This document shows positions 1-43,696 of a DNA stretch of 43,696 nt, piece by piece. The notes beneath the pieces were generated by a model. It did no database searches. It saw nothing but the letters and a program-made list of their open reading frames with translations, and was not told where the DNA came from. Positions within the stretch are counted from its first letter, which is position 1. Each line of letters opens with the position of its first letter. The DNA lies in contig JAKPXO010000306.1 of NCBI GenBank assembly GCA_029567505.1, positions 1-43,696 of the forward strand. Reading direction: 5' to 3'. This stretch comes from Acidobacteriota bacterium. GTDB lineage: Bacteria; Acidobacteriota; Thermoanaerobaculia; UBA5066. The position numbers and the translations under genes are program-made.

Positions 1-651
1 CCCCGTCGCGGCGGCGGCCGCCGCCGCGGCCTGCGTCTCCTCGTCGATCTCCTTCCGCGCGACGTCCGCCTTCACGAGAAGTCCCGTGCTCTCGGCCGGC
101 ACGGCGACGACCTGCCCGCACTCCAGCCCCCGGTAGCGGGACGCCGCCTCGTCGAAGCTCTCCGCGTACGCGAAGGCGGCGGCCTGCTTCTGCGTCTCGG
201 CCTGCCGCACCTGGCGCGGGTCGAGGTTGAGGGTGTTCGTGTCCGCGACGATGGACTCCCAGGCGAGGAACTTCCGGAGCGCCTCGTCGAGGTCCTCGAG
301 GCGGACACGGTCGGCCGCGAGAAAGACGAGAGTGTTCTGGTAGAGGCGCGGCGCGCTGCCGCGTGACGCCAGGATCGCCTTCGCCGCGACCTCGGCCGGG
401 CTCGAAGGCTCCTTGCCGTAGGGGTGCTCGGCCGAGAGGACGACGAGGCGCGTCTCGAGGTCGTCCGGTACGTCGGCGCCGGAACGCGGGAGCGGGTGGA
501 TGCGCGAGAAGTCGCCCGTCTTCCGGAGGTCGGCCCGAAGTCGGTCCTCCAGCTCCTGCGCGACCTTGTCGGGGTCGCGCTTCAGCTGCTCGGCGCGGTC
601 CTCGGCGAGCTTCGTCACGGTGGGCTGCGCCGCGTACCTGGCGTTGCGCAC
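1..651 (-). pseudogene. Truncated second copy of DUF499 ATPase gene (C-terminal part, runs off left edge)
   Basis: This stretch aligns closely with the intact DUF499 gene further right. Bases 1-174 match 5416-5589 and bases 176-645 match about 5945-6414. The 354 bases between those blocks are missing, which is exactly 118 codons, so the reading frame is kept. Reading leftward, the frame is open from an in-frame TGA at 660-658 (first possible start GTG at 651) to the window edge, at least 217 codons. Homology begins only around residue 674 of the full protein, so the Swt1-like HEPN domain, Walker A and Walker B are all absent. Recognisable pieces include 'AEDRAEQLKRDPDKVAQEL' and 'FLAWESIVADTNTLNLD'. 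It is most likely a decayed partial duplicate; expression as a short C-terminal fragment cannot be excluded. Confidence 0.8.
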
Positions 652-762
652 CGCGCTTCAGAGCCACAGGGGCGGCGCCTTCCGCCTGATCCTTCTCGGC
701 GACATCGAGGACTTCTGGAAGTTCGATCTCGATCCAGTGGCCTGGCGGCATAGCGACTCCAT

Positions 763-1506
763 TTGCGCCGATCTGCGCCCATCCGCGCCCCGGCCGCCGC
801 GCGCCCTTCGGCAACCACGACATCGAATGTGTCGCCTGACCGACCAGGCTGGGCACCCCCCGCGCCGAGCGCCGACGGCTTCCCTGAGGCCGTCAAACTG
901 ATCGTCGACAATGCAGCCAAAGCCATCCTCGTTTACGGCCATCAGGAAACGGTCGATTCTGACCGCGGAGCGCGGTTCTCGAGGTTCTTCGTTCACATCC
1001 GAGGATCGCTCGAACCTCTCCTTCACGCTCTCGGCCTGCTCCCTGCCAATACGGACGCCACCGCGTCGGAGGTCCTGGGCGACCTCGAGCGAACGCTCTA
1101 CCTCTGGATCGGGACACTCGGTCGTTCGGTCGCCCACGGGCACTCTTATCGGGCGTTCGTCGCATTTCAGTCTCGCGCTGAGTGCCCCCGCGACGAACAA
1201 GACCGCCCCTCTCGATCGATCGCCGCCGAACGGTCGGTCGCCGTGAACGCCACGAACGGAATCGCACTCGAGGACCTACGAGTCGAGCTGGAGAACGAGC
1301 CGAAGAGGGGCCGGGACATCGGCCCGCTGAACGCCAGCGGCGCTCCTGAAGCCTCGTACCAGGACGCTGGCTGTGACCTCTACAGCGGCAGCACCACAGC
1401 CCTGGAGATCGGGCGTCCCCAAGATACCTCGGCCCCGCCGGTCTTTCGGCTCGTCTTCTGGGACCGGCGGGGTCTGAGGGCGACCTCGAGGACGGGTCAG
1501 CTGTAG
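763..1506 (+). CDS. Hypothetical protein, weakly supported
   Basis: An open frame of 247 codons ending at TAG 1504-1506. From about base 880 the codons have the C/G-ending third positions of a real gene and give a plausible globular sequence (for example 'LIVDNAAKAILVYGHQET' and 'VLGDLERTLYLWIGTLG'). The first 30 or so codons look like read-through of junk next to the truncated DUF499 copy. No start is well supported; an in-frame GTG at 829 is as plausible as 763. I recognise no family, no signal peptide and no membrane segment. It sits alone between the broken ATPase copy and the proteases, so it may itself be a remnant of a longer gene. Confidence 0.35.
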   Translation: MRRSAPIRAPAAARPSATTTSNVSPDRPGWAPPAPSADGFPEAVKLIVDNAAKAILVYGHQETVDSDRGARFSRFFVHIRGSLEPLLHALGLLPANTDATASEVLGDLERTLYLWIGTLGRSVAHGHSYRAFVAFQSRAECPRDEQDRPSRSIAAERSVAVNATNGIALEDLRVELENEPKRGRDIGPLNASGAPEASYQDAGCDLYSGSTTALEIGRPQDTSAPPVFRLVFWDRRGLRATSRTGQL

Positions 1507-2103
1507 CTCCCCGCCAGCGGCAGGTCCTTCTCGGAACCAGACACTCTCCGTCGGCGGTCGTTGGGCGGTCCTTCCTCCCGCGAGACGGGCTCTCGCGCGC
1601 AGGCCCTCATGACAACGTCGCGCTGCCCCGCACGGTTTCCGCGCACCCCACCAACGGGTACTGCAGCGACGCTCCCGTCAACCGGCGGGGACCGGTTCGT
1701 CCGGCAGCCCGCCGAAGCGAGTCGCAGGCGCCCGTAGGGCACTGGCGACGAGACGCGTCGCCTTCGCATCTCTCCCTCCCGTGGCGCGTACGGCGCCCCG
1801 AGCCCGCGACCGGCCGGATAACCAAGGCCCTTCATGCGACACGTTCACGATCCTGGCGGTTCTCCTCGAGGACCCCCGTGTCTACGCGACTCACCTCGCG
1901 CCGGATCCCCTCTTCCGGTCACTCCTCCCGGACCTCCGCCTGCCGCTACGCCCATCGACGCGTACCGCGTGGTGCCGTCGCAGACGTCCAGACCTCCGGG
2001 CCAGGCGCTTTCGACACGAGCATTCCCGCACCTCGTTTCAGGCCCGCGCGATCCGGCTCGACCGGGCCGTCGCGAGCTTCTGCAGTCCTCACCAGGAGAT
2101 CCC
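1507..2103. other. Gap of about 600 bases without a convincing gene
   Basis: Only short overlapping frames in several directions are open here, rich in Arg, Pro and Ser, and none has a ribosome site or a recognisable motif. The stretch upstream of 2104 stays open in the frame of the metalloprotease as far as 1834, but the translation is low-complexity and the better start is the ATG at 2104. No hairpin or repeat of note was seen. Confidence 0.5.
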
Positions 2104-3201
2104 ATGGCAAAGCCCCCAGCACCCGCCGACGGCGGGAGATCATCCGGACATCAAACGACGAAGCCCTATTGTCGGAACCTCCCGCGGAGCGCTCCCGCCC
2201 TCCCGCCAGCCGTCACCGCGGACCCTGCGCGCGCGGCGGCAATAGTCCTCGGACGGTCGAAGTGGGTCAACGGAACCGTCCTGCACTACGCCTTCTTCTC
2301 AGGAAGCTCTCGCTACTCCGTGCCACATGGTCAAGCCGACGCAGTGCGAGACGCATTCGCGAAGTGGAAAGCCATCGGCATCGGCCTGGAATTCAAGGAA
2401 GTTCCGCTGCTCGCGCAGGCCGAGGTTCGGGTGGGATACTCCCTCGTCGACGGAACGTCCGCGTCCGGGGTCGGTCGCGACATCCTCAACATCTCGCTCA
2501 ACGAGCCGACGACCGTCTACGGATGGGACCTAACCTCGCCATACGGTCGCGGCACCGCACTTCACGAGCTCGGCCACGTCCTCGGAATGGAGCACGAACA
2601 CCAGAACCCCTATGCCGGCATCAAGTGGCATGAGCAGGCGGTCTACGATGCTCTTGCGAAACCACCAAATCGCTGGGACAGGTCCACGACGTATCACAAC
2701 ATCCTGGAGAAGCTTTCCCCGCAGCAGGTCCAGGGCTCGCGATGGGATCCCGACTCGATCATGGAGTACGAGTTCGAGCCCGGCCTCATCGACGAGCCTC
2801 AGGAATACGACGTGAACGGGCTCACGCCGCCCGGCACACTGTCCGCTGACGACATGGCGTGGGTACGCAAATGGTATCCGCCGGTAGACCACACCCTGCC
2901 GCTTCTCGCTCCATTCGAGTCCCGCGCCGTTGACCTGGCGGCGGGCGAACAGGTGGACTTCGCGGTTGCTCCCGCCGTCTCCCAGAAGTACACAATCGAG
3001 ACGAAAGGTGCGACGGACACGCTCCTCGTTCTCTTCGAGGACGTGAACGGCGAGCCTGTGTATCTCTCCGGCGACGACGACAGCGGCGAAGAGCGGAACG
3101 CGATGATCACCTACAGGCTCCTCGCCGGACGGCGGTACATCGTGCGCGTCCGCCTCTACTATCCGGGTCGATCCGGCAAGACCCATCTGATGATCCTCTA
3201 G
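2104..3201 (+). CDS. Astacin/matrixin-like zinc metalloprotease with C-terminal PPC-like domain
   Basis: A 365-residue predicted zinc endopeptidase. The active-site motif HELGHVLGMEHEH starts at residue 154, giving zinc ligands His154, His158 and His164 with catalytic Glu155. The Glu after the third His matches the longer astacin form HExxHxxGxxHE. A Met-turn (SIMEY, Met220) follows at the expected distance. Residues 54-100 look like the first strand and helix of the metzincin fold. Residues 268-365 resemble a bacterial pre-peptidase C-terminal beta domain with an acidic loop (DDDSGEE). The ATG at 2104 was chosen because AGGAG lies five bases upstream. Unusually, the N-terminus is Pro/Ala-rich with no signal peptide. 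Codon use is less GC-extreme than in most of the window. It is followed after 272 bases by a cysteine protease on the same strand. Confidence 0.85.
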   Translation: MAKPPAPADGGRSSGHQTTKPYCRNLPRSAPALPPAVTADPARAAAIVLGRSKWVNGTVLHYAFFSGSSRYSVPHGQADAVRDAFAKWKAIGIGLEFKEVPLLAQAEVRVGYSLVDGTSASGVGRDILNISLNEPTTVYGWDLTSPYGRGTALHELGHVLGMEHEHQNPYAGIKWHEQAVYDALAKPPNRWDRSTTYHNILEKLSPQQVQGSRWDPDSIMEYEFEPGLIDEPQEYDVNGLTPPGTLSADDMAWVRKWYPPVDHTLPLLAPFESRAVDLAAGEQVDFAVAPAVSQKYTIETKGATDTLLVLFEDVNGEPVYLSGDDDSGEERNAMITYRLLAGRRYIVRVRLYYPGRSGKTHLMIL

Positions 3202-3473
3202 CTCGCCCCGTCACACCGACGTAGACTCCTCGAGGGTTCCCGTCCCCATCGTTGAGCCCTCGCTGTGAGCCCGTTCGCCGGCCACGTGAGGCACCGACTC
3301 TCCCTGTCCGGAGATGCGGCGACCGTCCCTTCCTCTTCACCTGCTCCGCCATCCCTCGCTGCCCCCGGGTTCGGCGCGGCCGACGGCGGTGATGCCATCG
3401 CCCCATCGTCCCGCGCCGCGTCGGAGATAACGCCAATCCAACCTGACGCGACACTCATACAGGGAGGCGTCCC

Positions 3474-4868
3474 ATGAAAGTCAAGGAACTCCGGAGCATC
3501 CTCAACGCTTCCAAAGCCCAGTGGGCCATACCGGCCGACATCGCCGACGACACCGAGCTCGAAGCCATCTCGAGACCGTTCGCCATGGGCGGCATGCCAC
3601 CTGCCCCTGGAGCACCCACGGCTCGATCACCGCGAATGCGCCGGCCCGCCGATGCGGCCGTCGCCCTCTGGCAGCCCGGCGGGAACCGTCTGACACGACC
3701 GTTCGTCACCGCGCTTCCCAGGACGTGGGACTGGCGCGATGTCCATGGACACACTTGGATCTCGCCTCCGAAGAACCAGGGTGGCTGCGGCTCATGCGTC
3801 GCCTTTGGCGTCTCCGCCGCGCTCGAGGCTCACCAGCGCATCGAGGCGAACGACGCTTCCCTACCCTTCGACACGTCCGAAGCCAATCTCTTCTTCGTCA
3901 ATGAGCGGCAGTGCAATCTGGGTGATCCCAGATACGGCTGGTCCATACCGCCCGCACTGGATTACCTCGTCGACCAGGGCGCCTGTCCGGAAGAGGACTA
4001 TCCCTACCGCGACGTCAATCAGAATGCCGAGCTGGTCCTGGGCACGCAGGGCACGTGGAAGATCAAGGGCTACGACTCCACGAGCAACGTCAGGCAGGCG
4101 AAGCGATGGCTGTGCGAGGACGGCCCCCTCGTCACGAGATTCACCGTGTATCAGGACTTCATGACGTACTGGAGCCTCGGTGCAAACGGCGTCTACACGC
4201 ATCACGCTGGAAGCACGCTTGGCGGACACGCCGTCGCAGTGATCGGCTACAGCGACGAGCAATCCTGCTGGATCTGCAAGAACAGCTGGGGCTCGACCCA
4301 CGGCAACGACGGCTGCTTCCGGATCGGATACGGCCAGTGCGGAATCGACGATCGAATGTACTTGATCCAGGATGTGTACGACGTCCTCACACGAGACGAG
4401 ATCGCATACAACCCGCGCACGCTGCGAATCGTCGACGAAGGCGCAAGAGGCTGGTTGCTGACCGACGGCGTGAGCCGAATGAAGATTCTCGACAGCAAGG
4501 AGGACGCTCGCAACGCTCTCTGCGTCGCTCGCAGATACACGCGACAGGGCTTCGTGGGGCGGGACAACCGCAGAGCGAATAGAATCGACTACATTACGGA
4601 ATACTGGGCCGGGAACAGCGGTCTCCCGCACGAGCCGCTGACGCGAGAGGATGCGATTCCATACGATCCCTCGAAGGTCGTCGCCGAGGACATCGATGCC
4701 GACGGTTGGCGGCTCAGAGAGGGAAGCCACTGGATGCTGCTGGCAGACGATCTCAACGATGCATTGGCCGTTCTTCAGATCGTCGAGCGCTACACGAAGA
4801 TGTGCTTCATCGGGAGGGGCAATCATCGCCCCGACAGGAAGTCCTACATCATGACCTATTGGGAGTGA
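3474..4868 (+). CDS. Papain-family (C1A) cysteine protease with two C-terminal repeats
   Basis: A 464-residue papain-like peptidase. The oxyanion-hole Gln102 and nucleophile Cys108 lie in QGGCGSCVAF; the usual Trp after the Cys is Val. His252 lies in GGHAVAVIGY and Asn270 in KNSWGS, completing the triad. Residues 1-80 could be a pro-region; there is no signal peptide. After the catalytic domain come two related units of about 65 residues (about 325-392 and 400-464), each with a 'GW.L..G...ml' start, an Ala-rich helix, a 'F[VI]GR.N.R..R..YI..YW' ending, and no assigned function. The start is supported by AGGGAGG at 3461-3467. It probably works with the metalloprotease just upstream, with which it shares strand and base composition, but no substrate can be inferred. 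Confidence 0.85.
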   Translation: MKVKELRSILNASKAQWAIPADIADDTELEAISRPFAMGGMPPAPGAPTARSPRMRRPADAAVALWQPGGNRLTRPFVTALPRTWDWRDVHGHTWISPPKNQGGCGSCVAFGVSAALEAHQRIEANDASLPFDTSEANLFFVNERQCNLGDPRYGWSIPPALDYLVDQGACPEEDYPYRDVNQNAELVLGTQGTWKIKGYDSTSNVRQAKRWLCEDGPLVTRFTVYQDFMTYWSLGANGVYTHHAGSTLGGHAVAVIGYSDEQSCWICKNSWGSTHGNDGCFRIGYGQCGIDDRMYLIQDVYDVLTRDEIAYNPRTLRIVDEGARGWLLTDGVSRMKILDSKEDARNALCVARRYTRQGFVGRDNRRANRIDYITEYWAGNSGLPHEPLTREDAIPYDPSKVVAEDIDADGWRLREGSHWMLLADDLNDALAVLQIVERYTKMCFIGRGNHRPDRKSYIMTYWE

Positions 4869-5070
4869 GCCGCTCGGCCTTCTACGACCAGGCTGGCCAT
4901 CGCACGGTGAGCGACCTGCGACGGCCACCGCGTCGCGCCCGAATGAGCCCGGCGCGGCCGGAACACGCTGCAGGCGGCACGCACCGCGGGAGCGGATGCC
5001 AGCCCCGCCCAGGTCTCGCGAGCGCCTCGCCGTCCGGCGAAGCGACCTCGCGAGATGCGTGTCGTCCCGC

Positions 5071-8436
<3,366 letters not shown>

Positions 8437-8452
8437 GTCCTTGGTTCCTTCT

Positions 8453-9802
8453 TCAGTCCGGAGCGGAGAGCATCCACTCGTAGGCCGGCTGGACCTCGAC
8501 CCCTCGCGGGACCTCCGCCGGTCTGCCGTCGCTCGTCAGGGTGAGGAGCCGCTTCTTCGCCTTCGGATGGATCCGGCCGGCCTCCACGAGCGCTCGCAGC
8601 TCCCGTTCCGCCGTCGCCGGATCGGTCGCGTCGGCGCAGACCTGGATCAGGTCGGCCTGGCCACCCGCACCGCGCGCGAGGAAGTCGACCTCGTGCCCCT
8701 CGGGCGTCTTCACATACGTCACGGCGAGCTGCCGCCGCTGAAGCTCCACGAGGACGGCCGTCTCGAGCGCATGCCCCGTGTTCGCGCGACCCGTCCGGTC
8801 GAAGAGGGCGATGAGCGCCGTGTCGACCGGGTAGCACTTCCGCGGGTTCACCATCCGCTGCCGCTCCGAGGCCGACTCCATCCAGACGGGCCTCACGAGG
8901 AAGCAGTCCTCGAGCCAGGCGAGGAGCTGATGGACGGTGTCCCGCGCGATGGCGACCCCCTGGCTCTTCAGCGCGGCGTGGAACTTCTCCACGCTGAAGA
9001 GCGCCCCCGCGTTGCCGAGGAGCTGCCTCACCATCCAGCGAAGCCCGACGACGTTCCCGACCCCGTGGCGCTCCATCACGTCGCGCAGCATCGCGACGTC
9101 GACGTAGTCGCTCAGCATCTTTTCCCGGGAAGCGGCGTCGAGCTTCTGCACCTCCGGGAAGCCGCCCGTCGAGAGCCAGTCGAGGAACGCCCGCTCGATG
9201 CGCCCGCGTTCGGCGCCGCCGAGGAAGCCGGGTCTCGCGGGAATCGGCCGCCCCTGAAAGAGGAGCGCCTCGGCGAAGCTGAACGGGTAGATCGGCACCT
9301 CCCAGGCGCGGCCCCTGAGCGCCGTCGCGATCTCGCGCGAAAGGAGCGCCGCCGAGGACCCCGTGACGAGGATGTCGTTTCGCCCTTCGTCGAGGAGCCG
9401 CCTCACGAACCGTTCCCACCCCTTCACGAGCTGGATCTCGTCGAAGGACCAGAGGACGCGCGCCCGTTCGCGCGCCTCCGGGAAGAGCCGGCCGTACTCC
9501 TCGAGGAGGAGGCCGAGCTGCGCCGCCGTCATCTCCGACAGGCGCTCGTCCTCGAAGTTCACGTACGGGACGTGCTCCCGCGCCGCCCCGGCCGCGAGCT
9601 GCTCGCGCCTCTCCTGGTGGACGAACGTCGTCTTCCCGGACCGGCGGACGCCGACGACGGAGCTGACCTTCCCCGGCAGGCTCGCGGCGCCGTGGAGCCT
9701 GCGCGGCGTCCCCTCCGGGATCGGCTCCGTCAGCGACTCCTTCAGCTTCGCGAGGAGGACGCTCTTGAGGTCCGAAGCGGAGAGCTCGTTCATGCCCGGC
9801 AT
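8453..9802 (-). CDS. AAA ATPase with C-terminal DUF4143 domain (copy 1)
   Basis: A protein of 449 residues from ATG 9802, or 446 from ATG 9793. GGAGAG sits almost against the first ATG but at a normal distance from the second, so 9793 is the likelier start. Walker A is GVRRSGKTT (about 51-59), Walker B is SFDEIQ and a sensor-like TGSSA follows, as in the AAA_14 family. The C-terminal third contains the DUF4143 nuclease-like core with GHEVDFLARG, the part usually compared to PD-(D/E)XK nucleases. Such proteins are common as solitary genes of unclear role. Here the gene sits 42 bases after the methyltransferase stop and 16 bases before the DUF499 start, so it is probably co-expressed with them. 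Confidence 0.85.
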   Translation of the reverse strand: MPGMNELSASDLKSVLLAKLKESLTEPIPEGTPRRLHGAASLPGKVSSVVGVRRSGKTTFVHQERREQLAAGAAREHVPYVNFEDERLSEMTAAQLGLLLEEYGRLFPEARERARVLWSFDEIQLVKGWERFVRRLLDEGRNDILVTGSSAALLSREIATALRGRAWEVPIYPFSFAEALLFQGRPIPARPGFLGGAERGRIERAFLDWLSTGGFPEVQKLDAASREKMLSDYVDVAMLRDVMERHGVGNVVGLRWMVRQLLGNAGALFSVEKFHAALKSQGVAIARDTVHQLLAWLEDCFLVRPVWMESASERQRMVNPRKCYPVDTALIALFDRTGRANTGHALETAVLVELQRRQLAVTYVKTPEGHEVDFLARGAGGQADLIQVCADATDPATAERELRALVEAGRIHPKAKKRLLTLTSDGRPAEVPRGVEVQPAYEWMLSAPD

Positions 9803-9844
9803 CTCTCCTTCCTACAAGGAGAGTTTAGAGCGTGTTTCGCCGTC

Positions 9845-12742
9845 TCAGGAGGAGAAAAGGTCGGCCTGGCCGGCCTCCCTCGCTCCGCCCTCCCGCGCCA
9901 GCCGGACGATCTCGGGCCAGCTCTGGACGAGAGCGTTGTAGGAGAGGGCCTCGGGGGCCCGCTTCTTCCGCTCGCAGATCGTGTAAAGGCGGTACGCGAG
10001 CTCGCGCGCGACCTCGGCCTTCGCCCCGAGCTTCGCCGCGAGCGCCGCCGCCGCCGCCTCGCCCTCGGCCTCGAGGACGCGGATCAGGTGGTGGACCATC
10101 TCCCACTCGGTCAGCCGCGTGTCGCTCTCCGGGTCCCATTTCGGCGACAGCTCGGCCGGCTTCAGGAGCCGTACCTTGCCGCGGCTCGACTTCAGGATCC
10201 CCGCGTCGACGAGTCCCGCGACACTCGTGTTCTTCGCCTTCGAGAGCGTCTCGCCGACGCCGAACTCGCCTTCTCCGAAGCCGTGCTGCTCGAACCAGGC
10301 GAGCGCCCACCGGCTGTCGGCGTCGAAGTCGCCCTCCTGCTCCGCGAGCGCCTCGTCGAGGACCTGGTTGATGAGGGCGAGCGCCTCGCGGACGCTGACC
10401 GGCTTCCCCTCCGCGTCGAGGACCTTCGAATAGCGCGTGTAGACCGCCATCCCCGGCCCGATCGCCGCCTGCGCGAGGTCGACGGGTGCGATGTTCCCGC
10501 GCTGGAGGTGGGCGAGGGCGGCGGGGAGCTCGGCCTTGAGGGCGTTCACGAGCTCGCGACGGGTGGCGGTGGGCGCATCGGCGGGGCGGGGGCGGCAGAC
10601 GAGGACGATGGAGGAGGCGAGGGCGTTGGAGGCCACTTCGACGGAGCGCCCCTGCCGCTCGGTCCGCATGGGCCAAGTACCGCTCACGCCCAATCCGGCC
10701 CTAATGACCGCGTCGAGAAACGTCTCCCAGCCGGTGCTCGAAGTCCCGAGATCATCCGGGCTTTCCGCCTGTTTGAAGGCGTAGTAGATCGTGACGGGAA
10801 AGGCCGAGTGCGCCTGCGCAGAAAGACGGGACATGGCAGACGTCATGCCGTCAAGGAAGAAGGCCTCGGCCTGCTCCACCCCGCCATGGCGGTACGGGGC
10901 GGCCACCAGCTCTCCAATCTTTGGCACTGCAAGCGTCCTGAAGAGCTCCGGGAAGACCCTCTGCAGAGTCCTTCGAAGCCAGACATAGAAGAAATCCGAC
11001 AGCTCCGCATATCCAATGTTGTTGTAGTACGGAGGATCTGTGGACACGACCCTGCCGTCCGCGGCGACCTCCGTCGCGCAGTCCGCCTGAAAGGCCGTCC
11101 CCGGCTTCGTGCCCTCAGAGACCGAGAGGGCCGCTACGCTCTCGGCTGTCCACGCGGTCGACTCGGACAAAGACCTCGTGCAGTCTGCCAGCAGATCTAC
11201 TTCAGCAAAATCCCAAGTCATCGGAAGGGCTTGCCGGCTAAACGTGCTAAAGAGGGAGTCTCGCTGCGTCATCCATCGGCAGATCGTCGAACTCCCATCG
11301 ATCGACTTGCTGAGAACGAAAGAGAGGTAGCTCGCGACGGCTTCCGGATAGCCTATGGGCCCTCCCTCGCCTTCCCTCTGGTGTCCATTGCAGTACGGCG
11401 GCCCCGCCGTCACAGAATCCCGCTCGACGCGTTCCTTCGCGTCCTGCACAAGGTTGGAGAAGGTGGTCAGTGCCACAAGCTGGCGCGGCGTGAAGAGATC
11501 GCCCCATACCGAGAGACCGTATGGCACACACGTTCCACCGGTAAGCCTCGCGGGCACATCGCCCTCCGGTCTCCAGTCTGGCTTGGCCTTCCGCGCAATC
11601 GCCTCGTGCTCCGACGTCGGCGGGAGATACACCCTGCTCCGTTCCCCCTCCGCGACGATCGCCATCATCCGGGCACCCATCCGGCCGGCCTTCCCCTCCG
11701 CCTTGATGTAGTCGCCTTCGATCGCCGTCCCCGACATTAAGCACCGAAAGTTCGCCCCCCGCGCCAGCTTCGTCCCGTTCTTGGCCTCCTCCGCCTTCTT
11801 CGGCTTCCCCACCTTCACCGTGAACCGGTAGCCGCCATCCTCGATGACGGGCTCGACGTAGGCCTCCTTCCCCTCCTTCGTCGAGAGCATGAAGGTCGAG
11901 GCGAGCGGCACGTCCACCTTCCGGAAGGCCGGGTTCGGGCTTTTCACCGTCCGCGCCCAGAGCCAGGCGATGACGGTCAGCTTCTTGCCGACGTACGGCT
12001 TCAGATCGGGCCGCCCCTTCGCCATCTCCGCCGTCACCTCGACCTTCGGGTAGAGGTGGCCGATCCGCTTCTCGGCCTCGTCGCGCATCCACTTGCCGTA
12101 GTAGCGAACGTCCTCGGCGAGCCCCTGCGCCCCCTTCCACTCGCGGGCGATCAGCTCCCCGTTCGCGCGCGCCTCGGGGTTCACGGGCGGCCGCCCCGCG
12201 AACTTCGGCGGGATCTCGATCATCGCCTTGTTGATGAGGACGGCGACCGGGTTCAGGTCGCTCGCGTACGCCTCGAGGCCGAGCCGCTGCGCCTCGAGCG
12301 GGAGCGAGCCGCCCCCGGCGAACGGGTCGTGGAAAGCGGGCAGCTTGTGCCGGTCGAAGAGCTCCTTCGCCCGCGGGTGGTCCGCGTTGTCGGCGCAGGC
12401 CCGCCGCCAGCTCTGCCAGATCTCTGCCCGCGCCGCCTCGAGGACCTCCTCGTTCGTCGTGTTCTCCCACTTCACGAGCTCTTCGATGATCTTGAAGAGC
12501 CGCTGCCGCTCCTTCTCCTGCTTCTTCTCCGTCGGGAAGAGATCGGGACACGACGACGGGTCGTCGACCATCTGCGCGAAGATGACCGCCCGCGCCGCCG
12601 CGAGCGGCCGCCGCGCCCACCAAAGGTGAAGCGTCGACGGGTGCCCGTGCCGGATCGACTTCTCCCGCGCCGACGCCTCGTTGATCGCCTGCAGCGGCAG
12701 CGCCACCTCGATCAGCTTCTTCCGGCTGATTTCCCTGCTCAT
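9845..12742 (-). CDS. DUF1156 DNA methyltransferase (adenine/cytosine amino-methylase)
   Basis: A 965-residue DNA methyltransferase. The N-terminus (about 5-75, with '[18 protein letters not shown]') is the DUF1156 domain. The SAM-binding motif DPFAGGGS is at 139-146 and the catalytic DPPY at 569-572, the order and type expected of N6-adenine or N4-cytosine methylases. The long separation of the two motifs is normal for this family. In helicase-methylase-ATPase loci it is thought to mark self DNA. GGAGA precedes the ATG at 12742. Residues of about 367-687 (bases about 10680-11640) are encoded by clearly less GC-rich DNA than both flanks. No disruption of the frame was seen. The target sequence cannot be predicted. 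Confidence 0.88.
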
Positions 12743-12805
12743 GCTCTCCTCGACCTCATCGGCTCTCGAGCTCTCCCGACTCCCGAAGGCGCACGCGCCG
12801 GCCGC

Positions 12806-13282
12806 TCAGTCGTCCGGGTTCGCCGGATCCCTGAGAGGAAGTCCCTCCGGCAAGACCATGTCCTCGGCGTAGCGGACGAGCGCTTCGGCCGCCCCTCGTG
12901 GCGATCGTGACGGGAGGAGCGCTTCGGCTCGCAAGACGTTTCGCACGATCTCGTCCTCCCGGCAGAGCGCCGGAAACAGCTCGTGGTAGACGAAGCGGTT
13001 CCACGCGTCGAGACGCGCCTTCCCCTCGTCGCCGAAGAGCTCCCCCTGCGCGTCATACCGTTCGCTTCGATACCGATCGCAGACGGCGTTCCAGAACGGG
13101 AGGAGAGGCCCCAGGTCGAGGCCGCCCTCACGGCGGGCGTGCTCGAGCACGGCGGCAGGCTCACCGCGAATCTGAAGCAGCCGAAGCGCGCCCAGGTACC
13201 GGCCAATGCAGCTGCGCACGAGACTGGACAGGGCCGGGCTCGTCCATTCCTGCTGCCTTCGAGCGAACTCCTCGCGTGTCAT
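12806..13282 (-). CDS. Unknown 158-residue protein in defence operon
   Basis: A 158-residue, mostly helical and charged protein with no signal peptide, membrane segment or recognisable catalytic motif. The start is supported by GGAGG five bases upstream of ATG 13282. It begins 13 bases after the stop of the TOPRIM-like gene and ends about 60 bases before the methyltransferase start, so it belongs to the same transcript. Its base composition matches the TOPRIM/AAA genes rather than the methyltransferase flanks, which suggests it travelled with that pair. Conserved-looking stretches are 'SSLVRSCIGRYLGAL' and 'RFVYHELFPALCRED'. An accessory or regulatory subunit is possible but not shown. Confidence 0.7.
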   Translation of the reverse strand: MTREEFARRQQEWTSPALSSLVRSCIGRYLGALRLLQIRGEPAAVLEHARREGGLDLGPLLPFWNAVCDRYRSERYDAQGELFGDEGKARLDAWNRFVYHELFPALCREDEIVRNVLRAEALLPSRSPRGAAEALVRYAEDMVLPEGLPLRDPANPDD

Positions 13283-13295
13283 CCCAGCCTCCGAG

Positions 13296-13901
13296 TCAGC
13301 ACGTCTCCGTCCGAGATACGAGCACGGTCCCTATTCGATCTCGGAAGCGGCGAAACGATCGATTCCCTGCGGCCTCGTCGAGGTCGAAGTGCTTAGTGAA
13401 GGCGAACTGATGCGTGAGAGGGTCGTACCCTCCGGCCATCCGGTCACCGAGCCAGCCCTTCGCGTCACGAATCGACTCGTGCTGCGGCGGGCGATCGAGG
13501 TCCGACGGCAGGCCGTGCCGGTCGCGCAGGGACCGGGCCGCCGCCAAGAACCAGCTCTCGTACTCGCGTTGGGCGAGAACGATGAGCCATTCGACGTCGG
13601 ATCGGACGGCCCTGACTCTTCGAAGGAGATCCGGGCCGAGCGTGGCCGGGCAGCCGTCGTCGCAGTCGAGGAAGACGAGGACGAGGCCGCCCGCCTGCGC
13701 CGCTTTCTCGGCTGCGAGAGTGGCGTGGCGCTTAAGGTAGGCCCCGTCGTGCAGAAAGGAACCGGCTTTCACGCGTATTGGGTGATTGACTCGCACTGAG
13801 CGCTCGATTCCAGCGGCGCTCGCGAGCCTGTAGAGGAGAGCTGGCACGGCTTCCTTCTCGCCGTGCCCCTCCACGATCGGAGCGATGTAGATCGGCTTCA
13901 T
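13296..13901 (-). CDS. DUF4276 family protein, TOPRIM-like
   Basis: A 201-residue protein of the DUF4276 type. The N-terminal IVEGHGEKEAVP supplies the conserved Glu of a TOPRIM fold, and VFLDCDD (about 76-82) supplies the acidic Asp pair. A further acidic stretch AQREYESWFLA lies in the middle. In OLD-family systems a TOPRIM nuclease is either fused to or encoded beside an ABC-type ATPase. Here the start codon overlaps the stop of such an ATPase by four bases (ATGA), so the two are translationally coupled and probably form a complex. Nuclease activity is inferred from the acidic residues only. Confidence 0.8.
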   Translation of the reverse strand: MKPIYIAPIVEGHGEKEAVPALLYRLASAAGIERSVRVNHPIRVKAGSFLHDGAYLKRHATLAAEKAAQAGGLVLVFLDCDDGCPATLGPDLLRRVRAVRSDVEWLIVLAQREYESWFLAAARSLRDRHGLPSDLDRPPQHESIRDAKGWLGDRMAGGYDPLTHQFAFTKHFDLDEAAGNRSFRRFRDRIGTVLVSRTETC

Positions 13902-15121
13902 CGTGATTGAAGCTCGAAGAGCTCGAGCTGACGCTCGTCGTCCACATCCTGGAGAGCTGTCTCGTCGGGCGCGAGCTGGTTCTGGCGAAGCAGCTCTCCG
14001 GCGGTGAACAGCTTCTCCCGAAGCACGTTACGGCCGGCCGCGTCGATAGGCCCTATGCGTGTAAGCCCGTCCCGGTTGTCGACGGCGCGGAGGGCGTCGA
14101 TCGGAATATCCGGGTTGTCGAGGAGGTCCGGGCTGTGGCTCGTCACGAGGATCTGGCAGGTTCGCGAAGCCTCGCGGAGGGCTCCCAGAAGAACGCCAGC
14201 CGCTGCCGGATGAAGCGCGACCTCCGGCTCCTCCACGCCCACGACCAGCGGAGGTATAGCCCCTTCGCGCCGCGACGCCGCCTGGAACGCGGCGAGCAGG
14301 ACTCCGAAAGCTCGGAGCGTCCCGTCGGACATAGAAGACGCGAGAAACCGCCAGGGGTGCTTCTGGCCCCGCACCGTCTGACGGAACTCGATCGTCTCCT
14401 GCGAAGCGAGCGTCTTCGGATCGGCAGACGAGAGCCCGGCTACGATGCGGGAGAGGTGCTCGTCCACCCGCTCGCGCACCGCCGGCGTCAGCCGCTGCAA
14501 GACGCTCGCCGCGTTGCTGCCATCCCGCCGGAGAAGGTCTCCCGGATCGGGCTTCTGCATGGCGGCAAGCTCACGGGGGATGAGGTTGTAGATGCGTATC
14601 CGCGAGAGTGCGTCGAAGACCGGTCGGAACTGCGGCGTCCCCGACGCCGCCACGAGGAACAGTCGATCCGGAATCGCCGCCGGCTGCGGGGAGAAGGACG
14701 CGGAAGTCACCTTTCCCCGGTCGACCCTGAAGTGATCTCCGCCCTCGAGCGCCGCACCTTCGGCGACCCGACATTCCTCCGTCTGGACTTCGTAGCCGCC
14801 CGCGGATCGGGCGGCGACGCGAAAGCTGTAGTGACCGACCCTCCCGTTCGGGAGCGAGAAATCGAGGCGTATCGCGAAGTGGTTCGGATGTCCCCCCGAC
14901 CGCCTCCGGACCTCCTTGATGGTCCCCCGGTCGCGCAACGCGTGGTCCAGGGAGGTCGACAGCGACTCGGAGACGAGCCGGAGGGCATCGAGAAAGTTGC
15001 TCTTTCCTGCTCCGTTCGGGCCCACGAGGAAGACGAGCGGTCCGAGGTCGACCCTGCACGCGGAGATGCTCTTGTAGTTCCGAAGGGTTACCCTGCGAAG
15101 TAGCGGACCGGTCAGGTTCAT
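13898..15121 (-). CDS. AAA/ABC-type ATPase (OLD/RecF-like) paired with TOPRIM-like protein
   Basis: A 407-residue ATPase of the AAA_21/RecF-SMC-like group. Walker A is GPNGAGKSN (about 34-42), the ABC signature-like SMSDGTLR lies in the second half, Walker B is VGVEEPEVALHP, and the H-switch is TSHSP. The N-terminal LRNYKSI is typical of this family. Close relatives with TOPRIM partners act in overcoming-lysogenization-defect and Gabija-like defence. GGAGGG precedes ATG 15121. Its stop overlaps the start of the DUF4276 gene. There is an 85-base gap from the DUF4143 gene upstream. DNA of this gene is less GC-rich than the helicase, consistent with a transferred cassette. Confidence 0.85.
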   Translation of the reverse strand: MNLTGPLLRRVTLRNYKSISACRVDLGPLVFLVGPNGAGKSNFLDALRLVSESLSTSLDHALRDRGTIKEVRRRSGGHPNHFAIRLDFSLPNGRVGHYSFRVAARSAGGYEVQTEECRVAEGAALEGGDHFRVDRGKVTSASFSPQPAAIPDRLFLVAASGTPQFRPVFDALSRIRIYNLIPRELAAMQKPDPGDLLRRDGSNAASVLQRLTPAVRERVDEHLSRIVAGLSSADPKTLASQETIEFRQTVRGQKHPWRFLASSMSDGTLRAFGVLLAAFQAASRREGAIPPLVVGVEEPEVALHPAAAGVLLGALREASRTCQILVTSHSPDLLDNPDIPIDALRAVDNRDGLTRIGPIDAAGRNVLREKLFTAGELLRQNQLAPDETALQDVDDERQLELFELQSR

Positions 15122-15206
15122 GTTCCCTCCGGTGATCTCCGAAACCCGGGCTCGACGTCTGGAAATGCATGTCGTGCTCGAGCCCCGGCGAGGTGCAAGG
15201 CGGGCA

Positions 15207-16451
15207 TCAGATCACCCTCCACCAGGGCGCCACGAGGACGCGTTTCGTGACCTTGTAGGTCTCCCTCCCGCCGTAGAGGAGGAGGCCCCCGTCGGCGAGG
15301 TCGGGGTACTCGTCGAGAAACGCCTCGAGCCCGGCGACGTCGGAGCGCGTGACGCGCGATGAAGCCTTCACCTCGATCGGGAGGAGGCGGCGCGGCGTCT
15401 CGACGACGAAGTCGACCTCCTGCCCGCTCGCCGTCCTCCAGTAGAGGACTTCCGGCCGGCCGACCGTGAGGTCGCGCCAGGCGAGGAGGTCGACGAGGAC
15501 GAGGTTCTCGAGGTGGGCGCCGCGGGGCTCGGTCTCCCCCGCGAGGTGAAGGGCGAGACCGGTGTCGCACCAGTAGAGCTTCGGCGCCTTGATGAGGCGC
15601 TTCGTCCGGTTGGCCGAGTAGGCCGGGAGGCGGACGGCCTGGTAGCTCACCTCCAGGATGTTGAGGAAGCGGTGGACCTGGGGCTGGGAAATCCCGATGT
15701 CCCTCCCCAGCTCGGCCTGGTTCAGGAGCGAGCCAATGCGCAGGCTCGCGGCGCCCATGAGACGCCGGAAGTCGGCCAGGCTCTCGACGGCGCGGAGCGT
15801 CTGGAGGTCGCGCTCGAGGTACGTCTGGACATAACCGCCGTACCAGCTCGACCGCAGGGACTCGTCGGCGATGCGGTGCGCCGGGGCCGGGAAGCCGCCG
15901 AGCCGAGCCGCCGAGCTCCAGGACTCCTCGGGCCCGGGGTGCGCGTCGAGGACCTGCGGCCAGCGCGAGAACGAGGCGGCGAGCAGCTCGCTCCAGGGGC
16001 CGGTCGCGCCCTCGCCGTGCCGTTCCCGTCGCGTGAACGGCCAAAGCGTCACGTAGACGGCGCGCCCCGCGAGCGACTCGCTGACTTTCTCCATGAGGAG
16101 GAGGTTCGCCGAGCCGGTCAGGACGAACATCCCGGGCGTCCGCTGGTCGTCGAGGTCGACGGCCCGCTTCACGGCGATGAGGAGATCCGGCGACCGCTGG
16201 ACCTCGCCGAGAACGGGGAGGGGCGCACGCTGCACGAACGCCTCGCCATCCGCGTCGGCGTGCGTCCTCAGGTCGATGTCGTCGAGCGAGAAATAGGGCC
16301 GGCGGGCGAGAGCCGGGAGCGTCTGGGCGAGGGTGCGCTTTCCGGCCTGTCGCGCCCCGAGGACGACGACGACCGGCATGATCTTCAGAGCCCGCTCGAT
16401 CGCGGCCCCCGCCGCGCGCGGGAGGACGGGCGGCTCGTGTCGCCTCACCAT
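15207..16451 (-). CDS. AAA ATPase with C-terminal DUF4143 domain (copy 2), altered Walker B
   Basis: A 414-residue AAA_14/DUF4143 protein, only distantly similar to copy 1. Walker A is GARQAGKRT. At the Walker B position the sequence is LPVLGEVQ; the usual Asp before the Glu is Gly here, checked at the codon level (GGC). The sensor motif LTGSAN is normal. The C-terminal half has SGQEVDFVVE and LPIEVKAS, the E/D...E-x-K pattern of the restriction-endonuclease-like DUF4143 domain. The frame is open to a TTG at 16475, but ATG 16451 is preferred. Just upstream lies a perfect palindrome, which suggests separate regulation. The loss of the Walker B Asp may weaken magnesium binding, so ATPase activity is uncertain. 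Confidence 0.83.
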   Translation of the reverse strand: MVRRHEPPVLPRAAGAAIERALKIMPVVVVLGARQAGKRTLAQTLPALARRPYFSLDDIDLRTHADADGEAFVQRAPLPVLGEVQRSPDLLIAVKRAVDLDDQRTPGMFVLTGSANLLLMEKVSESLAGRAVYVTLWPFTRRERHGEGATGPWSELLAASFSRWPQVLDAHPGPEESWSSAARLGGFPAPAHRIADESLRSSWYGGYVQTYLERDLQTLRAVESLADFRRLMGAASLRIGSLLNQAELGRDIGISQPQVHRFLNILEVSYQAVRLPAYSANRTKRLIKAPKLYWCDTGLALHLAGETEPRGAHLENLVLVDLLAWRDLTVGRPEVLYWRTASGQEVDFVVETPRRLLPIEVKASSRVTRSDVAGLEAFLDEYPDLADGGLLLYGGRETYKVTKRVLVAPWWRVI

Positions 16452-16455
16452 CGCA

Positions 16456-16470
16456 GTATGATAATCATAC
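16456..16470. promoter_or_regulatory. 15-base palindrome upstream of DUF4143 gene (operator or promoter)
   Basis: GTATGAT-A-ATCATAC has seven-base arms around one central base and lies four bases upstream of ATG 16451, in the 40-base space after the helicase. It is the most AT-rich spot for many kilobases. On the - strand, TATCAT (16463-16458) is a possible -10 box exactly six bases before the ATG, which would give a leaderless transcript. The same palindrome could be an operator for a dimeric repressor. Confidence 0.5.
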
Positions 16471-16491
16471 CGCAAAGGAATTCCACAAAGG

Positions 16492-19400
16492 TCACGCCGG
16501 CGCCTCCGCCCGCGCGATGAGATCGCCGAACGCGTAGTTCACGCTGCACGCGCCGAAGTCGGGCTCGCGCTGGAACGGCTTGCGCACGTAGTGGACGCCG
16601 TGCGCGCCGTCGGGGAGGAACTCGACGATGGCGAGGATGAAGTCGTCCGGCTTGTTGAGGCTGTAGAGGATTTCGTTCTTCGTGACGGTGATCGTGTCGG
16701 CGCCGGAGACGCGTCCCTTGACCTCGAGGAAGCGGAGGCGGCCGGTGCCGGGGACGCGGCTCTCGACGTCGTAGCCGAGCTTCTCGGTCTCGCGGTCGAT
16801 CGGGTCGAAGCCGAGGCCGCGCTCGACGGCCATGACGATCTCGCGGGCGCGGGCGGCGGAGGCCTGCGTGTCGGGCGAGGCAGCGAGGGCGGCGGCGGGC
16901 TTCCCCTGCATCGCGACGAGGAGGCCCATCGGGACGACGACGAGGCCGCCGAGGAGGACCGGCGGGAGGGCGGAAAGCTGGGCTTCGCGATCCAGCTCGG
17001 CGAGGCGCTTCTGGAGCCGGGACTGGAGGTCGTCGGCACGGCGGCGCGCCTCCTGGGAGTTGAGGCGGGCGCCGGGCCTGCCGGCGTGCTCGCGCGCCTT
17101 CAGCTCCTCGGCGCGGTGGTCCCACCAGGCGATCTCCTTCGTGAGGCGGTCCTTCACGGCGGCGCGCGTCTTCTCGACCCAGGAGAGCCTCCGGTCACGC
17201 ACCTCGCCGACGTGCCCCGGGACGACCGTGGCGATGGCGTGGCCGAGCGCGGTCTTCTCGAGGTCGCGGGTGATCCAGGCCATCTCGGGGCGGCCGAAGA
17301 GGGCGTCGATCGCCGGCTCGCCGGGCGCGAGCGGGCGATAGTCGAGGTAGGGGGCGTACTGAAGGTGCCGGGCGTCGCCGTCGGCGTCGAGCTCGACGTA
17401 GAGCATCCGCCGCGAGATCGTCCGCCGCTCGCCCGAAGGGAGGAGGCTCGCGTCCTGGATGGCGTGCTCGAGCGTGAAGAGGACGCGGGGGCGCGTGCCG
17501 GGATCTCGCTCGTCGACGAGGACGGTGCCGCGGCGGAGGAGGTCCCGATGCCGCTCGAGCGTCAGGTCGAGAGTCGCGTCGAGGAGCGGGTGGCCGGGGC
17601 AGAGGAAGGCGGCGAGAGGCTCGCCGGCGGGGGCGATGAGGTCCTTCTCGAAGGCGATCCGCTCGTAGCGCGCGAGGACGGGCTCGCCCATGCCGACCTG
17701 CCGGTCGCGGTTCTTCACCGGGGCCGGGACGTGGGTGACCTCGTACCGGCGCGGCTCCCGCTGGCGGACGGTGCCGCCGAGGCGCCGGAACGCCTCGAGG
17801 AAGAACGACTCGACGTAGTGGGGCTGGAGGCGCCGCGCGTCGGCCCGCTCCATCTCCTCGCGGACGCGGGCGACGCGGCTCGTGTCCATGGCGTCGTGGG
17901 CGAGCGCCCGCTCGTCGATCAGCTCTTCGAGGTGCGGCCGGTCGATCGTCTGCTCGATGGCCCGCGTGAGGCGCGCGCGCACCTCGGGCTGGTCGCCGTA
18001 GCGGATCGCCTCGATGAGGAGGTCGCGGAGCGGCTTGCCGTCGAACTGGAGCTTGCCGAGGACGTCGAAGACCTGGCCGCCGAGGGCGCTCCGGGCCTCC
18101 TCGAGCTTCTCGAGGAGGGTGCGGTAGACGTCGCCCTCGCGCGTCTCGTCGGCCACGAGGTTCCAGAGGTGGCAGACCTCGGTCTGGCCGATGCGGTGGA
18201 TCCGCCCGAACCGCTGCTCGAGGCGGTTGGGGTTCCAGGGGAGATCGTAGTTGACCATCAGGTGGGCGCGCTGGAGGTTGATCCCCTCCCCCGCCGCGTC
18301 GGTCGCGAGAAGGACCTGGACCATCGGGTCGTGGAGGAAGGTCTCCTGCGCCTTGCGCCTCTCGTCGCGTCCCATGCCGCCATGGATGACGACGACGGCC
18401 TGCGGCCGGCCGAGGAGCGTGCCGATCTGCCGCGCGAGGTAGTTGAGCGTGTCGCGGTGCTCGGTGAAGACGACGAGCTTCTGCCGGGGTGACGGGACGG
18501 GCTTCGGGAGCGGCCCGGAGCCGTAGGGCGCGCTTTCCTCCGCGACGCTCTCGCCGAACGCCGCGGGCGTGAAGATCTCGCCGAGGAGGCGCGAGAGCTC
18601 GCGCCACTTCGTGTCGCGGCCGCTCCGGCGGACCTCGGCCGCGAGGCCTTCGAGCCGCGCGAGAGTGGCGATCTCGGTCTTCAGCTCGACGATCGTCCGC
18701 GCCGCGGTCGCCTGGTCGAGGATCTCCTCCTCCGCCTCCTCGACCTCGTTCTCCGGAGCCTCCTCGAGGTCGTCGACGTCGTCCGGGTCGAGGTCGGGGC
18801 CGGCGGCGATCACCGCGGGGAGCGCGCCGCCGCGCTGCTGGAGCTCCAGCTCGCGGAGGCGCTTCTCGAGCCGCTCCTTCCGGCGGCGAAGCGACTGGTA
18901 GATCGCCTCGGGGGAAGAAGCGAGGCGCCGCTGGAGGATGGTCTGCGCGAAGCCGACCGTCCCGGCCCGCTTGTCGTTCGCGAGCTTCTCGGCCCGGTTG
19001 AACTCCTCGCGGACGTAGTCGGTCACGTCCTTGTAGAGGCGCGCCTCGGCGTCGGAGAGCTTGTAGGGCACCGTGTAGGCGATCCGCTCGGGGAAGAGCG
19101 GCCGGCCGTCGAACTTGAGGAGGCTCTCCTTGACCATCCGGCGCATCAGATCGGAGACCTCCACCTGGTGGACGCCGTCGCGGAACCGCCCCTCGAACCG
19201 GTCGCCGTCGAGGAGCGCGAGAAAGAGCTGGAAGTCCTCCTCTTTGCCGTTGTGCGGCGTCGCGGTCATCAGGAGGAAGTGGCGCGTGAGGCCGGAGAGG
19301 AGCTGCCCCAGCTTGTAGCGCTTCGTGAGCTTGACCTCGCCGCCGAAGAAGGTGGCCGATAGCTTGTGCGCCTCGTCGCAGACGACGAGGTCCCAGCCGG

Positions 19401-20067
19401 CGTCCGGCGCGGCGAGCCGGGCCTGGACGTCTTCGTTGCGGGAGAGCTTGTCGAGGCGGGCGATCGCGAGGTCGTTCTCGAGGAACCAGTTCCCGGTACG
19501 GGCCGCCTCGAGCTTGTCGTTCGTGAGGATCTCGAACGGGAGATGGAAGCGGCGATAGAGCTCGTCCTGCCACTGCTCGGCGAGGCTCCCGGGGCAGACG
19601 ATGAGGCAGCGCTTCAGGTCGCCGCGGGCGATCAACTCCTTGATGAAGAGCCCCGCCATGATCGTCTTCCCCGCCCCCGGGTCGTCGGCGAGGAGGAAGC
19701 GGAGCGGCTGGCGCGGGAGCATCTCCTCGTAGACGGCCGTGATCTGGTGCGGCAAGGGGTCGACGAGCGAGGTGTGGACGGCCAGGACGGGGTCGAAGAG
19801 GTGCGCGAGGCGGATGCGGTGCGCCTCGGCCACGAGGCGGTAGAGCGCTCCGTCGCCGTCGAAGCTCCAGGGGCGGCCGGCCTCGACGAGCGTCAGGCGC
19901 GGCTCGTCGTGCCGGTAGAGGACCTCCTCGGCGACGCCGCCGGTGGGCCCGCGGTAGATGAGGGTGAGGGCGTCCGAGCCGTGCCACTCGGTGCTGACGA
20001 CGGTGACGAGACCGTCGGGCAGGATGCCGCGAACGGCCCCCTGCGGCTGTAGGTCTTCGAGCTTCAT
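16492..20067 (-). CDS. SNF2/DEAH-type helicase with C-terminal DUF3883 domain
   Basis: A 1191-residue superfamily 2 helicase. Walker A ADDPGAGKT is at 127-135, the DEAH box at 231-234, and motif III is LMTATPH. The second RecA-like domain has FTEHRDT, VIHGG, TDAAGEGINLQ and the motif VI run QRFGRIHRIGQ. An acidic linker (EEAPENEVEEAEEEI) with helical surroundings lies between the lobes. The last 100 residues form a DUF3883 domain (GYDVES..., RFLEVKGR), a putative nuclease-like or sensor module. ATG 20067 is preferred over 20097 because AGGGG lies just upstream. It is the first gene of the long - strand defence unit and probably the DNA translocase of the system. Confidence 0.88.
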   Translation of the reverse strand: MKLEDLQPQGAVRGILPDGLVTVVSTEWHGSDALTLIYRGPTGGVAEEVLYRHDEPRLTLVEAGRPWSFDGDGALYRLVAEAHRIRLAHLFDPVLAVHTSLVDPLPHQITAVYEEMLPRQPLRFLLADDPGAGKTIMAGLFIKELIARGDLKRCLIVCPGSLAEQWQDELYRRFHLPFEILTNDKLEAARTGNWFLENDLAIARLDKLSRNEDVQARLAAPDAGWDLVVCDEAHKLSATFFGGEVKLTKRYKLGQLLSGLTRHFLLMTATPHNGKEEDFQLFLALLDGDRFEGRFRDGVHQVEVSDLMRRMVKESLLKFDGRPLFPERIAYTVPYKLSDAEARLYKDVTDYVREEFNRAEKLANDKRAGTVGFAQTILQRRLASSPEAIYQSLRRRKERLEKRLRELELQQRGGALPAVIAAGPDLDPDDVDDLEEAPENEVEEAEEEILDQATAARTIVELKTEIATLARLEGLAAEVRRSGRDTKWRELSRLLGEIFTPAAFGESVAEESAPYGSGPLPKPVPSPRQKLVVFTEHRDTLNYLARQIGTLLGRPQAVVVIHGGMGRDERRKAQETFLHDPMVQVLLATDAAGEGINLQRAHLMVNYDLPWNPNRLEQRFGRIHRIGQTEVCHLWNLVADETREGDVYRTLLEKLEEARSALGGQVFDVLGKLQFDGKPLRDLLIEAIRYGDQPEVRARLTRAIEQTIDRPHLEELIDERALAHDAMDTSRVARVREEMERADARRLQPHYVESFFLEAFRRLGGTVRQREPRRYEVTHVPAPVKNRDRQVGMGEPVLARYERIAFEKDLIAPAGEPLAAFLCPGHPLLDATLDLTLERHRDLLRRGTVLVDERDPGTRPRVLFTLEHAIQDASLLPSGERRTISRRMLYVELDADGDARHLQYAPYLDYRPLAPGEPAIDALFGRPEMAWITRDLEKTALGHAIATVVPGHVGEVRDRRLSWVEKTRAAVKDRLTKEIAWWDHRAEELKAREHAGRPGARLNSQEARRRADDLQSRLQKRLAELDREAQLSALPPVLLGGLVVVPMGLLVAMQGKPAAALAASPDTQASAARAREIVMAVERGLGFDPIDRETEKLGYDVESRVPGTGRLRFLEVKGRVSGADTITVTKNEILYSLNKPDDFILAIVEFLPDGAHGVHYVRKPFQREPDFGACSVNYAFGDLIARAEAPA

Positions 20068-20272
20068 GGGCACCCCTGAGACCGAATTCGGGCTCACGCC
20101 TCCGGAAACGCGACCGCCGCGGGCATTCTGCGCCGCGGGGAGCTCTCAGGGAACGTCCCGAGGCACGAGCGCACGACCGGTAGTGTGGTGCCTGCGCATG
20201 ACAGATGATGTCCGTGTGCTGGCGGAGCAGGTCCGCCTGCCCAACGACCGCCGTATCCGTGTCAGATTCGGG

Positions 20273-20566
20273 TCAACCCACCGGGCAGTGCCCTCGCTCC
20301 GGGACGCAGACGGAATCGGGCCCGACGGTCGCGGGCTCCGTCTCGCCGGAGGGCTCCGGGTCTTCAGGGAGCACGACGGGAACCGGGGCGATGAGAGACG
20401 CGGATTCCAGCAGGCGCCTCGCGAGCCAGCGGGCGAGATCGAGCGACGAGGGAGCGGACGTTCTCTCGGGCCGGATTCCCCAATGTGGCTCCGCGGAACG
20501 ACGCGGCGCGGCTGACGCGACGCCGCTGGCGGTGAGCAGGGCGACGGATACCAGGGACTTCTTCAC
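20273..20566 (-). CDS. Small secreted protein of unknown function
   Basis: A 97-residue protein starting at GTG 20566, chosen because GGAGGAGG lies five bases upstream; the frame is open further but without a better start. The N-terminus 'MKKSLVSVALLTASGVASA' is a clear signal peptide with an Ala-x-Ala cleavage site near residue 19. The mature part is short and Pro/Glu-rich, with two Cys near the end (SVCVPERGHC). It follows the anti-sigma gene by 120 bases on the same strand, so it may be an output or a partner of that sigma system. No family recognised. Confidence 0.6.
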   Translation of the reverse strand: MKKSLVSVALLTASGVASAAPRRSAEPHWGIRPERTSAPSSLDLARWLARRLLESASLIAPVPVVLPEDPEPSGETEPATVGPDSVCVPERGHCPVG

Positions 20567-20686
20567 GACGGCCTCCTCCAACCTCACTGCGGGGCTTGAC
20601 GAGGGCGTCGGGGAGCGCTCTCCGATGTACCTCTGCGCATAGGCTGCGCGAGGAGAGGATTCTTCCAACAGGGAAGGCAGGTTTTC

Positions 20687-22102
20687 TCAGACGGCGCGGC
20701 GGAGACGCTCCGAGATCTGGACCTCCGCCCGGGTTCGCAGCACCTCGAGGAGGTCCACGTCGGGGAGGTCCCCGCGGAGGGCCGCCTCCAACGACTCGAG
20801 CACGGCCGCGTCGACCGCCCCGAGGGCCCGGACCCTGCGGGACACCTCGCCCAGGAGGCCGCGGGCGAGGACGGCGGAGCCCGACCTCGCGAGAGCCTCG
20901 ACGCGCAGGAGCAGCATCGTCAGCTCGTCGCCGGTCGCGCCCTGGCTCGCGAAGAGCCGGGCCGCCCCGTCGAAGGCCCGCGCGGCGTCCGCGTAGCGCT
21001 TCCCTTCGAAGAGGGTCCGGGCAAGGTTCGCCCGGATGAACGCGTGGACGGCCGGCCGGGCCTCCCGCCCGACCAGCCGGAGGGCGCGCGCGTACTCCCG
21101 TCGCGCCTCCTCGACGCGTCCGAGCCGGAGCAGGCAGAAGCCGATCCCGTTCAGCGTCGAGACGTAGGGGCTCCATCGTTCGTGCTGCGCGAGGACGGGC
21201 AGGATCGAGCGGAATTCCTCGAGGGCCTCTTCGTCCCGGGCCAGGTACGAGAGCGCGATGGCATGCGCGGCCGCGGCCCTCGCCGCTTCGTCCTCCATCC
21301 CGAGCGACTGGAACGTGAGCCTCGCGCGACCGGCGAGGTGGAGGGCCTCGTCGGCGCGATCGAGGAAGGCCCGGCGCTGGGCTTCCGCCAGCTCGACGGA
21401 GGCGAGGCGGCGCTCGGAGACGGAGCCGCGCGCGAACGCGCCGTAGGCGCGGCGGAGGTCGCGTCCGCCCCGAAGGAACTCGCCCGTCCAGTTGCAGGCG
21501 GTGCCGGAGACGAGGAGCGAGAGGCCGAGGAGGTCGTCGAGGGGGTAGGCGCGCTCGGCGGGGGCGTCGAGCGCCCGGCCGTCGGCACGCGCCGCGAGGA
21601 CTCGATCGGCGGAGAGGCGCCCGAAGCGGTCCCACCGCGCCGGGCCGTCGACCATGCCGTAGAGCGCTTCGTCGAGGGCGTAACCGAGACCGTAGCGATC
21701 GCGGAGGCCCAGGAGGTCCAGGGCTTCGAGGGCCGAGCGGAGATCCTCCTCGGGGGCCGCGGCGGCGTCGAGGAGGCGGCTCTTCACCCCGATCGCCTCG
21801 CGGCTCGCGGCGAGGACCGCGGGAATCTCCGTCGGCCCGGCGGGGCGCGCGGCGCCGCGCGGGGTGCCGTCGGGCTGAACCCGAAAGGGGTCGCCCTGCG
21901 GAAGAGCCGGCTCGGCGAGGGCTTCCTCGAGATCGGGGAGGGTCGACTTCAGCGTCCGGTCGAGCCGCTCGATGTCGCGGCAGGCCGCCGCGCAGGCCGG
22001 ACACACGGCAAGGTGACGCTTCAGACGCGCCGCCTCGAGCTCGTCCAGCTCGCCCTCCAGGTAGACGAGGAGCCGGAAGTCGTCGGGGTGTGCGGCGATC
22101 AT
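20687..22102 (-). CDS. Zinc-finger anti-sigma factor with TPR domain
   Basis: A 471-residue protein. The N-terminal 40 residues hold the zinc-binding anti-sigma motif HLAVCPAC (His30, Cys34, Cys37), as in the zf-HC2 family that holds ECF sigma factors inactive. No membrane segment follows, so the protein should be cytoplasmic. Residues of about 220-460 are helical repeats of TPR type (for example 'RLGRVEEARREYARALRL' and 'GKRYADAARAFDGAARLF'). The ATG at 22102 overlaps the stop of the sigma factor gene by four bases. The TPR part probably senses a protein or peptide partner; which one is unknown. Confidence 0.85.
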   Translation of the reverse strand: MIAAHPDDFRLLVYLEGELDELEAARLKRHLAVCPACAAACRDIERLDRTLKSTLPDLEEALAEPALPQGDPFRVQPDGTPRGAARPAGPTEIPAVLAASREAIGVKSRLLDAAAAPEEDLRSALEALDLLGLRDRYGLGYALDEALYGMVDGPARWDRFGRLSADRVLAARADGRALDAPAERAYPLDDLLGLSLLVSGTACNWTGEFLRGGRDLRRAYGAFARGSVSERRLASVELAEAQRRAFLDRADEALHLAGRARLTFQSLGMEDEAARAAAAHAIALSYLARDEEALEEFRSILPVLAQHERWSPYVSTLNGIGFCLLRLGRVEEARREYARALRLVGREARPAVHAFIRANLARTLFEGKRYADAARAFDGAARLFASQGATGDELTMLLLRVEALARSGSAVLARGLLGEVSRRVRALGAVDAAVLESLEAALRGDLPDVDLLEVLRTRAEVQISERLRRAV

Positions 22103-22623
22103 CGAGCCGCCCCCACCGCCGCGCGAAGCCGCCGGATGCAGCGATCGAGAAGGGTCCAGACGACGTTCGGAGAGGCGTAGGCGAGGGACTCCGCCGTCTC
22201 CTTGAGGGTCCTCCCTTCGAGGTAGTGCGCCCGGATGAGGCGCCGACACGCGGGCGACGCCTGGGCCAGGGTCTGCCGGAGGAGGACGAGGACGTCGGGG
22301 TCCGTGCCCGACGGAGCCTCGAGGTTCCCCTCCGCCCCCGCGCCGGTCTCGAGCGGGAGCTCGGGACGCGCGCGCCTCCTGCGAAGGAACTGGAGCGAGC
22401 GGAGCTGGAGGATCCGGAATGCGAGCCCCTCGGCCTCGCGGACCGGCTCTTCGTGGCGCATCAGCTCGAGGAGAACGTCCTGCATCAGGTCTTCGACCTC
22501 CGGAGCCGAGAACCGGAACCGGTGGCGGAGATAGGACTCCATCCGGCGGCGAAGGTCCCCCGGCGACGCGATGGATTCCGCGAGCTCCAACCGTGTCCGG
22601 GGAGTCCGAGGTTCGGCATCCAT
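22099..22623 (-). CDS. ECF-type RNA polymerase sigma factor
   Basis: A 174-residue sigma-70 family protein. Region 2 spans about 28-88 (EVEDLMQDVLLELM is the core-binding helix) and region 4 about 115-170 (helix-turn-helix with LIRAHYLEGRTLKETAESL). GGGAG precedes ATG 22623. It is translationally coupled to the downstream anti-sigma/TPR gene. The direct target promoters cannot be read from this window; the secreted protein at 20273-20566 is a candidate member of the regulon because it lies downstream on the same strand. Confidence 0.88.
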   Translation of the reverse strand: MDAEPRTPRTRLELAESIASPGDLRRRMESYLRHRFRFSAPEVEDLMQDVLLELMRHEEPVREAEGLAFRILQLRSLQFLRRRRARPELPLETGAGAEGNLEAPSGTDPDVLVLLRQTLAQASPACRRLIRAHYLEGRTLKETAESLAYASPNVVWTLLDRCIRRLRAAVGAAR

Positions 22624-22781
22624 GAGTCAAGCTCCCTGAATGCCGGAATTCTCCAACAACCGGCCGCTGTCGATGGAAGGAATCTGACCGGGCGACGGGC
22701 GGACGGCGTCCAGCCGCGTCTCCGGGAACCGGCTCGGGGCGGCGGACCTCCCGAGGGGGCGGCTCGGCCCCCGCTCGCCCC

Positions 22782-23513
22782 TCAGTGGTTCAGCGGCCGG
22801 TCGTACTCGGACGAGAACACCTCCCGGTAGACCGCGCGCATGTCGCGCATGGTGGCGAGGATGTTCGCCAGGCTCGTCGAGGAGCCCTTCCCGAACTCCC
22901 GCGGAAACGTCTGGATCCCGACCTCGCCGACGCGGAAGCCCTTGAGCATCGTCTTGATCGCGATCTCCGCTCCGATGAACGGGCTCGTCGAGCGCAGGGG
23001 AAGCTCCGAGGCGACCTCTCTCCGGACGAGCCGCAGGCCGCAGCTGATGTCGCGGTAGTGCGTCCGGAAGAGCCATCGAAGGACGTTGTTGTAGACCCAG
23101 GAGATGAAGATCCGCGCGCTCCCGTAGCGCTTGGCGTACCGGAACGTGAGGACCAGGTCGTACCGGTCGCGCAGACGCCAGAGCTTCCGGAGGTCGTCGA
23201 CCTCGTACTCGTCGTCGCCGTCCGTGAAGGCGATCCAGCCGTAGCGCGCGGCGGCGAGGCCCGTCCGGAGGGCCCGTCCGTACCCGAGGTTCGCCCCGTG
23301 GTGGACGACGCGCACCCGCGGGTCCTGCCGCGCCAGCTCTTCGGCGATCTCGCCCGCGCGGTCGGGCGATCCGTCGTTGACGACGATGATCTCCCACTCG
23401 GCCGCGAGCTCGTCGAGGACGCGCCGCGCCTTCGTCGCGACGCGCTCAACCGTCTTCTCGTCCCGGTAGACCGGGAAGAAGAGGCTGATGCGGTCGGCGG
23501 AGGGACCGGTCAC
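22782..23513 (-). CDS. Family 2 glycosyltransferase, dolichol-phosphate-mannose-synthase type
   Basis: A 243-residue GT-A glycosyltransferase, shown by FPVYRDE near the N-terminus, VNDGSPD (45-51), the metal-binding DGDDEYEVDDL (98 onward) and a C-terminal acceptor part ('FIGAEIAIKTMLKGF'). This class transfers a sugar from a nucleotide sugar to a lipid phosphate carrier at the inner face of the membrane. There is no C-terminal membrane segment pair. The GTG start at 23513 overlaps the stop of the upstream methyltransferase by four bases. The product may feed the GT-C-like membrane protein encoded divergently at 24265. Confidence 0.87.
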   Translation of the reverse strand: MTGPSADRISLFFPVYRDEKTVERVATKARRVLDELAAEWEIIVVNDGSPDRAGEIAEELARQDPRVRVVHHGANLGYGRALRTGLAAARYGWIAFTDGDDEYEVDDLRKLWRLRDRYDLVLTFRYAKRYGSARIFISWVYNNVLRWLFRTHYRDISCGLRLVRREVASELPLRSTSPFIGAEIAIKTMLKGFRVGEVGIQTFPREFGKGSSTSLANILATMRDMRAVYREVFSSEYDRPLNH

Positions 23514-24208
23514 CCCCGCACCCTCGCCCGGACGAACGTCTGGCCGCCCAGGAGCCACTGGAGGGGACGGAGCTTCAGGTAGAGCGAGACGGCCCACGGC
23601 CACTTCGGGAGACGCGACTTCGACGTGAACGGGAGGAAGCGGACGCGCAGCTCGACGACCTCGAAGCCCGTCGCCCGGAGCCCTTCGACGAGGCCGCGGT
23701 CCGTGACGGCGAGGGAATGGTCGACGAAGTCGAAGTAGCGCCGGGGGCAGAGGCGGAAATTCGGCTGGAGCACGAGGAGCTCTCCGCCGGGCTTCAGGAC
23801 GCGCCGGGCCGCGGCGAGCGCCCGGAGGAGCTCCGCGGGCGAGGCGAGGTGCTCGAGGAAGTTGCTCATGAAGACCGTGTCGGCTGCCGCGTCGGGGATC
23901 CCGGGAAGGTCGAGGTCGTCGTCCACGATCGGCTCGACGCCGGAACCGGCCGCCTCGGCGAGGGCCGGACTCGCGTCGACGGCGATCCGGCGCGCCGCCC
24001 GCACTTCGTTGATGAAGAGGCACGGCCCCGCGCCGACGTCGACGACCGTCGCCCGCTCCGGGATCCTCGGGCCGAAGAAGTCCCGGACGAGGACGCGCCA
24101 GACCGCCCGCATCTCCTCGAGCTCCGCCGGCGGGAAGCGCCGCCGATAGAGCTCCGCGAGAACCTCTCCGGGAGGGGACCGCCTCTCGTCGACCCGGGCC
24201 GTCGTCAC
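23510..24208 (-). CDS. Class I SAM-dependent methyltransferase
   Basis: A 232-residue methyltransferase. Motif I is VVDVGAGPC (55-63), the acidic residue of motif II lies in AVDAS, and 'FMSNFLEHL' and 'RVLKPGGELLVLQPN' match later motifs of the Methyltransf_11 type. The substrate is unknown, but coupling to a lipid-sugar glycosyltransferase suggests a glycan or polyprenyl substrate. The start is GTG at 24208. No ribosome site is visible; a -10-like TACGAT ends nine bases upstream, so the transcript may have almost no leader. Confidence 0.82.
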   Translation of the reverse strand: MTTARVDERRSPPGEVLAELYRRRFPPAELEEMRAVWRVLVRDFFGPRIPERATVVDVGAGPCLFINEVRAARRIAVDASPALAEAAGSGVEPIVDDDLDLPGIPDAAADTVFMSNFLEHLASPAELLRALAAARRVLKPGGELLVLQPNFRLCPRRYFDFVDHSLAVTDRGLVEGLRATGFEVVELRVRFLPFTSKSRLPKWPWAVSLYLKLRPLQWLLGGQTFVRARVRG

Positions 24209-24217
24209 GCGAGAGCT

Positions 24218-24223
24218 ATCGTA
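24218..24223 (-). promoter_or_regulatory. Putative -10 box for the methyltransferase/GT2 pair
   Basis: TACGAT on the - strand in the 56-base divergent spacer, nine bases before GTG 24208. No convincing -35 was seen. Confidence 0.3.
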
Positions 24224-24251
24224 CGACGCCGTTCGCCCGGCGCGGCAGACC

Positions 24252-24257
24252 TATACT
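24252..24257 (+). promoter_or_regulatory. Putative -10 box for GT-C-like gene, leaderless
   Basis: TATACT followed by seven bases and the GTG start at 24265, with no Shine-Dalgarno sequence between. The expected transcription start falls at or next to the start codon. Confidence 0.4.
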
Positions 24258-24264
24258 CGCGCGA

Positions 24265-26091
24265 GTGTCGGGCACGGTGCCGGTCCTCGCGGCCGCAGCG
24301 ACGAACGCGGTCTTCGCGGCGGCCCTCCTCCTCGGGCTCCTTTTCCTCGGCGCGGCGACGGTTCCCCGGCACCTTCGTCCGTCCGACGGACCGACGCGGT
24401 TCGCGGCCTTCCTCTCCCTCGGAGCGAGCCTCTTCGGCGCGACGACCTGGGTCGCCGGCGCCCTGGTCGGCACACGCGCGTTCGGTCCGCTCTGGGTCGC
24501 CCTCGGCCTCCTCGCGCTCCTCGGCGGCGCGCGCTCCGGTCTCTCCCTCCTCGCGCGCCTCGCCCGCCGGCTGACCGCCCTCCTCCGCGCCTCGCCGCTC
24601 CTCTCGGCGGCCCTGGCCGTCGCGGCGCTCCCCCTCGCCTTCCCGCTCTCCACCCCTCTGGTCGACAACGACGGAATCCGCTACCACGTCGCCCTCCCGA
24701 AGCTCTACCTTCTGACGGGGGAGGTCTTCCTCTATCGCTGGGACGTGACCGGGGCCTACCCGCAGCTCGGGAACATGCTCGCCCTCGCCGGCCTCGCCGC
24801 CGGGCGGGCGGACGTGGCCAAGTTCGTGAACGCCGGCTTCCTCGCGGCGTCCGCGGCCCTGCTCGCCCTCGCCCTCCATCGCGGTCGCGCCTCGCGAGCG
24901 GCCTCCCTCGCCGGCCCGCTCCTGTTCCTCGCGGCGCCGGTCGTCGGCGTCGTCGCCGGCTCCGGCTTCATCGACCACGTCGCACTCTTCCACCTGGCGG
25001 CGGCGCTCGTGCTCGTCTCGAGGAACGGGTCGCCGCTGCTCTCGGGTCTCGCGCTCGGAGCCGCGCTCGCGACGAAGCTGACGCTTGCCCCGGGCGCGGT
25101 GGCCGTCGGGCTCGCCGCGGCGCTCCTGCGGCCTCGGGGCGAGCGTTGGCGGGCGTTCCTCGTCGTCCCGGCGGCAGCCGCTGCGGTCCTCGCCCCGTTC
25201 GCGATCCGGAACGCGCTGGCGCTCGGCGACCCCTTCTACCCCGTCCTGACCCTCGCCGCCGGCCGACCGACGCCGGGCGTCTCGCGGACGGTCTTCACGC
25301 ATTTCACGAGCTTCAACGCCGGGAACGCCGGCCCTCTCGGCATCGTCTGGACGACGCCTTCGTCGGGAGCCGACGATGAGACCGCCGGGATCCACAACGT
25401 CGCCGGCCTCGTCCTGCTCCTCTTCGGCTTCCGGGACCGGCTCGTCCGCCTCGCCTCCCTCCTCGTCCTCCCGTTCCTCGCCTACGCCGCGCTGAGCGCC
25501 CCTCCGACCCGCTACCTCCTCCCGCTCCTCTGGGGCCTCTCCCTCGTCGCGGCCGCGGTCCTCGGGCGGCTCCGCGAGGGCCGCCTCGCGTGGCTCGCGA
25601 TCCCGCTCGCGCTGCCGGGACTCGTCCTCTCGTGGTCGTACCAGGCGCGGAACTTCGGCGCGGCCGATTACCTCCTCGGGCGCGTCTCGCGCGAGGAGCT
25701 CCTGGCGCGGACGGTTCCCGGATACCGCGCCACGTCCTTCGTCAACGGGCTTCCGCCGGGGGGTGTCATGGCCGCAGACCTCCCGGGCCCCCTCTACTTG
25801 GACCGGCCCTGGATCGTCTCCGGCTTCATCAACGAGGCCCCTCTCACGCTCTGGATCCGCGAGGGCGACGACTCCGACCGCCTCCTCGGGCGGCTTCGGG
25901 AGCACGGCATCCGCTGGCTCCTCGCGACGCCCGGCTACGGCGGCGGGACGCCGCTCTCTCTCCTCCCGTACGCCCCCGATCCTTCGAAAGGGCACGTCAT
26001 GGCCGCGCTCCGGGCGAAGCTTCGCCTCGTCGCCACCGTCGACGGCATCGACGTCTGGGAGGTCCCGGGCGCGACTTCAGCGCGCCCTTGA
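24265..26091 (+). CDS. Multispanning membrane protein, GT-C-like glycosyltransferase
   Basis: A 608-residue protein with about a dozen hydrophobic segments through residue 440 and a soluble C-terminal part of about 150 residues. After the third or fourth segment the loop 'TPLVDNDGIRYHVALPK' has the acidic pair and placement of the first outer loop of GT-C enzymes (ArnT/PMT type), which take sugars from lipid carriers and transfer them outside the membrane. The GT2 and methyltransferase genes on the other strand fit as makers of such a lipid-linked sugar. The start at GTG 24265 is the first in frame. Exact acceptor unknown. Confidence 0.7.
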   Translation: MSGTVPVLAAAATNAVFAAALLLGLLFLGAATVPRHLRPSDGPTRFAAFLSLGASLFGATTWVAGALVGTRAFGPLWVALGLLALLGGARSGLSLLARLARRLTALLRASPLLSAALAVAALPLAFPLSTPLVDNDGIRYHVALPKLYLLTGEVFLYRWDVTGAYPQLGNMLALAGLAAGRADVAKFVNAGFLAASAALLALALHRGRASRAASLAGPLLFLAAPVVGVVAGSGFIDHVALFHLAAALVLVSRNGSPLLSGLALGAALATKLTLAPGAVAVGLAAALLRPRGERWRAFLVVPAAAAAVLAPFAIRNALALGDPFYPVLTLAAGRPTPGVSRTVFTHFTSFNAGNAGPLGIVWTTPSSGADDETAGIHNVAGLVLLLFGFRDRLVRLASLLVLPFLAYAALSAPPTRYLLPLLWGLSLVAAAVLGRLREGRLAWLAIPLALPGLVLSWSYQARNFGAADYLLGRVSREELLARTVPGYRATSFVNGLPPGGVMAADLPGPLYLDRPWIVSGFINEAPLTLWIREGDDSDRLLGRLREHGIRWLLATPGYGGGTPLSLLPYAPDPSKGHVMAALRAKLRLVATVDGIDVWEVPGATSARP

Positions 26092-26337
26092 TCGCCTTCT
26101 TCACCTGCGCCGGCGAGGTGCCCCTCCTCGAGCGTGTTGTCGATCTCCACGCGCACCGGTGGCCTCGACCGGAGACCGCGACCCGCAGGCGACACGGCCG
26201 GGCATGACCTCGAGGGCGAATCCGCCGCTTCGCTCGGGACCTGGACTCTCTTTGATGACTTCCGGATCGCCCGCGGCGCGTCTTTCGGGCGAGCACCGCG
26301 ACCTGCTATTTTGAACCCGTCTCAACCAGGAGGCCCC

Positions 26338-27495
26338 TTGTTCGAACCGTGGTTCACGAAGCTGGAGCAGGTCCACGAAGCGAAGAGTCGCGAGGAGCGG
26401 GACGCCGTCTACGCCTTCCGCTACAAGATCTACGTCGAGGAGCTCGGCCGCGAGCTCGGCGGAGTGGACCACGTCCGCAAGGTCGTCTGCGACGGCGACG
26501 ACGAGCAGGAGTGCTCCGTTCTGCTCTACACGGGCCGGCTGGACGACATCAGCGCGACCGTGCGCCTTCGGATCTGGCAGCCCGGCCGGATCCCCAGGCA
26601 CGAGTTCGAGATGCTCTCGATGTCGAAGTTCCCGGGCATCGAGGAGAGGACGATCTCCGAGCTCGGCCGTCTCATGATCCGCCCGACGCTGCGGGGCAAG
26701 CTGCTGCTTCCGTCGCTCGTGCGATCGGTCTACGAGCGCGGCGTCGTCGCGGGGGTCGACCTCGGCTTCTGCTACTGCGCGCCCGGCCTCGTGCCGCACT
26801 ACCGAAAGCTCGGCTTTCGCCCCTACGCCGCGCCGCTCGTCCCCACCGTGGACGGCCTGGAAGTGCCGCTGGTCGGGATCGCGTCGGACGCGAAGTACCT
26901 CAAGCAGATGGGCTCGCCCGTGGCGTCGCTGGTCTCGCGCTTCTACGGCACGGGCCCCGGGAAGAGGCCCCCTCTCGACCTCTCGACCCTGGGCGACCTG
27001 CTCGACCCCGGCGGATCCTCGGTCGAGCTCGAGCGCGACCAGGTCTGGCAGGAGGTCCAGGACGGGCTCCTGCAAGACGCCGGCGCGAGCTCGATCCTCG
27101 ACGGGTTGAGCGAGGCGGCCGTCCGGAAGCTGACCGCGAAGGGCTTCCTGCTCGACGTCGCGCGCGACACGCTCGTCACCCGGGCCGGCCATGGCCAACG
27201 CGAGATGTACATCGTCCTGGAAGGAACGCTGGAGGTGCTTTCGGCCGAGGGCCGCCGACTGGCGGTGCTGGGGCGTGGCGACCTGTTCGGCGAGCTCGCG
27301 TTCTTCCGGGACGAGGGCAGGCGGACGGCGTCGGTCCGGGCCGCGAGCGATTGTCACCTGCTCGTCCTGCGGCGGCATTTCCTGACCGAGCTGGGCAAGT
27401 CCGATCCGGACGTGGCGCTCCAGCTCCACTTCAACCTCGGCCGGATCCTGTCCGAGCGGCTGGTCCGGGTGGAACGGAAGCTGGCGGCCGGGTAG
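26338..27495 (+). CDS. GNAT-type N-acyltransferase fused to cyclic-nucleotide-binding domain
   Basis: A 385-residue fusion. Residues 1-200 resemble the FeeM/N-acyl amino acid synthase branch of the GNAT fold: 'AVYAFRYKIYVEELGREL' near the N-terminus, 'ISELGRLMIRPTLRGK' around 106-121 and 'PGLVPHYRKLGFRPY' near 150-163. Residues of about 255-375 form a cNMP-binding domain with the phosphate-binding cassette FGELAFF...RRTASV (317-333), including the canonical Arg. The start is TTG 26338 with a perfect AGGAGG four bases upstream. The protein probably makes acylated amino acids or similar lipids under control of a bound cyclic nucleotide. It is followed after 12 bases by a patatin with the same kind of sensor. 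Confidence 0.78.
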   Translation: MFEPWFTKLEQVHEAKSREERDAVYAFRYKIYVEELGRELGGVDHVRKVVCDGDDEQECSVLLYTGRLDDISATVRLRIWQPGRIPRHEFEMLSMSKFPGIEERTISELGRLMIRPTLRGKLLLPSLVRSVYERGVVAGVDLGFCYCAPGLVPHYRKLGFRPYAAPLVPTVDGLEVPLVGIASDAKYLKQMGSPVASLVSRFYGTGPGKRPPLDLSTLGDLLDPGGSSVELERDQVWQEVQDGLLQDAGASSILDGLSEAAVRKLTAKGFLLDVARDTLVTRAGHGQREMYIVLEGTLEVLSAEGRRLAVLGRGDLFGELAFFRDEGRRTASVRAASDCHLLVLRRHFLTELGKSDPDVALQLHFNLGRILSERLVRVERKLAAG

Positions 27496-27507
27496 GCCGG
27501 GACCGAC

Positions 27508-29730
27508 ATGCCCGAGTCGGGCCGCACGCGGGAGGCGGGCGCGCTCCTCGCGGAATCAGAGACCTTCGGGTCGCTCGCCGAGCCGCTCCGTTCCCGGCTC
27601 GCAGGCGCGATGCGCCGGCGGACCGTCGCTGCCGGCGAGGTCCTGCTGCGCCAGGGCGAGGTCAGCGATTCGCTGTTCGTCGTCGCCGCCGGTCGCGCTG
27701 AGGTCCGACTGCGGCGGGACGGCGGACCCGAGGTCGCCATCGACACGATCGGACCCGGGGGCGCCGTCGGCGAGATGCAGCTCGTCGTCGGAGGCGTCGC
27801 CTCGGCGACGGTCGTGGCGGCCGAGGAAACGCAGGTGTTCCTGCTGCGGCGGCAGACCTTCGACGCGCTCTGCGACGAGTTCCCCGAGCTGCTGGAGGCG
27901 GTCGCCCGGGTGGCCGGGCGGCGCGTGCGGCGACACCGGATGCTGGAGGTCCTGCCCTCCCTCTTCGGGCCCCTCGGCGACGGCGTGCTGGCTGCGATCG
28001 AGGGCCAGGTCGAGTGGCTCACGCTGCGCAGCGGCGAGGTGCTCTTCCACAAGGGCGATCCCGGCGATGCGTGGTACGTGGTGACCAGCGGCCGCATGGC
28101 GGTCGTGGAGCCCGCGAGCGGCGGCCAGGCCGACCGGCTCCTCGCCGAGGTGGGGCAGGGCGAAGCCCTCGGCGAGCTGTCGTTGCTGACCGGTGAGCCG
28201 CGGTCGGCGACCGCCTACGCGCTGCGCGACGCCGAGCTCGTCCGCTTCCCGATGGACCGGTTCGCCGAGCTGGTCTCGGCGTGGCCGCAGGTCACAAACG
28301 GCATCCTGCGCACCCTGGCTCGGCGCCTCGTGACGCGGGGAGACGCGTCGCGCCGCCCGACGGAGGCCGGGCTCACGCTGGCCCTGCTGCCGGCCACTCC
28401 CGGCGTGGACGTCGCGGCCTTCGCGGAGCGGCTCGCCGTCGCGCTCTCCCGGTTCGGCCCGACCCTCCAGGCGAGCAGCTCCCGTCTGGTCGAGATCGGC
28501 ATCCAGAGCGAGACGGCGAGCGCCTCCGGCTCGCACCCGGCCTGGATCCGAGTGGGCGCCTGGCTCGAGGCGCAGGCCGCCTCTCACCGCTTCCTGCTCC
28601 TCGTGGCCGACGCGACACCCAGCGCCTGGAGCGCCCGTGCCGTCGGCCACGCCGACCAGGTGATCCTCGTCGCCGATGCGAACGGCGACCCGAGCCCGGG
28701 CGCGCTGGAGCACGCGCTCCGGCCGTCGGCGCCGGCCCGACGCCAGCCCCGGCGCCTGCTGGCCCTGCTGCACCGTGACGGCTCGAGGCCTCCGCGTGAC
28801 ACGGCGCGCTGGCTCGACGCCCGGGCCGTCGATGCGCACGTCCACGTGCGCCTCGACCGCGAGGACGACGTCCGGCGCGTGGCTCGCGGGATCGCCGGAC
28901 GGGGAGTGGCGCTCGCGCTGTCGGGGGGCGGCGCGCGCTGCTTCGCTCATCTGGGGGTGGTGCGCGCGATGCGCGAGCAGGGCATCCCCATCGACCTCGT
29001 CACCGGAACGAGCGCCGGTGCCATGTCGGGTTACCTCGTCGCGACCGACTCGAGCGACGACGACCTTCGACGTTCCGCCCTCCGCTTCCACCAGGCTCGC
29101 CCCTTCGGCGCCTACACCCTCCCGCTCTTCTCCCTGATCCGTGGCGAACGGCTGAGCCGCGCCCTCGCGGACGAGTGCGGCCCGACCCGGATCGAAGACC
29201 TCTGGCTCCCCTTCGTGGCCGTCTCGAGCAACCTGACCCGCAAGGCGGTCGAGCTCCACACGAGGGGTCCTGCCTGGGCCGCGCTGCGCGCCAGCTGCTC
29301 CCTGCCGGGAATCGTCGAACCCTGGATCCGGGACGGCGAGCTGCTCGTGGACGGCGGCCTGATCGACAACCTTCCGGTCGGTGTCGCACGCGAACGGATC
29401 GTCGGTCGCGTGATTGCCGTCGACGTCAGCTCGGCCCAGCGCCTGACCTTCGCCGGCAGCGCCTATCCCTCGCCCTGGACGCGGCTGGTGACCCGCTTCG
29501 GCCGCCGACAGGGCCACCCTTCGCCGCCCGGCGTGTTCGACGTGCTGCTACACAGCATGCTCCTGGCCAGCCTCGCGAACGTCGAGCGGATGCGGCTCGA
29601 TGCCGACGTTTGCCTGCGGCCCGAGCTCGCAGGGTTCGGCATGCTCTCGACCGGCCTGCATGCCCAGATCATCGACGCCGGGTACCGCCACGCCAGGGAG
29701 CACCTGAAGTCCTTCGACCCCTCGCTCTGA
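27508..29730 (+). CDS. Patatin/NTE-like phospholipase with two cyclic-nucleotide-binding domains
   Basis: A 740-residue protein. cNMP-binding domains lie at about 30-125 and 150-270. The first has a degenerate cassette (GEMQLVVGGVASATV, lacking the Arg), while the second is canonical (GELSLLTGEPRSATA). A linker of about 180 residues leads to a patatin domain with oxyanion loop SGGGARC (472-478), nucleophile Ser502 in GTSAG and catalytic Asp615 in DGG. This is the architecture of neuropathy-target-esterase-like lysophospholipases, but without the N-terminal membrane helix. It is probably cytoplasmic or peripheral and co-transcribed with the acyltransferase upstream. Leucine codons here use CTG more than most neighbours, which prefer CTC. 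Confidence 0.87.
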   Translation: MPESGRTREAGALLAESETFGSLAEPLRSRLAGAMRRRTVAAGEVLLRQGEVSDSLFVVAAGRAEVRLRRDGGPEVAIDTIGPGGAVGEMQLVVGGVASATVVAAEETQVFLLRRQTFDALCDEFPELLEAVARVAGRRVRRHRMLEVLPSLFGPLGDGVLAAIEGQVEWLTLRSGEVLFHKGDPGDAWYVVTSGRMAVVEPASGGQADRLLAEVGQGEALGELSLLTGEPRSATAYALRDAELVRFPMDRFAELVSAWPQVTNGILRTLARRLVTRGDASRRPTEAGLTLALLPATPGVDVAAFAERLAVALSRFGPTLQASSSRLVEIGIQSETASASGSHPAWIRVGAWLEAQAASHRFLLLVADATPSAWSARAVGHADQVILVADANGDPSPGALEHALRPSAPARRQPRRLLALLHRDGSRPPRDTARWLDARAVDAHVHVRLDREDDVRRVARGIAGRGVALALSGGGARCFAHLGVVRAMREQGIPIDLVTGTSAGAMSGYLVATDSSDDDLRRSALRFHQARPFGAYTLPLFSLIRGERLSRALADECGPTRIEDLWLPFVAVSSNLTRKAVELHTRGPAWAALRASCSLPGIVEPWIRDGELLVDGGLIDNLPVGVARERIVGRVIAVDVSSAQRLTFAGSAYPSPWTRLVTRFGRRQGHPSPPGVFDVLLHSMLLASLANVERMRLDADVCLRPELAGFGMLSTGLHAQIIDAGYRHAREHLKSFDPSL

Positions 29731-29754
29731 TCCCGCGAACGCCGGGCGTCGGGG

Positions 29755-29781
29755 GCCGCCGCGACGCTCCGCGTCGGCGGC
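29755..29781. terminator. Hairpin between convergent patatin and alr genes
   Basis: CGACGC pairs with GCGTCG across TCC, extended by a five-pair outer stem past a two-base bulge. It lies in the 139-base convergent space. There is no T-run, so intrinsic termination is only a possibility. Confidence 0.35.
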
Positions 29782-29869
29782 GGGGAGGGCCTGAGCCGGT
29801 TCCCCTCGGACCGGCGTCCCGCGGCGGCGTGAGGCCGCGCGGCGGAGCCTCCGCTCCGGGCCGAGGGGG

Positions 29870-30997
29870 TCAGTACGGGTCGTAGACCCGGGTCACCCGC
29901 GGGTTGACCTGGCAGGTCACCTCGTACGTGATCGTGCCGAGCTTCTCGGCCCATTCCTCGCACCGGATCTCGGCGTCGCCGCTGCGCCCCATCAGGACGA
30001 CCTCGTCGCCGACCGCGACGTCGGTCTCCTCGCCGAGGTCGACCATGCTCTGGTCCATGCAGACGCGCCCGACGAGCGGGTAGCTCCGCCCGCCGATCAG
30101 GACGCGGCCGCGGTTCGAGAAGAGGCGGTTGAAGCCGTCGGCGTAGCCGGCGGGAATCGTGGCGATGAAGGTGTCGCGCGGGGCCACCCAGGTGCGCCCG
30201 TAGCCGATCGAGGTCCCGGCCGGGACCCGCTTCAGGAACGAGACGCGTGTAAGGAGGCTCATTCCAGGCTTCAGAGGGATCGTGTCGGGCGTGGCGGGGT
30301 CGGGGCGGAAGCCGTAGATCATGATCCCGGGGCGGACCATGTCGAGCCAGGCGGGCTCGTGGCCGAGGACGGCGCCGGAGTTCGCGCCGTGGACGAGGAG
30401 CTTCCGCCCGGCCGCCTCCTGGACGTCCGCCGCGACGGCGCGGAAGCGCGAGATCTGCTCGCGCGTGAAGGCCGGGTCCGCGGCGTCGCTCACGGGGAGG
30501 TGGGTGAAGACGCCGCCGAGCTCGACGCCTGGAAGGGCCGAGAGGTGAAGGGCGAGGGCGGGGGCCTCTTCCTGCATCACGCCGACCCTCCCCATGCCGG
30601 TGTCGACCTTGAGGTGGACGGAGACGGGACGCCCGGCCGCGCGGGCCGCCTCGGCGGCGGCGTCCGCCTCCTCGCGCGAGCAGATCGCGAGGGTGATGCC
30701 GGCCGTGACGGCCGCCGCCATCTCCGCGGGGAACGTCGGGCCGAGCTTCAGGATCGGGAGGCGGAGGCCGGCCTCCCGCAGCTCGATCCCCTCGGGGACC
30801 GTGGCGACCCCGAGCCACTCGGCCGTTCCGGTCGCCTCGGCCATCCTCGAGACGGCGACGGCGCCGTGCCCGTAGCCGTTCGCCTTCACGGCGATCAGGA
30901 CCATTCGCTCCGGTCCCACCGCGGCGCGGATCGCCCGGAGGTTGTCCCGGATGTTCCCGAGGTGGACGCGGGCGTGGGTGGCGTAGAGGAGGGTCAT
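29870..30997 (-). CDS. alr: Alanine racemase at the end of the ornithine operon
   Basis: A 375-residue fold-type III PLP racemase. The PLP lysine is Lys38 in AVKANGYGHG and the opposite catalytic Tyr266 lies in SIGYGRTW; CMDQ..VDL near the C-terminus is also typical. It interconverts D- and L-alanine. The ATG at 30997 overlaps the stop of the ornithine racemase gene (ATGA), so it is part of the operon. This makes sense because the thiolase OrtAB releases D-alanine, which this enzyme would turn into L-alanine for transamination or use in protein, or leave for cell wall. A broader racemase acting on ornithine is a less likely alternative. Confidence 0.88.
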   Translation of the reverse strand: MTLLYATHARVHLGNIRDNLRAIRAAVGPERMVLIAVKANGYGHGAVAVSRMAEATGTAEWLGVATVPEGIELREAGLRLPILKLGPTFPAEMAAAVTAGITLAICSREEADAAAEAARAAGRPVSVHLKVDTGMGRVGVMQEEAPALALHLSALPGVELGGVFTHLPVSDAADPAFTREQISRFRAVAADVQEAAGRKLLVHGANSGAVLGHEPAWLDMVRPGIMIYGFRPDPATPDTIPLKPGMSLLTRVSFLKRVPAGTSIGYGRTWVAPRDTFIATIPAGYADGFNRLFSNRGRVLIGGRSYPLVGRVCMDQSMVDLGEETDVAVGDEVVLMGRSGDAEIRCEEWAEKLGTITYEVTCQVNPRVTRVYDPY

Positions 30998-32073
30998 CCG
31001 CGGATCACGACCTTCTGGACGTAGGGGCTCGTCGAGAGCGCGAGGAGCGCGCCGTAGCCGGGCCAGAACTCGAGCTCGTCGCCCACCTTCACATTCTCCG
31101 CCGCATCCTCGACGTCGAGGATCAGATGATCGCTCGAGCCGCCGAGGACCGAGATGCCGGGCATGAGGGGCTCGATGCCGTCGACGACGACGTCCTGCCG
31201 GCCGAGGTTGCAGATCGCCCGGAGCCGCACGCCCCGGTCCTCGAACTCCGGCGTCCCGCCGAAGGCGTCCTGGCCGCGCTCCCCGATCGGCATCGACGGC
31301 TTCCGCTCCACCTCCACGACCTCCGCGACCATCTTGAACGTGTCCTGCCGGGTCCCCGGCCAGGGGCTCCGGTCGATGACGTTGCGGCCGAGGACGATCG
31401 CTTCGCCGATCCGGAACTGATTGATCTCCCACGGCATCTGCCCGCTCGCGAGGAGCGGGAGGTTCGCGCTGTTGCCGCCGGAGAGGACGTTCAGGTCGAG
31501 CCCCGAGGCCTCCCGGCATCGGTTCCTCACCTCGACGAGGGCGGTCATGTTCGCCTTCGTCGGGATGACGCCACCGTAGCAGGCGAGGTTGCAGCCGAGG
31601 CCGATCACCTCGACGTTCCGGAGCTTCGAAGCGCCCCGGACGATCTCGATGGCGCGGTCGGGCCAGACCCCCTCGCGCAGGTCGCCGACGTCGACCATGA
31701 CGATGACCTGGTGGCGGATGCCGTGGAGGACGGCGGCCTCGGAGAGGAGCTCGATCGTCCGGAGGTTGCTGTTGAGCGTGACGTTCGCGCAGCGGACGAC
31801 GTCGGCCGCGCGGCTTGGGGCGGGAATCCGGAGGAGCATGAGGGGCCGGTCGATCCCGGTGTCGGCCATCGACTGGAGGTTCCGGATGCGGCTGTCGGCG
31901 ACCATGTCGGCTCCGCCCGCCACCAGGGCGTTGACGACCGCCGGGTGGGCGCAGACGACTTTCGTCACCGCGGCGACCTGCGCCCCGTGCTCGTGGCAGA
32001 GGGCGACAACGGCCCGGGCGTTCTGGGCGATCCGGTCGGGGTAGATCTCGAGGCGGGGGGTCCGGATGAACAT
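30994..32073 (-). CDS. orr: Ornithine racemase (alanine racemase-fold, PLP-dependent)
   Basis: A 359-residue PLP enzyme of the ornithine/alanine racemase family, only distantly like the Alr next door. Lys38 in AAVTKVVCAHP is the predicted PLP lysine, and 'LSGGNSANLPLL' is characteristic of the ornithine racemase branch. It converts L-ornithine to D-ornithine, the substrate of the aminomutase. ATG 32073 lies eight bases after the stop of the glmL gene, with GAGGAG in between. Context (oraS, oraE, ortA, ortB, ord) makes the assignment firm. Confidence 0.88.
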   Translation of the reverse strand: MFIRTPRLEIYPDRIAQNARAVVALCHEHGAQVAAVTKVVCAHPAVVNALVAGGADMVADSRIRNLQSMADTGIDRPLMLLRIPAPSRAADVVRCANVTLNSNLRTIELLSEAAVLHGIRHQVIVMVDVGDLREGVWPDRAIEIVRGASKLRNVEVIGLGCNLACYGGVIPTKANMTALVEVRNRCREASGLDLNVLSGGNSANLPLLASGQMPWEINQFRIGEAIVLGRNVIDRSPWPGTRQDTFKMVAEVVEVERKPSMPIGERGQDAFGGTPEFEDRGVRLRAICNLGRQDVVVDGIEPLMPGISVLGGSSDHLILDVEDAAENVKVGDELEFWPGYGALLALSTSPYVQKVVIRG

Positions 32074-32081
32074 GGGGCTCC

Positions 32082-33434
32082 TCAGGGCCTCGCCGGCGCG
32101 TGCGCTTCGACCCACCGTCGGAAGGTCGCGCGGACGTCGTCGGGGTAGGCGTGGGCGAGAGTGCCGAGCGCGCTGAAGCGGTACTCGGCGTCGACGAGGA
32201 TCGTGGCGGACGAGTCGGGGAGGAGGTATCGGCCCGCGCCGGTGCAGACGGCGCGAAGGCACTCCGCCGCCCCCTCCACCTTCGTGAGCGCGCCGCCGGT
32301 CGCGACGACCAATCGGACGGCCGTGAGGTCTTTCCCTTTGACGACCTGCTTCCGGCCGGTCGGGGTGTAGAGGTCGGAGACGACCCCCGCGTGGCGGCGC
32401 GCGCCGATCGAGACGGCCCGATCGCAGAGCCAGCGCGTGAGCGCCTTCTGGCGTTCGGTGACGGGGAGAGCGGAGAGGTCGGCGAGGCGCTCCTCGCCGT
32501 CCGGCTCGTCCGCGAGCGCGACGACGTTTCGGGCGTTCACGTAGACGCCGAGGTCCCCCTCGACGGTCCGCTTCGCGCGCGGCTCCGGCTCGACGAGGCG
32601 GGAGTGCCAGTCGGCGCTCCCCTCGGTCACCGAATGGACGTCGGTCGTCGCGCCGCCGACGTCGAAGACGAGGCAGTCTCCCGCGACCTCGGCGAAGAGC
32701 TCGGCGCCGCGGAGGACGGCGCCGGGCGTCGGGAGGACCTCGTGGCGCGTCAGCCCCGCGAGGCGCTGCATCCCCGGCGCGTTCACGATGTGGCGGTTGA
32801 ACGCCTCGTGAACGAGCCGACGGAGCGGGTCGACGTTCAGGACGTCGACGTCGGGGAAGACGTTCTGGGCGACGTGGAGCTCGACGCCCGCGAGGCGGAA
32901 GATCTCGGTGACCGGGCGCCGGAGCGCGGCGTTCCCGGCGTAGAGGACCGGGACGCGGAGGCCGCCCGCGACCAGCGCGGCGAGCTTCTCGGCGTTCTTC
33001 AGGACGATCCCCTTCTCGCCGTGGTCGACCCCTCCGGCGAGGAGGACGAGGTTCGGGGAGATCGCGCGGATCTCGTCGAGCTCCCAGCTCTCGAGCTCGC
33101 CGGCCGTCACCAGCTTCACGATCCCGCCGGCGCCGAGCGCCGCCTCCCGGGCCGCCCGCGCCGTCATCGACATCGTCAGGCCGTGGACGGTCATCCGGAG
33201 GCCGCCGGCCGCCGAGCTGCTCACGAACGTCTCCGCGCCGGAGGGGTCGAGGCCGGACCGGGCCCGAAGGTCCGCCAGCGCCGCGTCGACGCCGATCCCG
33301 ACGTCCCCCGCGCCGACGCTCGTCGGGGCGAAACCCTGCGCGACGTGGTCGAAGCCTCCGGCCGCGAGGCGGACGAAGCCGTTCGCCTTCGTGATCGTCG
33401 AGCCGACTTCGAGCGTCAGGACCTCGATCTGCAT
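32082..33434 (-). CDS. glmL: GlmL/MutL-type protein, likely reactivating factor for the B12 aminomutase
   Basis: A 450-residue protein of the GlmL (MutL) family with an actin-like ATPase fold: LEVGSTITKA at the N-terminus, VLLAGGVDHG in the middle and FDVGGATTDVHS as the second phosphate-binding loop. These proteins accompany B12-dependent glutamate and ornithine mutases and are thought to remove damaged cobalamin. Here it lies directly after oraE, so its partner is most likely OraSE. The ribosome site is weak and a long GC hairpin precedes it, so its expression may be reduced relative to oraE. Confidence 0.85.
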   Translation of the reverse strand: MQIEVLTLEVGSTITKANGFVRLAAGGFDHVAQGFAPTSVGAGDVGIGVDAALADLRARSGLDPSGAETFVSSSAAGGLRMTVHGLTMSMTARAAREAALGAGGIVKLVTAGELESWELDEIRAISPNLVLLAGGVDHGEKGIVLKNAEKLAALVAGGLRVPVLYAGNAALRRPVTEIFRLAGVELHVAQNVFPDVDVLNVDPLRRLVHEAFNRHIVNAPGMQRLAGLTRHEVLPTPGAVLRGAELFAEVAGDCLVFDVGGATTDVHSVTEGSADWHSRLVEPEPRAKRTVEGDLGVYVNARNVVALADEPDGEERLADLSALPVTERQKALTRWLCDRAVSIGARRHAGVVSDLYTPTGRKQVVKGKDLTAVRLVVATGGALTKVEGAAECLRAVCTGAGRYLLPDSSATILVDAEYRFSALGTLAHAYPDDVRATFRRWVEAHAPARP

Positions 33435-33470
33435 CGCCGGCCTCGGGCCGCGCCTCCCGATGGGTGGATC

Positions 33471-33503
33471 GCGGGGCGCGGCCGGTTCCCGGCCGCGCCC
33501 CGC
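33471..33503. other. Perfect 15-base-pair hairpin between oraE and glmL
   Basis: Arms 33471-33485 and 33489-33503 are perfectly complementary around a TTC loop. It lies in the 82-base spacer between oraE and glmL. It could stabilise the upstream mRNA or partly terminate transcription; there is no T-run. Confidence 0.7.
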
Positions 33504-33516
33504 CGCTGCGTTCCGC

Positions 33517-35721
33517 TCAGGCCGCTCCGCGAGCCCGGAGCGTCTTCACCATCGCGTTGACGACGTGGATTCCCTTCGTGCCGCGCCCGAACGTCGCGTC
33601 GAGGCCGGTCTCCTTCGCCATCTCGCGGTTCACCTGCGTCCCGCCGGCGACGAGGACGACGCGATCGCGGATCCCCTTCTCGCGGCAGAGCTCGGCGAGC
33701 TTCTTCATCTGGGCACGGTGGACGTCGTTGTGGCTGATGATCGTGGAGATCAGGATGGCGTGAGCCCCGGTCTCGACGGCGGCGTCGACGAGCTTGCCGA
33801 CGGGGACCGACGTCCCGAGGTAGTGGTACTTCACGCCGTACTTCTCGATGCCGCCGTGCTTGATGTCGAGGATCTCGCGGAGGCCGACGCTGTGCTCGTC
33901 CTCGCCGACGGTACCGGCGACGACCTTCAGACCGACCTTCTTCACCGCGTCGCGCAGCTCCTGCTCGGGGAGGATCGTCTCCTTCTCCGGGATCTTCAGC
34001 GTCGACCGGTCGACGTCGAACGCGACCTTCCCCTTCACCTCGACGAAGCACCCCTCCGCCGGGTGGAGGACCATGACGTTGATGACCTCGGGGTCGACGA
34101 GCCCCATCTTCTTCGCCATCTCGACGGCGTAGACCGGGGCGATGTCCTCGTTCTCGGGGACGAAGAGCTGGACGAGGACCGTCCCGTCGCCCGCCCATTC
34201 GGCCTCGGGCTTGATCGCCGTCCCCTTCCGGTAGGGGAGCGTCTTCTCGAGCCGCCGGTGGCAGTTGTCCTCCGGGTCGAGCTCGTCGATGAAGACGATC
34301 TTCGAGGGGTCGCAGAGCGTGCAGCCACCGATCGGGTCGCAGGCCTTCGCCGCGCTCGCGGGGAGGTGGTTCGTCCCGAAGTGGTCGCAGACGGGGGCCA
34401 GGTAGTCCGCGTCGCGCGGGACGAGCGAGCCGGCGCCGACGCCCCCCTTCCCGTCGCGGGCGATGCCGTCGCCGCTCCGCTCGGGGTACTTCGCCGAGTC
34501 GACGAAGAAGCCCTTCTCGACCGCCGCGAAGTAGCCGCCCACCTCGAGGACCTCCTCGAGGAACGCGACGGCGCGCTCCTTCAGGTCGCGCACCATCTCG
34601 CCGAGCGGCCCGTCGTTCTTAAGCTCGACGAGCTCCTTGATCCCGTCGAGGGCGGCCCAGGTCTGCTTGACGGTCTGGACGCCGCGGATGTTGTTGTAGT
34701 GCCACGGCACGTTCCGCCCCTCGTCGGGGGTGATCGTGCTCTGGATGTCGGCCCGGGTGAGCATCGAGATGAGCGTGTCGACCGTGTGGGTCCTCACCGC
34801 CTCCTCGATGTCGGCCTCGATGTAGCGGGTGTTCTGCTGCGCCCGCATCCGGTAGTCGCTGAAGAAGTCGCGGAGCGCGACGGCGTACGGCAGGTCGTAC
34901 CAGAGCTTCGGGGCGGGCGGGGAGTTCGGCGGGACGGTGGAGAGGCCGATGAGGTCCTTCTCCATCCCGACGCCGACCGAGAACGCGCAGTTGATCCCGT
35001 GCTGGACCATCAGCTCGGGCATGACGAGCCAGCCCGCCTTGGCGGTGGCGTTCGCGTTGTGGGCGCCGTCGATCTGGAAGATCCGCGCCCCGGCCATGAC
35101 CTTCTTCGCCTCCGCCGCGTCGACGAAGGAGCGGTACATGTTCACGTTCCGGTAGAGGACGTTGTACTGCGGGTCCTGGTGGGCCCCGTTGATCCCCTCC
35201 TCGGCGAAGAGGACGGCGACCTCGGGGCCGGCGACGCCGGAGACGTAGGAATGGAAGTTGATCGGGCGCCCGACCTCCTTCTCGATCTCGTCGCACGCCT
35301 TGCGGCTCGCCCGGATCTGCTTGCGCGTGATCGGGACGCCGCCGATCCCCTCGGGCGTCCCCTCGAGGAGGCCGTCGATGTGGCTCTGGCCGGTCGTCCG
35401 GATGACCATGATGTGGTCGGCGCCGTGCCAGGCGGCCATCCGCATCCGGCGGAGGTCGTCCTCGAAGCGGCCCGAGGCGATCTCGGTCGTCACGACGCAG
35501 CTCGGCTGCGGGTCGATGTTGTCGAAGTACTTGCTCGCCGGGAGGCCGATCGACCTCTCGAGGGGCTTCGACATGTCGCGGAAGTGGAACGGCCCCATGT
35601 CGACGCCGCCCTGCGGCACGTCGCGCCAGGTCCAGCCCTTCCGCGGCGGGTGGTAGCCCTCGAGCCCCTCGAGGATCTTCTCGACGTCGAGCTTCTGGTT
35701 CGGAGGAGTCGGCTTCGTCAT
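33517..35721 (-). CDS. oraE: D-ornithine 4,5-aminomutase large subunit (B12 and PLP dependent)
   Basis: A 734-residue subunit that binds both adenosylcobalamin and PLP and moves the terminal amino group of D-ornithine from C5 to C4, giving 2,4-diaminopentanoate. The cobalamin motif DxHxxG is DEHSVG, with His610 as the lower axial ligand. Lys621, eleven residues later, matches the PLP lysine at the same spacing in the clostridial enzyme (His618/Lys629 as I recall them). The N-terminal TIM-barrel part contains 'GLPASKYFDNIDPQPS'. ATG 35721 lies seven bases after the oraS stop with TGAGGAAG before it. Length is normal for the family. Confidence 0.93.
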   Translation of the reverse strand: MTKPTPPNQKLDVEKILEGLEGYHPPRKGWTWRDVPQGGVDMGPFHFRDMSKPLERSIGLPASKYFDNIDPQPSCVVTTEIASGRFEDDLRRMRMAAWHGADHIMVIRTTGQSHIDGLLEGTPEGIGGVPITRKQIRASRKACDEIEKEVGRPINFHSYVSGVAGPEVAVLFAEEGINGAHQDPQYNVLYRNVNMYRSFVDAAEAKKVMAGARIFQIDGAHNANATAKAGWLVMPELMVQHGINCAFSVGVGMEKDLIGLSTVPPNSPPAPKLWYDLPYAVALRDFFSDYRMRAQQNTRYIEADIEEAVRTHTVDTLISMLTRADIQSTITPDEGRNVPWHYNNIRGVQTVKQTWAALDGIKELVELKNDGPLGEMVRDLKERAVAFLEEVLEVGGYFAAVEKGFFVDSAKYPERSGDGIARDGKGGVGAGSLVPRDADYLAPVCDHFGTNHLPASAAKACDPIGGCTLCDPSKIVFIDELDPEDNCHRRLEKTLPYRKGTAIKPEAEWAGDGTVLVQLFVPENEDIAPVYAVEMAKKMGLVDPEVINVMVLHPAEGCFVEVKGKVAFDVDRSTLKIPEKETILPEQELRDAVKKVGLKVVAGTVGEDEHSVGLREILDIKHGGIEKYGVKYHYLGTSVPVGKLVDAAVETGAHAILISTIISHNDVHRAQMKKLAELCREKGIRDRVVLVAGGTQVNREMAKETGLDATFGRGTKGIHVVNAMVKTLRARGAA

Positions 35722-35728
35722 CGCTTCC

Positions 35729-36088
35729 TCACGCGGCTCCGAAGAGCCCCTGCAGGACGGAGGCGTCGTCGAGGATCGCCTGCGCCGCGCCGCGGAGGTC
35801 CTTCCCCGACTTCTGCGAGAGCTTCAGGACGACGTGCCCCGCTCCCTTGCCGAGGAGGCCGGCGTCGGAGATCCGCTGGACGACGCCCTGGGTCGTGACG
35901 GAGTCGATCCCCATCCGAAGGAGAACGGCGCGCTCGATCGAAGGGCTCGTGTGCCCCTTCGCGAGGTCGAGGATCGGCGCGACGACCTCGTTCGTCAGCT
36001 TCCAGAAACGTTCCCTGAGCTCCTCGTCGCTCAGCTTCGCGAGGGCGGCGCGGCGCTCCTCGAATCGGGCGATCCTGTCGTCGGTCAT
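35729..36088 (-). CDS. oraS: D-ornithine 4,5-aminomutase small subunit
   Basis: A 119-residue protein matching OraS in size and position. It begins MTDDRIARFEERRAALAKL and contains 'AKGHTSPSIERAVLLRMG', a stretch typical of the small subunit. It pairs with OraE in the aminomutase and has no cofactor motif of its own. ATG 36088 is preceded by GGAGACGACGAG. It ends seven bases before the oraE start. Confidence 0.92.
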   Translation of the reverse strand: MTDDRIARFEERRAALAKLSDEELRERFWKLTNEVVAPILDLAKGHTSPSIERAVLLRMGIDSVTTQGVVQRISDAGLLGKGAGHVVLKLSQKSGKDLRGAAQAILDDASVLQGLFGAA

Positions 36089-36103
36089 CTCGTCGTCTCC
36101 AGG

Positions 36104-36150
36104 GGCGGGCGCGGCCCGCCGGGTCGTCCGCCCCGGCGCGGCGCCGGGGC
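36104..36150. other. Two hairpins in the ortB-oraS spacer
   Basis: A seven-pair hairpin (36104-36110 with 36114-36120) is followed by a ten-base inverted repeat GCCCCGGCGC/GCGCCGGGGC (36130-36139 with 36141-36150, one base between). Both lie in the 68-base space between ortB and oraS. Confidence 0.6.
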
Positions 36151-36156
36151 GAGGTG

Positions 36157-37563
36157 TCAGGCGAGGTCTTCGGCGGCCCGGCGGACCCAGGCCGCGTCCT
36201 TCTTGACGTCGGCGGCGAGGAAGGCGACGTCGGCGTCGCTCCACTTCTCCGCCGGGTAGAGCTTCGCGGCGTTCTTCAGGTACGAGCGGCGGAGCTTGTC
36301 CATGTCCTGGACGCGGCCCCTCACCATCTCGAGCGAGGCGGGGAGGACGATCGTCTTCCCCGGGACGTTCTCCGCCGGGTCGCCGACCCGCACCTCGATC
36401 CCGTTCTCGCGGGCGAAGGAGAGCTGGCGGTTGTGGTGCTTCCCGGCGCCGGTGTACTCGGTCTCCTGGACGACGACGACCTGGTCGCGCTCCATCTGGC
36501 GGGCGAGGGTCACGGCGGCCGTCAGGCTCGTGTTCCCCGCGGGGCCGCGCTCGAGCCCCTCCAGCTTCGTCATCAGCTCGGTGACGTAGAAGACCTCCCC
36601 CTGGCTGACGAGCTGGTACTCGTCCATGTAGCGCAGGCTCCGCGCCGCGTTCCGCGGCACGTCGACCCGGTCGGGCCAGGTGGCGAACGGGACGCCGAAG
36701 CCGGTGTGCCCCGTCGTGAAGCTCTTCCGGTTGAAGTCGCGGTCGGAGGCCATGTGGAGGCCGGCGAGGTCGACGGAGCAGGCGACGACGCGCGTCCCCG
36801 TGCAGCCTTCCGCGAGGAGGCCGCGCGCCGTGCCGGTGAGGTTCCCGCCGCCCGCGTGCGTGACGACGACGGCGTCGGGGTCGCGGCGATAGCGCTCGCG
36901 GACCTGCCGGGCGATCTCGACGCCGAGCGTCTCGACGCCCCGGATGCCGAACGGCGTGTAGAGGCTCGCGTTGAAGAACCCGGTCTCCTCGAGCGTCTTC
37001 AGGAGGATGAAGAAGAGCTCCGGCCCGACCGAGAGGCGCTGCACCTCGGCGCCGTACGCCTCGCAGGCGCGCGACTTCTCGACGATCTCCGGCTGGCCGA
37101 CGCCGCGGCTGTCGAAGACCTCCTGGAGGATGATGCACTTCAGGTCGCGCATCGCCGCCTGGCTCGCGACGCCGGCGCCGTAGTTGCCGCTCGTCGCCGC
37201 GATGACTCCCTCGTAGCCCCGCTTCTTCGCCTCGTATGCGCTGATCGAGGCGCGCCGCGCCTTGAAGGAGCCGGAAGCGTTCGCCGCCTCGTCCTTCACG
37301 AGGATCCGCGCCCCCTTGCCGGGAGCCGCGGTCGAGCGGACCGCTTCGGTCAGGCGCGTCAGCTCGTAGAGCGGCGTGTTTCCGACCTTCGTCTCCGCCT
37401 GGATGCGGGCGATGTCGTCGAGCGAGTAGCCAGTCTCGGCCATCATCCGCTCGTAGTCGAAGGCGACGGGGGACGAGACGTAGGTGTCGTAGTCGATCCC
37501 GAGGCTCGCCTTCATGACCTCGTTCTTCCGGGAGAGGACGGCGGCGTAGCTCGTATCGCGCAT
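36157..37563 (-). CDS. ortB: 2-amino-4-oxopentanoate thiolase, PLP-binding beta subunit
   Basis: A 468-residue fold-type II PLP enzyme. Lys101 in NASGSFKARRAS is the predicted PLP lysine, and 'THAGGGNLTGTARGL' is the phosphate-binding glycine-rich loop. With OrtA it cleaves 2-amino-4-oxopentanoate with CoA into acetyl-CoA and D-alanine. ATG 37563 follows the ortA stop by one base, with GGAGGG overlapping the end of ortA, so the two are translationally coupled. Confidence 0.92.
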   Translation of the reverse strand: MRDTSYAAVLSRKNEVMKASLGIDYDTYVSSPVAFDYERMMAETGYSLDDIARIQAETKVGNTPLYELTRLTEAVRSTAAPGKGARILVKDEAANASGSFKARRASISAYEAKKRGYEGVIAATSGNYGAGVASQAAMRDLKCIILQEVFDSRGVGQPEIVEKSRACEAYGAEVQRLSVGPELFFILLKTLEETGFFNASLYTPFGIRGVETLGVEIARQVRERYRRDPDAVVVTHAGGGNLTGTARGLLAEGCTGTRVVACSVDLAGLHMASDRDFNRKSFTTGHTGFGVPFATWPDRVDVPRNAARSLRYMDEYQLVSQGEVFYVTELMTKLEGLERGPAGNTSLTAAVTLARQMERDQVVVVQETEYTGAGKHHNRQLSFARENGIEVRVGDPAENVPGKTIVLPASLEMVRGRVQDMDKLRRSYLKNAAKLYPAEKWSDADVAFLAADVKKDAAWVRRAAEDLA

Positions 37564-37564
37564 C

Positions 37565-37843
37565 TCAGCCCTCCCGGAGACCGATGTGGAGCAGCTCCGG
37601 CACCGTCGCGCCGAAGCTGTGGTCGTAGGACGGGTTGACCGCCCGGAGGACGCCGCGGTGCGTCCGGCCGATCAAACTCTTCACAGCGACCTCCTGCCCG
37701 ATCTCGGCCTCCTCCGTGAGGAACCCCGAGAGCCGCAGGACGTAAGGGGTCTTCGCCGTGTCTTCGGGAAGGCCGGGGGCCCGCTCCTCGGGTTTCAGGA
37801 CGACCGACTCGATCTCCACCCAGGTCCCCTTCGCGACGTTCAT
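37565..37843 (-). CDS. ortA: 2-amino-4-oxopentanoate thiolase, alpha subunit
   Basis: A 92-residue protein with the size and sequence character of OrtA ('YVLRLSGFLTEEAEIGQEV' and 'NPSYDHSFGATVPELL'). It is the small partner of OrtB. GGGAGG stands six bases before ATG 37843. It lies between ord and ortB in the conserved order of the ornithine cluster. Confidence 0.92.
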   Translation of the reverse strand: MNVAKGTWVEIESVVLKPEERAPGLPEDTAKTPYVLRLSGFLTEEAEIGQEVAVKSLIGRTHRGVLRAVNPSYDHSFGATVPELLHIGLREG

Positions 37844-37874
37844 CGGCTGCCTCCCGCCGCGCGCGGCGCGGCCG

Positions 37875-37900
37875 GAGAGGGCCGGGTGCCCGGCCCTCTC
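37875..37900. other. Perfect 12-base inverted repeat between ord and ortA
   Basis: GAGAGGGCCGGG (37875-37886) and CCCGGCCCTCTC (37889-37900) are separated by TG. It lies in the 76-base spacer after ord and would form a strong hairpin in the mRNA. No T-run follows. Confidence 0.65.
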
Positions 37901-37919
37901 CCCATCGGCTCGTGGACGG

Positions 37920-38960
37920 TCAGACCCGGCGGCGGTACGCGCTCTCGCCCATGAGGGCGGCGGGCACCGGCAGGTCGCACATGCTCTTCAGGCCCGGCGT
38001 CGCCGCGACGACGTGCGGGATCATGTTCACGGCGACGCCCATCGTCGCGATGCCGCCGGCGATCTCGGGGCCGGTCGACATGTGGATCTCGGGCTTGCCG
38101 AAGATGTTGATGTAGTCGCCCGTCCCCTGCCCCTCGAGGTGCGGGTGGATCTGCTGCGGGTGGACCAGCTTCACGACCGGCTTGTCGTTCGCGTAGCCGA
38201 CGGCGACGTGCGCGCAGCCGGCGACCATCCCCGGCTGCACCTTCACGTGCGGCGTCTCGCGGTAGACCTTGCTGACGATCGGCTCGCGGCTCTCCTCGAT
38301 CCGGGTGACGCCGAGGCCGAGCGCCTCGCTGATCATCCGGATGCTCTCGGGGAAGCCGACGTGCCCGACGATCGAGCCGTCGGCCACGCCCTTCGCGAAG
38401 CCCTCGGGGGTCGTCCCGACGCCCTGCGTCTTCATGACGGTCGGGCCGTAGGGACTGAGGTCGTTCACGCGGCTCGCCTCGATCCGCTCCACCTTGTGGC
38501 AGACGCCGGAAAGGGCGACGACGAGGAGGTCGAGGACGAAACCGGGGTTGACGCCCGTGCCGAGGATCGAGACGCCGTTCGCCTTCGCGAGCGCGTCGAG
38601 CTCGGCGGCGAGCGCGGGGCTCTGCGCCTCGGGGGCCGACATCTCCTCGGCGATCGAGATGCAGTTGATCCCGGCCGAGAGGATCCTCTTCAGGTCGGGC
38701 ATCTGCTCCTTCGTCCAGGAGGTCGTCGCGATGACGACGAGGTCGACCTTAGCCTTGTCGAGGACGCTCGCCGGATCGCTCGTCACGGCGACGCCGAGCT
38801 TCCGGCCGGCGCCGAGGACCTCGCCGAGGTCCTTCCCGACGTAGTCGGGCCTCATGTCGATGCCGCCGACGAGCTCGAGGCCGTCCTTCTCGAGCATCAG
38901 GCGTGCCATGCCGCTTCCCATGGCGCCGAGGCCCCACTGGACCACACGGAACTTCTTCAT
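37920..38960 (-). CDS. ord: 2,4-diaminopentanoate dehydrogenase
   Basis: A 346-residue NAD(P)-dependent dehydrogenase. The Rossmann motif GLGAMGSGMAR is at about 10-20; 'ILGTGVNPGFVLDLL' and the C-terminal 'PVPAALMGESAYRRR' are typical of the DAPDH family. It oxidatively deaminates 2,4-diaminopentanoate to 2-amino-4-oxopentanoate. GGAGGATTCCA precedes ATG 38960. It is the first gene of the operon; the promoter should lie in the 282-base divergent region to its right. Confidence 0.92.
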   Translation of the reverse strand: MKKFRVVQWGLGAMGSGMARLMLEKDGLELVGGIDMRPDYVGKDLGEVLGAGRKLGVAVTSDPASVLDKAKVDLVVIATTSWTKEQMPDLKRILSAGINCISIAEEMSAPEAQSPALAAELDALAKANGVSILGTGVNPGFVLDLLVVALSGVCHKVERIEASRVNDLSPYGPTVMKTQGVGTTPEGFAKGVADGSIVGHVGFPESIRMISEALGLGVTRIEESREPIVSKVYRETPHVKVQPGMVAGCAHVAVGYANDKPVVKLVHPQQIHPHLEGQGTGDYINIFGKPEIHMSTGPEIAGGIATMGVAVNMIPHVVAATPGLKSMCDLPVPAALMGESAYRRRV

Positions 38961-39230
38961 TGGAATCCTCCTGCCAGACCGCCCGTTCGAACCGCCCGGC
39001 GGGGAGCCGCAGGCAGGAACAGTGGCGCCGTCCGACCGTGGATTCTACCGGGAATCCGCGCGTCGAGGCCGCTTCGATCCAGCCAACGCGCAGACCGGCA
39101 TCGGTCTTGGACGGTCCGCGGCGTTCGAGTCCGAGGTCGTTTCGTGAGCCCGTCGCAGCGATTCGTCGGGTGGCGGTCTCGCCGCGGCACGACCGACGCC
39201 TCGCCGGCCTCCCGTTGAGATCGAGGCGCT

Positions 39231-39236
39231 AAACTG
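39231..39236 (+). promoter_or_regulatory. Putative -10 box for the spermidine synthase-like gene, leaderless
   Basis: TAAACT followed by six bases and ATG 39243, with no Shine-Dalgarno sequence. A TTGAGA at 39216-39221 is too close to serve as its -35. Confidence 0.4.
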
Positions 39237-39242
39237 AGTCGG

Positions 39243-41414
39243 ATGTTCGCTCGCCTGTGGATTCCGGCCGCGACCGGCCTCGGTTCCGCCCTCCTCTTCC
39301 AGGTCCAGCCTCTCGTCGCGAAGTGGTTCCTGCCGTGGTTCGGCGGCGGAGCATCGGTCTGGACGGCGTGCATGCTCTTCTTCCAGGTCGTCCTCGTGGG
39401 GGGCTATCTCTACGCGCACGGCCTGACGTTGCGGCTCGGACGCCGGGGGCAGGCTGCGCTGCATCTCGGGCTCCTCCTCGTCGCAGTCACCGGCCTCGCG
39501 GCCGCGGCCCTCTCCTGGCCCTCTCCGCTCACCCCCGGACCATCCTGGAGGCCCGGGCTCGAGGCCCCTCCGCTCCCGAGCCTCCTCGGCCTGCTCGCCC
39601 TCTCGACGGGGGTGCCCTTCCTGACGCTCGCCACGACCGGCCCCCTCCTCCAGGCGTGGTTCGTGCGCCTCGCCCCCGGCCGTTCGCCGTATCCGCTCTA
39701 CGCCGTGTCGAACGCGGGATCGCTCGTGGGGCTGCTCTCCTACCCGCTGCTCGTCGAACCACGCCTCGACGTGCCGGCGCAGGCGTGGCTCTGGACAGGC
39801 GGCTTCGCGGTGTACGTTCTCCTCGTGGCGGCGACCGCCGTCGCCCAGTCCCGAGCCGGCTCGCTCGCGCCGAAGACGGTCCGACCGAGCTCGGACGCGA
39901 GCGCGCCGGATTCCGCAGGGCGCGGGGGCTCCGGCCCCGCCTGGTGGATCGCCTACGCGGCGACCGCCTCGCTCGCCCTCCTGGCCGTCACGAACCGACT
40001 CACGCTCGAGGTGGCGCCGGTGCCGTTCCTCTGGGTCGTGCCGCTCGCGATCTACCTCGTGACGTTCATCGCCTGCTTCGGCCGATCGCGGCGCTACCGG
40101 AAGAACGTCTGGGGTCTGCTTCTCCTGGGCAGCGCGGCCTCGACGGCGCTCGCGCTGCTTCATGGGTCGGGCCTTCCGCTCCCGCTTCAGATCGGGACGC
40201 TCCTCATCCTCCTCCTCTCCCTCTGCATGGTCTGCCACGGCGAGCTCGCCTCGAGCGCTCCGCACCCGTCGCGCCTGACCGCGTTCTACCTCTCGATCTC
40301 CGTCGGAGGAGCGCTCGGCGGCATCCTGGCGGCGGTCGTGGCGCCGGCCCTCTTCCAGGGCCTCTGGGAGCTTCCGATCGCCGCCTACCTCGGAGTCGTC
40401 CTCCTCCTCGCCTCCTACTTCCGTGAGGCGTCGCCGCGGTTCTTCGGTACACCGGCTCGGCGCCGCGCGACGCTCGCAGCCTCCGCCCTCGTCTTCGCGG
40501 TACTCGGGACCGGGCTCGGATGGACGGTCTTCTCCGAGCGATCCGGAACGATCCTCTCCTCACGCAATTTCTACGGCTGGTTCGTCGTTGACCAAGTGGA
40601 GGTCCCGAATCGACCCGGCGAGCACTACCTGCGCCTCGTGCATGGCGGGATCGTCCACGGCGCGCAGCTCGACGTGCCCCACCTGCGCCGTCTCCCGACC
40701 GCGTACTTCGGCCCGAACAGCGGCGTCGGGCGCGCGATCCGGAGCGCAGTGAAGGAAGGGGAGGACGAGTCGCGGGGGATTCGGGTCGGGGTCGTCGGCT
40801 TCGGGGTCGGGACTCTCGGGGCCTGGGCGCGACCGCAGGACACCTACCGCTTCTACGAGATCAACCCGGACGTCATCGCCCTCTCGACCGGCCCCAGGCC
40901 TGTCTTCACGTACCTCTCGGATCCGGGCGGGAAGAAGGAGATCACGCTGGGAGACGCCCGGCTCTCCATGGAGCGGGAGGCCGCGCAGAACTACGACGTC
41001 CTCGTGCTCGACGCCTTCTCGAGCGAGGCGATCCCCGTCCACCTCCTGACGCTCGAGGCCTTTCGGCTCTATCGCAGCCACCTCGCCGGTCCGCGGTCGA
41101 TCCTCGCCGTCCACGTGTCGAACGACCATCTCGACCTCGAGCCGACGGTGCGGGCACTCGCTCGCGCGACCGGCTTCTACGGCGTCACCGTCTGGGAGCG
41201 CGCCAGGGGGCTCGCTCTCACCTCGCAATGGCTCGTCCTCTCCCCGTCGCGCGAGCGGCTCCGGGTCCCCGAGCTCTCGCGTTCCGTGGAGCCCTGGGAC
41301 GGTCCCGAACGACCAGTCCGTGTCTGGACCGACGCCTACAGCGACGTCCTCGGAACGTTCCGGCTTCTCGGAACGCGTCGGACGCCATCGAGGGAGGGGA
41401 CGACGGGCCGATAG
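39243..41414 (+). CDS. Fused membrane protein / spermidine synthase-like protein
   Basis: A 723-residue protein. The first 460 residues carry about ten hydrophobic segments (for example 'FQVQPLVAKWFLPWFGG' near the N-terminus). The C-terminal part, from 'SSRNFYGWFVV' onward, is a spermidine synthase-like Rossmann methyltransferase fold with VGVVGFGVGTLGAWA (dinucleotide-like loop), an acidic residue in YEINPDVI and 'LDAFSSEAIPVHLLT'. The usual aminopropyltransferase active site is only partly recognisable, so real polyamine synthesis is uncertain. The gene is divergent from the ornithine operon. The start follows a -10-like TAAACT with no ribosome site. Confidence 0.85.
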   Translation: MFARLWIPAATGLGSALLFQVQPLVAKWFLPWFGGGASVWTACMLFFQVVLVGGYLYAHGLTLRLGRRGQAALHLGLLLVAVTGLAAAALSWPSPLTPGPSWRPGLEAPPLPSLLGLLALSTGVPFLTLATTGPLLQAWFVRLAPGRSPYPLYAVSNAGSLVGLLSYPLLVEPRLDVPAQAWLWTGGFAVYVLLVAATAVAQSRAGSLAPKTVRPSSDASAPDSAGRGGSGPAWWIAYAATASLALLAVTNRLTLEVAPVPFLWVVPLAIYLVTFIACFGRSRRYRKNVWGLLLLGSAASTALALLHGSGLPLPLQIGTLLILLLSLCMVCHGELASSAPHPSRLTAFYLSISVGGALGGILAAVVAPALFQGLWELPIAAYLGVVLLLASYFREASPRFFGTPARRRATLAASALVFAVLGTGLGWTVFSERSGTILSSRNFYGWFVVDQVEVPNRPGEHYLRLVHGGIVHGAQLDVPHLRRLPTAYFGPNSGVGRAIRSAVKEGEDESRGIRVGVVGFGVGTLGAWARPQDTYRFYEINPDVIALSTGPRPVFTYLSDPGGKKEITLGDARLSMEREAAQNYDVLVLDAFSSEAIPVHLLTLEAFRLYRSHLAGPRSILAVHVSNDHLDLEPTVRALARATGFYGVTVWERARGLALTSQWLVLSPSRERLRVPELSRSVEPWDGPERPVRVWTDAYSDVLGTFRLLGTRRTPSREGTTGR

Positions 41415-41416
41415 GG

Positions 41417-41447
41417 GCGTCGGCCACGCCGGCCGGGAGGCCGACGC
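41417..41447. terminator. Hairpin between convergent genes
   Basis: GCGTCGGCC (41417-41425) pairs perfectly with GGCCGACGC (41439-41447) across 13 bases, within the 52-base space between two convergent stop codons. It could serve both genes; no T-run is present. Confidence 0.5.
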
Positions 41448-41466
41448 ACGGAACCCCGCCCCTCCC

Positions 41467-42048
41467 TCACGCCCGTCCCCGGCTCTCCCCGCCCCACGCC
41501 CCGCCCGCGACGAGGTGCGCGGCGCGGAGCGGCTCGGGGATCCGGCCGTGGAGGGCCGTCCGCGCGATCACCCCGGCGGCCTCGTCGAGGGAGAGTCCCG
41601 CGCGCTGGACGTAGACGCCCGCGCACGCCTCCATCGGCCCCGCGGCCTCGACGAGCGCCCACTTCCGCGCGCCACCCGGGACTCGCGACAGGAGGGCCTC
41701 GCGGATGGCGACGAGGCCGGGCCGCCTCCGCGCGACGACGAGGACCGGAAGGCCCGTGAGGCGACCGAGGGCGGCGAGGTCGACGACGTTGAATCCGGCG
41801 AGCGCGATCCCCTGGAGCATCACGAGCTGGAGCTGCGGCGCCCACTTCGACTCCGTCACGAGGCGCGCGAGGACTTCCGTCGCGTTCCGGCCGTCCTTCC
41901 GGACCGTCCCCGAAAGGACTCCTGTGAAGACCGGCCCGGAGAAGACGCAGCCGACGACGGGGACATCCCCGCGCGCGCCCCGCGGGAACGGGGCGTCGTC
42001 GAAGCCGACGACGTGGGAGACCGGCACGCCCCGATTCTGGCGGATCAC
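41467..42048 (-). CDS. DUF99 family protein (endonuclease V-like fold)
   Basis: A 193-residue protein of the DUF99 family: 'VVGFDDAPF' near the N-terminus, 'VRKDGRNATEVLARLV' and 'LQGIALAGFNVVDLAAL', then 'TGLPVLVVARRRPG'. The conserved acidic residues (DD, D) line the site that in endonuclease V cuts next to deoxyinosine, but activity of DUF99 itself is unproven as far as I know. The start is GTG 42048; a second GTG at 42027 is possible. It is convergent with the spermidine synthase-like gene and divergent from the secreted protein gene. Confidence 0.85.
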   Translation of the reverse strand: MIRQNRGVPVSHVVGFDDAPFPRGARGDVPVVGCVFSGPVFTGVLSGTVRKDGRNATEVLARLVTESKWAPQLQLVMLQGIALAGFNVVDLAALGRLTGLPVLVVARRRPGLVAIREALLSRVPGGARKWALVEAAGPMEACAGVYVQRAGLSLDEAAGVIARTALHGRIPEPLRAAHLVAGGAWGGESRGRA

Positions 42049-42118
42049 CCCGCCCCGCGGACGCCTCCGGGGCTAAGCTTCCGAGGTCCACTCTCCCCGG
42101 ACCGGCCCGGAGGTCGTG

Positions 42119-43696
42119 ATGAAGCACTCGCGTTCGTCCGCGCTCGTGGGCGTTTGTCTCTTCCTTCTCGGCGGAGGCGCCTCGGCGGCCGCCAAGGAGA
42201 AGACGATCGTCCCGATCGTCCTCGACGTCACCTCCGGCGCGTCGCGGTTCACGACGGAGCTCTCCCTCGCGAACCCCGGGGCCTCCGCCGCGACCGTCGC
42301 GCTCCGCTACACCGCCTCGCTGGGCAGCGCGCTCGGCTCGGGCACCGTCTCCGAGACGATCCCGGCCGGAGGGCAGGTGAGGTACGGCGACGCGATCGGG
42401 ACGCTCCGCTCGAAGGGGCTCGCGATCCCGACGACGGGAGCGCAGGGCGGGACGCTCGTCGTCGAGTCGCCCGGCGCCGCGATCGTCGCGACGGCGAGGA
42501 CGACGACGCCGGTCGCCTCGCCGGCCGGACGGGCCGGTCTCGCCTACGTCGGCCTGGGGGCGACCGACGCGGCCGTCGGGAGCGCGTCGGTCTTCGGCCT
42601 CCGGACGAACGCCGCCGACCGCTCGAACGTCGCCGTCTTCTCGACGAGCGAGGAGGATGTGACGCTCCGTGTCACTGCGTTCGACGGCGAGAGCGGCGCG
42701 AGCGCCGTCGTCGATGCGGCGCGGACGCTCCCGCCGTACGGCTGGCACCAGTACGACGAGGTCCTCCGGACGGCCGGTTTCGCGAGCGGGTGGGTCGTCG
42801 TCGAACGCCTCGTGGGGGGGACCGGTTCCTTCTCGGCCTACGGCGTCGTGAACGACAACGGGACGAGCGACGGCTCCTTCGTCCCGCCGGCCCGGTTCGC
42901 CGCCCCGGGATCGGCCCTGGTCCTGCCCGTCCTCGTCGAGGCGGGGGCGTTCCTCTCCGAGCTCGTCCTCGCGAACGGGGGGAGCGAGGACGCCACGTTC
43001 TCGCTCACCTACGTCGAATCCCTCTCGCCGGAGTCGGGCGCAGGCGGCACCGTGACGATCGACGTCCCGGCGGGCCGTCAGCGGATCTTCCCCGACGCGC
43101 TCGAGGAGCTTCGTCTGCGGGGCCTCGCGATCGGCCCGAAGGGAGCCGGGCACGCGGGGTCGGTGCGCGTCCTGGTCTCGGGAGTCCCGCTCGATCAGGT
43201 CTTCGTCGCCGCCCGGACGGCCTCGCAGGCGCCCGGGCGCGGGCAGTTCGGGGTCTTCACGCCGGCCGTTCCCGCAGGCGCCGGGGCCGCAGCGGAGGCG
43301 GTCGTCTACGGCCTCGGCGCCGACGCCTTCAACCGGACGAACGTCGCGGTCCTCCACGCGGGCGACGCCGGCTCCGGCCCGGTCACGCTCCGCCTCCAGG
43401 TGCACGACGGCGCCGCCGGCGGCGCCCCCGCCGGGGGCCCGCTCGACGTGACGCTCGATCCCGGCGCGTGGGCGCAGCCGGACGGCTTCTTCGCCGCGTC
43501 CGGCGTCGCGAACGGCTTCGTCCGCGTGACGCGCCTCGCGGGAGACGCGCCCTGGATCGCCTACGGCGTCGTGAACGACGGCGGCGCGCCGGGCGAGCGG
43601 ACCGGCGACGGAGCGTTCGTCCCCGCGGTCGTCCCCTCGCCGCCCGCGACGGAGGGCGCTCTCGTCGTCGACCACACCTGCACCGACCTCTCCCGC
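42119..43696 (+). CDS. Secreted repeat protein, partial (continues past right edge)
   Basis: An open frame of 526 codons from ATG 42119 to the window end, with no stop. GGAGGT lies just upstream of the ATG. The N-terminus is a signal peptide (MKHSRSS, then hydrophobic, cleavage near ASAAA). The mature protein consists of two related beta-rich units of about 240 residues, each ending in 'AYGVVND...DG.FVP' (first near residue 240, second near 485). Each begins with a 'PIVLD..SGASRFTTEL.LAN' or equivalent stretch. Such proteins are frequent in Acidobacteriota as far as I recall. Function unknown; a surface or adhesive role is plausible. Confidence 0.85.
   Translation, partial: MKHSRSSALVGVCLFLLGGGASAAAKEKTIVPIVLDVTSGASRFTTELSLANPGASAATVALRYTASLGSALGSGTVSETIPAGGQVRYGDAIGTLRSKGLAIPTTGAQGGTLVVESPGAAIVATARTTTPVASPAGRAGLAYVGLGATDAAVGSASVFGLRTNAADRSNVAVFSTSEEDVTLRVTAFDGESGASAVVDAARTLPPYGWHQYDEVLRTAGFASGWVVVERLVGGTGSFSAYGVVNDNGTSDGSFVPPARFAAPGSALVLPVLVEAGAFLSELVLANGGSEDATFSLTYVESLSPESGAGGTVTIDVPAGRQRIFPDALEELRLRGLAIGPKGAGHAGSVRVLVSGVPLDQVFVAARTASQAPGRGQFGVFTPAVPAGAGAAAEAVVYGLGADAFNRTNVAVLHAGDAGSGPVTLRLQVHDGAAGGAPAGGPLDVTLDPGAWAQPDGFFAASGVANGFVRVTRLAGDAPWIAYGVVNDGGAPGERTGDGAFVPAVVPSPPATEGALVVDHTCTDLSR

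Follow-up and report, generated by a model that had tools for sequence, protein, structure and literature searches.

A HEC-01 ATPase-DUF4276 pair and an orphan gene at the HmaA-HmaB junction of an Acidobacteriota Hma operon

The window, by which we mean the whole 43,696-nucleotide stretch of DNA that was analysed, carries on its minus strand genes in the order HmaA, DUF4143 ATPase, AAA ATPase, DUF4276, a 158-residue open reading frame (ORF), HmaB, DUF4143 ATPase and HmaC (Table 1). PADLOC recovers all three Hma core proteins (HmaA, HmaB and HmaC) at full length in this single operon, and by its protein matches the larger system is Hma, alias Type-1 BREX-related. The first 4 nt of the DUF4276 gene are also the last 4 of the ATPase gene; 13 nt separate DUF4276 from the 158-residue ORF, and 63 nt separate that ORF from HmaB. 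A sequence-only reading of this DNA had singled out the AAA ATPase, DUF4276 and 158-residue ORFs as a cassette, and all three are present on the minus strand. It had further described the cassette as splitting the helicase from the methylase. The cassette does lie between HmaA and HmaB, but a DUF4143 ATPase gene in the same gap had been overlooked; the second DUF4143 ATPase gene, between the methylase and HmaC, was likewise absent from that account.

Table 1. Genes of the Hma operon in the window, in the order of the minus strand.
Feature	Coordinates	Strand	Matches
HmaA, SNF2/DEAD helicase with C-terminal NOV_C (PF13020)	16492-20097	minus	PADLOC PDLC00659 1688.8 bits; Pfam PF00176, PF00271, PF13020
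DUF4143/AAA_14 ATPase (PDC-S01), HmaA-HmaB slot	15207-16475	minus	PADLOC PDLC04790 E=3.8e-103; DUF4143 E=2.6e-36
HEC-01A AAA ATPase, 407 aa	13898-15121	minus	PADLOC PDLC04178 E=1.7e-153, residues 5-402; Pfam AAA_21 E=1.8e-25, AAA_15
HEC-01B DUF4276, 201 aa	13296-13901	minus	PADLOC PDLC04196 E=1.5e-62; Pfam DUF4276 above gathering cutoff
158-aa orphan ORF	12806-13282	minus	no family match
HmaB, DUF1156 adenine methylase	9845-12742	minus	PADLOC PDLC00660 1528.7 bits; DUF1156 E=4.5e-33
Second DUF4143/AAA_14 ATPase (PDC-S01), between HmaB and HmaC	8453-9802	minus	PADLOC PDLC04787 E=2.9e-93; DUF4143 E=5.1e-14
HmaC, HEPN_Swt1-DUF499 ATPase	5071-8436	minus	PADLOC PDLC00662 1171 bits; Pfam PF18731, PF04465

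The cassette is presumably co-transcribed with Hma; a search for a sigma-70 promoter or terminator within it returned none beyond chance. A perfect palindrome, TATGATAATCATA, lies at 16457-16469, past the HmaA stop and ahead of the probable ATG of the first DUF4143 gene; it extends to GTATGATTATCATAC on the minus strand. It occurs in a single copy across the genome and could possibly be an operator or promoter element of the DUF4143 insert. Beyond HmaC, at 1834-4868, are two plus-strand protease-like genes (matrixin-like, papain family) with a third-position GC content (GC3) of 0.73-0.78.

By profile matches, the AAA/DUF4276 pair is HEC-01A/B of PADLOC, where HEC denotes an "Hma-embedded candidate". 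In the ATPase the motifs are intact (Walker A GPNGAGKS, signature MSDGT, Walker B VVGVEEPE, H-loop TSHS; 10 relatives aligned), and the HEC-01A profile finds the OLD-family structure 6p74 as its top match in the PDB (E=3.5e-15), with PtuA, GajA and AriA also matched. On these profiles HEC-01A is an OLD-type ABC ATPase. For the DUF4276 protein, two structure comparisons of an AF2 model (pLDDT 94.5) both rank the C-terminal TOPRIM region of OLD, 6nk8, first (Foldseek E=3.6e-4; Z 8.9, rmsd 4.5 over 171 residues), the Z score being moderate, as other Rossmann-like folds reach 7-8. Residues E11, D79, E115 and K148 are invariant in 19/19 sequences; in the DxD-like motif the first D alone is invariant in these 19 and the second is variable. 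The modelled protein is most likely a TOPRIM-type nuclease with an OLD-like fold and a putative nuclease activity. Elsewhere, two tandem HEC-01A ATPases precede a single DUF4276 gene (L028:10100-12614), and C-terminal extensions occur on the DUF4276 proteins of L037 (2969-3970; 333 aa, extension of ~130 residues) and L113 (over 480 aa, with a longer extension).

The DUF4276 subtype is present in 14 of 396 phylum genomes (E<=1e-10), and a broad scan of genome contigs for HEC-01A gave at least two close relatives. Related pairs stand without Hma genes in the surrounding DNA examined at L022, L023 and L036 and on the Streptomyces plasmids L121 and L122. In L026 the pair runs into DISARM drmA/drmB (drmA is also found in L025), in L039 it is directly ahead of pglZ, and it occurs in two other Hma-type loci, L027 and L078, lying in L027 between HmaB-like and HmaC-like genes. 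Because it is found alone, by drmA, by pglZ and in other Hma-type operons, the HEC-01 pair is, on this distribution, a portable and self-contained two-gene system. A tree of 25 ATPases, to be read with caution at the long branches of L078 and L039, keeps the three Hma-embedded members (window, L027 and L078) apart by supported branches, which suggests that embedding occurred repeatedly.

The pair might instead be an integral part of Hma at this locus, acting as its nuclease and not as a separate system. The tight operon and the clamp-type C-terminal motifs found on both HEC-01A and HmaB (described below) would suit such an arrangement, but we consider it improbable, since the pair also exists without Hma and is missing from most Hma operons, and since HmaA and HmaC carry domains of their own, a C-terminal NOV_C and a HEPN domain respectively.

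The HmaA-HmaB slot itself was compared with an Hma operon from the same genus (genome G495, locus L138). The DNA of that operon is 86% identical to the window over HmaA as far as the stop codon (window 16491-20084), and 89% identical over a stretch that begins just within HmaB (11559-12723); homology breaks at the HmaA stop and the HmaB start. Between these points, the 3.7 kb of the window that hold DUF4143, AAA, DUF4276 and the 158-aa gene are replaced by a 183-aa protein and a HEC-09 NYN protein; a HEC-01-type ATPase different from that of the window follows HmaB. The 183-aa protein (L138:3938-4489), whose gene adjoins the HEC-09 gene, has no family match and so is a further case of an unmatched gene within an embedded cassette. 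In a second G495 fragment (L125), HmaB adjoins HmaC without the second DUF4143 gene. More widely, HmaB was found in 24/396 phylum genomes. HmaA directly abuts HmaB in L081, L082, L092 and L094, and the genes occupying the slot in other Hma operons are PDC-M38, a different HEC-01 subtype, DUF932, NUDIX or DUF4145; no relative of the 158-aa gene was detectable in the slots compared. The same-genus comparison is an independent example of defence modules swapped within one fixed Hma slot, and such swapping supports embedding as a guide to new defence genes. The earlier view of a small defence module lying within a larger one is thus supported: the module is catalogued as HEC-01, the pair occurs without Hma, the contents of the slot differ within the genus, and HmaA and HmaB are directly adjacent in several other operons.

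We next consider base composition, where the same reading had contrasted a GC of about 60% in the cassette with about 77% in the methylase. Whole-gene values (158-aa gene, 67.5%; DUF4276, 65.3%; AAA, 66.5%; HmaB, 67.3%) show this contrast to be a sampling artefact; single sampled lines mislead because 60-bp lines of HmaB span 45% to 82%. Overall GC is therefore not lower in the cassette, but third codon positions do set it apart. GC3 is 0.797 for the 158-aa gene, 0.781 for DUF4276 and 0.801 for AAA, lower than in the other operon genes (HmaB, 0.882; DUF4143 genes, 0.92-0.94; HmaC, 0.94; HmaA, 0.963; pooled Fisher p = 1e-27). The 158-aa gene matches AAA and DUF4276 in this respect (p = 1.0) and falls below HmaB (p = 0.005), and its codons are fitted better by a model trained on the pair than by models from HmaB or other operon genes. 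The matching GC3 and codon fit suggest that the three cassette genes share one origin, separate from that of the Hma core and of the neighbouring DUF4143 insert, although composition alone is no proof of foreign origin, since low expression could mimic such a signal. The protease-like genes beyond HmaC have a GC3 comparable to that of the cassette genes.

Within HmaB, the middle third (10583-11662) has a GC3 of 0.68-0.85 vs. 0.92-0.98 on both sides, and positions 11052-11558 do not align with the same-genus operon. This segment is probably an exchanged target recognition domain; the exchange, if true, would alter the methylation site.

The 158-residue ORF looks coding from its sequence. Its GC by codon position (0.75/0.48/0.79) is as in real neighbours, a Shine-Dalgarno-like GGAGG lies upstream of its ATG, and it occupies, in the direction of the operon, a gap that would otherwise hold no gene. 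Its product is probably all-helical; a single-sequence AF2 model (pLDDT 44) was unusable for the fold. The protein had no match in PADLOC, Pfam or NCBIfam, and its single PHROG match was at chance level. No relative was detected in its own genome (self only), in 396 phylum and 149 class genomes, in GTDB species contigs, or in viral contigs, plasmids, phages and the PDB. Weak matches (L002-L006, L101 and L102; E 5e-4 to 7e-3 per genome in 149-396 genomes) came near the chance rate and lay mostly inside longer frames, and the neighbourhood of the L003 match (L035) has no HEC-01 or Hma gene. The next ORF in L037 (183 aa) was also considered and is not a homologue. A spurious ORF or decayed remnant would account for the lack of a homologue in any search, and with a GC of 70% both strands of the window often yield ORFs of 100-200 aa by chance, but the codon-position pattern, the ribosome-binding-like site and the placement in the operon gap leave this explanation with only a slim chance of being right.

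The sequence-only reading had offered the 158-aa gene as a component of the ATPase/TOPRIM system. This was not borne out: the AAA-DUF4276-158-aa triplet was sought elsewhere and not found, because the protein has no detectable relative. Neither does the gene always accompany DUF1156 methylases and never the AAA/DUF4276 pair, since it is absent from 26 Hma-containing stretches. As it was found beside none of 19 related pairs (some with only ~0.9 kb beyond DUF4276), the evidence tying it to the pair is its composition and spacing, in one genome. We conclude that, across the relatives compared, the 158-aa gene is not a conserved component of HEC-01, that it was probably acquired together with the pair, and that a functional link to the pair is possible, with the balance lying against it.

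Two readings of a real gene were weighed. In one, a variant of HEC-01 requires the gene product as a third subunit, which might inhibit the TOPRIM nuclease or sense the trigger. The 13-nt spacing after DUF4276 with an SD-like site of its own, and a GC3 that equals that of the pair and lies below that of HmaB, are consistent with it, and the long DUF4276 extensions in L037 and L113 show that extra parts can attach to the pair. Against it are the 19 related pairs beside which the gene was not found and the lack of similarity between the 158-aa protein and the L037 extension, and we regard it as rather doubtful. The other, which comes near to an even chance, takes the gene as a passenger in the HmaA-HmaB slot or as a lone gene inserted there independently, with no functional relation to the pair. 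Elsewhere the slot accepts unrelated genes (DUF932, NUDIX, DUF4145, PDC-M38, and the 183-aa protein with HEC-09), the gap to HmaB is 63 nt, and other HEC-01 pairs have no relative of the gene beside them; yet its closeness to the pair and shared GC3 argue the other way, as does the different GC3 (0.92) of the DUF4143 gene that shares the slot. The orphan is one candidate new defence gene from this locus.

The C-terminal tail of HEC-01A in the window is ERQLELFELQSR, with QLELF, and HmaB of the window ends in AGQADLFSS (9845-9862). Relatives of HEC-01A end, after a variable linker, in QLELF, QIRLF, QIALF, QLRLF, QLNLF, QLSLF, QPDLF or QQELF, and HmaB proteins in QADLF, QAELF, QETLF, QRSLF, QSELF, QGTLF and similar; the majority of HmaB C-termini in the window, L045-L068, L125 and L138 finish in this clamp-type motif, QxxLF. 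One regular expression, picked after the tails were seen, matched 10/23 HEC-01A tails (0.66 expected from shuffles) and 14/26 HmaB tails (0.49 expected), counts that are not independent events because the sequences share ancestry. Controls gave 0/22 for HmaA, 1/20 for HmaC and 0/19 for DUF4276. QxxLF is the general clamp-binding consensus (PMC12309361; PMC13254535), and the tails of HEC-01A and HmaB are candidate sliding-clamp-binding motifs; an account of BREX (PMC12839542) makes no mention of clamps. The 158-aa protein has an internal QGELF at residues 79-83 (3.8% by shuffle), which is weak evidence. As a speculation that we hold to be unlikely but worth stating, HEC-01A of this clade and HmaB might both use these tails to bind the sliding clamp of the replication machinery. 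Embedded modules and Hma would then have in common a platform tethered to the fork, and the modules would do their sensing or acting where DNA is being replicated, with the 158-aa protein perhaps a third, clamp-linked component. If real, the tails would tell where in the cell both systems act, and they are cheaply testable.

With good confidence, we propose that a HEC-01 module and one extra small gene have been inserted at the HmaA-HmaB junction of an Hma operon, where they most likely form a backup effector layer. The proposal builds on the gene identities, the intact ATPase motifs, the TOPRIM-like fold with its invariant acidic residues, the module-like distribution, slot swapping within the genus and the GC3 common to all three genes. 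HEC-01A would sense an infection event, perhaps a disabled host restriction system or disturbed replication, and would then allow the DUF4276 TOPRIM nuclease to cleave nucleic acid and halt the infection, much like AriA/AriB in PARIS. By this analogy with PARIS, whose ATPase responds to a phage product and switches on the TOPRIM nuclease, the module would most likely have nuclease activity, a trigger, a substrate and an abortive outcome of that kind. The 158-aa protein would most likely have arrived with the pair, and might then be its regulator, sensor or inhibitor, or a passenger. In BREX and BREX-related loci, OLD-ABC modules linked to TOPRIM have been described as backup effectors, with PARIS as precedent (PMC12839542), and HECs are embedded candidates found by "guilt-by-embedding", several with antiviral activity (PMC12988326). 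Nesting of the HEC-01 pair in Hma is already published (PMC12988326, which cites Payne et al. 2024). The locus is a further case of this nesting, with a third gene that has no match; what is new here and open to test is this orphan gene and the clamp tails.

Finally, the locus can be set beside known systems. Like HEC-01 as catalogued, both proteins match the HEC-01A/B models nearly full length and are flanked by HmaA and HmaB/HmaC, but here there is an extra 158-aa gene without any model, and DUF4143 ATPases are embedded too. The Hma (Type-1 BREX-related) core is likewise complete, with HmaA, HmaB and HmaC full-length, but is interrupted by two DUF4143 genes and the HEC-01 cassette. PARIS also encodes an OLD-type ATPase and a TOPRIM nuclease as two genes, and AriA models match the window ATPase; the score is 91.6 bits, however, vs. 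509 bits for HEC-01A, and the nuclease is DUF4276/HEC-01B, with no AriB match. AbiL pairs an AAA ATPase with a small partner, and its AbiLi model matches the window ATPase (E=2.5e-17), whereas the DUF4276 protein has no AbiLii model match at E<=0.1. OLD and Gabija GajA combine an ABC ATPase with TOPRIM, and the OLD TOPRIM region is the best fold match of the window DUF4276 protein; in the window, by contrast, ATPase and TOPRIM are separate proteins, and the cassette has no GajB helicase.
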